NCBI GenBank assembly: GCA_030247885.1
Contig: JAPDRO010000005.1
Span: forward strand, 248,001 to 312,000
Length of the DNA stretch: 64,000 nucleotides
Reading direction: 5' to 3'
From: Taxawa tesnikishii (nom. ined.)
Lineage: Eukaryota > Ascomycota > Dothideomycetes > Dothideales
The notes below the pieces were generated by a model. The model saw nothing but the letters and a program-made list of their open reading frames with translations, did not search any database and had not been told where the DNA came from. This document shows, in pieces, positions 1 to 64,000 of this stretch. How positions within the stretch are numbered: position 1 is the stretch's first letter; each line of letters starts with the position of its first letter. A program made the translations under genes and the position numbers.

Positions 1-240
1 GGCAGCACACTACAAGCATACCACTCACTGCTCTTCTTGTGGGTGTATGCAGAAACGAAAGCGCTGCGGACCTGCGTACTGGAGGAGAGCGGTTTCGGCT
101 GGTATTGGCCCGAAGGCATGGCTTGGCGTGGAATTAAAGTTCACAAAGGGATTTTCGACAGAAAGAAAAAAGAAAAAGAGGGTTCAGGAATGATCAATTC
201 CTTGATGTGATGCTTAGGAAAAGCCCAACGCGGGGTCGAA

Positions 241-293
241 CTACAGACATGTTAGTACATGTAGTTCGCTGGAAGGGCTGGCACGTAACGTAC
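241..293 (-). other. 53-nt insertion in tRNA T arm resembling a spliceosomal intron
   Basis: The insertion begins GTACGT, carries TACTAAC about 16 nt before its end and finishes CTGTAG. These are the signals seen at protein-gene introns in this window, and the 53-nt length matches them. It sits between the GCGGG strand of the T stem and TTCGA. Its 3' half can also fold as a hairpin, because GAACTACA and TGTAGTTC are inverted copies across the junction. The B-box core GTTCGACC is kept because the insertion ends in G. Confidence 0.5.
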
Positions 294-309
294 CCCGCAA
301 CCTTCAGAT

Positions 310-340
310 GAATCTCTGCATTCATGCGTTGATGATATGT
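310..340 (-). other. tRNA intron in anticodon loop (31 nt)
   Basis: The insertion lies between positions 37 and 38 of the tRNA, the standard place for introns removed by the tRNA splicing endonuclease. It starts right after CTTA and ends before the 3' anticodon strand. Exact boundaries are inferred from the position rule. Confidence 0.55.
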
Positions 341-377
341 TAAGAGTCTCACGCTCTACCGATTGAGCTAGCCCGGC

Positions 378-1844
378 GGTTTGGACCGACTTTTCTTGCT
401 GTAGTGGACCACTGCAAGACTGCTTGCTGGGACGGGAGGTGACTGCAATAATGTAACTTTGTTTCTCAACAGGGTGTGGGGTTGGTTCGAAAAGAGCCGC
501 GAAATGACCGGCGTCCACCCACACCCAGACAGACGATGGACGCGTCCCGAACATCCAGTTCCTGTACGAGGTACAATGAGATAGATGGCTGCAACAGAAC
601 TGCATCTGAATGGTCTTCGATGGATGTTCAAGCCGGCTGGTGCGCTCGTCCGAAAACAAGATCACGCCAAGTCGGCCATAGAGACTCGATTGATGTTCCG
701 CATCGAAGACTGGACTGTGTGGGAAATGCCGGCGCGTCCAGATGAACCTCAGGAACCGCAACAATACATCTCCCACGCTGCGACGCAAACATCTCGATTG
801 TCGAACATTTGCGGTTATACGGGTGTCGTCGGTGGCTGCTGCTGGAAGGACTGGCCTCTGTATGTACCACCTGTGTCGTTACCTGTTGCAGCGAATCTAA
901 TGGTCGCCGATGTTCGGACAATGGTCTAGATTCCAGGTCCGAATGAAGTACCAAGTAGAGTCCGGTGAATCCGATATTGCAAGTAAAATGTTGTCTTTCC
1001 TCTGTTTCCCTGCTGTGGTCGATATCCTGCGTAGTTGCCGATAAAGATGTTGCCGACCTTAGGTCACACAATCTCGTATCGTATCAACCAGTCTCTAGTA
1101 ACGGAACGAGAAGGTATACCGAGATCTTTCAGGCAACGTGTACTCGAGATCAACGTCCGAAATGAGTAATCCTGGGGGACACTGATGCACGTGGGAAGGT
1201 GGACTTCCTGATGTCCGGTCGTCTCGAGTCAGGGAAGCCGACTCGCTCTATTGATGCACCGCCACTCACGCATCTCCACAGATTATTCCCGCGCCTCGTC
1301 TCGGGGTGTCTGTCTGCCTTTTCGACTTCTACGAACTCGCCTCGAGACTTGATGTAGTGCAGGACGCTCACTTTGGCGCTCCGCTGTCCTTTCCCACCAC
1401 CTGCGCCCTCCGTGATTCTCGACTCCGCTACGGCCAATCTCGCCCATCTCATCCGAGAACTGTTGATCTGTCGGAACGTCTGACCAGGGATCCGCAGTCG
1501 TGGTTCATGGTCCTTGTATCCGAGCCTTAGCTCTTTCGCCAAACCTTCCGTTGCGGTCTTTGCGGGGTCCCATTCGTGGGGACTCCATGGGGTGAAGATA
1601 GGACTAGCCCAATGAACGCGACTCTGCTGCACATCACGCATCACTCCCAAGCTTCCATAGCGTCGGTGGCCTCCTCTTTACCCCTCATATCGCGGGGAGA
1701 ACCGGAGGTGGCGTGTTGTGGTGGTGCATACATATGTAAGTGCTCTTGTCCGCTGCTGTGTTTTCTCGTTTCATTGCTTCAGTTCCTCTTGTCTATTGAT
1801 TCTCTCATCTTTGATTTTATCCATACCCTCATCTTGCGGTCACA
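378..1844. other. Intergenic, no gene recognised
   Basis: Open frames on both strands are short, overlap each other and show no family resemblance. The last ~130 bases are pyrimidine-rich and precede the monooxygenase start, so they probably hold its promoter and 5' UTR. Confidence 0.5.
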
Positions 1845-3671
1845 ATGGCTACAGACGGCGTGAACGGCGCAAATGGCCATGCCGATGGCTCTTTGGCAGG
1901 GGACGACATCCCAGTGTACGACGCCCTGCTTGTTGGCGCTGGATTCGGTTCCTACACTACCCTTATGAGGTGAGAGACTCTGTTCTGGTCCCTGTGACTA
2001 CCTCTAACTCCATGATACAGGCTGCGGAAGCAAGGCCTCAAATGCAGAATCTGGGAGAAAGGTACCGCGGGTGGTGGTATCTGGTACTGGAATTCCTATC
2101 CCGGCGCCCGAGTAGACAGCGATACTCCCATCTACCAGCTCTGGGACAAGGAGTTGTACGATGACTTCACGTTCAGAGAGCGGTATCCGGGATGGAAAGA
2201 GCTCCAGCGGTACTTCAAGTACCTGGACCAGAAGCTGGACGTTGCAAAGGATACGGAGTTCAACAAGAATGTCGAGAGCGCAGAATTCGACGAGCAGCGC
2301 AACCAGTGGCTGGTTGAGTGCACAGATGGCTCTCAAGCATACTGCAGATGGTTCATTCCTTGCATTGGTTTTGCGGCGAAGAGATACACGCCTCCTATCA
2401 AGGGCGTTTCTGACTTCCAAGGCGACATCTTCCGTAAGTCTAGTAGCGTATGCCGACGGGAATCGGCACTGACTCGGAAATAGACACCGCCGTATGGCCA
2501 CAATGGGGAGTAACGCTCAAGAACAAGCGCGTCGCCGTCGTGGGCACAGGTGCCAGCGGTATCCAAACAATCCAAGAAACCGGGCCTCTCGCCAAACACC
2601 TCACCGTCTACATGCGAACACCCAACTACTGCCTACCGATGAACCAACGCCTACTCGACTACGAAGAAGAGCAGAGGAAGAAGAAGGATGGCGTTTACGA
2701 CAAGGAGTTCGAGAAGTGCGGCAAGACCTTCTCCGGTTTCACATACGACTTCGAGCAGAAGAACACCTTCGACGCCACACCCGAAGAACGCGAGAAATTC
2801 TACCACAAGCTGATGGTGGAGGACGGCGGCTTCAAGTTTTGGCTTGGCGCATACAAAGACATGCTCTTCGACCAGAAGGCCAACGATGAAGCCTACAAGT
2901 TCTGGCGGAAGACCGTGCAGGCGCGGATGAAGAACAAGGAGAAGGCAGAGATGCTCGCTCCTGAGAACCCGCCACATCCCTGGGGAACCAAGCGTCCGTC
3001 TCTCGAGCAGTGCTTCTACGAAGTTGTTGACAAGGACAACGTGGACATCATCGATGTCAACGCCAACCCGATCGAGGAGATCACCGAGAAGGGCATCCGC
3101 ACGTCGAAGGGTCACGTCGACGTTGACATGATTATCTTCGCCACTGGCTTCGATGCCGTCACCGGCTCGCTCTCTATGCTCAATATCAAGGGCACCGACG
3201 GTAAGACCATCAAGGAGCACTGGTCCAACGGCACACGAACGAGCATGGGTATGTCCATGGCCAAGTTCCCCAACATGTTCTTCCTGTACGGACCTCAGGC
3301 ACCAACGGCCTTCAGCAACGGGCCCAGCTGCGTTCAATACCAGGCCATGTGGCTGGACAAGGCGATCGAGAAGCTCGAAGCAGACGGCGTCAAGCGGTTC
3401 GAGCCTAAGGAGGAAGCCGTGGACGAGTGGTGCCAGCGGTGCACGGACAAGTGGGAAGCGACATTATTCCCGTTGGCGAAGTCGTGGTACTCTGGTGCAA
3501 ACATTCCAGGAAAGAAGGTCGAGGCGTTGAACTGGTAAGTCTTGAGGTTCCCCGAGTAGGGTGTAGGATGGTGCTAACAGGTGATACAGGGCTGGTGGCA
3601 TGGTCGACTACAGGAAAGCGCTAGATGACAGTCTAGAGAACAACTACCAGCAGTGGATCGCTGTCAAGTAG
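1845..3671 (+). CDS. Baeyer-Villiger-type flavin monooxygenase, 556 aa
   Basis: Four exons: 1845-1969, 2021-2433, 2484-3534, 3590-3671. The protein carries a first dinucleotide-binding loop GAGFGS (residues 31-36), then GGGIWYWNSYPGARVDSD, a stretch typical of this family. The fingerprint F-x-G-x-x-x-H-x-x-x-W-P follows (FQGDIFHTAVWP, about 174-185), and the second Rossmann motif GTGASG is at 200-205. These identify an FAD- and NADPH-dependent enzyme that inserts oxygen next to a ketone carbonyl, giving an ester or lactone. Length fits the family. The fingerprint histidine codon is split by intron 2. The first loop ends in Ser where Gly is usual. No signal peptide is seen, so it is probably cytosolic. 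The substrate cannot be read from sequence. No partner gene of a ketone or secondary-metabolite pathway lies beside it. A hydroxylating (N-oxide) relative is less likely because the full fingerprint is present. Confidence 0.92.
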
Positions 3672-4851
3672 GATTCTGGTATTTACAGCGTTGTGGCGGA
3701 CCGTTCGAAGACCTTGGAGATTCTTGTGAATTGGCATTTATATCTTATGATCTTTTATATCCCGAACGACAATATATACCTGTTGCTCTGTTGTGGCATA
3801 TTAAGTACAGGCCCTCCTGTTCTGAGCAAACACTCACCTTTCCTACGAGAATCTTTGGACCATACGTACAGTAGGGGTATGCTGACCGCGATCAGTCAAA
3901 AGCAAGCTTCCGCTTCAAAAACCAACGCATGGTCGATATTGCTGATGAGGCCCGTTTGTCAGTCGGCGTCAATGCTTCACAACCATTCCAACGAATGTTA
4001 GCTCGTCGAGAAACAAGAAGAAAGGTGTGTTTGTAGGGAGAGAAAGAAGATCTGCAGTAATGGTAAGAAAAGGAGTATATGTAGACAGCATAACCACGCT
4101 AACCAGGGCGGTGAGTGTTAGCGTCGGCCACCGGCTGGAACGTTCACATGTTCACATGTTCACATAGCGAACTCCCCTTCACCGAAACGCCGCATGGCGA
4201 ACACAAAACGTTGTAGTTCATCTATGCTGATGCGTTCGTCTTTGTCACTCGGATAGAATAGCCCTGGTGGCCCAATAGCAGGCGTCGGAGCTTGCCGTGT
4301 TTCAACTCGTAGCCGATATGAGATCCCCGCAATTCTTCGATATTTCGAAACACATCGTTTATCCGCGTCAACATCTGGTCAAAGCATCGTTCCAGATGAC
4401 CATCCCAGCACGGTAAGCTTTGTACTACTGTAAGCAAGCCCTGCTGAGATTTGAACAAACTACAGGAGAAGTCAAGAAGATTCGCGCCGACAGCTGCCAC
4501 GCTTGTGTCACTTGACGTCCTGGAATGTGTTAACGTGCCCTATTCGTGGAGTAACAGGGCTCACGATGCGAACGGAGGTGGTTGCCGTGCAAGCTACTGT
4601 ATCGCATATGGAAGCGATTGCGTCTTCTTCTCGGCGAACTTGTCCTTGAAGAAGCGCTCCTCTCCTCTTTCACTGGTAGTACCTATATGTCGTTTCTCCG
4701 TTCTTTTTCCCTCTTCCTATATCATCGTACCATCATCTTCTGCAAGCATTACAGTCGTTTGAACACTCGTTTTCTCCGTAGCTGGTCTACAAATACGCTC
4801 GTTTGATTTATCACCCTGTTTTTCAGTATACCTTTTCATAATCTCGCAGCC
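3672..4851. other. Intergenic between monooxygenase and pectin methylesterase
   Basis: No supported gene. It holds the monooxygenase 3' region, an 8-bp triple repeat at 4142-4165, and a pyrimidine-rich stretch from about 4620 that is likely the promoter and leader of the pectin methylesterase. Confidence 0.5.
4142..4165. repeat. 8-bp tandem repeat, 3 copies (GTTCACAT)
   Basis: Three perfect head-to-tail copies in intergenic DNA. No function is evident. Confidence 0.9.
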
Positions 4852-5987
4852 ATGAAGTTCTCAACCTTGTCTGTCTTGCTTCTGACCGCCGTCTCGACAC
4901 TCGCCGCCCCTCTCGTCGAGAGGGCTACCGGCCGTACTACTGCTCCTTCCGGCACCTTGGTCGTAAGCAAGTCGGCTAAGAGCGGTCAATATTCTACCAT
5001 CCAAGCCGCCATCAACAAGCTCTCAACTAGCTCGACCGCCGCACAGAGCATCTTCATCGAGTCCGGTGTCTATGACGAGCAAGTGTACATCCCAGCCCGC
5101 AAGGCCGCCCTTACCATCTACGGCTACACCACCGACACTTCTTCCTACGTTCACAATACGGTCAACATCACCCACGGCATCGGTGCCGACACCGCCGGCA
5201 CCGATGACCTTTCCGGAACCGTCAGGAACTGGGCCGAAAACACGAAGGTGTACAACATCAACATCATCAACACACGCGGCCAGGGATCGCAGGCCATCGC
5301 CATCTCGGCATCTGCTGGCAACCAGGGTTACTACGGATGCCAGTTCTGGGGCTTCCAGGACACCGTCATGGCACAGACGGGCGCTCAGCTCTACGCAAAG
5401 TCGCTCATCGTCGGTGCCACTGACTTCATTTTTGGCCAGCACGCAACTGCATGGTTCTCGCAGGTTGACCTCCGTGTCCTGAAGGCAAGCAAGGGTTACG
5501 TTACCGCCAATGGCCGTCCTTCCTCTACCGACCCCAGCTTTTACGTCTTCGACCGCTGCACCATTGCTGCTGCTGCTGGGAACTCTGTCCCCACTGGTGC
5601 TTACTATCTTGGTCGCCCATGGTAAGTCAAATGAACATGGAAAGACTTGACCGGTTATTGAGCTTGCGTTAGGGAGAATACGCCCGTGTGATGTTCCAGG
5701 GAACCGGCATGACCAACGTCATCAACAGTGCTGGCTGGTCTGTCTGGGGCAGCAGCGACCCCAGAACTGCCCACGCGACCTTTGAAGAGTACAACAGTGA
5801 GTTGCTCCCCGTCCAAGTAGGAATCTGTACAGTAGTTGATACGGTGGATGCAGACAGCGGAGCAGGCAGCACCGGCACTCGTGCTAGCTTCTCGAAGAAA
5901 ACGACTGCCTCCGTCGGTACCTCGACCGTCCTGGGCCAGGGCTACGCCAAGTTCGGCTGGGTCGACACGAGCTACCTGCCAGCATAA
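4852..5987 (+). CDS. Secreted pectin methylesterase (CE8), one base out of frame at first splice junction
   Basis: Three exons: about 4852-5621, 5673-5796 and 5854-5987. The N-terminus is a clear signal peptide, with a hydrophobic core ending LAAPLVERA. Family motifs are GFQDT with the acid/base Asp at about 170, DFIFG with the nucleophile Asp at about 191, and the GRPW motif whose Arg (~255) binds substrate. After the introns follow EYARVMFQ, GWSVWG and the C-terminal YNNSGAG. The enzyme removes methyl esters from pectin outside the cell, preparing it for lyases and polygalacturonases. At intron 1 the donor TG|GTAAGT and acceptor GTTAG|GGAG leave the next exon one base short. One more G in the GGG run at 5672-5674 would restore WGEYAR. 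As written, the enzyme would stop just after the Trp. Either a base-call error or a young inactive allele. Confidence 0.85.
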
Positions 5988-6772
5988 GCGCAATCCTTCT
6001 TCGGAGAAACGACTCTGTGGAAAGCCTGGGTCAGTCGCGACCTGAAGGGTGATTTGAGGCTATCGGGGGTTGCTCCGTTTATCCCGAGGGGTGTTAGTTT
6101 GGCTTAGCGGACGGGGAGTTTGCTGTTTGTCATACAGTAGCTCTGACTTGTATAAGGCTGGCAATGGTACTTTTGCGGGTCGTGTTCCGCTCGCGTGGAG
6201 ACAGGAAGAGACCCGAGCCGTGTTTCTCTCTGCGATCATACCGTGGTTTGGTTCCGATGCATCAAATGCGCGTCTGCGGCTCATCCCTGCAGCTTCTGAG
6301 GCGCTGAGCGTGCGCGGATAGGGGAGAAGCCGGCGTTAGCGTGGTCCAGGGCGCTGTGCCCATGACTCGAGTGGCTGTCGTGTTTGGCAGGCATTATTGA
6401 GCTGGGGGTTAATGTGATATCTATACAGAGCTGATCTGCCTACTTCGTTCCCCGTGGTTCTTTCAAGTGAAAGAGAAGCGTGTTTGATGATGTCGCGTCT
6501 TTTACCACGCCGCACACGCGTAACGCATACCTAGATCTGCCCCAACCGTTCACTTCCGACGGCTCGCAATTCCCCGCTTTGGAAGTTGGAGACTCCGCAA
6601 AGCCTGGACCAGCAGCTTCCCACATTTTGCCGTTCTCTCACGCGCTGATGATACTCGACTCTGAATACTAACCTTACTCATCATCATCACCCGCTGCCGA
6701 GCGGCCATGCGCGCCTAACCCCTCTCGCGCGCTCGTTGCCTCTGCCACTGTTCTATTGTCAACCCTATCGCC
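5988..6772. other. Intergenic, no gene recognised
   Basis: Downstream of the pectin methylesterase and upstream of the Zn2Cys6 regulator. Short open frames only. Confidence 0.5.
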
Positions 6773-9373
6773 ATGTCTTCTCTTGCGGGCAGCCCGCAGA
6801 ACGAGCCCAATGGCACCACCACCAACAACAAGAGGAAGGGCGACGACGGAGGCCCGCAGCCACGTGCGAAGAGGAACCGCTACATCTCGATAGCATGTAA
6901 CGAGTGCAAGCGACGGAAGATCAAATGCAACGGCCAGATTCCGTGCCAGCGGTGCGGTAACCTCAACCTGGAGTGCGTGTATGCGCCCAACTGCTGCGGG
7001 AACAACTTCAAGGACTCAGAGTACGCGCAGAACCCCGACCATGTACAGTATGTGCGGAAGCTTTCCGGGTGCTGATGCTTTGCAACAGGGAGTACAGACA
7101 CATGACGGCGCATATCGCTTCGCTGCAGGAGCAGGTCGATTCTCTCTTTGCGAGCTTGAGCCAAATGCGCTCCGATATGGCCGCTTACCAGAACCCGATC
7201 GATCCGTCTCTACAGCAGCATCCCTTCCACCGCCCTTCCCTACCCTCGTTACTCGATCACCGTCCATCTCTACCGTCTCTGCCGCCCATGCCTGCAGAAC
7301 TCACACAGGGCTCGCCAGGCCCCGCTCCGTCACCCGCGCTCCAGAGAGGTAGGAGCCAGTCGAACAAAGTCACCGCGCCAACTTTCCGAGGGCCGACGAG
7401 CACCGACTTCAACCTGGACGTAGCGAAGAGCAGCTTACAGACCATGGGCATCACAAGCGGGGGACAGGGCGGAGAAGAGGGTGTAGTGACCACAGACGTG
7501 ACTCCAGCAGCCAGTCCACGGCCAGTTGAAATCCCGCTGCATGCGAGCAAAGATCCGATCTGGCATGTCGGGCGCGACGAGGCTGTCAGACTGATCCGTG
7601 TCTACGAGGACGAGATGCACGAGATGTACCCCGTCGTGTCGATCCCGCGGCTCATTGCGCATGCGACGCAGCTGTACACATTCATGGAATCGGCGCAAAG
7701 GACGGGTCTCATGCAACGAGGCATGCCCGGCGCTGACACCATTGACGATGAGGATACAAATGTCCTAAAGCTCGTACTTGCGATTGCGCTGGTGCTGGAG
7801 GGTGCAGGTAGGAGTGAAATCGGTGCTAGACTCTTTGAGTGTGTGCAGCCGGCTGCTGATTCGATATTGCTCAACAATTGCGGCATCAAAAGCATCCAAA
7901 TATTGGCACTTGTGGTGAGTAATGCCTACGCATGTGCCAGATATGATGGGCTGATCGGTACAAGGCAACCTACGAATTCCATCGCGACAACGAAGGCACG
8001 GCGTGGCGCGTCATTGGACTGACAGCACGGCTTTGTATCGAGCTTGGCCTGCATCGTCGCGAAACTTATCAAACGCTGAAGGACGAGGATAGAGACCAGA
8101 CAATGCTGCTGTTCTGGGCTGTATACAACCTCGATCGCAGATGGAGTTTTGGAACGGGAATGCCTTTTGCAATGCAGGATTCGGATATTGATCCATTATT
8201 GCCTAAGCCGGTACGCCCCACTCACAGCGCCTTGTAGCAACAGTCAAGCTACGTTGAGAGCATTGCTGATTTCCTATGCAGGAAGCGCGGTCACCTTACC
8301 TCATGGCCATGATCGCTTATTGCGCCATTGGTAGCAAGGTGTGGGCCACTGTCGGCGGTGCAGAAACTTCAAACGGACCAACTGCAGCCGGGCCCAGCAA
8401 AGAGCAAATCGGCTATCTGGACTACCAAGTCGTTCGATGGCACCAAGGCATCCCAGAGCACCTACGGTTCAACCACCCGCAAAACAACCGCCCGGAGACT
8501 GGTCATGTCTCAAGAGGTCTGGCACGTCTGCGTGTCGTTTTGTACCTGAGAGCCAACACGATGCGCATTCACATCTATCGCCCGGTGCTGCACTCGGCAA
8601 CAAGCATCATGAATAACCAACAGCAAGCCCAAACAGTCGTCGACGTGGCGAAAGACACGATCCGTGTCCTCACACACATCAACCAGACTTCCGACATGTA
8701 CCGTACATCCCAGGTCATGTTCAACGCCTTTCTAACCTCCGCTCTCGCCGTCCTCTTCCTCGCCGTCTCCCACACCCCCGCGCTCTTCGCAGAGTCTGTC
8801 CGTGAAGAATTCTACATGGGCCTCGACCTCATCCGCGGGTTCTCGCGCGGCTCCTGGGTCTCCAAGAAACTGTGGAAAACGATCCGCGTTCTCAAAGAAG
8901 TCGCACCCAAGCTTGGTCTTATTGGCCGCAATATACTCGAAGAGCCCAGCAACAACAACAACAACAACAGCACCACCAACAGTAACGGCAACAAGCGCGC
9001 TCAACCCGATGCTGGATTAGAAGATCCGAGCCGCAGCGCCGCAGTCGCCATGGCGGGACTCGCAGGCCATAACATCGACGAAATGGCACTCTTTCGCACC
9101 ACGCCCGGCGCTCCGCAAATTCAGCATCAGTGGAGCATCGCCAGTCATAGTGGCAGTTCCACCAGCCCAGAAAACATGGCGAATGATTTGACGAACTTGT
9201 TCGAGGCGGCGGGCGCTTTTGGCACGAGTGGGTTCAATCACTCCAACCATTCGGTGGGTGTTAACGGGCAGAATGGGCCGTATGCGATGGGCAACACGCC
9301 TGGGATTGATCTTGGGGAGGGTGGGTTCGGGAACGAGGAGGAGTTGAACAGGATTATGAAGGATTTGTTCTGA
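6773..9373 (+). CDS. Zn2Cys6 transcription factor with fungal middle homology domain, 812 aa
   Basis: Four exons: 6773-7047, 7089-7914, 7965-8210, 8282-9373. The introns of 41, 50 and 71 nt keep frame throughout. Near residue 42 is the binuclear zinc cluster CNECKRRKIKC...CQRCGNLNLEC, with spacing C-x2-C-x6-C-x5-C-x2-C-x6-C. A basic stretch before it (KRKGDD, RAKRNR) may act as nuclear signal. A short coiled-coil linker (HIASLQEQVDSLF) follows, then a Pro/Ser-rich linker. The middle region has the fungal_trans pattern (LTARLCIELGLHRR, LLFWAVYNLDRR) at about 370-450. The C-terminal part is disordered, with an Asn run from an AAC repeat near 8950. It binds DNA, probably as a dimer. The target pathway is not readable. 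The pectin methylesterase lies just upstream on the same strand, but nothing shows a regulatory link. Confidence 0.93.
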
Positions 9374-10275
9374 GCAAGGGGAACGGGGGTTGGAGTGGCT
9401 GTTGTTGCTGTTCTGGGCAGGAGGGTAGGGTGGGGTGGAGGTTTGTTTCGAGCTTGCGTTTTGTTCACATGGGAACGTTGGGCGGTTGCTCCGTGTCCTC
9501 ACCCTTGGCTGAGTGTTTGTCGATATCCTGTCGTTCTGTATTCTGTACACATGCTATGGTTTGTTCTGCTCACTCTGCTCACTCTATACGGCTCGCAGCC
9601 CAACACGTGACTATGATGAGGCTTCCTTGCAGTTGTGGAGTCAGCCACTCATCCCACTTCGGCCAGGCTTGCATATCGATTCCCCTCCATAGACCGCTTA
9701 ATCAGCCTCACCTCACCCTCAATCGAAGCTATTCTACTGTATATACAGCAAACGGCTGCAGCTTGGTACCAAGGAACTTACAGCTCTACCAACCGGCTTA
9801 TCCCAGTACGCGCAACGTCCAGAAGCTACGTCAGTTCTTTCCCTACCCGCAACGAGCCAACTCTCTCATATTTCGACTGAGAACTGCGACATTTCACTCG
9901 CTTCCTCACCCAGCGACATCGCGACATTACTCGGCATGCGCGATCTACAGACAGGAGATTGATAGTTTCTTTCCACTTGCGCTCAGTCTTGCTCCCTGTT
10001 GCCCTTTCTTCGAGTGCGGTTCGGCAGACACGCTATCAACAAAACCAACAACCCTCCTGCTCTCAAACACTCCGACCCCTCGAGGAAACGAGAGGACCCG
10101 CACAGCGGCTTCCCGAGGAAGCGAGGAGGCCATTGTTGACGCGCGATCGAGGCGTTCTAAGAGCTTGGGGGAGCTGGGAAACATTCGCACATAAACACTC
10201 ACGCATCCACTCCGTGTTCGTCCGACACGCCGTGTTCTTCCCACACCCCTACAGCCGGAAGCTGAGAGTCCCATC
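9374..10275. other. Intergenic; long upstream region of the CK2 beta gene
   Basis: No gene recognised. From about 9640 to 10275 the plus strand is rich in CT and short open frames, as in long fungal 5' leaders. Confidence 0.5.
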
Positions 10276-11439
10276 ATGTCGTCCTCGTCCCAGGTCGCCG
10301 AATCCTGGATCAGCGCCTTTTGCTCGCTCGTGGGCCACGAGTATTTCGCAGAGGTCTCGGAAGACTTTATCGAAGATGACTTCAATTTGACCGGCCTGCA
10401 GTCACAGGTCCCCATGTACAAAGAAGCGCTCGAAATGATCCTAGACGTGGAACCAGAAGAGGACGCCTCGGACGAAGAAGACCCCACCGAACCTTCCGAC
10501 AACTCCGAAGACAGCGCGATGCGCGGCGACGGATACCGGCGCGATTCGAGGCGACACCTGCGCATGGCCAGTGACCTGAGTGTTATCGAGAGCTCCGCGG
10601 AAATGTTGTACGGACTTATCCACCAGCGCTTCATCACCTCCCGCCCGGGCATCCAACAAATGGCCGAAAAATACGAAATGGGCCATTTCGGGCAATGTCC
10701 ACGAGTCTACTGCTGCGGCGTCAAGGTCCTACCCGTCGGCTGCTCCGACATCCCCGGCCAGGAAACCGTCAAGCTGTTCTGTCCGGCCTGTCTCGACGTG
10801 TACGCGCCGCCCAACAGCCGCTTCCAGAGCGTCGACGGCGCCTTCTTCGGCACAACTTTCGGCTGTTTGTTCTTCATGACGTTCCCGGAACTGGACGTGG
10901 CGGGCACGAAGGGGTTGGACGGGAACGGCCAGCAGCAGCAGAACGAGAACAAGAACGGCGACCTCGATAACTCGAGGGGTAGTGTGAGGAGCGCGAGCAC
11001 GTTTGGCGGCGTCAGCACCCCGCAACGCGATCACCACCAGCAGCAATCCTTGCCCCCGCAACCGGCCAGCATCAACGGCATCGCGGCGAGTAACCTCGCG
11101 CCGGGGCTCGGGATGGGAAATATCTACGAGCCACGCATCTATGGGTTCCGTGTCAGCGAGCTCGCGAAGACGGGTCCGAGGATGAAGTGGTTGCGCAGCA
11201 GGCCCTTGGATGTGAATGAGCTCGACGAGGTTGCGATCTGGAGTGCCAGCCAGGCCGCAAATGCAAGGGCAAGGGTAGATGCGGATATGGAGGAGGATGT
11301 CGACGAGGATGTTGAGGCGCAGGATGAGGAGGCGGGCATGGAGGGTGGGTTTGATGGAGAGGGCTTGAGGAAGAAGAGTTCGAGGAGGAAAGCGGGTGTC
11401 AACGGGGATAGGGGTGGGGGTGGTACTGCCGTGAGCTGA
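10276..11439 (+). CDS. ckb1: Casein kinase 2 regulatory (beta) subunit, 387 aa
   Basis: Single exon. The N-terminus [18 protein letters not shown], followed by [12 protein letters not shown], is the classic CK2-beta start. An acidic stretch (about 57-80) follows. The zinc-binding dimer interface is CPRVYC (Cys141, Cys146) and CPAC (Cys169, Cys172), then [23 protein letters not shown]. The C-terminal signature [11 protein letters not shown]...KWLR is present. The protein dimerises and bridges two catalytic alpha subunits in the CK2 tetramer, tuning substrate choice in nucleus and cytoplasm. It is much longer than the ~215-residue animal form. A Gln/Asn-rich insertion of about 75 residues splits the region between FFMTFPEL and the EPRIYGF motif, and an acidic, basic-ended tail follows. 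Such extra segments are common in fungal CKB1 proteins. Confidence 0.95.
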
Positions 11440-12205
11440 AAAGGAAAGATGGGAGAGGTGGTGGTGTGGATGAGAAGTGTGTGCGCGGTGGTGCCGGGTG
11501 GCGCATACAGCACGGAGCAGTATCTCCTTCTCCTTCTCTGGTTTGGCTTGGTTTACGGGTTTGAAGAAATTCGAGCGTTTCTTTGCATGGAGGCGTTTAT
11601 TTCTTTTCGAGAAAGGGGTGGGATAGGGTTGGGGAAAGGTGATGGCGTGCACGATGGATGCCCGTAACGTAACGTAGGTAGTGGGTTAGTGTTGATACCG
11701 AGACGGGAAAACTTTACGAACGTCAAAGGATCGAAGTTTTCACTAGTCCTCGACGCATTGGACAGTCAGAACCACTCCCTGGCGGCCTTCTCAGAGCGAG
11801 ATATTCCGGAGACCTCTAGTATTACCCTATCGGAACGCCAAGCAGCAGTATACATTGCAGCACCCGGGAGGCTTAGAGCGTAATAGAAAGCTCCATAGAG
11901 GGCATCGAGTGCAAACAGGGTCATGCTAGAAATTCAAGGAGGCGGCTAAGACGAAGAGCATCTCAGCTTTTAGGACACCTCCTCGCATCAGCACAGTACG
12001 GTACCGTTGTGCCCATATAAAGTCGTTGGTGTCAAGAGCACTAGTTGGACTGACTTGGAAAGGGGGCCTGAAATGCTTGCTTCGCCGCCTTTACTATCAA
12101 GAAGATAGATGCTCGGTGGAGTGAGCATAATCTGAGACACGGGATCCCGTGTCGTTTCCAGAGAACGAGATGTGGTGTGTTGCAACGACTAGAATCCTGC
12201 CCGTG
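11440..12205. other. Intergenic, no gene recognised
   Basis: Lies between two gene 3' ends (CK2 beta and the deacetylase). Nothing else supported. Confidence 0.5.
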
Positions 12206-13137
12206 CTAGTGGGGGCCGTTGGCGACGGAGAAAGGGGTTGGATACAAGATGCTCGGTGTTCTAGGGTTGAAGGAAAGTCTCTGCCGTCTAGCATATTGCG
12301 CCCCCCCTCCCCCTCCTCCAGTGCCATCAGTATAAGCACCGCCGGCATCGCCCAAACAGTCAGCTACAACCATCCGTCAGCACCCCCATTCTTCCGCAAA
12401 CATCACTGCATCGCAAATCCCGAGAAGACTCACCAACGGTAACCAGCTTCAGATTGTTAGTCTTTGCCCAATTGACCAACCACTGCACGAGCTGAGTGAC
12501 CGCAGTCTGGTAGACCTCATGCATGAGCGGGAATGTGGCCATTACCAGCGGGTGCGGCCTTTGTAAACCGCGCCTCGCTCTGCGCGACCGCGTACCCGTT
12601 CCAATCTCCCGAGTCGACGTCGTCGGGTGATGACGCGGTAGCCCAGGGACGGACTTCATGACGCTCTGGACGTTGCCGCCGGTGGCGAGGTACGGCGGCC
12701 GCATGTACGTCGGCCTGACGCCGATGATGTTGACAAGCGCGAGTCTCTCGAGCTTGCGCATCTGCGTCGTGAGGTCCGCCGCGCTGAGCGACGCGAGCTT
12801 GGCCGGGTGCGTCCGGGTGTGGGATGCGATTTGGTGGCCGGATGCGTACGCCGACTTGACCGCCGCGGCTTGGTTGTAGATGCAGCCGTACAGGGTGCCG
12901 GTGACGAAGAAGGTCGCTTTGGCGCCTACGGCATTGAGTGTGTTGACTAGCGTTTGGGTGGACTGGTACGGGCCATCGTCAAAGGCGAGGGGCGAGCACG
13001 CCGGGTCGGTTGCATTTGGTTATTACGGTTCCAGCGGCGGGACCTGCGCGTTTCAACGCTTCGAGAGGGTCGGGTACAGGGCTTGCAGAGGCGCCAAAGG
13101 CCAGGATGAGAGATGCGAAGAGGGGAAGGAAACGCAT
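12206..13137 (-). pseudogene. Chitin deacetylase-like (CE4), four single-base frame breaks
   Basis: The gene starts at 13137 with a signal peptide (MRFLPLFASLILAFGASA). In pieces of three frames it carries all polysaccharide-deacetylase motifs: AFDDGPY (metal/catalytic Asp pair), SHTRTHP (metal-binding His pair), RPPY, SGDWNGYAVAQSEARF and LMHEVYQ. A last intron (about 12355-12425) joins LVTV to DCLGDAGG and a Gly-rich tail, with stop at 12206. The enzyme would turn chitin into chitosan at the wall. The frame changes are all explained by one extra C (minus strand) in C runs at 12989-12992, 12646-12648, 12625-12627 and 12529-12531. Between them the codons still encode conserved residues with no stops. 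This is either a recently dead gene or an intact gene with homopolymer errors in the assembly. Four same-direction changes favour a technical cause, but I cannot prove it. Confidence 0.8.
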
Positions 13138-13646
13138 GATGGAGGTGCTGATAGAGGAGACTGGAAGAAGATGGGCTCTCAGAGCCTGGCTGAAGGCACT
13201 CCTACCCTCCGATGGCTGCGCAGCATATATACAAGACACTCTCGATAGCGGATATGCTCACGAGGTCTTTGTCGTTTCAGCCTCATTGGTATCCCCACAT
13301 TCCTCATTTAGCCAGTCTTGATGCTAAGAAAGCTTACTAACAGCCTGGAGGAGAGCTTGCTCGCTGGACGTTTCAGGTTGGTTCTCCTGCCAATCAAGAT
13401 CATCGAGACAGATATCCAGGTGTTCTTAGGCATACGTGCCAAGTGAATAGGAAGTGCGGAGAAGGATGAAAAGGTCCGGGCCACTGTAATGGTGGATACT
13501 GAGAAGGCGACACATACTCGTTTGGCGTGTGTCCGATACAAGCCCGATACTGTGCGCCCCGGACACATGGAACGTGGATACTGGATGATCAGATCGGAAA
13601 AAATAGTCTTATAGCTCCGTACACACCCAGTCCATCAATTTGTTAC
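13138..13646. other. Intergenic; promoter side of the deacetylase
   Basis: Holds the upstream region of the deacetylase. No gene recognised. Confidence 0.5.
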
Positions 13647-15930
13647 TCAGCAGCAGCAATCATCATCTGTGTCAAGCCACTGCATCTTCTTCACCAATCC
13701 ACCATCTCTCCACCCTGGCCTGACCCTGACTTCGGCCATACTAACACCCCATCCACCAAGATCTCTCAGCTCGTCAAGAAAATAGCCGACAGGTGGAGAT
13801 GCATCGTCCGGACTTGGCATGCCTGTGGCTTCTTCCCCTGCTGTCGCTGGGAAGAGTTGCACGCGTTGCAAGTTGTTTGTGCTGCTCAAGAACACCATCG
13901 CTTTTGACTGTCCGTTTGCCGGAGGGAAATACTGGACCTGGCGTGCAACTGCAGATGACGGAAGAGGGATGGAGTGCTTGGGTACCATTACATTGGTGCC
14001 CAATTGCTGTTGTTTGAACAGGCTGATACGATAGACGTTGAGTACGGTAGCGTTGCACGTAACGTATGCATGCTCCGTCGTCCAGGTCACGGCAATAGGC
14101 AGGGCGGACAGGGAGAACGCGGCGTACTCTCCCAAAGCAACCTTGCTGCGGTGGAGGAGTTGCGGAGGGCTCCGTGTTGTTTTGCGGGACGAGAGGCGGT
14201 GAGTAGAGACGAAGATTGAAAGTGTTGTAGGCCGCACCTCTGGCCTTCCATCGGCGGTCTTTTGATGTCTGCGTTGTGGTCTCTGCTGAGCTTCGAGCGA
14301 AGCAATATGGAGATATTGTCCGCATCCGGAGAAGCGGCATTTGATGGACACATGGCGAGCTTGCAGTCTGTCAGCTTAGAATAAGTTAAACAAGGATTGA
14401 TATACGTACTGTAACGGGCAGACGGCAGGATGTTGCGGACGAAGTATGTCTTCTGTTGGAAATCTGCGAACAGAATATCTCCGCCGCACAGCGGCCACAC
14501 CAGAAGAGGCCGCGAAGGGTGGAAGGCAGGTGCTGATTCGTACAGCTCGGTCGTGAGACGCGAGCTGTGTCTGAAGAGGGGCACTGCAGAGCCGGAGCTG
14601 CTGTCGTAAACTGCAATCGAGCATTGCGAAGGGCTTGTTCTGGAGTGCTTCCTACCCTGGGGCAGAGTCGCACGAAAACGCCCGACGTGCGATTCCTCAT
14701 CCGAACTGTAATCGTGAGCTGGGTATCTGATATCGTTGAAGTCAAATCGAACGCCTCCGTCGCCATCGTAGTCATCCAGAAGCTGGCCATGGCTGAGGAC
14801 TGCCTCATCGCGGGAACTTCCACTGTCGGAAGAATGACTCGTTCTGCTTTTATCATCGTCCTCATCGTCCGAGCTCTCAGTGACCGATCCACGCTCATTT
14901 TCTCCCCTTCAACGTCATCGAGACCAATGTCGTCGTCCTGGCAATTCCAATCAATATCAGTAGACCCCTCGCTCCAGCTTTCGTACGCCGAATTATGGTC
15001 AGACTCCTCTTCTGAGGATGTGCAGCAATAGTCTTCTGTATCGCTGGAGCTGTCTTCACCTACAACCGACCCTTGTTCTGAGATTGATCCGGGCGATTTT
15101 GGCGAAGATGGTATGTCGGCACTATTCTCTGCAGAATCTGGAACATTATCCTTGGTTTGCACACCCGCGTTTGCAGGATCGTTGGTTTTGTAATCCTTGC
15201 TGGATCCGGCCACGTTGGGGACATCAGCGACGGGCTGGACGAGCGTCCGTCTTCGAGCTATGGCTATGAAGTTGCCTCGGGCCGCGAATTCCTCAAAGTA
15301 ATCGCACAATTCCATGCCGGAAGTGGCATCCATCCCGGAAACAGCGCGGTAACGCTCATTCTCATCCAACCGAAGCATCTGAGAACCGACTCGGAGGTGC
15401 GTAAGATCCGAGCTGAAAGACACAGGGCATGGTCTGTTGCTGCTACGCCCTTCTTCGAGCGGCGAGGGACTGTATGCTTGCCAGTTGGCCTGTCGAACCT
15501 CAACAACGGGCTCTTCACACCCCTGCGCGGCCAAAGATGCACCGTTTGAGATATTCCAGATCTTCTGACGGAACCGCAGTGAGTCGTCCTTGCCGTGTTC
15601 ACCATTCCGTACTTGTAGAATTCGGATTTCGGATCCATCGGCTGCCAGGCCTTGAAAATGGCGAGTTGTCTCATACCCTTCGTTGCCATCTCTCGCCCCA
15701 AACGTGATGCAGTGATGCATTCTGTTACGGACAGGAGAGAACTCGTCGATATTGGAATCGTGTGTTGCATTCGCCATGGCTTTTCGATCGGTAGCGCAGT
15801 GCAGTCTCGAGTAGCTTGCGAGGCCCTGTGACTTCTTTTGAAGTATGCAAAGCAATCGCAGCGGGTTGTTTGCCAAAGAGCAGACTTCTGAAATGCGGTC
15901 GACGTCAGGCACCGCTGCAACTAAGGGCAC
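13647..15930 (-). pseudogene. Broken gene for a large unknown protein (C-terminal part of a probable multidomain fungal protein)
   Basis: A coding-like frame runs from about 15930 to the AAAA/GGGG runs near 14898-14908. It then shifts by one base and continues (DDEDDD..., later LYESAPAFHPSRPLLVWPL...ILFADF) to 14410. A 50-nt intron (14360-14409, donor GTACGT) joins it to SIKCRFSGCGQYLHIASLEA and on to a stop at 13647. The order is: unknown N-terminal segment, a strongly acidic Ser/Asp/Glu linker with SWSEGSTD, then short strand-like repeats of beta-propeller flavour. From memory, similar C-terminal segments occur in long ascomycete proteins that carry ankyrin or NACHT-type parts in front. I cannot verify that, and no such part is visible upstream. 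A possible further coding piece reaches 16110 in another frame. Function unknown. Confidence 0.5.
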
Positions 15931-16289
15931 CGCCTCCTGATCCTGGACTTCGAGTTTGCTTCATTGGGCAACACCGCTGCGCTGGCAGGACAGCACTGCC
16001 CCAAGGCAGCAGCTTCAACTTTGCCAACGAGGTCCATCATGTGTTTGCGTTCTGCCAATTGGTCAAGCATGCCACCGGTCAGCTGCATGGTGTCGAAACA
16101 AGGCTTAGCCTCTTTGGTTGCCTTGAACTAGTTGCTGTGCCTGCATGAGGAACCGGTGCGCTGTCATTATCGTTCTTCGCAGCGGCAAACACGTGAACCG
16201 GAGAGTGTATCGCATATATATATCAATCAAATCGTGCTCGTGTTCAGAGGTACACGATCAGAACTGCTTATATGCGTTGCCTTGACAGG
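15931..16289. other. Short gap with possible extension of the broken upstream gene
   Basis: On the minus strand 15955-16100 reads as a helix-like stretch (MQLTGGMLDQLAERKHMMDLVGKVEA) in a different frame from the remnant below. It may be its lost N-terminal end. On the plus strand this region is the promoter of the AAA ATPase. Confidence 0.3.
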
Positions 16290-18268
16290 ATGGAGAACGA
16301 GAAGAAACAGCGAGACGCAGTGGCTGTCAACGGCGAGAAGGCCAAGGGCAAGCCGGACACGGAGAAACGAGTCCCCGCCCGCATCCTTCGCTACGATGAA
16401 GTGTACGATCCTCCAGAAACCGCGGACAAGCAACGTAACTGACGTTGCTCCTGCAGTTTTGACCTCAGAACATACGAATACAAGCTCATAAAGACGGCAA
16501 AGCCCGCCAACAAGCTGCACAACAAGAAACCAGTTTTGGTCGTCCGCCGCATCATCGACTCCAAAGGACGCCATGTCGCGACCGAGGTCGACATCAAAAG
16601 CCAGGCTCTCGCCGAGGTCCTCATAGAGATAAACAGAGACGTCGAAGGTCTCTCTCTCAGGAAGACACCTGCTGTGGCGGATCCGTCACTCTTCTTCCAT
16701 TCTCGCTTCGCCCTGCGGGATCGGCTGGGGCAGGAAAAGGCTCGCAATGAGCCTGATCACGCACTCGTCACGGACATCTCCACTGCTCTGGAATACATTC
16801 AAGCCGACCATGGTGGCAACATTGAGAATTTCGACTCTTTGGTTGCCAGCAAACAGATCACATGGGATCTGATGTGGGCACTGCTCGCGCCGAACTGTCT
16901 GCTCTACCACTGGCATGAGTTGACCGAGCAGCACCAAGTGCTTCTTTGCAGGAGCATCAAGAAGCGCGAGCGCATGGACCGTTCCATATATTGGCATGTT
17001 CAGTGCGATATTGTCGCAGACGACGGCATCAAATTCGGCATGGCTAAGGAACCTTTGGCGTTGGAGATTGACGAATACGAGGGCGCCAGAAATATCGAAG
17101 ATCTCTCGGTGTTTCCTCTGTCGTTCGCCAAGGATCCCGATTCCATCCGGAAAGAACTAATAGCACGAGGCAAGAAGTATGTTGCCATGGCTGGGCGACC
17201 GGTCTACTGGGAGGTATCAGGCCAGGCTATGACAGAAAAGATGAACGAAGGATTCGACGTCAAGCGCTTCAAGTTCACCACTTACGGCCGTGCAATGGCT
17301 GACGCCGCTGCATTTCGAACGTGGAACCCAAACGTTCAATTCATTCCCAAGGTTCACAAATCGCTCGAGTCCGACTCACTGACTGACGATCAATACCTGA
17401 TCGTCACACCTGTTGCTCTGGGGTTCAGTTTTGGCAACAAGAAGTGGGGCGGCCTGCCAGTTTCAGGCCTCAGCCAGATCGCCTGGGGTGACGAAGCATT
17501 CCGCTCACTGGTCATTGATCCAAAGGTCAAGACTCTTGTTCATTCTCTCGTCAAACAGCACTCTACAACCGATACCGGATTTGACGACGTTGTGAAAGGC
17601 AAAGGTAAAGGCCTCATCGGCCTGCTCAACGGCAACCCTGGCTGTGGCAAGACGCTCACCGCGGAGGCGGTCGCAGAAATCACCAAACGTCCTTTGTACG
17701 CCGTGAGTGCCGGAGAGCTTGGCGTGAGTCCTGCCGAGGTCGACAACCAGCTTACCTTAATCCTCGAGCTCGCACACAGGTGGCAAGCCGTGCTGCTGCT
17801 TGACGAATCCGACGTCTTCATGCAAGAACGCGACATGAAGGATGTGAAGAGAAACGCTCTTGTCAGCATATTTCTGCGGCAGCTCGAATACTTCAAGGTA
17901 TTCTCATATTGACGACAAACAGGATCGAGGCTTGTGACGCTGCGTTTGAGAGCCGCATTCACTTCTCTATACATTACCCTGACTTGGATGAAGATGCGCG
18001 TAAGCAAATCTGGAAGACCTTCTTGGAAAAAGCCCAAGTGGCAGCCATTGGAGAAAACGAGTTATGTGAGTTGGCGGCACGAGAGATGAATGGCAGACAG
18101 ATCAAAAATGCCGTCAGCAGCGCTCGCTCCATCGCAAGGGAAAGAGAAGAACCGCTCGGTGTATCGCATCTCCACATCGTTCTCGACGTCGCCAGTCATT
18201 GGAAGGACGCTATTGCGAAGCACAAGATGTCCGACGGATATTCGGCTCGCATGACTCAAGTTTCCTAA
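16290..18268 (+). CDS. AAA-family ATPase with N-terminal DUF7025-like domain, one base out of frame near the end
   Basis: Exon 1 is 16290-16402 and a 54-nt intron ends at 16456. The long second exon follows in frame (DEV|FDLRTYEYKLIKT). The N-terminal half has the pattern PVLVVRRIIDSKGRHVATEVDIKS typical of this fungal family. The ATPase core has Walker A GNPGCGKT (about residue 430), Walker B VLLLDESDVF (about 486), sensor ILILTTNR and an arginine-finger segment SRIHFSIHYPDL, then a helical lid. Such proteins probably remodel other proteins. The substrate is unknown. At 17895-17898 (AAGG) the frame jumps by one: LEYFK is followed by a stop, whereas one more G would give KGILILTTNR. As printed the protein lacks the sensor and lid. 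The Walker A loop has Asn-Pro-Gly-Cys where Pro-Pro-Gly-Thr is usual. Confidence 0.85.
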
Positions 18269-19135
18269 TTGTTTTATGTTCGTGTATTCCGTACGTTGTT
18301 AATGCCATGATTCAATCTTCTTGGGTGCACTGCTTGATCTGACAGTGGGCCGTTGTGGTTGGAACCCAGACTGCTGCATTTGCGTCAACGCTGCCATAGC
18401 CAGCATGTTTCTTCCCGTTGTAAGCGCCTGGCATTTGCACAGAATGCACTCTTAACTTTCCACCGTTCTCCAGTGTTGAATCCGATCTTTGTTGAAAGCG
18501 CGTAAACAGAGATCACTCTACAGCAAAGGCTATCCGGTTGCGCACACGCTGCTCGCGCTTTCCGTCATCGTCGGGATAATCCTGCAGTATGCATCCCGCC
18601 TGGCAACGGGTTCAGCAACTTCAAGGCCTGTAAATGGTATGCAGCTGCACTCTTGTTCAGAGCGCCTTGCACAATCTTCTCACTTTTAAGTGAACTGTCG
18701 CGTGACCGTCGCACGTTTAGAAAAGGATACGTACGCAAACGGAATCAAAAGTCATGCTTTACTTTTCTTGATTCATGCCATTTTCATAGAGCTCATTTAA
18801 GGAATTTCGAAGCATTAGAAGAAGCGTATGGGAAAGGTTGACTAAAGTATGTTGAGAAGAGTGAAGAGGCCACACTGAATCGGAAAAAGGAAACGAAACA
18901 AACAGAAGGCAGGTGGATTCAATGTGCCGAAACCGCGAATCAATGCGGGGGATAATTACCCAAGGCACAACATCACCGCACCTTGAAGCAGACGCAAAAC
19001 ACTTTTGTGAGTGGAGGGAGAGTTTGCAGAATGGAACGAAGACACAGAGGCGTAAAAGACCCAAACCTGGGCTTACCAGCGGCGACTGTAACAAAGTATT
19101 AGCAGTCGATCTGAGACTTGATTGATAGTGCAATG
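18269..19135. other. Intergenic, no gene recognised
   Basis: Lies between converging genes. It may include the terminal exon (19073-19085) of the minus-strand neighbour if its last intron is spliced. Confidence 0.5.
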
Positions 19136-21168
19136 TTACCTGTAAGCGGCCTGCACACGTGGACGGGCCGTCTTCCGAGCCTTTGGAGTGACATCGTCAA
19201 CATTCTGGCGGCGTCTGGGTTCTGACTCCGACCCCTCCTCGTAAGCACGCTTCCGGCTGCTGTTAGAGTGGAGAAGACCCGGTTGCTTGGCCCTGGGCGT
19301 GGCGTCATTGTCCTCTTCGGGAATGGTTGGGTGAAACCTGTCTTCAGGACGGAAGTCGGACGCAGCCTGGGTGTGCTGGCTGGTCTCAGAACGAGGGCTG
19401 CCTCCGCCGTGGTTCCTGCGACCAATGCCGAAAGTCTGCCAAGGGTCATACGACGGGGAACGCTCTGGCTCCATGGGCGGAGGAGGTGGCGGAGCTACTC
19501 CTGGTCCGTACAGCATGCGGTCATGACTGTAGTTGTTGTACGGCGACGGGGCGCTGACGGATCCAGCACTAAGAATGGTCAGTCAAAGAAACGTATTGCT
19601 ACCGTCCCTGTACATACCGTGACGGCGGTGCAGTGCCAGATGGTGGGCCGAAAGCCGGGCCCGGAGTTGCGTAGACGACCTTTGGAGAGCCTTCAACTCC
19701 AAGAGCTGCAAGAACGCTTTCTTGGTTTACATCCTTTGGTGGTGCGACAGGCTTAGGTGGTCGCTGATGGCGAGATCGGCCCTGATAGCGAGTGCCTCCG
19801 CGGCTGTAGTGCGACACATTGGAAGCGACGCTGGACTGTCTCGAGCGCGCATCATAGTTACTGTTGCTCAACGCAGCCTCAAGGTTGTCGAGAACATGAG
19901 CTTGGCCGATCCGGGAGACCGCACGGCTCGGTGGTCTCGAGGATTCGTCGGCACTCATGTCCATGGCCTGGTCCCCGTCGCTCTGGCTGACTTGATCTTC
20001 TTCGACGCTCTGCTGTACTGCTTCATTCGCACGAGTGTTACTGTTGTACACGCGGCCTCGACTGTACGCGCGGCCTTGTTCGCTGTAACTGGCGCTCGGG
20101 TCGGGGCGGTCACGGTTGGCGATGATCTGCTCTAGAGGGACCACCTCACAGTGGGCTGCGAACTCAACGAAGATGAGATCGTCCTTGATAAACTGCCACT
20201 CATCGGTCTGCTTGATGCTGAGCTCGTAACTGTAGCGCTTATCTCCGGTAAAGTACTCCGAAATGCATTCGTCTTCGTGCTCTCTTGGCTTAGATTCAGC
20301 CAGAGCTTCCAATTCAGCCTCTGCGAACGTTGACGGTAAAGGACGTTTTGTAGGGTTGGCTGGGTGCCAAGCTATGGATGGTTAGCAGGATACATGCTGA
20401 CATGGTAAGTTGGGACTCACTGATCATTGGCAAAGCCAGTTCTGGCTGGGGACCCTCAAATTCGCAGCCGGTAGGAGGACCATCAAGGCACTCAGTGTCG
20501 TACTCCCAGTCATCCTTGTTCACGACCTTAGGGCGTACCTCCTCACTCGGTACTCCATACATAGGATCTGCGGTGTTGCTGTCAGACCAAGTAAGGCTCG
20601 GAGTGGCCACGAGACCCGGGGTGGGCTGGGGTGCAGCACTCGAGGCACTGTAAGAAGCCGGGTGCGGAGATTGTTGGTAGCTCCAGCCCTGCTGTGGAGG
20701 GTAACCCGGATAGCCTGGAGCCGGGTTGGGGGTTTGCGCATATCCAGGATGGCCATAAGGTTGTGGGGCCGTGTAAGGCGCGGCTTGATATACGGGAACC
20801 TGACTAGGAAGCTGTGCATTTGCAGGAGGCACATATCCAGGCGGTGGCGGATAACGTGTGATTACTGGTGCGCTCTTTTGTCTCTTGGCTGGCGGTGGGC
20901 CGTTGCTAGCAAATGGTCAGTTTTTGCCGTCCTTCAACATGCGAGCCCGTCTCATGAAGCCAAAGACCACCTGACCTGAGCATCCTGCTTACCTGGTTGG
21001 TTGCTGCTGTGTCTGCTGATAGGCACCTTGGTACGGTGGTGCAGTCCACTGCTGAGCGCCCTGTGCTGGGGCCTGATATTGCTGGCCGTATCCCTGGAAC
21101 GGTGGTGGTGGTGCAGCGTACCCATTCTGCTGCGGATATGCAGGCTGACCTGCAGGATTTGGATACAT
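19136..21168 (-). CDS. Uncharacterised Pro/Gln/Tyr-rich protein with a conserved core, 615 aa
   Basis: Four exons on the minus strand: 20993-21168, 20421-20905, 19618-20371, 19136-19568. Introns are 87, 49 and 49 nt and all keep frame. The N-terminal 160 residues are low-complexity repeats of Pro, Gln, Tyr and Ala (YPNPAGQPAYPQQ). The middle has the only folded-looking stretch: WEYDTECLDGPPTGCEFEGP, then ALPMITWHPANPTKRPLP and YELSIKQTDEWQFIKDDLIFVEF. The C-terminal third is Ser/Arg/Pro-rich with basic patches. I do not recognise the family. Prion-like composition and basic patches would suit an RNA- or chromatin-associated factor, but that is inference. The terminal codons AGG-TAA overlap a good donor (AG|GTAACA). 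If spliced to 19085 the end would be SRRW instead of R. Confidence 0.75.
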
Positions 21169-22241
21169 GGATCGCAATTTTTCTGTAAAAGGAAGTGAAG
21201 AAGGAGATGGCGGCTAGGAAGAGTATTTGAGAAAGGCCGCTCATGCAAATTTCGACGTTAAAGGAGATGCGCAGAAATGACCTAAGAAAGCGCGTGCATG
21301 TCAGGTGCACACAGAAGGAGATCCGGTTTGCTCGGAAAGGTTCAGCTGCTGGAAGTCCTTTGCGCGTTTGAGTGCGATGAGGGACGCGGTAGAGACGTTG
21401 ATCAGGCAAAAGGAGGAATTCGAAGGCGTACGAGGAGGCACCGCCGACAGAGTGTGAACGCCGCGAAAACCTGATTCACACCACTCGGATCAGTATCTAA
21501 TTTTACACTAGTCATACAGAGTCCATCCAGATCCGGGGCGACAGAGGTGGCACGGCGTTCAGAGGAATTTGTCGACCATGCGGTTCTTTGTTATGAGGTG
21601 TTTTCGCAGACGGTGCAATGCGGTGAGAAGAAGCACAAGAGACAAGAGACGATTAGACCTAAGCACAGACGCAGTAATTTAACGAAGAGGTGTCCTTGGT
21701 AGCAAAAGTTGATGGACGTCGTCCCCTTGGCGAGACTAATCTGCTTCCCATCGCAAAAATGACCTGTATCTCGTACGGTAGCCTATTCACAAAGGTACCT
21801 AAAACCTCGTTTCAAATGTGCGTGCTTGTATATAGAGGTTGAGCATAAGCATGTATACGGAGACCCTGATCGTCCTCTCACATTAACCTTCACAGTTCGC
21901 GCTCTTCAGACTGCATGCAGCTCGCTCGATGTTCGGCTATCCCAGGCTGCAGCTCGCTTACCAGCCGGTTGCGTAGATCGATCCATCAGATAAGATACCG
22001 ACGGCCTCTCCGTCACTCGCAGTCCCTCTCACTACCCAGTACTGCACGCCTCGGAGGCAAGCAGCACATGTCAGCTATGCCCTGCTGTTAACGCCTCACG
22101 CATTCCTCGCCACTCCTGTTACGCTTTCACGACGATGAGACTTTCATTTGCATACCTGCCGGCGTCGACGTTTGACCGCCATTCGTAGTACCCTTTCCAT
22201 CCCAGCCCGCAGAAAAGTCCGCCCTCAACTTCTCCAGAGCG
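21169..22241. other. Divergent promoter region between the Pro/Gln-rich gene and ppg1
   Basis: No gene recognised. It separates two genes transcribed away from each other. The last ~350 bases are CT-rich and probably form the ppg1 leader. Confidence 0.5.
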
Positions 22242-23313
22242 ATGCCCGGCCTTCCAGGTATGACAGCCCGGCCGAGTCTCGAGCGTGCTCACTCTGACGT
22301 ACCATCGCAGCCAGCGTCGACCTCGACGAATGCATAGCCCGACTCTACAAGAAGCAGCTTCTCGCTGACTCGGTCGTCGAGGCGATATGCGCCAAGACCA
22401 AGGAACTGCTCATGAAGGAGAGCAATGTTGTACATATTCAGTCGCCCGTCACTGTCGTTGGCGACATACATGGACAATTCTTTGATATGATCGAAATATT
22501 CAAGATCGGTGGATTCTGTCCTGACACGAACTATCTGTTCCTCGGTACGCCTGTCAGCACGCGACCAGACCCCACGCATTCTGACGATTCTTTTTTACAG
22601 GCGACTACGTGGACCGTGGTTTGTTCAGCGTCGAGACCATCTCTCTTCTTACCTGCCTGAAGCTTCGATATCCGCACCGAGTCCACCTTATTCGCGGCAA
22701 CCACGAGTCGCGCGGCGTCACACAGTCATACGGCTTCTACACCGAATGCAGCCGCAAGTACGGAAACGCAGCAGTATGGCATTACTTCACCGATATGTTC
22801 GACTACCTCTCGCTCTCCTGCGTCATCGACGACCAAATCTTCTGCGTTCATGGCGGGTTGAGTCCGAGCATACACAGCATCGACCAGGTCAAGATCATCG
22901 ACAGATTCAGAGAAATACCACACGAGGGCCCGATGGCGGATTTAGTGTGGAGCGATCCGGATGCCGAGAGAGACGAATTCTCGCTCAGTCCGCGAGGCGC
23001 TGGATACACATTCGGAGCGCAGGTGGTCAAGAAGTTCCTGGAGGTGAACTCCATGACTCACATCTTGCGAGCGCATCAGCTTTGCAACGAGGGATACATG
23101 GTCATGTTTGACGATCGTCTGTCCACGGTCTGGAGCGCGCCAAACTACTGTTACCGTTGCGGCAACCTCGCAAGTGTGCTCGAGGTGGGGCCGGGAGGAG
23201 AGAGGAAATGGAACGTATTCGACGCTGCACCGGAGAACGACCAGCACAGGCAGGAACAGCAGGCACAGCAAGCGCATGCGGGAACGGACCCGATCAAAGA
23301 CTATTTCCTATGA
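22242..23313 (+). CDS. ppg1: PP2A-like Ser/Thr phosphatase catalytic subunit Ppg1, 320 aa
   Basis: Exons 22242-22257, 22311-22544 and 22601-23313, with introns of 53 and 56 nt. All metal-binding signatures of the PPP family are present in order: GDIHGQ, GDYVDRG (its Gly codon split by intron 2), GNHES, then HGGLSP and SAPNYCYRCGN. The C-terminus DYFL is the conserved tail that PP2A-class enzymes carry for carboxyl methylation and B-subunit binding. The N-terminus and stretches ICAKTKELLMKESNVV and IEIFKIGGFCP match Ppg1 rather than PP2A itself, PP4 or Sit4. Yeast Ppg1 works in the Far (STRIPAK-like) complex, controlling mitophagy and other processes. In filamentous fungi a role in development is likely. 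A Gln-rich stretch of ~20 residues precedes the tail. Confidence 0.93.
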
Positions 23314-23642
23314 TTTTCCTGTATGAAAGGGTAAGATGATACACGCATCTCTTGAGGCATTTGTGGGCGTTTTGCGAAAGATACCATGCACGGCTGGCAT
23401 TGGACGGCGTTCTTGGGACCAAGAGATACTGCGCCGTACAGGCGATCACTGGCATGGCTGTGCTTCAATCAGTTCGTAGTACGCGTGTAGGGAGAAAAGC
23501 AGTGTGCATATCGAAGAATTTTCAGAGCGAACCTTGCATACCAAACAAAGAGATTGACACATCAAACTAACGGCAAGACGCAAAAGGAAAAACAAAACAC
23601 ACAAACACACACCAAACTCACTCTCCACCCTCCATCTGGCCC
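23314..23642. other. 3' regions of two converging genes
   Basis: Between the stop codons of ppg1 and the GNAT gene. Nothing else seen. Confidence 0.5.
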
Positions 23643-24683
23643 TCAGATCACAACGGCTCGGGCAGTCGCGCCCTCGGCTCTCACCACAGCTTCAACCATC
23701 GGCTTTCGCACAACCACTCTTTCCGTTTTCGAAGCCTGCTGGAGCCTCTCCTTCACTCTGTCCCTCTCGCCCTCGCCCTCTCCTTTCTGGCGTGGCTCCC
23801 TAACCATGACATCCAACACCACCTCCACCTCTCCCCTCTTCAACACAATGTTCCCCACGCCCTCGAATCCCCACTTCCCGTACATGGACAGATTACTCAC
23901 GTGACTGCTCTCTAGATACGCCGCCCTGCCCTCTACATCCGCGCGCCGCAACACTCCCTCGACGACCGCTCTCGCGTACCCCTTTCCCCGTGCGCTAGGC
24001 CGCGTGCCCAGGTAGACGAGGTAGTAGGAGTTCTCGTCGCGCGGGCCGAGCGTGGCGGCTTTGGTGGAGTGGAGCAATGGTGCGAATTCGGCGAAGAAGC
24101 GCGTGCGGCCCTCCGGTGAGAGACGGTAGCGGAGCCGCCACATTCCCGAGAGGAGCATGGTGGCGAGGCCGTCGGTGTGCGTACCCGGTGGCATCCTGTT
24201 GCAGGTGCGTCAGTGATGGCCCAAAGACCCTCACGTCGTAAAGACCCATGTATGATCAGCGCAATAGGAAAGGAAGACAACTCACCATAGTGCGACACAG
24301 CCATAGTTCGGACCGACCGTCAGGACGAGACCGTTCATGATATGCGCGTAGGTGATATACTCCATCATACTGACGTGCAGTGCCCACCGTTGCTCCTCGG
24401 TCCAGTGTTCACGGTCCGGCGTGTGCGTGAAGTAGCGCGCCACTGCATCCTCTCTGAACGCTTCCGCGAGGCAGAGTGCGGCTTGCTTGCACTCGTTTTT
24501 GGCCACCACACGGACGCCTTCACCCCACGTGTTGCCCGTGTCGCCAGCAGCAGTGCCCGTGGCCGTGGCCGTGGCCGTGGCCGTCAGTTTCAATTCGAGA
24601 TCATGATCCTTGATGGGCCTGTTCAAGGCTGGGTTCTGCTGCTGAGGGATGATGGAGACTGGAGATACGAATGATTTCTCCAT
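23643..24683 (-). CDS. GNAT-family N-acetyltransferase, 316 aa
   Basis: Two exons: 24286-24683 and 23643-24195, with a 90-nt intron joining GCVALW to MPPGTHTDG. The N-terminal 45 residues contain a Thr-Ala run from a GGCCGT repeat. The fold's core is clear: WGEGVRVVAKNE, VGPNYGCVALW, then SYYLVYLGTRPSARGKGYA with the acetyl-CoA loop R-G-K-G-Y-A (consensus Q/R-x-x-G-x-G/A). AAYLESSHVSNLSMYGKWGFE follows, the usual beta5-alpha4 end of GNAT proteins. It resembles small-molecule acetyltransferases of filamentous fungi. The acceptor is unknown. The C-terminal ~60 residues are highly charged (GEGEGERDRVKERL). Confidence 0.85.
24553..24586. repeat. 6-bp coding repeat (GGCCGT)n inside the GNAT gene
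   Basis: About five copies encode alternating Thr and Ala on the minus strand. The copy number may vary between strains. Confidence 0.8.
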
Positions 24684-25813
24684 GTTGCGGATTGGGTATT
24701 GATTCGTTTACTAAGTGGGATGAATGTGCGTCCGGTGCGTTTGTGAATGCTGACGGCAAACGACATCAATATAACTGGTGGACAATGGAGGGGTGGCCCG
24801 ATGGCAATGAAGCTGCAAAGCAAATGTGGGCAGTTGTATAGAGTAAGACGATTGGACGGAAGGGAGTTTGATTTTGCGAGTATGGAAGCAGTAGGTAGCG
24901 AAGCAGTAGATAGCGAAGCAGTAGATAGCGAAGCAGTGAATAGCGAAGCAGTGACCTCGATAACAATGAAATGAAACAGACATAGTAGAGGAGGATGGAT
25001 TTATATACGTTAACCCCCGTAAGCTCAAAGGCGTGGGGTAGTACTCGTAAAGGCAATGCCATGCGAACCTAGATGCATCATGCATGAGCTGGCGTACGCG
25101 TGCCGACCTGTCAACCCCGAGGCCCGCATGATAGTGGCTTGTACTGTGTCGGATCACAAATCCAACTGGATGACAGACCGTCGTTCCATTGACGCTGCTC
25201 AACCTGGCACGAGGCGACGTGGCGGCATCGAGCGGCTTTCGGTCTGACGGTTGTGTACTGCAACGAATACTGTCAAACGATAACACTCCCGTGGGAATGC
25301 AGACACAATGATTCAAGAAGCTGTGGTGAAGATAAGGACAGAAGAAGAGTTCAGCCCCGCTTGTACTTTCCGAAAAGGGAGTAGCCTAGTCGGATACAGT
25401 TGGATTGGGAGGGTCATGTGCTCAGTCAGTACGGAACTGTGGACATAGAACATGGGATTGACGCGCCATCGTCTATTGCTCCTTGGTGAGCTTACAAATG
25501 GACGTCTTTGATGAGCGGTAGTCCATTCTTGTTTTAGATAAAGCATGATTCTGCGAGATAGCAGCGCAGCGTATGTACGTACGATCGAGCAAAGCGGGGA
25601 GATTAGATGGATACATTGTGAGTGCATCATAGCGCTTGGAACTATATAGAAGGAAGTCAAGCAAGACGTGGTACACTCGAACCCTCTTTAGCAAGACCGC
25701 AACATCTCCAATGGGCTTTCGCATGTCCTGCATGCACTGTACGCTATGTGACCTATCGTTCCTCCATGCTTTTGACAGGCCGTCTCATCACGTGAATAAT
25801 TATAGACTCAATG
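24684..25813. other. Intergenic with a 15-bp minisatellite
   Basis: No gene recognised. Apparent minus-strand peptides with repeated FAIYC arise from the minisatellite. Confidence 0.5.
24885..24954. repeat. 15-bp minisatellite, 4.7 copies
   Basis: The unit is GAAGCAGTAGATAGC. Copies one and four differ by single bases. It lies about 200 bp upstream of the GNAT start codon. Confidence 0.9.
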
Positions 25814-27588
25814 CTAGATGCCCGAAGAGCGGCGAGCATGTTGCGTCCTCAAAAACTCCTCGTCAAAATAATCGGAGCTTGCTGGCGGGTCTGTGCATAG
25901 GAGATTGTCATGGTGGTCTTCGTGCAGACGTTGATTCGCATCATGCGGGCCTTTGTTGCAGCAGCTTGCTTGGCACGAACCATGAGATAATGGTTTCAAA
26001 GCGCTCACGTGGAGAGGTTGCCGTGATGTTGGTGTGCTGCCCTGTTGCGGCCGCTTCATTGCGTAGGAGCTTTGTTGTGAACTCTCCCCTTTCGGCGTGC
26101 TTTGGCTCAGAGAACTGGGCTGCCCAGCCGAAGCCTCCACTTGCGTTATGGCCTCGCCGCGGACTCGCGTGGGTGGTGGCGTTAGATGTTTCGAGAATCC
26201 TTGTCTCGAGGTAGTTCGCAGCAGGCCTTCAGTCTCGATTTTCCCCGGCGCGTAAGATTTACCTCGAGATTGGAGGAGGAACGTATATCAACTAATTTAG
26301 CAATGGCTCTTCCGACAGGCTTGTTTTCTTTGTCAGTGTCTGTTTCTTTCCGTTGACTCCATCGAGGAGCAACCTTCTCGGGAACCCTCACCGATCGCGA
26401 AGGCTGCAGCTGCTGGCGTTCGGGGATCGGAGCCATATGGTCCTCACGGTTTCCCGCGTCCTCAACTCTATCGCTGGATGTTGCCATGGTACCAAGCAGC
26501 TGGTCAATGTCAATGCCCGCGAGCCTCTCAAGATCTTCGAGAGGATCGATGTCGTCCTCTGCCTCTGACTGTTCCTGTTCTTCTTGGGCAGCAGATGTTG
26601 ATCTCCGCTGTCTTGGCTGACTGTCATCCTCAATGTACATTTGCTCGAACGTGCGTGGATCCGAGGTAAGCTGGCGTGCCTGGTGGCCGTCTTCAGAGTC
26701 AGAATCAGAGACGTCTCGTTGGGCCCTATACGGAAGTTGCGATGGCAGTTCATCAACCGCGCTGTCATCATTGGCTTCTTGTTGTGCTCCAGTCTCGCCA
26801 TCGTCATTTCGGGATCTTGAGGATATGGAGGACGATTGAGAAGAGGTTGAGATGACCTTTCTTCGATCCGCATCCGCCTTTGAAACACCCTGAACAGAGC
26901 CAGAGTCTTCCATACCATCGTCATCCTCTTCATCTCCGTCGTTTCTGTCATCATGCCCGTCATCCTCTTCTTCGTCTTCAGCAAGAGCTTCAGACGCCAC
27001 CAAAATCGTGTCAGAACTCTCACTGGTCGGTCTGTCATTGCTTGATATCGACACTCTGCGTTTCTTACTTTTCTTGACAGTGTGACTAGCATCTGGTGGG
27101 AAAACCCTTTTATGATGCACTCTTAGGGCTGAGTCTTGAGGATGATGTGTTTTGCGATATTCAACATATCTTGTAGCGGCTGTCCTCTCGGAGCGCCTGG
27201 TTGCCTTGGGGTCCAGGGCTCGCGTCGTGGGTGGTGGAGTTGTTGGGCCTTCGCTCTCCGCACCATACTCGTTCTCACTTTGGCTGTCATCTCCACTTAG
27301 GTATATGGCTTCATCCTCCTCTTCGCTCTCATCGTCTCTAGACTTCGAGTGTCGTAGTGCAGCTCGAGTACGTCTGTTGCGATCGAAGTCTGGGTGATAT
27401 TTCATATCGTACATGGATGGGGAGTCTGCACGGTACCCTCTCCTGGCTTGTCTTGTAACATGTCGCGTGCCGTCCTCAGACTCGTCACCCATCCTGATTC
27501 CCTTTGCCAGGAGAATGTTGCCCGGATCAAGCCCTATGAGAGTCCTTTTGACTGTGCCAGAGCGGCATCTGCTCCGAGGCTGGTGCAT
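25814..27588 (-). CDS. Uncharacterised acidic, probably nuclear protein, 554 aa
   Basis: Exon 1 is 26263-27588. A 110-nt intron with donor GTAAAT and a CTAAC branch site leads to exon 2 at 25814-26152, joining SSSNLE to AITQVEAS. The intron is inferred from signals and frame. Without it the protein ends at 26182. The sequence is mostly disordered, with long Asp/Glu/Ser blocks (EDEEEDDGHDDRNDGDEEDDD) and a basic patch VKKSKKRR that may be a nuclear signal. DPLEDLERLAGIDIDQLLGTM looks like a short amphipathic helix. No known domain is recognised. Composition suggests a chromatin- or nucleolus-associated factor, but no function can be assigned. The start could also be the later ATG at the MGDESEDG segment. 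Confidence 0.6.
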
Positions 27589-28232
27589 TGCGACTGCAGC
27601 AGATAGTCAGTGATTAGCCCGACAGTAGTGAAACGATTGAACAGTACCTCAAGGCGACTCCTGTCGCTATATTGCATCGGCTTGAACTGAGCAACGAAAG
27701 CAGAACAAGTGTGAAAGGTCGCGCCGAGGTATGTTGCGCTTGGAGTCGAATGATCAATGGCTGTCGAGCAAAAATGATAGTGAAAGTGAAAAGTTCGTGA
27801 TGAGCCAAGAGACATGAAAGGAAAGAGCGATACAGGAACGAGGCAGACGCGACAATCCGCGTCGGCAACGCGACCATCCTGGCCGCCATGTCAAGCTTTT
27901 GCAGTCCCAAGAATGCTTACGTGTTGTTGTAACAGGAAGCTTATGAGAGACCCTTCATCCAAATGACAAAAGCAGTGCTATGCATACGACTACACCGAAC
28001 CATGTGACATGTGAAATGCACGGGGCCTTGAATCATCAGCAAATGACATCGAATGGTATATGCAAGTAAAAGGCAGCAGTAAGGGTAAAAGGTGATCAAC
28101 TCCCAACTCAATCCTCTCCAGTCAATCAGCCAAAGGTCAGCAAAGGACCTGCAATACACCACCAACTCCAACGCTTTGCCCCCGCTAGAACGCATGGTAC
28201 AGGCAAACAAGAAAGCGACGTCCAACTCGTCC
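27589..28232. other. Gap between two minus-strand genes
   Basis: Contains the upstream region of the acidic-protein gene and the 3' region of the next gene. Nothing else supported. Confidence 0.5.
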
Positions 28233-29248
28233 TCAATTAGCAGCGACGGCAAACCCTCGTGGCATCCGGCGAAACGCAGCCGGGTTGAAGTCCATCTCCG
28301 CCTCACTCTCGTCGTCGTCAACCTCCAATGCGTCCATGATCGGTGGCGTGGCAATGGTGGGGACGGTCACCTTGATGGGAATCGGAGTGGACTCTGCGGC
28401 AGCGGCAGCCTGCTTCTCGGCATCGAACCGCTGCTGCTCAGCACTGATGCGCTTCTTCTCCTCGGCGTCAGTCCTCAATCTTTGTGATTGTGCTTGGCTG
28501 ATCGTCCGGACGCTCTCGAGGTGCTGGCGGACAATATCCAGCTCATCCCCACACCCGCCATCTCGAAGGAACAGGTGTGCAGCTTGTTCACAGAGGGCCT
28601 GACACTTCTCCAATGCAGCATCAGCGACGTCGTAGACCTGCGTCTTCTGGTTGATCTTGTCCAGGTCGGGAAGGCCGGTGACAAGTCGACCCTTCTGCAT
28701 GCCATCTCTACCCTTGTAGCCGATCGTGAACTCTTTGTCCTCGTCGTCTTCCTCATCACTGCAGCACTCATCTTCCATTGCCTGCATCCGTGCCGTCATC
28801 TTGCCCTTCCGTAGCTGCCCTCTTCCGGCACCAATATTGCGCACGATGGCCTCGAACGATTTTGGGTTTCGGAGTCGTAGTAGACAACAGCCACCTTACG
28901 TGCACGGTACTTGAACAGGCCACTTGCTCTGCCAGAGAGTATAGACATGGCCTTCCGCTTGACCGGTAGGAGCCGACCTTGTGATGCTACGCAAGGCTTG
29001 GTGTCTCTGCTGGCCGCTGCAGAAGTCGGCGCCATCACCGCGACGTTCGTTGCTGAAGGCAGAGGATCATCGTTCGGTCGGAGACTCTCCATGGACGTGG
29101 ACTTCCGGGGCTTGGCATTCTGCTCCTCCGCGGCACCGTACTGCTGCTGGTTGTTCTTGGCCTTTTGCGATATGCGTTCGAGATCGGCTATCCAGGCGGG
29201 CACATTGCTGACAAGGTACTCGAAGCACTTGAGAGCGTCTTCAGACAT
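28233..29248 (-). CDS. Uncharacterised conserved-looking protein, one base out of frame at an A run
   Basis: The start at 29248 gives MSEDALKCFEYLVSNVPAWIADLE, a helical N-terminus, then a basic stretch and RKVAVVYYDSETQ. At 28860-28863 (four A on the minus strand) the frame slips. One more A would read QKSFEAIVRNIGAGRGQLRKGKMTARM and continue to the stop at 28233. The second half has an acidic block (DECCSDEEDDEDKEF), then a long helix likely to form a coiled coil (SQAQSQRLRTDAEEKKRISAEQQRFDAEKQ). The C-terminal tail has an acidic segment and ends MPRGFAVAAN. I do not recognise the family. Strong codon continuity on both sides of the slip argues that the gene is real and probably whole. Confidence 0.65.
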
Positions 29249-32200
29249 CTGGTATGATTGCGTTCATCAATCCAGTTGAAGGCGTGGTCGTAACAATGCG
29301 GTGAACCGTGCAGCGCCTGTAGGAGGGCCACGGCCGGAGAAATGGTTGTTGCGCTGGTTGGCGTTGAAAGGAGATGGTTGTCTCTGTCGGGGCGCTGCAG
29401 CGCGCAGGAGAGCACAAAGAAAGGCGCGGATTGGTATGTGTATGTGTATGTGTGTGTGTATGTGTGTGTGGTGTGGAATGAAGTGGTACTCGTAGACAAG
29501 CTGTAGGTATGCAAGCGCGGGCCGCAGGCGAGTATGTAGGTGTAGTCGATGCCGCGATGGCGCTATCTTCGGAGATGCCCCGAGCGCAAAACAGCGTCGT
29601 CGATGCAGAGGAATTTCAAATACCACACATAAGGCTAATGTCGAGCCTGCAGATCCCTACTCTGTGCATGCTCCCCTTTGCAGCGAGCGCATTTGGGAAA
29701 GCAGGCGGGCCGCAGCGGCAGCGGCACAGCAAAAACCGCAAAGCAAGGCTCGCCCTTGCACACGCTCATTCAATCTATCTGCTGCACAACCATTGGCCAA
29801 GCACATGAGCGTTCACCAACTTTCCGCCAATCTACGGTCGGTCAAGAAGCGCCGTCGGTTGTCACAATGCCCTGTGCCGCACGTCGGGAGTATCACGACA
29901 TGCAAGAGACGTCTCCCGCAACACACACCTCCATCTCCTGTCGCATCTCTACTCTAGATTGATTCAAGGTGCGACAGCCGGGACGAGCCTGTGCTTGTGC
30001 GTCTGACTGGGGTGGGAGTGATCGTGGAGAAGGAGAAGGGCTGGCCTGAGATGCCGATGCTTCAACGGCGAAGCTTACGGCCATAGGGAAGGAAGGAGAC
30101 GGACATGCCCGAGACGGCGCATGCAACGACAGCAGGCCGGAAAAGCCGAACTCCTCAGCATCCCTGCTAGCGCCGCTCTACTTCGCTTCTTTCTTCCTTT
30201 TTGGCCGGACTTACCATTGTGTCGGCACCGCGCCTTCGATGGCTGCCTGCACGACATTCGAGAGTACGGCCGAGCGTTTCGATGGCTAGTAAAACGGGTG
30301 CAAAGGCCCGCTACGATAGATTTCTCGAAAAACGATGCGTGCTTATCCAACCGCTGTGCAGACAGCAGCCGTGAGCAGATAGATCTGCCGGAAAGAAATT
30401 CTGCGGGACGCCAGGACAGAGCGCGCGAGCGGGAGACATGGCCGTGTTGGAATTACTTCGAACTTGAACAATGAGTGGGTGCCTGCTCCACGAGAGATTG
30501 GACGATCTGGTAGCACCTGCATGCATCCGGCCCGCAGTGTGACAAATGATGCACGCGATGACTTCGGGAGACAGCCTGTACCACGTCGTCGGTACGTCCG
30601 ATCGCAGGGGGAGGGGGGCCAGGGTGTACATGGAATCTTGCTTGCCATGGCGGTTTGACGATGCTGCTTGGCCTCGAGCATTCATTTCAACAACCAAGTC
30701 ACATGGCTGCGGCAAGCCCAAGGTATACCGTACTAACACGTACAGAGGTGTGAGGGTGATTCAACGTCTCCGCAATCAATGTCACATATGCGTGAAACGC
30801 TGGCCAGCGAGTCATCAACACCACGACGTGAGCGTCTCCTGCTGTCAAGCTTGTAGCCGGTATGCGGTGTGCTCTGCTACTGAATGACAGCGCGACGGTC
30901 CGGCAGCGGGTCTGCCAGGAATACTTGGCCGAGAACGGCACAGATCGGGTTTGACTTCACCTGCGCAGTCTACTGCGTCTCTCGACGCAAATGCTAGGAT
31001 GTCATGGGCCACACTGGTTAATGGCAGCCCCCATTTTGTCAAGGCCGTCGGCTGTGAGGAATTCTGATCACGAATTGGAGAAAACGCCCAGTTTCATCAG
31101 TTCGCTGACGAGGCCCTGCCATGGGAGGCAGCGAGTCCGCGTCATGAAGGTGGATACCTCTGTCCGGTATTGCATGCAACAGCGAGCCTTGACGATCGAA
31201 TGCGAAGGAAAACAAGTTCGACTTAGACTGGAATCAGAAGCAGCTCATGAAGCCGCCCGCCTTGATCTAGCTTGACAGTTGCAACGGACAGGGAACCACC
31301 CGATTAGTGTCGCCGTTGATCGCCTTCCCGCAACGCTGCGTTGCAAGTCTACCCTAGGCTTTTGATGAACCCCCCCCCTGTCTTCATGGATTTCAAATTG
31401 TGTTGTTGTAGGCTGTTTGACTTTCCTGTCTGAAGCGCGCGAAAGCTGACCACGGGACGACGACGACAAACACAGATCATCCTTGACTAGACGTCGCCAT
31501 TCTGAGCCGCTTGCTGTCCCAATCCACCAGATCCTGCAAGGAGTGCAATGCATTGCTCTGAGACAACAAGGATGCGGAAGAGGGTACTGGCAGTCTTCTG
31601 CTCGCGTTTTTCGTAGTTCTTCATTGGATGGATCAACGTTACCCTGGCTCTGTGATCATCAGCAGCATTCCCAGTAGCGGTCTGCCTAGTAAGTTTAGTG
31701 AATCTGGTCAGTCCATCACCTACATTACACCTTCGTTTTCCCGTCTTTTCCATTCCCTTTCTTGTTGCCTGGCTTGGCGAATGGCTCAATGCCATTCTTT
31801 GCAGAACAGCGTGCCGTATGAGTTCAGGGTATTGAAGAGCGGCACTGCACGTTCGATGCTGCAGCATTGCATGCACGAGAGGTAGATTCATTCAGCGGAT
31901 CATCCTTGTACTTACAGTACAATCTCGCTTCGTGCAGACAAGTAACCCTAAGCGTTCTGATAGTTTTCCACCGGCCTGCTGCTGGCACCAGATGCCGGGG
32001 TTCTTGATGGACGAAGATTAGTAAACGGGCCGGAGTGCGCAGCGCATCGGGACTGTCTCCTGCACCACCCTGATCGACGTCGAGAACGTCTCACCTATGA
32101 ACAGTACCGGTTGACAGCTAGAGCTTGTGCACAGCGGCATCAAGACTACTACTTCGTGGTTTTCTGGAGTCCGCAAATGTGATCCCTGATGGAAAAACAT

Positions 32201-32951
32201 GACCCTCTTAAGACTGAGAATCCATCCAGAACCGGCTTCCGAGATGGGGTGTTCATACTCTGCGAATTTGCAACTTGAAAGGAGTCGTTCATTATACGAA
32301 GGGACATAATCGTTGGAAATGTTCGTTTTTACAAGTCCCCCTTTTCGGTTCTGGCCTACGATATGAGTTTCGATGCTCCCAGCCGTAACATCGTCCAACT
32401 ACAGAGAAGCATTGCCGGTTGACCGGAGTGTGAGACCAATGGACGACTCGTTTCATCATCTGGAAACAGCCCTCGAACACCACCGTGGCAGTTCGCCGAG
32501 TTTGTGGAGCAGATGCCGGCAGACCAGAGACGGGGTGAGGGTGCAAGCAGGCGGCATTGCGAGAACCGACGATCGAGCAACCCCGTTATCATACATACGA
32601 ACTAGTTGTCATAATGTCTCTTCTCCACGTTGGAAGGTGAAAGCGCGAAAAGGAGCGTCTCGGGGGTCCTTGTAAGTGCCAGTATTGCCAAGGCTGAGGA
32701 TAGGCGACAGTCTCAATTGGACAAGGACTGCAATCTGACCACTCGGGACCGATACTGAAGTCCTGCAACTATGCTGGGTTATCTATTCCTCCCATGCCCC
32801 GAGAAATTCGGCGAGAACCATAGAGGCCACGTTCAGGATGGTTATCAGGGAAAATGCACCGGCGATGGCGATGTGCTCATGTTTGACACAATCTCTTTCT
32901 AAAGAAGTAATTCACCATGTTGGATGCGACAACGATCCTCGAGGCCTGAGA
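29249..32951. other. 3.7-kb gene desert, no gene recognised
   Basis: Open frames on both strands are short and overlapping without family features. It includes a TG/TATG microsatellite at 29434-29474. I see no terminal repeats and no polymerase, integrase or transposase motif that would mark a mobile element. It may contain further decayed genes, as the ammonium transporter remnant begins at its right edge. Confidence 0.45.
29434..29474. repeat. TG/TATG microsatellite
   Basis: Imperfect GTATGTGTATGTGTGTG pattern about 190 bp upstream of the minus-strand gene that starts at 29248. Confidence 0.85.
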
Positions 32952-34270
32952 CGCCTGGAGCTTGACCGACACGGCCTTCATCCTCGTCTGCAGTGTCTTC
33001 TGCTGGCCCATCGTGCCTGCTATCGGTCTTGGAAATTCTGGTTACTCGATACGACATGGTGGGCTGGCTTCTTTCATGCTGGCCCTGTTGGTCGTCGGAG
33101 TCTGCACGACCTAAAGGTGGTTCATCGGGTACACGCTTGCCTACGGAGAGGGCGGTAACGGGGTGACTGGTAGTCCGCAGAACATCTTTCACATCGAAGT
33201 CCTTGCTGACCCGGTGGGCACGATCCCAGCTATCCTGAACCTTCGTATGTGTCCCATAGTTGATCCATACAGCGGAGTGACAGAGCGTACCAACACGGTC
33301 GCCGTATGGCTGTGGACTACTATCGTGTGCTATCCACCTGCAGACATAATATGGGGTGGAGGTTTTCTTAGCGAGCTAGGCGTGTGCTCGATTTTGCCGG
33401 AGGAACTCCCGTACGAATTTGCAGCGGTGCAACAGCAACAGCTCTCAGCGTTTACTTATCCTACCCCGTGTTCCGCCCGCGCAAGTCCTCCTTGCGGACA
33501 CCCTCCCATCTGGCATTCGGTGTGCCATTCGCTGGTTTTGATCGTTAGCTGAGGCCCCTGGCTCGCCTTCGATGCCGGCAAGACCCTGAGTGCACCTCAT
33601 GTCTGTCGTGGCGCTCTATGTCACCAACCTCTGCGTTGCTGCCGGACCTATGACTCGGGCTTGCACGACATTCTTCGACACCGGCAAACGGTCGCTGGAC
33701 CCTACCCTCCTGTTCTGGTACTGGTCATGATCACGCCATGGCTGGTTTCATCGATACAACCACCGCGTTCTTCTTCGGTATAGGAGGGGCCCTCAATTTG
33801 TCGCCAGGCACTGAGGATCAAGTTCACCAAGATGACGGAGCGCATGCGTTGGATTGACAATGGCGAGTTTTTCGCCACACGCTCTGCTGGCGGTTTCTGC
33901 GCAACCACTGTCACGGACCTCTTTGCCCGAACGGAAGTCGCAGCGAGCGTATGACGGAGTGATGGGAATCTTTGGTGGCGTCTTCTTTAATGGAAACATT
34001 ATGCAGCCCGGCGTGCAACTCCTGGAGGCCGTAATTGGGTTTACGTGGTCGTTCTGCGCTCCATACCTCCTAATCGCACTCAATGACTGTGTGCCGGGAC
34101 TGGAAGTTCTAGCGGAGGGTAAATTGCTTTTGGCTGGGTGACATGCAGCGGACGCTAATGCAGACTGTTATGCAGTCAAGGACGTAATGGTCGGTATGGA
34201 CGCCTGCCGAATGGATGAGTCGCTTTACGAAGCCCAGTGGGAGGGCGAGAACGACTATCAAGCTTGTTCG
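32952..34270 (+). pseudogene. Decayed Mep/Amt ammonium transporter
   Basis: Pieces of several plus-strand frames line up in order with an ammonium transporter: DTAFILVC...WPIVPAIGL with GGLASFMLALL; WFIGYTLAYGEGGNG and SPQNIFHIEVLADPVGTIPAIL; WTTIV and WGGGFLSELGVLDFAGGTPV; then HLAFG. Further on come FIDTTTAFFFG, GVFFNGNIMQPGVQLLEAVIGFTWSF and DESLYEAQWEGE. The family signature DFAGGTPVxI is clear, but the pore histidine that follows it is Arg. Stops and frame changes interrupt the gene many times, and the first transmembrane segment and start are not found. It differs strongly from the intact transporter at 47.2 kb, so it is an old paralogue and not a recent copy. In life it would have carried ammonium across the plasma membrane. 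Confidence 0.88.
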
Positions 34271-34350
34271 ACAGGTGTTCAGTTGCTGTGAGCTGAACGA
34301 TGTTCCCCGCCCGACTGCGCCCGCTCCATGAACCTGGTTGATTGTTGAAG

Positions 34351-34386
34351 CCTGTTCACCCTGTTCGCCCTGTTCACCCTGTTCAC
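34351..34386. repeat. 9-bp tandem repeat, 4 copies (CCTGTTCAC)
   Basis: Four head-to-tail units; the second has one change. It lies 80 bp after the transporter remnant. Confidence 0.9.
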
Positions 34387-34888
34387 CCCTGGTGACAAGA
34401 CGCTAGTCATACCGCACCTTTGTGGGAAGCTAGATCACATGTCAGCGTTTTGTCTGTACTCTATAGTCGTTAAGGAAACCTCTAGGGGCAGGCTTAGCAG
34501 CCTGGATGGACCGTTGCTAACCGTCAGTCTCCATCCTGCGCTACATGACATTTTGTTGTACCGTTTAGGCCGTCGACCTATTGTCTCAGGTCCTGCTGTC
34601 ATGTCAGGTCATGATCTTTAACCCTTCGGGAGATCGCGCCAGTCCGCGCCGTACGTGACATATTTCGTTGACCAAAAAGGAAGGTCCATTGGATGAAGGA
34701 CGTCGGAATGTGCAACGTCGGGGCCCTCCGACAGTGCCTGTTGTTGAAATTATACAACCTGGTGCATTGAGATTTGTCGTTACCTATGATCTGTACCTCT
34801 GTACCTCTGTGTCATGTGTAGGTGTAAATGCTCGTTGATGTGCGAGGGTTGATGTGTCTTGCTGGGTCGAGAGGTTCCGAGACGGCTC

Positions 34889-34916
34889 TAGGCCGCCGCC
34901 TTTAGGCCGCCGCCTT
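34889..34916. repeat. 14-bp direct duplication
   Basis: Two adjacent perfect copies of TAGGCCGCCGCCTT in intergenic DNA. Confidence 0.9.
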
Positions 34917-35453
34917 CTGCAGGGTCCTATTCCAGAACTTCGCTGTTGTACGTTTGTCTCCCGCCAAACCACATCGAGTCGCAACGTTCCCTAAAGACAC
35001 AAGAAATAATCCACGTCGGACGATAACGCCCGTGTAGCTGTTCTGACTCGCGGTAGGTGGCAAAGAGGCCTTTGAGGCTCTGTTAGAGTTTCGCTAGTGT
35101 TACTGCCCGCAATGCCTCGGCCGCACATCTCCAGGAATCTGGTTCTCGCTTCTCGTTGCTTCTGTATGCAGGACCGTAGTCACCCAACTCCTCGCTCCGG
35201 CTCAAGCTTCGCAGTGTAGGGTACCATGTATCATGCATAAATATTGTCCTATAACCACGAATCGACCCAGCCCGAGACCCCGGACCTCGCCATAGAGGTA
35301 TGGCCACCACCTCACAATAAAGACAACCGACTACCGAAACCGAATGCCAGTTAAGACATGCTGACTGAATGTTGAATCGAGACCGAAGACCTCATTGAGC
35401 GATTTCTGCATTGGTGACTGTGGAGGGAGCAAGCCAGGCGCAAAGAAAGCGTC

Positions 35454-36523
35454 ATGAGTGGCGCTCAGGAGCCCTCCAATAGGGCGCCCCAATTCACTTT
35501 CATCAACGTCACGAACCCAAAGGATGCCAAGCGATCTTCAAACAGACGAGCCGTCCGGAGTCATGTGGCGCAGGTGCCTCACAAGCAGTACATCTCGCGA
35601 AAAGAATCATATTCCAAAGGACCTCAGGAATCGTTGTCATTGCGAGACACCCAGCAACTTTCACCTGAATGCGAAAGCAATACCCTGAAGGGCGGTGAGA
35701 AAGTCCAGGCCGAGCAAGTTGACGAGACGCCTCGAGACTGGTACCGTCCTAAGATCTCAAGGTTCGCGGCGGGAGGGCGTAATGATCCTTTCTGGACGTA
35801 CCCCGTGCCAGAACTGCCTCTGCTAGAATGGATTGTGGATTGCTGTAAGTGGTCTTATATGTCCACCCCGGCTTTTGTTCGTTTGGACTGTTGCTGACGT
35901 TGGTGGTAGGCCGGTTCGACTTCTGTGTGAGATGCCCGGGCCTTGATCCACCCGGTCACAGAGGTGAACCTATGCTTCGGACTATATGGTTTCCTTTCAT
36001 AATGACCGATGCGGCGGCGTTCTATGCCGCCATGTTGACGACAGCATCACGTTTTGTGTTGGTCTATCCACACATGGCCAACAAAACCGATCTGCTGTCG
36101 CTGAAAGGACGCACCATGCTGGCGATAAATGAGTCCTTGAGCGATCCGAAGCGGGCAGTCAGCGACCAAAGCATTGCCGCCGTGGTGACACTATCCGTAT
36201 TCGAGGCCGTTCATGGAGATCGGGAGACGTTCAACACACACATGCGAGCTCTACAGAGGATGATCAGCATGCGTGGCGGGTTATCATCACTTGGTCTAGA
36301 TGGCTTTCTGGAACGCATGGTGCTGTTCTGCGACCGCAACTCTGCATCCATCCTTAGCGTACCGTTGTCTTTCAGCCCAGAAGTATTCCCAGCAAAGGCT
36401 AGCTATCCTGACAGCCCGCATCACAACTTCCGTGCTTTTCTAGAAGGGCAGCCGGCGCTGCAGCCTCGCGAAGCTTGGGTAATGAGGACGCAATCAACTT
36501 CCGAGTCCGAGCAGGGAGATTGA
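35454..36523 (+). CDS. Fungal regulator-like protein (Fungal_trans_2/DUF3468 type) without a zinc cluster, 334 aa
   Basis: Two exons: 35454-35844 and 35910-36523, with a 65-nt intron joining WIVDC to CRFDFC. The N-terminus has the pattern FINVTNPKDAKRSSNRRAVRSHVA...HKQYISRKE. From memory this opens a large group of fungal proteins related to Zn2Cys6 regulators but often lacking the DNA-binding cluster. The body has NDPFWTYPVPELPLLEW, LRTIWFPFIMTDAAAFYAAML and MRALQRMISMRGGLSSLG, the usual helical core. No Cys6 motif is present. It ends early compared with the 450-500 residues common in the group, so it may be truncated after TQSTSESEQGD. Role unknown; a regulatory partner function is possible. 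Confidence 0.7.
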
Positions 36524-37917
36524 GCTTGTGTGGCGCCACCGGATCCAATGGGGCACCGTCTAGTCACCTTCTCCGATCGTTACCAAGCAAGCTTCGGACG
36601 GGAACAGCGGTTGTCCTGGATCCAAGCGAACAAGGCAACGACAACTGTAAGCGCTAGCTTCCGAAACCAGAGAGGACTGGGCATAGGGGACCACAAGGAC
36701 GTTTCTTGTCAACTGAACTCGACGCTGGTGTCGTGTGGCCGAGATGTCGGCTCAAGGGCTGCTCATGCTCGCTGAGTACGGGCAGTTAGACAAGCGAGGA
36801 GGGTCGGCGGGTTGTCGAGATCCGTCTAAGAACAACACCAAGACTGCGGCATAGCAATCAGATGTCCGGTTGCAGTTCCAAGCAAACTTTGGTTGTCAGA
36901 GGGTTAGATGGAGGGCTAGTGGTATCATTCAAGACGAGGAGATGAGGAATTGTCAAAGGTTGCAGGCAGTGAAGGAAAGGAGACGAAGTGAGATTTGACC
37001 CGAGGTGATATTCCTGAGGCCTATTGTTGATTGGAGGATCACGATGCGAGCCCCGATAGTTAGCACAAACGTAGCATGTGCAGTGATCGGTGATCTTATG
37101 CAACCAGCGATATCGTCCATGGTACACACGCAGCCGCTACTGACACGACGACAGCGTAAGAACAGAGAAGCTGATAAAGGGCTTGTCTCCCACCCTTTCC
37201 TCTTCAGGCTCACGGATCACGCCACAGTCGTCCGAATGCCGTGTCAGCTGGAGAGTTGTCACAGATGTGTTGGAGGTTTGCGCGACCAGTATCGCGTCTA
37301 TTCTACAAGAGCGTCTTCTCCTCCAAGCGCCTTTGTCACCTCCACGAACAATGCCATGGTATTGCCGTGCACGTACACCACTTCGATTAGAGTTCGTTCG
37401 TAGCGGTGCGCGATTCAGAATTGCCGCAATCTTCCGTATGGAGTTGGTGGCATCTGCCTTTCAGTAGTATGCAATATGCAAAGAGTGCGGAAGGAGCAAA
37501 GCAGACTAGCGCCCGTGAGTCGTGCGGGATGTGCATGGCCTACCGATCAGGTCAGACCGCACGGCCCTGCAGGAAGAGGAAGCGGAAGCGGAAGCGGCGA
37601 TCGCCTTCCCCAGACAAGATGTCATCGATGTTGAAGACGAGCCTCACTTCATGTTGCTCGAAGAACCACCTCCAGCCTAACGGCTGGATTACATCATCGA
37701 AGACCTGGTAAACGTAGAATGCATCACCACCACCACCACCACCACCATTTCTTTCACCTTTTCGACCCGAAGCAACCTATTGAGACATAAGCGAGTACGC
37801 ATCCCACGGAAACACACAGCGCAGCTTTGTCAATATCGCCCACAAGACACCGCAACCATAGCGTCCAAAGCCCTTTCCCGTCTTTCCCTCCTCAGCCGCG
37901 CCTTCCAGACCCGCGCC
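36524..37917. other. Intergenic; one acidic open stretch near its end
   Basis: No complete gene recognised. At 37520-37680 a plus-strand frame reads RSDRTALQEEEAEAEA, then FPRQDVIDVEDEPHFMLLEEPPPA and a stop, which looks like the C-terminal end of a protein without a findable start. A CAC run lies at 37724-37747. Confidence 0.4.
37724..37747. repeat. (CAC)8 microsatellite
   Basis: Perfect triplet run about 170 bp upstream of the flavoprotein start codon. Confidence 0.9.
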
Positions 37918-38870
37918 ATGGCAAGCACATCGTCTCCTAAGGCTCCCCAGCCAGCACCATGGAAGTCCACCTTCCTGGACCACCTCAACAAGATGGACTC
38001 ACCCGAGTTCGTCTTCTCCTCTCTGCACCCCGCTCCCAAGGGCTCTACTACTGACTACCTACCACGAGCCCGGTACTGTATCTTCCGCGGTTTCTGGGCC
38101 GAACTCCCCGAGAACAAGCACAATGAGGCACCGAAGAACCCTCGTGTCTACGAGAGCGAACTGCCCACCTTCACCAGCGACATCCGTATGATGAAGATCC
38201 CTGAGGTCTTCGGAAGCGGTGCTGGACATGCATCCAAGGACGAGCAGATGCAGGGCAGTGGTGGTGGCGGACCTTGCGAGGCTGTGTGGTGGGTCAAGGA
38301 AACAGGGACGCAGTGGAGAATGAAGGGTGAGGCCTTCGTGGTTGGTGAAGACATCGAGGGTAAGGGCGACCAGAGCAAGGAAAGCAGTGGCGTCAGGACT
38401 GTCAAAAGCGAGGTTGGCAGCCGCATGAGGGTGGTCGATGAGTCAAAGCAGGGTGACTGGAGCTGGGCGACCGAACTGACGGGACACTTTGGAAACAACT
38501 CTCCTGGAATCAGAGGTAAGTTGAGGTGGCCCATTCCTTCTTGGATTGCTAGATTAATGCGTTTGAATAGGTTCGTTCAGGGCTCCACCGCCAGGTCGGC
38601 CAAAATCCGAGCCCTACGACGAGGAGAATCTGAAGCTGGGCATGAAGGTCGAGGACTTGCATGACCCAGTTGCCAGGAAAAACTTCCGCGTTGTGGTACG
38701 TGACGCCCGACAGAAGATGGCCTAATCTTGTGAAAACTGATCGATGGCAGGTCATCAAGCCGGAATCCATGGAGCAGCTGGACCTGAGCGACCCGACTAA
38801 GGCCTACAGACATGTCTATACTTTTGAGGACGCCTCTGGCGAGTGGAAGTTCCAGGAGTGCTGGCCATGA
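37918..38870 (+). CDS. Pyridoxamine 5'-phosphate oxidase-related FMN-binding protein (Alr4036 type), 280 aa
   Basis: Three exons: 37918-38515, 38571-38695 and 38751-38870, with introns of 55 nt each. The first good start is ATG 37918 in context GCCATGG. The open frame runs upstream without another ATG. PWKSTFLDHLNKM and YLPRARYCIFRGFWAELPENKHNE...YESELPTFTSDIRMMKIPEV match the split-barrel FMN domain. VWWVKETGTQWRMKGEAFVVGEDIE follows, and the C-terminus has FRVVVIKPESMEQLDL and KFQECWP. Related proteins bind FMN, and some oxidise pyridoxamine phosphate, but for the Alr4036 group the reaction is not firmly known. A disordered, Lys/Ser-rich stretch of about 30 residues sits inside the barrel region. 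Confidence 0.88.
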
Positions 38871-39018
38871 GCTAGCTGGTCTCGTATGCTGGCTGCCTGC
38901 CAGAGTGGACAAATTCTTGTAGATATGTAGAATAATCAAAGTCACTCCGGAATGAGAAGGAAAGTACAACCGTTAATTCCCAGATATTTACATGACTGCT
39001 TGCTTTCTGGCAGCGTTC

Positions 39019-39835
39019 TTACTTCGTTCTGATCTGCTTGAGCTTCTTTGGAGAGTGGACGAACTGCGTGGCATAAGCCTTGGGGATAAACCTCCGCTCG
39101 TTGGGCTCCTGCACGAAGTACTCGTATCCCTGCTTGTTGGCGAAGTTGATGGCGTCCTCCTTGGACTTGAAGCTCAGGTGCGTGCCCTGCATGATGTCTC
39201 CCGAGGATTGCCAACCCATGAGTGGGTTCTCCCATCTGTGTCCCTTACTCAGAACATCCCAGTCCATGCGCCACGCATGGCTGGTCCAGTCACCAGATTG
39301 GGTTGCTGTCTTGGCTGGCTTGAAGATGCTGGAAGTCGCGTCAGTCGTGTTCAGCATGTTGAAGAGAGGTAGACACTGCATACCGGACTGTGCGTGCTTG
39401 TAGTTCCATAGGTGCACCGGAAACAACAGCCGCAGCGACGGATAGGCCGGGCTCACTGCCGTCCATGACGCGCATGGGAACCGGCGAGAAGTTGCTGTCT
39501 CTTGTATCAGCCAATGCTGCTCTTGTCTACGTACATCTATGCCCTCTCTCTTACGACGTCCGGTAGTCGGCTGCCACATTGTAGTCTGGCTTGTGTCTCG
39601 GCGCTCCCTCCGACGGACCCTCCTGTCTCATCAATCCACCGGCCTCGTGCACCTTCTTCGCTGGCGGCTCTGAAGTGTCTTCGACCGGTCTACCCTGCTG
39701 TCCTCCAGCTTCTCTAGGCGGGTTGTGCGCGGCAGTCTCTCCGTATCGGACCAGGCAAGGGGCTCGCTGGGAGATAGTTGGCCTCGCAGCAGCCGCAATC
39801 AGGCGCGCGCCTGCTGTTCTGCTGAGGGGCGACAT
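39019..39835 (-). CDS. NDUFS4: NADH:ubiquinone oxidoreductase 21 kDa/NDUFS4 subunit (complex I), 233 aa
   Basis: Three exons: 39555-39835, 39384-39494 and 39019-39328, with introns of 60 and 55 nt. The N-terminus MSPLSRTAGARLIAAAARPTIS has the Arg/Ala/Ser composition of a mitochondrial presequence. The family's conserved region is complete: ARTVRIFKPAKTATQSGDW, WENPLMGWQSSGD, LSFKSKEDAINFANKQGYEYFV and the Lys/Arg-rich C-terminus. The protein sits in the matrix arm of complex I near the NADH-oxidising N module and is needed for its stable assembly. It lies head-to-head with the ATP synthase subunit f gene, whose start codon is 160 bp away. Confidence 0.95.
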
Positions 39836-39995
39836 GACGGTGGGTTGTGGTGACTTGCTCAGTATCTCAAACATGCCATTGAATCGAGGTTGCTGGCCAC
39901 GGGATCTTCCGTTGGTCCAAGCTTTACTACTCTCGATTCGCAGCTTTGTTGGAAGACGCCGACGACCAGACAGTATCCTCACTCGTACAGCAACA
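39836..39995. promoter_or_regulatory. 160-bp bidirectional promoter between NDUFS4 and ATP synthase f
   Basis: The whole space between the two divergent start codons is 160 bp and must hold both promoters and both 5' leaders. I did not identify a specific factor site in it. Confidence 0.7.
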
Positions 39996-40588
39996 ATGGT
40001 GTCCACTCTGATCCCTCCTAAGGTGAGTTTTCCCTTTGCCGGTGCTGCTGAAACCTTTGCGCTGACAGAGCACAGATTGCCTCGCCAACCGTAAGTTCCT
40101 CGCTCGATTCTCCCTGAACACGATTCTTCGGATCTGCCGCAGTCACATTCAATCACCTATCTTTCTGAGCATACTTTGTCGAGTGATGGCACAACAAAGA
40201 GGATACCTGAATGAAGAAGGTGGCTAATTGAATGGGGAAGGGCATCGGCGCCGCACAGGATGCCGTCCGCATGCAGCGCGTAGTGTCGTTCTACGAGAAG
40301 CTTCCTCGTGGACCAGCCCCAGAAGTCAAGCCAAGGGGATTCCTGCAAAGATACCAGGCAAGATACATGGGCAAGAATCCCTCGGCGATGCGTACGGCTC
40401 CTGGATGCACATACTACGTACATTGGGTTGACGGAATGCGCAGCTCTCGTCCACATCATTGGCGGTCTGATCCTCATCGGCTACGCTCAGAACTACTACT
40501 TCCATCTCCGTACGTGCAAAGGAGAACATACTGGTGCAGCACTGGTGCTGACTGAAGCGCAGGTCACCACAAGAACAACAAGCACTAG
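39996..40588 (+). CDS. atp17: Mitochondrial F1Fo-ATP synthase subunit f, 94 aa
   Basis: Five exons: 39996-40022, 40076-40090, 40241-40391, 40444-40509 and 40563-40588. Exon 2 is a 15-nt microexon coding IASPT. The joined product has STLIPPKIASPT, GIGAAQDAVRMQRVVSFYEKLPRGPAPEVKP and YQARYMGKNPSA, then one membrane helix (LVHIIGGLILIGYAQNYY) and the tail HLRHHKNNKH. This is the standard form of fungal Atp17, a small Fo subunit in the inner membrane that helps the peripheral stalk and dimer formation. The four introns in a 285-nt coding sequence are 53, 150, 52 and 53 nt. Confidence 0.93.
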
Positions 40589-41293
40589 GCGTGGGGAGCC
40601 CGAAGCATGGATATCCATCGGACACCCTCGTAAGGGGTTTGCGTCCGCCTGTGTATATAGAGCCTGTACCAATGTTTCTGAGGTCTTCCGTGATTCCCGC
40701 CATTGTCATAAGGTCTGCAGGAATATCTTTCCCGTCCTGCCGTGAGAGATGCTTCCCACCCCCATCTAGCTTAAGATGCAGAGCAGGGTCGCCGTGAAAG
40801 CTTTGATAGCTTTGCATTGTGAAACAGATATGAAACCGAGAGAAGACTGCGATGTACAAGTTACCTATCGTTTCTCGTAGTGTGATGACGATACGTTGCT
40901 CCCTCGCCTTGGTCCTGACACAGCGTGACCTTTCCGGTTTGTGGCTCGTGCTCAGCACCGCTCCCGCTCCGTCCTCCGCGACTGCCTACTCGCCGTTTGT
41001 CTCACCACCACTCACACGAGCAGTGTCTCTCTTCCTCCCTCCAATAGCTCACAGAAGCTCGAGGTTTCACTCTTCCTCTTCCTCTTCACCTTCCACAATC
41101 CGCTAGAAAGCGCACATCTCCACGGCGCAAACTTCGCCTCCTACCATTCCCGCGCATTCACTTACGTGGCAGTGTGGAAACTGACAGAAGCGCCTTCCTA
41201 CCACGTTCTGGCGGCTTCACTTTCGAGGACCTGACGATAGGTATCGCAGCCTTTTCATTGTCTGGCAGCTTTGTACGACATGCTTCTGGCGCA
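40589..41293. other. Intergenic; CT-rich leader of the next gene
   Basis: No gene recognised. From about 40960 the plus strand is rich in CT and probably belongs to the 5' region of the long disordered protein. Confidence 0.5.
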
Positions 41294-44200
41294 ATGCCGC
41301 AGCACGCGCAACCTCATATGTCGCCTTCTTCAACTTCTGAACAAACTCATTCTGACCACGGCCGCGGCGATCCCGCGGATATAGTTACGGATTCTGTTAT
41401 GGCAGATCAGAGCACCCAGCATGTGGTGAACAACGCAGAGTCGGTGGCCGACCCCTCGTCCATCGACGCGCATACGAACAACCCTACCACTGCGACTGCC
41501 GGAAACGGCCAAGCCCAACCACTGCAACACGCCGATTCTAAATCACTCCCCGAACCAAACAGCGATTTGAACCCGATCTCCGCCCGGTCGATCTTAGCAG
41601 ACAGCGCTCCAACTATAAACCTGGATGGTGTCACCGCTACGTCTACAGGAACTTTAAACCAACAAGATGCTACTAGCGCGGGTATCGAGGCGAACGGGTT
41701 TCGTGATGCCAATCCTGGATTAGAAGAGCATGGTGCTGGAGGATCAGACACGGACACGAGCAAAGCCGACAGCACAGATCAGCAGAGAGATGGACAGGGC
41801 AGGACTTTGAGGTCAAATTCGGTTAAGAAACCCACCTTGTTCAAGCCTGTGTCTGTCACAAAGGCTTTCCTGGCGAAATCTGCTTCAGCAGCCCCTGTCA
41901 CGAAAGTTGGAGAGAAAGGTAAAACAGCTGGGCTTGGGCAGGAAATGCAGTTTTTACTAAGAAATGCTACGCAGGACCAACAAACAGCACTCTTCAGACA
42001 AGCGTAAAGCCACGTCTCATCGCAAAATCTGGGAGTGGTCTCCGAGATATTCCCCGAGTACGCTCAGCCGCCGACGGTGCTAATGGACCAGACGGCAACA
42101 CTGTCTGGAACAAGAACCGACGTATGCTTGTCCCGACTTCACCTCAGTCTGGCACTTGGCTAACGAAACGCAGCTGCCCCTCCACCACCACCAAGACAGT
42201 TTACGGATGAGGAACTAAAGCAGCAATATGGCATCCATTTAGCGACACGTTTGCAATCAGACGAGCCCGGAAAGGAGTCGAAATGGGCCGATATTGACGA
42301 CGATGAGGAAGATTGGGTGCCAGAGACCGTTGAATGGATGGATGGAACAAAATCCACAACTGCGCCAAAGGATGCTCAGCCAATTCCTACCGAGACCCCG
42401 GAACCGGCACCAAAGAAGCAAGACGAACAGGCTCCATCAACCAAGCCAGTATTGACCACGCTGAAGAGACAGACATCATTGAACCCGACAAGGACAATCC
42501 TAAAGCCCGGTGCGGCAGCGCAGCAAGCGAAGCAAAGCGGAGTCGGTGCAAGAGGGGCGCCGGAAAGGCCAACGCTCGTCGCGAAGAGTCCAGCACCTGC
42601 TCCAGTCAAATCCCCTTGGGCACCGTTGCCTCCAGTTGACAAGGTATCTCCAGTGGTCATTAATCCCCTCCTCAACCGCAGCCGACCCCAAACTTTGGAC
42701 AGCGGGACCCTCATGGTTTTGATGCGATGCCGCAAACTTCACCTGCTCGTGAGATTGCTACAGACACATTTGATAGGTCTTGGAGGGAGAACGAAAGAGG
42801 CAACAGGGAACTGTTCAATGCGCATTCGAATCGATACGAACCTGCTCCGGAGTTCAGACGAGGATCAAAACAGGACCATGGCTTCCGACAGCAACCAGCA
42901 GTGCTGCAGCGTCCGTCTCAGCAGAACATGGCGCAACCGGAACCATCTGCAGCATTCCAAACAAGCAGATCCAGTGGTCAAATGGACGGGGCGTCCTGGG
43001 GCCGCAGAAGAGGTTCCAGTGTGAGTGGTGGCAGTAGCGTACCGCGCGATAGACGGATGTCTTTCACCAGAAACGATCCTGCTGTTCTGCCTAACGATGC
43101 ACGTGGTGCAACCGTTGTCGGCCGTGACGTGAGCACTTCACCGCAAGCTATGGCACATACACCAGCCTTCCCGACGCAATCTCCATGGCAGCAGCAGATG
43201 CCTCCTCCACCTCCGCGTGGTGAGGTGCCACCTGCAGATTTCCAAGCCCCACCGACAGCATCTATGCAGGATGAAGTGGCAAGACAGAAAGAGGTGATGC
43301 GCGAGAAGCGCGAAGCTGCCATCAGGCGCAGAAGAGAGGAAGAGGAGCGAGAAGAAGCCGCACGCAAGGAGCGCATCAGGCTCAAGATGGAGCAACTGGG
43401 AATGGCGCCTCTTGGGCCCAAAAAGGACGAGGCAAAATCTCCTGGACCGGAAAAACAAGCAGAGCAGCAAGCTTTGATGGACACGGTAGTAAAGACTGCG
43501 TCTTCCCTGCAAGGAGCTCCTCACGAGCAAGCTTCGCAACCGACCGAGGCTTCCGCTTCAGAAGCTGCAAAGCTCGAGGCCCAAGCCCAGCCGGCTTCAG
43601 AAACCTCATTGCAACAACAACAACCACAGCAACCACCGAAGGAGTCGACTCCGATTTCAGTTCCGCCTCCACAGCTAGAGGGCCAACATCCTGTGCACCA
43701 GCTCCCTCTCAAGCCAGTGGAGGCTCCTCAGTTACCTGTGCGTCAAACAAGCTCGCCAAGTGTACAGGCTCGTGGACAGTACCAGCAGCAACCTCCCCTT
43801 CAGGGCCTCGCGGCTGCATCATCATACTCTTCTCCAGGGGAGCAGAAGCCGCAGCCGTCTTGGAAGTCTCCTTCCCTCAACAATGACCTTTCAGCACCGT
43901 GGGGTCACAACAGTATTGCTACGCATGCAGTTCAAGGCGGCAATGTGTGGGGTCCTCCTAATGCAAACCGTGGCATCGGCAATGGCACCTTTGACAACTC
44001 TTACCGAATTGCATCAAACCATCACCAACACCAAGCTGGTGGATTTGGCGCTTCAAGCTTTGGAAGATTGCAGCCAAACAGGATGCATCAACAGGGATTC
44101 CATCCTCCAAGCCGGTCACCAGAAATGCACCACCCCTTAGCAGACCATCCACAGACTGCTCGTAAGCCGACCATGGAACCATTCGGCCTCGATTCGATGG

Positions 44201-45906
44201 GTGGACCACAGCCTAATGGTGTTTCTCCAACAGGCTTGCCAACCAAACCGGCCTATCAACCCAAGCCCATTGCTCCTCCGCCGAGACGCATTCCTTCGCA
44301 GGAGTCGGGTGACCGCAACACATCCTCCTGGCTGCAGTTCTCTGCTCAAGCAGAGGAAAGACAAGTACAAGCACAAGCTGATGCTGAAGCCGCTGTTCGG
44401 GATGCCCATAAACACGAGGCACCATCAAGCACCAGCGTCACGCAGCAGAGATGGAGAGAGACGTACAAGCAGACCGGTATCGAAGAGAAATGGCTTGGTG
44501 GCCCACGGAAGGTCATGGCGATGGAGAAGACGACTCATGGCGAAGAGCCCAGTGCCGTCATCCATGTCCCTTCGATATCGCAGGCTGAACCCGTGGAGCA
44601 GCAGGGTCCACAACAGGTGGTTGGCGATCGATGGCAACAACCTGCCCACGAAAGTACTGTTCGCTTACCCGCTGGTCCTGAAGGGTTTGTCAGAAGCGTC
44701 AGCAGCCAGAGCATGGCGGACTCCGCTCATACGCTGACCCCTCATCAAAGCAACGCTCTGCCTCAGGCACCTGCAGTCTCCGCTCCCCAGCAGTCACGTT
44801 TCTTCCCCTCAGCTTTGTACGGCGGTTCACCACCGCCTGAGGAGTCTGATCATCCGGTCTACAGTGGCAATGCTAAGCATCCTCACGTTAGCCTTCCCGC
44901 CCCGAAGCCAAAGGTCAGACTGCCTCCTGCACCAGCTCCGGCTGCTCCAGCACAATCAAGCCCTGTTATTATGCCTCAGCGCATGCCACATAGGGTTGGC
45001 GCACAACCTCTCGTACAATCATCCGACTGGCAGGCTCGTTTCAACGGCTTGTTTGGCAAGGCCCAGATTACAACTACAACCCCGCCCTCGCCGCCGAAGA
45101 CACCCCCGAAGGCCCAGGCACCGGCTCCTGCTATAGCATCGTCTTCCAAGGATGCCATGGACCTTACATCTGGCTATAGTTCGACGACCGTTTCCCTGCC
45201 CCAGAATGCAGCTTCGTCGGCCGCTGAAGCGGTGGTTGATGACAGCGTTACATCCAAGCCCACTGTTGACGACATTTTTGACGGAGAACTGGAGTTTGGC
45301 TCGACACCCAAGGTTGTCCTTCCGCGCAATGCACGCTATGAGCAGACATTTGCAGACAAGGAAAACGTCAAGATCCTGAACGTACGTCCTTTCTTCAAGT
45401 TCAACAAGGCATCTGTCGAGGCACAATCCAAATATGCATTCCTTGTCGGGCACGAAGAGGGTAAACATACAATAACGGTACACATGCCGCTCTCAGAGCG
45501 TCCGGCGAAGGAGTTGCAGCGCCAGCGGAGGTTCCCAGCTAGGAACAACTTCCAGGATCGTAAGACATCTAGCGGCAAGTTCAATAAGGACGGTATTCTC
45601 AAGGTTAGACGCGGTGGTCCCGAGACCATGGCAAAGGAAAACTCGCCAAAGAACGCGACGCCAACTGCGTCTCCAAAGTCGAACACGACAGCGCCGCCAA
45701 AGGCCAATGTGGCTACCAAGTCAAAGACCGCTACTGACGCCGCAAAGCGTACGACTAGCTACCAACAACCAAAAGGACCTGTGGCTCCATCGATAGCAGC
45801 GATCCCAACCGCCAACGCTTATGCAGCGCTAGCGATTGAGGAACCGCGCTCGCCTCGCAAGAGCTGGAAGAAGAAGGGTGCGGCCACTGTCAAGGCAAAT
45901 GACTAA
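41294..45906 (+). CDS. Very long, mostly disordered conserved protein, about 1,500 aa, one base out of frame
   Basis: Exons 41294-41918, 41975-42121 and 42174-45906, with introns of 56 and 52 nt. At the C run of 42660-42670 (AATCCCCTCC) the frame slips. One more C gives INPPPQPQPTPNFGQRDPHGFDAMP, which runs into the long downstream frame to 45906. The protein is rich in Pro, Gln, Ser and Ala. Its ordered-looking parts are KWADIDDDEEDWVPETVEWMDG (about residue 280), a strong basic/acidic helix VMREKREAAIRRRREEEEREEA followed by LKMEQLGMAPLGP, RWRETYKQTGIEEKWLGGPRKV, and the region DGELEFGSTPKVVLPRNARYEQTFADKENVKILNVRPFF. I do not recognise the family. Composition suits a translation or RNA-granule factor, but that is a guess. 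Confidence 0.75.
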
Positions 45907-47228
45907 TGCATTATTGGATGGGGGCGCAGGTATGGCGTACCACGGGCACGCGTGTTTCCATGACTTGTTGCAAGCATGCGCTGTGAGGGCTCCGTATGCA
46001 ATCGCTGGCACCTAAAAGGCTGGCCGTCGTACGGAAATTGGTCATGGGCGACGATGCTGTATACACGTTTTTGCTTACATTGCTCTGTAATATTGTAGCG
46101 AGCGCTGACAGGCGTTGGCAAATGGCGCGTGTAGCATTCTAGTCATCAGAGGCATCACACCTTGAAGTCCTCATCCCTTGTGTCTCGAAAACAAAATGTT
46201 GTGAGACTATGTCTTTTCACACAAATAGCAAGGTGCAGACGTGCGTTCATTGGCGGACAACCGCAGCAACATCGCCTAGAAGATGCCCGGGCAGGACTGC
46301 TTGTCTGGGGAAGCAAACCAATCGTCGGATCCGAGATCTTAGGTGCAATAACGCCATGGGAGAATCTCGACTGTGCCGCACTCTAACGCTACCACTCTAG
46401 CAGATGAAGATTGAGATCATGAAGGATCCTTGAAGGGGTTATTTGTTGAGGTGACAGTTTCCATTAGAAGTTGCGATATCCTACTCTGTGTTTATCCGGC
46501 GGGGCGATTGTCATCGTAAGCAATACAACGAACGGTTCCCTTCCCCTCCGTCTGCTGCAACGGCGATATGGAGAGATTTCTCGGAGAGTGAGATGTGATA
46601 CTCGTAATAATATCTCTTTCTAAAAGAAGCCGCCCCCGGCAGTTTGGTATCTGGTGTCCGGCAAGCCTGGCCGAAACGTGCTGCGTCTTGCCTAAAGCGG
46701 GTCTAGTTTCCCCGTCCTTATCTCGCACCTCATCTCAGTGCTCACCCACGTTGGCCGCCCCGAGCAACGCCATGTGTTTCTCCAGTTGCCTGCAAGCGCA
46801 TGCGAACCCAGCGCGAGTCGGGTCGAACCATGCATGCGTGCCACAAGGCTCAGTCCGGTGCACAAAGGCGCCCGCCGCACAATCAGTGCATCCAAAAGGA
46901 CTGTGCGGAACGCACCAATAGCAGTTCTTGCCTGGACACAAAACATTCGTTATCAGGCCAAGCTTTGGTGACAGATGAACTAGGCGAGAACGGTGCGGTT
47001 CCAGTGGTCTCGGACGGGTTTGGGCAACAGTTTCCATATGTTCCTATCACGACCGACACCGCGGGTGTTGTTGGAATCGGAAAGATGAAGGATCTGGAGC
47101 CAGGGAGGTAAGATGCTATTTATTTGCGCGCCCTGCCACTCGGGGACGCGAGGCAAGTGTAACACTGTACCCTCGTTTTTCGTCTCTCTGGACACCAGGC
47201 TGCTCCAGAGCGCCAGACATTCTTTACA
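45907..47228. other. Intergenic before the ammonium transporter
   Basis: No gene recognised. It must carry the transporter promoter. I looked for clustered GATA motifs as nitrogen-control sites but saw no convincing cluster. Confidence 0.5.
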
Positions 47229-48903
47229 ATGGCTACCACGGTATGTGAACGCGACCCCCTATTCGAGCTTTCTCTCCTCGAAGCCCAGTAACTGCACGCC
47301 AGAAGTGTGCTGACCATGCTGACCCCTTCATAGCCCACTTATGATCCTACTCAGCCAAGAGGCGGCGATCCCCTCAACGTCGATGTCAACGCTCAGTTTT
47401 CCGGCTTCGAGTTTCACTACACCTACCTCATCTTCTGTGGCTTCATTGTATGGCTTATCATTCCCGGAATCGGCCTCCTCTATGGAGGTCTTGCTAAGCG
47501 CAAGAGCGGTCTCTCGTTACTCTTCCAGAGTTTGATGGTTGCATCAGTGTGCGTTACGCGTGCTTCTACCTTGCCATACATTACTCTGTACTAACACCGA
47601 TTAGCACGACCTTCCAATGGATGTTTTGGGGCTACTCCCTTGCCTTCTCCCGCACTGCCAACGCCTTCATCGGTGATCTTGCCAACTTCGGAATGAAGAA
47701 CGTCGGTGTTGCTCCTTCTCCCGGCAGTGCCGTGATCCCAGAGATCGTCTTCTGCTTCTACGAAATGGTCTTCTGCACCTGCACCGTCATGATCGTTGTC
47801 GGTGGTTCCTTTGATCGTGGCCGCATCCTTCCCTCCCTTGTCTTCGGCTTCCTCTGGGCCACCATCGTCTACTGCCCGATCGCTTGCTGGACCTGGAACG
47901 CCAACGGCTGGCTGTACAACTTGCCATCCCTCGACTTTGCTGGTGGTGGACCTGTGCACATTGCTAGCGGATGGGCGGCGCTGGCTTACGCGCTGGTCTT
48001 GGGCAAGAGAAAGACACACGGCAAGGGCACCCACCACGCCAAGCCACACAACACCACCCTCATCTTCTTGGGAACAGGTCAGTACTTGGGAGCTTTGCAA
48101 TTCGTCAGTGTTCGGTCGCTAACCTGTTGTTTAAAGTCCTCATCTGGTTTGGCTGGTTCGGATTCAACGGTGGTTCCGCACTCAACGCTACCATGCGCGC
48201 CGTGGTCGCTGCCTTCAATACCAATACTGCCGCCTCCATGGGTGCGATTGGCTGGGTGATGGTTGACTTCATCCGCACCAAGGGCCGCTTCAGTGTCGTC
48301 GGCGCTTGTGAGGGTGCTATCGCTGGTCTCGTGGGTATCACTCCTGCTGCCGGTTACGTCTCTGTCTGGCTCGCCGCCGTCATCGGATTCCTGACCGCTG
48401 TCGGTTGCGCCCTTCTTCAGGACATCAACGAGTGGATCGGCATCGACGACGGTCTCTACGTCTTCAAGCTGCACGGTATCGGCGGTATGCTTGGGTCCTT
48501 CTTCACCGGTATCTTCGCCGATCAGGCCGTCTCGGCGCTCGACGGTGTTTCGCTCTACCCCGGTGGCATCAACGGCAACGGTGTCCAGGTCGGTAAGCAG
48601 TTTGCTGAGATCACTGCCATCTCGTCCTACTCCTTCGTCGTCAGCTGCATCCTGTTGCTGGCGCTGAAATATATTCCTTTCATGCATCTGCGTGTCGGCG
48701 AGGAGGCTGAGCTCAAGGGTCTCGACCTGGATCAATTCTTCGATGAGCAGATTGGCGACTGGGAATTTGCCAACATGGGTGTCGGCATTGAGGGTCAGAG
48801 GAACGTCGTTGAGGGCATCAACGTCGGTCCTAGTCAGCCCGTTAGCAGCAGGGTCAGTGAGAGTGTTGAGCGTCAGGGAGTTGAGGCCGAACAAAAGGCT
48901 TAG
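47229..48903 (+). CDS. Mep/Amt ammonium transporter, 488 aa
   Basis: Four exons: 47229-47240, 47334-47548, 47605-48077 and 48137-48903. Exon 1 is 12 nt (MATT) and the introns are 93, 56 and 59 nt. The protein has the family's eleven-helix pattern, with GIGLLYGGLAKRKSGLSLL in the first helices, WMFWGYSLAFS, and WTWNANGWLYNL. The Amt signature LDFAGGGPVHIASG carries the first pore His, and KLHGIGGMLGSFFTG the second. The C-terminal cytosolic tail has a conserved start (LRVGEEAELKGLDLDQFFDEQIGDWEF), which gates the trimer in this family. It imports ammonium at the plasma membrane and is normally induced when nitrogen is poor. Whether it is the high-affinity sensor type (Mep2) cannot be settled here. 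A decayed, distant paralogue lies 13 kb upstream. Confidence 0.95.
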
Positions 48904-49897
48904 GAGGCTCGTCGTAATGCGTGTCCTCGAAGGACACTACGTCTACACAAAGCACAACCTTGCATGGGATTGGTAGCCTTGCTTTCGGCTTTTGCGGATT
49001 ACAGTTAGAGCGTGTTATATACCCATCGTAATCGTTCGTTTGAAGCTTGCTTTCACATGCAGTATTGAGCTTTTGTCCATTGTAGATTTCGTCCTGTCCT
49101 TTGAAAAAATGTTGACGGTGCGTCGAGTTCGCCAGCATGCCGAATTCTGGAAGATGAAGTTGATCACGAACGCAGAAGCTCGGCCCATACAGTTGGACAG
49201 CCCTCTCTTGCTGTGACTATGCAGGTTCCCTAGCCGTCACTAGCCACAAAGAATCGGCTCCCGTCATTGCGTCCCAAAGAGTCGCCTTCCTGCAGCAGCA
49301 TTACACGCTCACTGACCGAATAGGAGGATGTCAAGGCTTGCTGATCTGTTCTGTCCGTATACGCTTGTGACTGACCCATGGGTATTCCATATCACACTGG
49401 AGTGTCTGGTCACGCTACGCTCACCGCTTCCAAAAGCCTCGTCTGCTTAGGTATCTGTAGACCCGTGGCAGGTCTTTATGTTCGCTTTCCCCAGCGCGGC
49501 GCATTCACGCTTCCCGGTCACCCGAGCAAGTCCTCGAGAGCGATCGAGGAAGCTTCCCGGCGGCTACGCTTGAAAGGACGAGTTATGGGAGCTCCGTTGA
49601 CTGCATCAGCAGTCATGACTGATCAACAGAGGGGTTCTTGCACTGTTTTTGCTTTTAAACGACACACGGTACCTTACTCTAGTGGTTACTGAACTGGCGT
49701 TGGATCTTCTAGAAAGCTGGGGAAGAGATCAACATCCTCGGCATCATGTCATCGACAGGCACATGCAACCTCCGCCGCCGCCGCCGCCGCCGCCGCCGCC
49801 CACTCATCATCCATTTGCCCCTTTGACACAGCATATGTTCGCTTTCGCATACTGTTGACGTTCGCAAACAAACCTCCGGCGCTCATCCACAGCAATC
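48904..49897. other. Intergenic between ammonium transporter and Lon
   Basis: No gene recognised. A CCG run lies at 49772-49801. Confidence 0.5.
49772..49801. repeat. (CCG)10 microsatellite
   Basis: Uninterrupted triplet run about 100 bp upstream of the Lon start codon, so possibly in its 5' leader. Confidence 0.9.
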
Positions 49898-52735
49898 ATG
49901 GGCAGATCCGGCACCAAGACCGTTCCTATCCTCCCTCTCGCCCAGGGTTCCGTCCTGCTTCCCGGCGTCACCCTCCGCATTCCGCTTCAGAACCGGGGCG
50001 ATATAGCTGCCGTCCTCGCGAACGTCTACAGCAGAGCCAGCACGCCCCGACCGGATGCTTCCTCCATTACTATCGGATGTGTTCCCATCAACTCGCCCTA
50101 CCTTAGCCCCGATGGCAACAAGCTTCTTGAAGATGCCGTCAAGAGCAGGAAGCAGGACTATGAGATAGATCCAGCCCAGGCGAAGGCGAGGGATCTCTTC
50201 AGACACGGCACTGTTGCTAAGATCTCTGGTGTACAAGGAAGGAGGCAAGGCGAGCTGGCCTTGATCGTGGAAGGAGTGAGCAGATTCAAGGTGGAGAAGG
50301 TGCTGCAGGACAGGCCCTACTTTGAGGCGAGGGTCAGCATTTACGAGGATGACGGTAAGCACTGATCGACCCTCCGCAAGTCAAAGGTGCTGACGAACGA
50401 CCACAGCAGTCCCAGACGAAGCTGCCGACATCGAGGACCTCTTCAACCAGCTAAAGCAATTGTCTCGAGAACTCCTCGCCCTTGTCAGGCTATCTTCGCT
50501 CCTGCCGCGTGGCCCTTCCACATCTCTATCCCCCATTCTCGCTCGACGACTCGAACTGTACATTGTCCGAAAAGACCTAACAGAAGCCGGTGTTCTCGCA
50601 GACTTTATGATCAATGTTGTGGAATGCACGCACGAGGAGAAGCTTAGAGTGCTCTCAGCACTGTCCGTCAGGGACCGTCTAGAACGCGCAGTCGAGATCG
50701 TGCAGAAGAACGTCTCAATGATCCAGAACAACAACAGAGTGCTTTCGGTTAGCACAGACGTTGCCGGCGGAGACCAAAACCAGCTGAACAGGTTGCGGCA
50801 ACAACAACTGTTGAGGCGGTTCGGAAACGGACAGACACCACCTGGTGCAATGGGTCTCCCTCCTGGATTTGGAGGTAACGGACAGGGGGAGGAAGAGGGC
50901 AACGAGATGGAGGAACTGAAGAAGCGGTTGGAAGACGCCAAGCTCAGCCCGGAGGCCCAGAAAGCTGCGGATAGGGAAATGAAGCGGTTACAGAAGATGA
51001 ACCCTGCACAGGCCGAGTACCAGGTCTGCCGGACATACCTCGAGAATTTGGCAGAGATCCCCTGGACCAAGGTTACAGAGGACAAGCTGGATGCTTCCAC
51101 CCTGTCACGCGCCCGCCAGCAGCTCGATGACGACCATTACGGCCTGGAGAAAATCAAGAAGAGGCTTCTTGAGTACCTCGCGGTGCTGAAGCTCAAGCAA
51201 GCTGTCAATGCAGACCTTCAGGGGCAGATTGACAGGATCCATCAAGAGACCAAGGCCCCAAGGAAGACTGACGAGGAAGAAGTGGGCGCCGAGGCCCAAG
51301 ATGTCGAGCCCCAACCTCAGCGCCAGCAGACACCGGAAGAGATCAAAATCCTCAACAACAAGCGCATGGTCGACAAGTCTCCTATCCTTCTCCTGGTCGG
51401 TCCCCGGGTACCGGCAAGACCAGCCTTGCAAAGTCTGTTGCCACCGCGCTCGGTCGCAAATTCCACCGTATTTCTCTTGGTGGTGTAAGGGATGAAGCAG
51501 AGATCCGCGGTCACAGGAGGACTTATGTTGCTGCTATGCCTGGTCTGATCGTCAACGGCCTGAAGAAAGTAGGCGTATCGAATCCGGTATTCCTTCTGGA
51601 CGAGATCGACAAGGTCGGCACCTCCAGCTTTCACGGAGATCCATCTGCAGCGATGCTGGAAGTCCTTGATCCTGAACAAAACCATACCTTCACCGACCAC
51701 TATGTCAACATCCCTATCGACTTGAGTAAGGTCCTCTTCATCGCGACTGCGAACTCCCTTGACACTATCCCACCTCCGCTGCTCGACCGTATGGAGACAA
51801 TCCAGCTCTCTGGTTACACTACCCTCGAGAAGCGCCACATCGCCAACCGCCACCTCATCCCCAAGCAGATCACAACCAACGGGCTCAATCCCGATCAGGT
51901 GCAACTGTCCGACGAGGTTGTCGACAAGATCATTACCTCGTACACACGCGAGTCGGGCGTACGTAACCTGGAGCGGGAGATCGGATCCGTGTGTCGCTCA
52001 AAGGCAGTCCAGTTCGCCGAAAGTCAGGATGCCTCATCGCACTCCTCATACAGCCCCGTCGTGGCGATCGAAGACCTCGAAGACATGCTCGGCATTGAGC
52101 GCTTCGAAGAAGAGATTGCGGCAACGTCGTCCCGCCCCGGCGTCGTCACCGGTCTTGTCGCCTACTCGTCCGGAGCCCAGGGCAGCATTCTCTTCATTGA
52201 AATTGCCGACATGCCCGGTACTGGTCGCGTCCAGCTCACCGGCAAGCTAGGCGACGTGCTCAAGGAGAGCGTCGAAGTCGCACTGTCCTGGGTCAAAGCG
52301 CACGCTTACGAGCTCGCACTCACCCATGACCCCAGCGAAGACATCATGAAGAACCGCGCCATCCATGTCCACTGTCCTAGCGGCGCCATACCCAAGGATG
52401 GGCCCTCGGCTGGTCTGGCGCATACGATTGCGCTCATCTCCCTGTTCGCAGGTAAGGCGGTGCCGCCGACGCTGGCTATGACTGGCGAAGTCAGTCTGCG
52501 CGGCAAGGTTCTGCCTGTCGGCGGGATTAAGGAGAAGTTGATTGGTGCGATGAGGGCCGGGGTGAAGAAGGTCTTGTTGCCGAATGCGAATAGGAAGGAT
52601 GCGAAGGATTTGCCGGGTGAGGTCAAGGAGGGCTTGGACATTGTGCACGTGGGTAGCATTTGGGAAGCATTGAGGCAGGTCTGGCCGGACTGGAGTGTTA
52701 GTGAGAGGGGTTGGGGTATTGAGAGCCGGTTGTAG
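49898..52735 (+). CDS. Peroxisomal Lon protease, one base out of frame in Walker A
   Basis: Exon 1 is 49898-50354. A 52-nt intron has a tandem CAGCAG acceptor, and exon 2 runs to 52735. The N-terminal substrate domain ([21 protein letters not shown]) is followed by a helical region ([26 protein letters not shown]) and the AAA module. The ATPase reads LLLVGP at about 484, Walker [10 protein letters not shown] at about 545, and [18 protein letters not shown]. The Lon protease domain has catalytic Ser in PKDGPSAG and Lys in GGIKEKL. The C-terminus SRL is a PTS1 signal, so it works in the peroxisome matrix on misfolded or unneeded proteins, unlike mitochondrial Pim1. At 51402-51405 (CCCC) one C is missing: GPPGTGKT is read as GPRVPAR and then stops. 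Both sides are otherwise perfectly conserved, so an assembly error is most likely. Confidence 0.95.
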
Positions 52736-52773
52736 GTGTTTGATGGAGGAGAAGAGGGTAAAGGAAGGGTGTT

Positions 52774-52789
52774 GGGGGGGGGGGGGGGG
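52774..52789. repeat. Poly-G run of 16
   Basis: Just 39 bp after the Lon stop codon. Run length is likely imprecise in any assembly. Confidence 0.85.
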
Positions 52790-53423
52790 CTAGGTCATTG
52801 GGTGTATCCATTCATTGGGCTGCTCTATAGCATAGCGTTATACATGTGTATGGTTTCCTTCTTGATGGATCAGGCAGTTGTGATCATGAGATATCCGAAG
52901 TCTAACATGTGTCTTCCCAAATCAAGTTGCTGAGGGCGGGGAAGAGCGCAGTACAACCGCCTTATATAGGTTGCACGGTCCGCCTAGAATGCCGACCTCT
53001 ACCTCAACAAGCTTCGCCTTCGTCGTTGCTGGACACCAGACAGGGTTGTGTCATCGCTAATCGGAAGTATCGACTCACTGCGATGCATGTTAGATCCCTC
53101 AAAAACCCCTCAGCAGGTATTTCGGGAACGCTCCGCTCTCATCTCCCTCGTTTGTAACTGTCCCACCCGGTCCGTTCGTCTCAATCGATACGGTTCAACA
53201 AGTCTGCGCTGTAGCATTGCCCTTCTTACCACTTCCTCTCACACCTTACAGTGCATGGCGGTGAGACGCACGGGCTGGCTTCGTTAACAAGAAACCCATC
53301 CACAACCAACACCTACATCATGCAGCATTCATTCTCCTTCTCTCTCAACTCCCTCTCACACCAACCCTTTCCATTTCTCCCTCGCACATGCCCAATAAGA
53401 GCCATCAAACCTCAGGATCTGCC

Positions 53424-53597
53424 ATGGCCGACCGCGAAATCCTGCAGCCACCCGACGAGTCTCATCTGTATGTCTCGGCGGAGCATGACGGCGAAGAACA
53501 ACTCACTGCACTCTGGTTTCAGATTGCTCCAGGGCAGAATAAAGAACATGTCGCCCGCATCCTCTCCTGGACCAAACCGGCCGTGCCTTACCTCTGA
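53424..53597 (+). CDS. Possible small protein of 57 aa, unknown
   Basis: From ATG 53424 the frame reads MADREILQPPDESHLYVSAE, DGEEQLTALWFQIAPGQNKE and HVARILSWTKPAVPYL, then stops. An upstream in-frame ATG at 53388 would add 12 residues. Codon use looks coding-like and the peptide is charged and soluble. It could be an independent short gene or an exon of the next gene, but no donor site lies before its stop. Low confidence. Confidence 0.35.
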   Translation: MADREILQPPDESHLYVSAEHDGEEQLTALWFQIAPGQNKEHVARILSWTKPAVPYL

Positions 53598-53693
53598 GCC
53601 GGCATAATCTGTGCCACTCACCTACTCTGCATCAGCCAACATAAACCCTCTGGACAACATCTTCTTGAGATCTAACATCTGCCAGTCATAACC

Positions 53694-54968
53694 ATGGCAC
53701 AAAACGGCCTTTCTTATCCAAATGACGAAGCTGCTGCATTTGCCGCTCTGAAGGAGTACACCGATTCTGTATCGTTCGACATCGATCCGCAGCTCCTGAG
53801 CAGCGCTCCTGCTTCACCACTAAACACCGTCGCTGACACGCCCCTCCTCCCCCTGCAGACGGCAGCCCGTTTCGCATGAGCGACCACCCCATCAGTCCCT
53901 ATGCTCCAGCTTCTGATACCTTTTGGACCACGCATCACCCAAGCCCGCTCCGCCACCAGCTTATGGGGCACCGCCGTTCCGTCTCCCAGCCACCAGAAGA
54001 CCACCCCACGCTCCTGCTCTCCGGCCCCGCGCCGCCCGTCATCTTCAGCCGCGGCGATCTCCAAATCGGGGAAACGAACAACGCCCCTCCTCCCGGAACA
54101 TCCAGACATGGCGGCCGCCCTCTAGCCCGTGGTGGTGCCAAGCATGACAGGAACGGGAACGGTAGCAGCGGACCGGGCGCAAGACATCATCCCTATCCTA
54201 CCGCAGCGAGGGACAGGTTGCCGAACCAGAGATACCACCTCCGCAGAACGCAGACGCAACCGGTCGGAGTGCCGCATCCTGCGCCCACCAGCGCGCCTGT
54301 GATGCCCATGGCGCAAGCCAGAGCTCCTTGTCTCTACCCTGGACTGGAGATGCAGACGGGGCCGGGGGCGGGGCCAGCGCATTGGTCGCGAGCGGCGTCT
54401 CCGGCACCGCCAATGCTGCTGCAGAGCCCGATGTCAGCAACGTCGACCAGACACGGAGGGGAGACTCAAGGGTGATGGAGCGGGTGAAGGAGGCCATCGG
54501 AACAGTGCTCGAAGTCGTGAGGAGGACGGAGCGAGGGCAGATGGAACAAATCGGGACCGTCCTCGAGGCGGTGGAGCGTGTGGAGCGGAGGCAAGCGCAG
54601 CTGGAGGGCTTGATCAGAGAAATGGCGACGGGTGCGCCGAGTGCCAACGACAACACGGTCACCATGACCGAAGCGAGGGATGAGCGGACGGTGAAGTAAG
54701 TTACTCACTTTCTATCTGCCAAACCCCCGGCCGCGAGGGAAGAAGTAAAACGGCAAAACAGCGTTAACGGCGGAATAGCGGACAGGATACCGAACACGTG
54801 GCGACAGTTTTGAGAGAGTACGACGAGATTGACTCACTCTTCGAAGATGATGCCAAGAATAGCGGGTTCGATGGTGAGTTGGAAGGCCTCTTCGGCGATC
54901 TGACAGACGATTTTCGCAAGCAGATGGTGGACAACAGTGTGTGCGCGAGTGTCGAAAACGCAGAGTAA
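53694..54968 (+). CDS. Uncharacterised protein with C-terminal coiled coil, frame slips in the middle
   Basis: The start MAQNGLSYPNDEAAAFAALKEYTDS leads to a C run near 53851-53855 where the frame slips. One more C gives PPADGSPFRMSDHPIS. A second slip lies somewhere in 54080-54200, in a low-complexity Pro/Arg/Gly region where I cannot place it. The last long frame holds a clear heptad-like helix: RVKEAIGTVLEVVRRTERGQMEQIG, then TVLEAVERVERRQAQLEGLI. An 83-nt intron (54696-54778) joins it to an acidic exon ending EYDEIDSLFEDDAKN...DNSVCASVENAE with stop at 54966. No family is recognised. Shape (disordered front, coiled coil, acidic end) suggests a self-associating protein. Confidence 0.5.
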
Positions 54969-55129
54969 AGATTGGCTGTTGGGTCACCATGATTAAGAAG
55001 GATTCTACGGAGCCTTTCCCTCATGTTCTGGAAGCGGTTTTTGTGTTTTGGGTAATAGGGAAAAAAGTAGCTTATAGAATTGGGTAGCTTGCTGTTTCGT
55101 AAAACGTGTGATGGTAGTTTGCAAGTCCC

Positions 55130-56914
55130 CTACTCGTTAAATTGTGTAGCGGAACGCTGGATGGCGGTGACCCAGCCACTGCTCGTTACCCTCCACGAGC
55201 CGACCGTCACGATCTCCTTTTCGCGCTTGTTGTTCTCCCACCGACAGTATGCGATTTGGATCAAGATCGTGCCGATGCAAAGCACGAGCGAACCCAGACT
55301 GATGGCGTGCCCGAGAATGTAGTCAGGCCTGATACAAAAACGTTAATGAACGGTCCGAGAATACATGGCGTGCAAGCACTTACGCGTCCTTGGGAAGGTA
55401 GATGAAGGTTGCGATGAAGGCCGAGCAGTTGGCAAACGCGATTTGCATGCCAACACCAGTGGCGCGGACGTAGTGAGGTGCGAGGTTGTTGGACAGCCAA
55501 CCCTGCGCGCTGTCAGTAGAGTGCACAGTACAGGATTGGCCCCGTGACTTACGATGACCATTGGGGATCCTGGGTATACGCCAGCCGCTACAAGGAAAGT
55601 ACCGCCGTACTTCACAGCGTTCGACTTGGCCACAAGAAGCATGATGTAACCACATATGGCCAGAACGCAACCAGCCGCCATGATAGGCCCTCTAGCCCTG
55701 ATCTTATCCGAGAAGGCTGCTGTGATCAACACCAGTATGGCAGCGACAACATTAGGAGGCACCGTGAAAAGCTGCGCCTTGGTTGACGTATATCCGAGGC
55801 CCTTGATGATCGTGGGAAGGAACAGCGAATAGCTCTGGAGAGAAAGCATGGTTAGTAAGGGAGTTTCGTCGTCGCCTCTTGTAGTATGCTCAAACTTACG
55901 TATAGTGGGACGAGCAGGAAAAACCAGGCCAGGGAGCAGAGGAGTGTTTGTGGAGCGAAAACTGCCATCTTGACCCAGTGCCAATTGAAGTGCTCTTCAT
56001 TTACATCCTCGACATTGGTTGCGCCATGAGCATCCATCTTCATGCGATGCAAGGCAACCTCTCTTTCTTCTTCGGTAAGGAACTTGGATTCTGCTGGGGT
56101 GCTTGGCATGACGAAGAAGCAGACGATTCCATAGAGGACAGTGATAATTCCTTCGACTATACAAACAGTCATTATTCCATTTCTCCCGAGAGGGTCGTCT
56201 TAGGCTGAGGACTTACCAAAGAAGATCCATGGCCAGTTGTTGTAGCCATTGTATCTGATCTTTGCCAACCCAGTTGCGAGAAGGCCTCCGAAAGCGCCAC
56301 TCAGCGGCGCTGCACAGTAGAATAGACCGACTCGGTACAGCATCTGATGGCGGCGGTAGAACATTGCCAGGTACACAATCATACCTCCGAGAAGGCCACC
56401 TTCCATCAGACCGAGTACAAGTCTTGCGGCAATCAGGCCACCGAAAGACTTTGTGAAACCCAGGAATGTGCTGACAAGGCCCCAACCCGTGATAAGGGTT
56501 GGCAAGAAAATGTTGGCCTTTACGCGCTTGACAAGCCAGTTGGCGGGAACATCAACCAGGATGTAAGGTATGTAGAAGACTACAAGAGCAATGTTGAATT
56601 TGTTGCCGTCCAAATGCAGATCTGTCGTCAACCCGTCAATCTTCGCGTTGCCGGCATTGCTACGGTCGATGAAGGCGAAAAGCCTATGGGTCCTGTCAGC
56701 GGCGTACCCAAGACAGTGAGAGGCAGCCGTACCATATGCCGAAGAGCCAAGGAATGATGTGCCGGTCGAACTTGCGAGTGACACGCCTATCGACGTCCTC
56801 GGGAATTTCAAAGTGCGTCTGCTCACGTCGTAGAGCTTCGACATGGCTCACTCCTTCCTTTTCCAGATTGTCGTGGGAATGGCGCCCAATCGATGTTATG
56901 CTTCCATGTCTCAT
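55130..56914 (-). CDS. MFS transporter of the Dal5 (allantoate/anion:cation symporter) family, 501 aa
   Basis: Six exons on the minus strand: 56733-56914, 56217-56683, 55900-56156, 55553-55834, 55384-55502 and 55130-55328. Introns are 49-65 nt and all junctions keep frame. The cytosolic N-terminus ends in RKFDRHIIPWLFGIWLFAFIDRSNAGNAKIDGL, the first helix with the DRSN motif typical of this family. Later come YIPYILVDVPANWLVKRV, the loop-4 region GLMEGGLLGG, FFVMPSTPAESKFLTEEER at the central loop, and WLSNNLAPHYVRATGVGMQIAFAN in helices 10-11. Relatives import allantoate, nicotinate, tartrate, pantothenate and other organic anions with protons. The substrate here is unknown. Its neighbours, a CoA-transferase and acyl-CoA dehydrogenase, hint at a carboxylic acid. 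Confidence 0.92.
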
Positions 56915-57530
56915 GTTTGCTGATACGATAATTTGTCCGCAACGCAGAGACTGGATTAGGCCGTAAATGCAATGACCTTATGGAATGACACAAGCAGAGA
57001 AAGAAAGTTGGAGAGACAAGACTAAACAAGCAATCGGGACGGGCGGGAGGCCACTCTTAAATTCCGAGGCACTTTGAGTCGTGTATCCCCGCAGTATTCC
57101 CCGGACAAGGCTTGACTCCACTCCTTCCCCACGGGCCCAGCTGGCTTAAGCGGCTGCGGGTGGCGGTTGCGACGGTCAGAACACCGAAAGCTCCCGAGGG
57201 AGGCCGAAGTTGTGACGTGGATGTGAGCTACCGATGGGTCAAGACGCGGCTGGTTCAGTCTGGAGTGTTTCTTGACGAAATCTTGCATGGACCGTCTCCC
57301 TGCACGCATTGTTGTGGGCTCCGAAGAAACGGCAACGACGAAAAAGGGGAGCACAGCATGTAGTACTCGTAACTAACCAGGTGTCGTCGTGTGGTGTTCG
57401 CGCAAGCAGCAAGCAGGTAGACCAGACAGCCGTTGAGGTTATGGCCGGACGTCCTTATTGCTTTCTTTGCGCCTGTGTTGTCGCACAAAAGTCGTTCAGC
57501 TCTGCCGCATTTTCATGGGCCAAGAGGCTT
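56915..57530. other. Intergenic upstream of the transporter
   Basis: No gene recognised. It should hold the transporter promoter and the CoA-transferase 3' end. Confidence 0.5.
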
Positions 57531-58886
57531 TCAAGGTGAACGGGTCGGGCCTGTAACAGGCTGGTGATTGACTAGCTTGCGCAGTATCTCACATCCCCAA
57601 TTCCTTTTTATGGCTTCAGTGTGTTCTCCCACAGCCGGAATAGCATCCATTCGGGCATTGAGACCATCTCCAAAGCCGGGTGGCAACAGCGCAGGAATGC
57701 GGCCTGCAGGTGATTCGACCTCTGTCCAACGACCTCGAGCATGCAGCTGTGGATGGTTCCAAAGTCCTTGCATATCGTTGACCTTAGCGTTCGCTATGGA
57801 CGCGTCGTCCAGTCTCGCAACAACGTCTTCAGCAGTAAGACTCGCGAATGCGGCGCATATCACCTCCTTCAGCTCGTCGCGGTTCTGGCTTCTTAGAGCA
57901 TTGGTGACAAACCGTGGATCCGTAGTCAGAGATTCGTTAAGAAGGACCTTTTTGCAGAAGTTGGCCCACTCCCGCTCGTTCTGGATACCAAGCATGACAG
58001 ACTTTCCATCACCGGCTTCGAAAGGACCATACGGGTAGATTGCTGCGTGCGAAGCTCCTACTGGCTTCGGCGGCGGGGCGTTGTTGAAGGCATAGTACAT
58101 GGGGAAGCTCATCCATTCTGCCATGCCTTCCAGCATGCTGATGTCAATCTTGCTGCCTTCACCAGTTTTGCCACGTTTCAAGATAGCGGCCAAGATGTTG
58201 CTGTAGGCATACATTCCCGCGGCGATATCTGCAATGGAAATACCGACCTTCGCAGGTTCGGTTGCACTGCCAGTCACAGATAGCAAGCCGGCTTCACTCT
58301 GGATCAGGAGGTCATAAGCCTTCTTGTCCCGGTACGGTCCATCTGAGCCGTATCCAGAGATGCTGCAATGGATCAGGGATGGATGTTTTGCTTGTAGATT
58401 GTCGTAAGATAGACCAAGTCGATCGGTTGCACCAGGAGCTAAGTTCTGGACCAGAACATCTGCGCGTTCAAGTAACTTCACCAGAACTGCGAGATCCTTT
58501 TCGTCCTTCAGATCAAGCGCTAGGCTCTCCTTTGAGCGGTTGGTCCACACAAAGTGGGAGGCCAGTCCATTGACACGCTCATCGTAGTTGCGTGCGAAAT
58601 CTCCGACTCCTGGTCGCTCCACTTTGATTACTCGCGCACCCAGATCTGCTAGCTGCCTTGTACAGAACGGCGCGGCGATAGCCTGCTCGAGGCTGACCAC
58701 AGTGATTCCTTCCAGTGGAAGCGCGTTTCTAGTAGCACTTCTTGAGGCTGCCGCTGAATTCGAAGCCATACGTCGATGTAGGTGTACCGACTGCTCCCTT
58801 GGTAGTCGTGTTGCAGACCGCTTGGAGTGTAGCGAAGTGAGAGTCTGGAAATCGAGCCTTGCACATCGTGCTGCCGCCGTCGTCAT
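57531..58886 (-). CDS. Class III CoA-transferase (CaiB/BaiF family), probably mitochondrial, ~451 aa
   Basis: Single exon. The frame is open upstream to 59045, with ATGs at 58952 and 58886. I chose 58886, where MTTAAARCARLDFQTLTSLHSKRSATR looks like a mitochondrial presequence. The family hallmarks are LPLEGITVVSLEQAIAAPFCTRQLADLGARVIKVERPGVGDFAR, then FVWTNRSKESLALDLK, DVLVQNLAPGATDRLGLSY, and SGYGSDGPY followed by the catalytic Asp in KKAYDLLIQSEAGL. PVGASHAAIYPYGPFEAGDGK and WNHPQLHARGRWTEV close the usual pattern. It moves CoA between carboxylic acids through an Asp-anhydride intermediate. The human relative SUGCT uses succinyl-CoA and glutarate. The acyl-CoA dehydrogenase is divergent on the other side of a 0.6-kb gap. 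Confidence 0.92.
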   Translation of the reverse strand: MTTAAARCARLDFQTLTSLHSKRSATRLPREQSVHLHRRMASNSAAASRSATRNALPLEGITVVSLEQAIAAPFCTRQLADLGARVIKVERPGVGDFARNYDERVNGLASHFVWTNRSKESLALDLKDEKDLAVLVKLLERADVLVQNLAPGATDRLGLSYDNLQAKHPSLIHCSISGYGSDGPYRDKKAYDLLIQSEAGLLSVTGSATEPAKVGISIADIAAGMYAYSNILAAILKRGKTGEGSKIDISMLEGMAEWMSFPMYYAFNNAPPPKPVGASHAAIYPYGPFEAGDGKSVMLGIQNEREWANFCKKVLLNESLTTDPRFVTNALRSQNRDELKEVICAAFASLTAEDVVARLDDASIANAKVNDMQGLWNHPQLHARGRWTEVESPAGRIPALLPPGFGDGLNARMDAIPAVGEHTEAIKRNWGCEILRKLVNHQPVTGPTRSP

Positions 58887-59498
58887 GCTGCCGGCACATA
58901 TTTCGCGGCGCAGCATACCCATACACCAACTGAAGGACTGGAAGGAAGACATTGGCTCAAAGGTGTCAGGTGGTACACGTTGCGGCCACGATCGATCCTC
59001 GTGAGTATGTTGCGGCTGAGAGCAATAGGAGGGTAGGAAAGGCAATACAAAGGGTTACCAAGACTAGGTTCTCGTAGGGTTATTGTCTAAACCGTCAATG
59101 CGACTTTATAGACATCAGCTGCGATGCCGGCGTTCAAACACCGAGATCTGCTCATGGTCAGGTCCGGCATTGATCAACGTCGCGTCTTCTTTGGTGGGCA
59201 CTCTTCGGTGAACGAGGACTCGCTCCCACAAACCCCTCATCTCTCTCCTCGGTGTTGCAAGCGAAACGCCGAACGAGCCTCCACACCACTGATGCTGCTC
59301 CCTCTTCACTGCCAATGCGACGGGACTTGTGCCCGAATCGACAACAAACAAACGTTCCAACTTAGCGCAGGTCAGGGAGGCTTTCGTAGTTCCGTTCAAC
59401 CTTTGATTTTGTCCTTTTACTATTGTACTCTGCATACAGATTGATCTCCTTTGCGACGCCTCCATCAATTGCTGCATTCTCGAATCGGATAATCCAGC
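58887..59498. promoter_or_regulatory. Divergent promoter between CoA-transferase and acyl-CoA dehydrogenase
   Basis: About 610 bp between the two start codons with no other gene. It must hold both promoters, so co-regulation is possible. No factor site was identified. Confidence 0.55.
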
Positions 59499-60900
59499 AT
59501 GTCGCGAAACCTATCTCGAACATTGTTGAGGACCAATTCCACGATCGCCTGTGCTCGAAAAGCTGGACTGCGAGCTGGCCGCCTGAATGGACTATACTGC
59601 AGCAGCGCTTTCTCGACGGTACCCCGTCGATGTATAATGGAGACCACCGGATTCACGGAAGAGCAACTGACAGTGCGGGAAGCTGTGTCTCTGGTTTGCT
59701 CACAATTTCCGAATACCTATTGGCAAGAGCATGACCAAACCGCGGAAGACCCCAAAGAATTCCACGCAGCATTGGCCAAGGATGGTTGGCTGGGCATTGC
59801 TCTTCCAGAAGAACTGGGCGGGTCAGGGTTAGGTAGGCGAAAACCGAGTTTGAGAACGTTCTGAACACCGCTAAACGGGCGTCCCTTTGACAGGTATCTC
59901 GGAGGCGACGATGATGATGCAGACAATCACGCAGAGCGGCGCGGGAATGGCGGGCGCCCAGGCCATCCATGCAAACGTCTACGCTACTCAACCCCTCGCA
60001 AAATACGGTACTAAGGAGCAGCTCGAGGAAACCATCCCCAACATCATCTCCGGGAAATGGAGGACATGTTTCGGCGTTACCGAACCAGACGCCGGTCTGG
60101 ACACTCTTCGGCTCAAGACTTTTGCAAAGAAGAATGACAACGGCACCTACAGCGTGTCCGGGCAGAAGATATGGATCACCTGTGCTCAAGTCGCCTCCAA
60201 AATGATTCTGCTCGCTCGAACTACGCCACTGGAAGAAGTCAAAAAGCCCAGCGAAGGGTTGTCGATGTTTTGCATCGACATCGACAAAAACAAGCCTGGC
60301 CTGTCAATGAGCAGAATCAAGAAGATGGGTGGCAGGGCGGTGGATGCCAACGAAGTGTTCTTCGACAACTACGAGATCCCTGCAGCCACTCTCATCGGCA
60401 CAGAGGGCCAGGGGTTCAGAATCATTCTGCACGGTATGAACGCCGAGAGGTGTCTGCTTGCGGGCGAAGCACTAGGACTAGGATATGCTGCTGTGGAAAA
60501 GGCGGCAGCCTACGCCAAGGACCGCGTTGTCTTCGGGCGACCCATAGGAAAGAACCAGGGCATTGCACACCCTCTTGCGGACGCCTATATGAGGCTCGAA
60601 GCTGCCAAGTTGGCGACGTATCATGCAGCCAGGCTTTATGATGCTAGCAAGACGGACAGCTCAGTGCCCCAACATGCGATCGGTGTCGCGTGTAATAGTG
60701 CGAAGTATCTGGCCGCGGAGGCTGCTTTCACCGCTTGTGAGCGGGCCGTACTCGCTCATGGTGGTATGGGATACGCGGTGGAATACGACGTGGAACGGTA
60801 TCTTCGGGAGTGCTTCGTTCCCCGTATCGCGCCTGTGAGCAGAGAGATGATCTTGAATTTTGTCAGCGAGAAGGTGCTGGAACTGCCTCGGAGTTATTAG
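59499..60900 (+). CDS. Acyl-CoA dehydrogenase, probably mitochondrial, 446 aa
   Basis: Exons 59499-59832 and 59894-60900, with a 61-nt intron joining LGGSGL to GISEATMMM. The N-terminus MSRNLSRTLLRTNSTIACARKAGLRAGR is a good mitochondrial presequence. Family motifs: FHAALAKDGWLGIALPEELGGSG, then CFGVTEPDAGLDT (FAD/substrate loop), YSVSGQKIWIT, and GYAAVEKAAAYAKDRVVFGRPIGKNQGIAHPLAD. The C-terminal end reads LAHGGMGYAVEYDVERYLRECFVPRIAPVSREMILNFVSEKVLELPRSY. The usual catalytic-Glu segment (IYEGT) of short- and medium-chain enzymes is replaced by RIAPVSREM, as I recall for some bacterial relatives. The base may therefore lie elsewhere, or the reaction may be unusual. It oxidises an acyl-CoA with electrons passed to ETF. 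Substrate unknown. Confidence 0.92.
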
Positions 60901-61901
60901 GCAATGGTCGATATGCGGATTCTGTGTATTGTATGACAAGGGAACGACAACGCTTGCATAGACAATACTATTCTCGATTATGCTTGTATGGAGCACCAAT
61001 GGAGTTAATTGTCAGCGCAACGTACAAAACGGCACAGAACCCCACGAACCATCATCATGGTCGTTTGTCACAACTCACAAAGTAATCAAGCCTGCCTCGT
61101 TCTGTGCGAGACTCCCAATGCACACGGGAGAGTCAGGATGGCGTGTAGCCTTCCTGCCACCACAGGTTGCAAGGCCAGGTCGGAACAGTGTTGTGCCTTT
61201 CCATCCGGGTCTTCTCGCAGTATATACCCGATTGCGATGACTCTTCCTCCTTCGCAGTCGGTATCTATCTAACTGGCTGAGAAAACGAAGGCGGTCAATG
61301 CTCGCTGCAGGATGCTCTGCTTGGCTTCCCTTCTCGTTCGCTCGGTTTGCAGAGCCCGCATTTTCTGCCGTGCTCTCATACGACAGTTGCCCTTTGTCCA
61401 AACCAACGACGACTGCACGTTTCCGGTGAATGTTCAAGGATGTGTCCCTTGGCGGGGGCTCACGCCTGCACGGGAGCAGCAACATGGTTTCTCTCGGTCC
61501 CCTCACTGCCCCCACGCATGCTGACCGAGAAATGACGTACTTTTGCGCATTCGCAAGGGAAACCACGAACTCACTGTGATGCCGGGTTACATCGCAAACG
61601 GTAATCCGTGCTGGCTAAACGCCTATTGTAAGAATACCCTCAGCTGCTCACGGCATTTCGTTCCGTGCATCGTGATCCCCCAATCCTCCTCAGGAACAAT
61701 CAATCAAGCTTTCTCTTCCTTTATCTTACTGCCTATCCCCTTGTCGATTTTTCTAGGTACCTCTACGAAACTTGGCAACAACAACAACAACAACAACAAC
61801 AACGCCGACAACAACCAATCGATCAGCAACCATTCCGCGCTCTGCTTGTGTTGCATCTTCCTTCACCGCATTGAGGCTCGTCTCCCCTCAATCCACCCGC
61901 A
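60901..61901. other. Intergenic; leader of the luciferase-domain gene
   Basis: No gene recognised. A CAA run at 61776-61803 lies about 100 bp before the next start codon. Confidence 0.5.
61776..61803. repeat. (CAA)9 microsatellite
   Basis: Near-perfect triplet run in the probable 5' leader of the next gene. Confidence 0.9.
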
Positions 61902-62711
61902 ATGGCTACCGTCACTCTTCCCGACAGGCTCCCGAAATCCCTCGTGGGCATGGGCAAAATGAACTCTCCAATGACTCCCCTTCTGGCTCTCGCGGTAATC
62001 CTCCCTACCCTACAACATCTTTACTTCGACTACAAGACATTTGTGTCGCTGGGTCCCGGAGGCACACCGCCGACAATCATGGGCTATCTCAAAGTCAAGG
62101 CCCTCAGCTTCTTCGCACTCCGAGATCCGTACGCTCCACCGCCGATTCCGTCTTACCAGAAAACTAAGGAAGGTCATCTCGTCTCCTTACCCAAACGGTC
62201 CGGTCCGCGTCCCGAGGCAAAGGGTATCGCACCACATCGGCAGGTTGACCAAAGATCGTCAGAGGAAATCTTCGCTAAGCTCTCGGAAGCGATAGACGAA
62301 ATGGCCGCCAGCACACCGTATCTTGAGACTGGAACATCGTGTTTCGAAAAGCATGGCACAGGTCTCTTCTCCACTTCTCCCAAGCGCAGAACCTGTGGAG
62401 GCGAGATCTGCCACGCGCACCCTTCGGACGGCTCCATGCACTTGACGCTTCATCCGGCTGATGCAAAGGTCATGCTGGAGGCGGGCTGGGGCGAGAGGCA
62501 TCCATTGGCACGCGGAGGTTGGCTGGAGCGCTTCGTCCCAGGTGGTTTCGTGATGGTCTACGCGCCACGAACGGAGGAGGAGGTCGAGACGGTGATGGAG
62601 ATCGTCAAGGCTGCGATCTGGTGGGTTGGAGGGAAGGAGGTCGCGACTGCGGAGGAGATCCGCAGGGATAGTGGAGTCGAGATGGGCGGGAATCTGAAGA
62701 AGGGCGATTAG
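61902..62711 (+). CDS. Luciferase-domain (DUF5519-like) protein, 269 aa
   Basis: Single exon. It opens with one hydrophobic stretch, SPMTPLLALAVILPTLQHLYF (about 22-42), which may anchor it in a membrane. A linker rich in Pro follows (DPYAPPPIPSYQK). The C-terminal half has the pattern GGEICHAHPSDGSMHLTLHPADAKVMLEAGWGERHPLA, then FVMVYAPRTEEEVETVMEIVKAAIWW. From memory this is the fungal 'luciferase domain' family of unknown function. The name comes from distant resemblance and does not imply light emission. The two His residues in CHAHPSDGSMH and the ERHPLA segment are likely functional positions. No operon-like partner is visible. Confidence 0.8.
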   Translation: MATVTLPDRLPKSLVGMGKMNSPMTPLLALAVILPTLQHLYFDYKTFVSLGPGGTPPTIMGYLKVKALSFFALRDPYAPPPIPSYQKTKEGHLVSLPKRSGPRPEAKGIAPHRQVDQRSSEEIFAKLSEAIDEMAASTPYLETGTSCFEKHGTGLFSTSPKRRTCGGEICHAHPSDGSMHLTLHPADAKVMLEAGWGERHPLARGGWLERFVPGGFVMVYAPRTEEEVETVMEIVKAAIWWVGGKEVATAEEIRRDSGVEMGGNLKKGD

Positions 62712-63775
62712 AGGTGCCCGCGTGTTCGTCGGCGTTGGCGCTGGCGCATCCTCCTTTAACGATGGCATGATACACATTAGCGGGTATTGAGTACTGGGTG
62801 CTGGCAATGACATTTGCGGCGTTTTGCTCTGTTTGCTACGCGGCCCGTTGGCCACATAGGTACTGAATGCGACGGATTTGAAGCCGAAAGTACCAGCTGA
62901 TGCGCCGGAATTATCAATCATGACGTTTTGACAATAGGATTCGTAGTCCTAAAGCAGTAAAATCTTGAACGGACAGGAGAACACAGAGCGATGTGGATTT
63001 CTTTTAAGATGCTGGCACTTCCTCCACTGCAAACATCAACTTGTCTCGGACGGACAGACATACCAGCATATGGACAAACCCATCTTCAGAGGATGTGCGA
63101 CGAACCGGCCGTTACGGACTTCAACAGCACCGATGAGCACGGTCGAACGGTCACCAAAGAACATACAGGAGTGCGTCCGTCGGGAAGGAAAAAACAGAAC
63201 AAGGACGCGTTGCACGCATCCGTATATGTACTCGTTGAGCAGGTACATTGCGCGAGCCCGTCGCTCCAATAGACGGAGACGATGGACCCAAACTTCAGAC
63301 TCTACAGAGATCGCCATGAGCTGCTCGAATGGCGTGCTTGCGGAGAGGTCGGGGATGACTCGCAGAGGCTTGGACCCCTCGGCGGCGTTCGTGTTACACG
63401 ATCGATTGGAGGTCGAAGAACACGAACTGCTCTTCCTCTATCTCAGGATGTCGTGGCTTCCTTGATCTCAACAGAAAATGCTTGTCGGGCCTGCAACAAG
63501 CTGAGGGGCGTTGACCGCTTTCTGATGAAAACCGGCATGTGGCACGATAGCACACGGTGGGCGGACGCGGAGCGAGCACTGGAACAAGCAAAGTCGAGCC
63601 AAGCCAAGCTCGCCAAAGCTCTGACGCCACAAACTAAGAAACGCCACACGATTCTTTGCAGAGGCTTCGCATCCACGACGAAGGCCAAGCAAAACGTGCG
63701 TATTCCTCTGACGGAAGGGTTTTCGTTATTGCGGAGTCACCTATACCTAATCGCGCACGGGGAGAAGGAGGGGAG

Positions 63776-63776
<1 letters not shown>

Positions 63777-63810
<34 letters not shown>

Positions 63811-63812
63811 GA
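63777..63812. repeat. 6-bp tandem repeat (GGGACA)n
   Basis: About five to six copies, ending in GGGAGAGAG. Confidence 0.9.
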
Positions 63813-63939
63813 GAGATGTATCGTGTATGCAATGACATTGCATGCATATCGAGCAATTGCGGATTATGTCGAGTAATCTGGTTGGCGGTTTCGTTTGATT
63901 TTGGTCGAGTTTGCAGTCGGGTTGAGCGAGCAGAGACCA

Positions 63940-63964
63940 GCGACCGGCGACCGGCGACCGGCGA
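63940..63964. repeat. 7-bp tandem repeat (GCGACCG)3
   Basis: Three perfect copies plus a partial fourth near the window end. Confidence 0.85.
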
Positions 63965-64000
63965 GCAGGCAGATCCTGATCCATGGCATAGGTTACGCCC

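Follow-up and report, generated by a model that had tools for sequence, protein, structure and literature searches.

The tRNA-Lys(CUU) gene and its two insertions

The analyzed window, a stretch of 64,000 nucleotides from contig JAPDRO010000005.1 of the ascomycete Taxawa tesnikishii (nom. ined.), includes genes for the casein kinase II beta subunit, an ammonium transporter, Lon, a pectinesterase, and a CoA-transferase III. Near the beginning of the window, a tRNA-Lys(CUU) gene was found on the reverse strand, where it is interrupted by one insertion in the anticodon loop and another in the T arm (Table 1). Among the protein-coding genes, the pectinesterase gene (4852-5984) has exons that are out of frame across a 51-nt GTAAGT...TTAG segment (5622-5672). 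Its exon 2 gave weak PDB matches, where all three of the matches listed were pectinesterases (best E 0.082), and it gave no Pfam match.

The segment 377-222 aligned over the full length of the Rfam tRNA model (1-71 of 71), with long insertions at the anticodon loop and the T loop. With this model, a search of 2000 bases gave the unspliced gene 19.7 bits (E 0.67), short of the gathering cut-off of 29 bits. The locus was missing from the gathering scan of the whole window, and a whole-window scan extended to an E of 10 returned two matches, neither of which was a tRNA. Similarly, ARAGORN reported no tRNA in the window, either by default or with introns of up to 100 nt. When the intron limit was raised to 200 nt and the threshold lowered, a 330-base stretch yielded a tRNA-Lys(ctt) call at exactly 377-222 with a single 65-nt anticodon intron, together with one overlapping call on the opposite strand. 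Removing both insertions produced a 72-nt tRNA-Lys(CTT) cloverleaf in ARAGORN, and this version without either intron was the one used for analysis. With the T-arm insert alone removed, ARAGORN modelled a tRNA-Lys whose intron measured 10 nt and whose variable region was altered.

An earlier, sequence-only reading of this DNA had described a tRNA-Lys gene at 222-377 that is split in its T arm and also carries an ordinary anticodon-loop insertion. The split gene is borne out by the Rfam alignment and by ARAGORN on the joined exons, and the anticodon-loop insertion was confirmed as 31 nt at 340-310. The T-arm insert falls at the boundary of stem and loop, between positions 53 (the final base of the T stem) and 54 (the opening base of the T loop), and, as judged by eye, sliding it by one base leaves the joined product unchanged. 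Additionally, a degenerate form of the tRNA-Lys 5' half had 0 exact matches in viral and prokaryote contig collections, a result that is little informative for a fungal gene.

Table 1. Features of the tRNA-Lys(CUU) locus, in window coordinates.
Feature	Position	Strand	Basis
tRNA-Lys(CUU) gene interrupted by two introns, the second putative; 5' end 377, discriminator base 222	222..377	-	Rfam tRNA covariance model alignment and ARAGORN on joined exons
Exon 1: 5' strand of the acceptor stem, D arm, anticodon arm up to position 37	341..377	-	Rfam tRNA covariance model, ARAGORN
Intron at canonical position 37/38, 31 nt; expected to be cut by the tRNA splicing endonuclease	310..340	-	ARAGORN on joined exons; site usual in eukaryotes (PMC4090602)
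Exon 2: remaining anticodon loop, anticodon stem 3' strand, variable loop, T stem 5' strand	294..309	-	ARAGORN on joined exons
Putative mRNA-type intron, 53 nt, at tRNA positions 53/54	241..293	-	Sequence, motif rarity, comparison introns
Exon 3: T loop, T stem 3' strand, acceptor stem 3' strand, discriminator	222..240	-	ARAGORN on joined exons
5' splice site GTACGT	288..293	-	Sequence; GTACG donor shared with some predicted window introns
Branch site TACTAAC, branch A at 252	251..257	-	Sequence
3' splice site TAG, first AG past the branch site	241..243	-	Sequence
3' arm of 9-bp Watson-Crick helix across the 3' splice site; 5' arm 260-268	237..245	-	Fold; shuffle test
A box, matching the consensus at 11 of 12 positions	359..370	-	Match to consensus
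B box, matching the consensus at 10 of 11 positions in the DNA, 11 of 11 after joining	232..242	-	Match to consensus
TTTT, candidate Pol III terminator	219..222	-	Sequence

Splice signals and comparison with predicted introns

The T-arm insert (293-241) begins with GTACGT, contains TACTAAC, and terminates with CTGTAG, with a distance of 11 nt from the branch A to the 3' end. In its donor, its GT...AG ends, its branch distance, its use of the first AG, and its length, the insert has the features of a U2-type spliceosomal intron.

The insert was compared with three sets of introns predicted in the window: a strict coding scan gave 8, a looser coding scan gave 9, and a simple Viterbi gene model gave 17. 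The gene-model introns, which were limited to 45-100 nt and stand without a decoy control, had a median length of 55 nt, and 11 of the 17 were 50-56 nt long. The introns of the looser scan had a median length of 53 nt (n = 9) within limits of 42-109 nt; this set, based on flanking coding sequence, is noisy, as four decoy scans still gave 5, 5, 3, and 1 introns against nine in the real scan. The distance from branch to end in these nine predicted introns was 10-26 nt, with eight of them at 10-13 nt. Donors among the predicted introns included GTAAG, GTACG, GTATG, and GTGAG. The agreement of the insert with the window introns in donor and branch is partly built in, since all three scans demanded a GTNNG-type donor, a CTRAY branch, and a YAG acceptor.

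The same signals in the 53-nt segment had been noted in the sequence-only reading, which had also equated the length with that of a typical mRNA intron and had proposed an mRNA-type intron inside a tRNA gene. The signals were recovered at 293-241, the length agrees with both medians, and the proposed identity is well supported by the signals together with the window-intron comparison.

The rarity of the motif was estimated from shuffled sequence. A strict motif of 53 nt (GTRNGT, CTRAC, YAG) occurred five times in 3,838,410 base-shuffled positions, a rate of about 1e-6, while a loose motif (GT, CTRAY, AG) occurred 1015 times in the same number of positions. Among the 127,894 53-mers of the real window, 23 fit the loose motif and three fit the strict motif. 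The latter were the tRNA insert and the segments 40023-40075 and 40510-40562, both of which were without an intron call in the gene model. When the length was left free between 45 and 75 nt, 14 segments on the two strands of the window fit the strict motif, and hence the intron motif as such is not rare. What is rare is the fit of both insert ends, which are fixed by the adjacent tRNA positions, and chance does not readily give such a fit.

Signals for Pol III transcription

The B box retains 10 of its 11 consensus positions in the unspliced gene because the terminal AG of the insert replaces two Gs ahead of the T loop. The distance from the A box to the B box is 128 nt, a spacing that TFIIIC tolerates. 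The first TTTT starts at the discriminator base, and none starts within gene nucleotides 1-155. With an A box, a B box, and a first TTTT at the gene end, transcription of the tRNA-Lys gene by Pol III would remain plausible.

Predicted folds and order of processing

In single-sequence predictions, the T stem was not formed in the minimum-energy folds of the full precursor, nor in those of the form without the anticodon intron only. When the T-arm insert alone was removed, the acceptor, the D arm, and the T stem were all formed in the minimum-energy fold. The eukaryotic tRNA endonuclease requires the elbow between D loop and T loop for ordinary introns (PMC6379350). Since the endonuclease depends on this elbow and the T stem is predicted to fold only once the insert is gone, we infer that the T-arm intron would have to be removed before the anticodon intron.

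The folds also revealed a perfect 9-bp helix between 268-260 and 245-237, and a helix of equal length was found in two of 1000 shuffled inserts. The branch region lies in the loop of this helix, and the acceptor and four T-loop bases are held in its stem. Such a helix could hinder splicing, or it could mark an inverted duplication that arose from the insertion event. Folded alone, the insert was unremarkable (z 0.48). Extended by one base into exon 2 and by four into exon 3, it gave a z score of -3.21, and two of 200 shuffles were as good, with the ends of this segment picked after the helix had been seen.

Signs of decay and possibly undercalled C runs

The joined tRNA contains two stem mismatches in ARAGORN, G4:G69 and G28:G42, while 19 of the 21 stem pairs are intact. 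Its T loop is composed of 6 nt and falls short of the 7 nt of a nuclear tRNA. Relative to human tRNA-Lys(CUU), these three differences are the structurally harmful ones. When the joined 72-mer is folded, its minimum-energy structure has no anticodon arm (-23.9 kcal/mol, versus -22.4 kcal/mol for the cloverleaf), and in the predicted precursor the anticodon intron (310-340) pairs through its 3' end with an anticodon-stem strand and displaces the exon stem.

A run of four Cs is common to the end of the T loop and the T stem, and the window contained hints that such runs are undercalled. For example, 19 C runs of at least 5 nt were observed versus about 33 expected from shorter runs (P 0.003), and C and G runs of this length together numbered 38 versus 57.5 expected (P 0.0017). 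The corresponding comparisons gave P values of 0.11 for G, 0.034 for T, and 0.58 for A. A G16 run at 52774-52789, shortly past the Lon stop codon, is an outlier, indicating that long runs are not always lost.

In the Lon gene, a one-base change of reading frame (51380-51420) falls on the CCCC run 51402-51405 near the ATP-binding loop, as a result of either an assembly error or a real break. Past the break, the sequence stays in one frame and, beginning with the ATP-binding loop, matches solved Lon proteins. The half ahead of the break is in a different frame, and its match to solved Lon ends about 190 nt upstream; the 24-residue piece directly ahead of the break had no match when searched alone. 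Because the upstream match stops about 190 nt short, the break is placed at the C run by the gene model and by our reading of the ATP-binding loop motif.

The gene model made 14 frameshift calls in the window. One of these, a deletion at 51405, lies right at the CCCC run of Lon. Another deletion call, at 42677, follows a CCCC run (42665-42668) by 9 nt and is without homology support, and an insertion call at 12990 is located inside a CCCC run. None of the remaining 11 calls was inside such a run, and some of them may be missed introns, as with the calls at 48113 and 48114 within the ammonium-transporter gene, which was recovered in two halves.

The T loop may have been shortened by an undercall in the assembly, given the C run at its end and the hints of homopolymer undercalls in the window. 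The G:G mispairs are substitutions, and they are therefore unexplained by such an undercall. The signs of a dying copy that the sequence-only reading had listed thus stand in part: both mismatches and the 6-nt T loop were observed, and the weight of the T loop is reduced by the hints of undercalled C runs.

These observations bear on the possibility that the intron is real but invaded one of several tRNA-Lys(CUU) genes, and that the invaded copy is non-functional and decaying. We consider this a serious possibility, if short of an even chance. It would account for the two mispairs, the short T loop, the loss of the anticodon arm from the minimum-energy fold, and the displaced anticodon stem in the predicted precursor, and it is in line with the general view of T-arm insertions in eukaryotic tRNA genes as pseudogenes (PMC4090602). 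However, a decaying copy is less easily reconciled with splice signals, promoter boxes, a terminator, an anticodon, and 19 of 21 stem pairs that all remain intact, or with a T loop that may be short through undercalling of its terminal C run, as hinted elsewhere in the window.

Other routes and origins for the insert

Two further explanations dispense with a spliceosomal intron, and both appear improbable. In the first, the insert would be removed by the tRNA splicing endonuclease, as are archaeal introns at 53/54 or the ectopic introns of red algae and nucleomorphs. Position 53/54 is a listed site of non-canonical introns in archaea, and a bulge-helix-bulge motif was therefore tested; in nucleomorphs, the removal of T-arm introns was confirmed by RT-PCR (PMC4090602). 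A weak pairing of this kind was present, with G-U pairs in the central helix and an inner helix of 4 bp, but the best candidates had an outer helix of only 0-1 bp and 40 of 1000 shuffled inserts were as good. A bulge-helix-bulge intron was rejected for the T-arm insert on structure, as no good motif was found at the junctions, and removal by the endonuclease would also leave the GTACGT, TACTAAC, and TAG signals unexplained. Under the same test, the anticodon intron was found to have no bulge-helix-bulge motif.

In the second, a random or transposon-derived insertion would merely resemble an intron. The insert is part of a 9-bp inverted repeat, a 3-nt direct repeat (GTA) was seen by eye near both of its ends, and DNA transposons that target small-RNA genes are known (PMC3706591). 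However, no longer direct repeat was seen by eye at the ends, and the inverted repeat does not lie at both termini of the insert. The insert also had no copy within the window, and the strict motif has a rate of about 1e-6 in shuffled sequence. On its ends, its lack of copies in the window, and the motif rarity, such an insertion was rejected. The window of 64 kb also provided no donor intron for the insert, as the other BLAST matches were at most 15 nt long (best E 0.13).

An assembly artefact, by which the insert would not exist in the organism, is very unlikely: there were hints of one-base errors in the assembly, but a clean 53-nt intron is of another type than the single-base errors hinted at.

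Probable gain of a spliceosomal intron

The best explanation is that a U2-type spliceosomal intron was gained at positions 53/54 of a fungal tRNA-Lys(CUU) gene, besides the anticodon intron. We assign it a probability of roughly 70%, on evidence from the sequence of one locus. This figure covers both a working and a decaying copy, and the chance assigned above to the decaying copy is included in it. The odds of the copy being functional or not are about even.

If the copy works, the gene would be transcribed by Pol III, and the 53-nt intron would be removed by the spliceosome in the nucleus. The T arm and the elbow between D loop and T loop could then fold, and the tRNA endonuclease would cut the anticodon intron second. 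A working nuclear tRNA gene that is spliced twice by two unrelated machines in this fixed order is a tentative reading, which we hold to be possible rather than probable. The intron itself potentially originated through reverse splicing or another form of copying from an existing intron. The sequence-only reading had likewise proposed that the gene may depend on the spliceosome and that its intron may stem from reverse splicing.

If the copy works in this way, it would, as far as the literature search reached, be the first demonstrated case of a spliceosome-dependent tRNA. An intron in a tRNA would also extend intron gain beyond mRNAs and spliceosome-linked RNAs. Reverse splicing into an unrelated small RNA would also become directly testable. 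The locus poses the question of whether one Pol III transcript can be processed by the spliceosome and then by the tRNA endonuclease. Even as a dying copy, it would be a record of intron gain in a non-coding gene.

Comparison with known systems

A literature search of paper listings and excerpts, which covered few subscription journals, returned no report of a spliceosomal intron in a nuclear tRNA gene. Similarly, no tRNA with such an intron was found in the available excerpts of PMC12730881, PMC11782384, and PMC6726248.

Ectopic tRNA introns are known from archaea, the red alga Cyanidioschyzon merolae, and the nucleomorphs of cryptophytes. Like the T-arm insert, these introns occur at non-canonical sites, including 53/54 in archaea, and they sometimes share a gene with a canonical intron, as in the tRNA-Lys gene (PMC4090602, PMC3978253). 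However, the archaeal and red-algal introns use bulge-helix-bulge motifs, whereas the tRNA-Lys insert is without a good motif of this type and carries spliceosomal signals. The ectopic introns in the nucleomorph of Guillardia theta are also only 3-24 nt long, in contrast to the 53 nt of the insert.

Introners and introner-like elements represent intron gain by copying, which resembles the origin proposed for the insert, and some of them carry inverted repeats (PMC7789003). In contrast to these elements, the tRNA-Lys insert is without a clear target duplication, a terminal repeat pair, or a second copy in the 64-kb window. The available excerpt of PMC7789003 makes no mention of tRNAs as hosts.

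The introns of fungal U3 snoRNA genes have ordinary spliceosomal signals and interrupt a small structured RNA, as does the tRNA insert. Among small structured RNAs, frequent interruption by an intron is described as known for U3 and U6 only, and tRNAs are not listed (PMC5832005).

Introns of the mRNA type were reported in the U6 snRNA genes of fungi, including fission yeast, where their origin was ascribed to reverse splicing and to the closeness of U6 to the splicing centre (PMC10484740). These introns arose several times in fungi (title cited in PMC5832005), and those of Schizosaccharomyces hold a match to the B box (title cited in PMC10484740). The U6 introns and the tRNA insert both place spliceosomal signals inside a Pol III gene. 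However, the host of the insert is a tRNA and not a spliceosomal RNA, and closeness to the catalytic centre therefore cannot explain its insertion. The insert also differs from the U6 introns in that it coexists with an endonuclease-type intron in one transcript.
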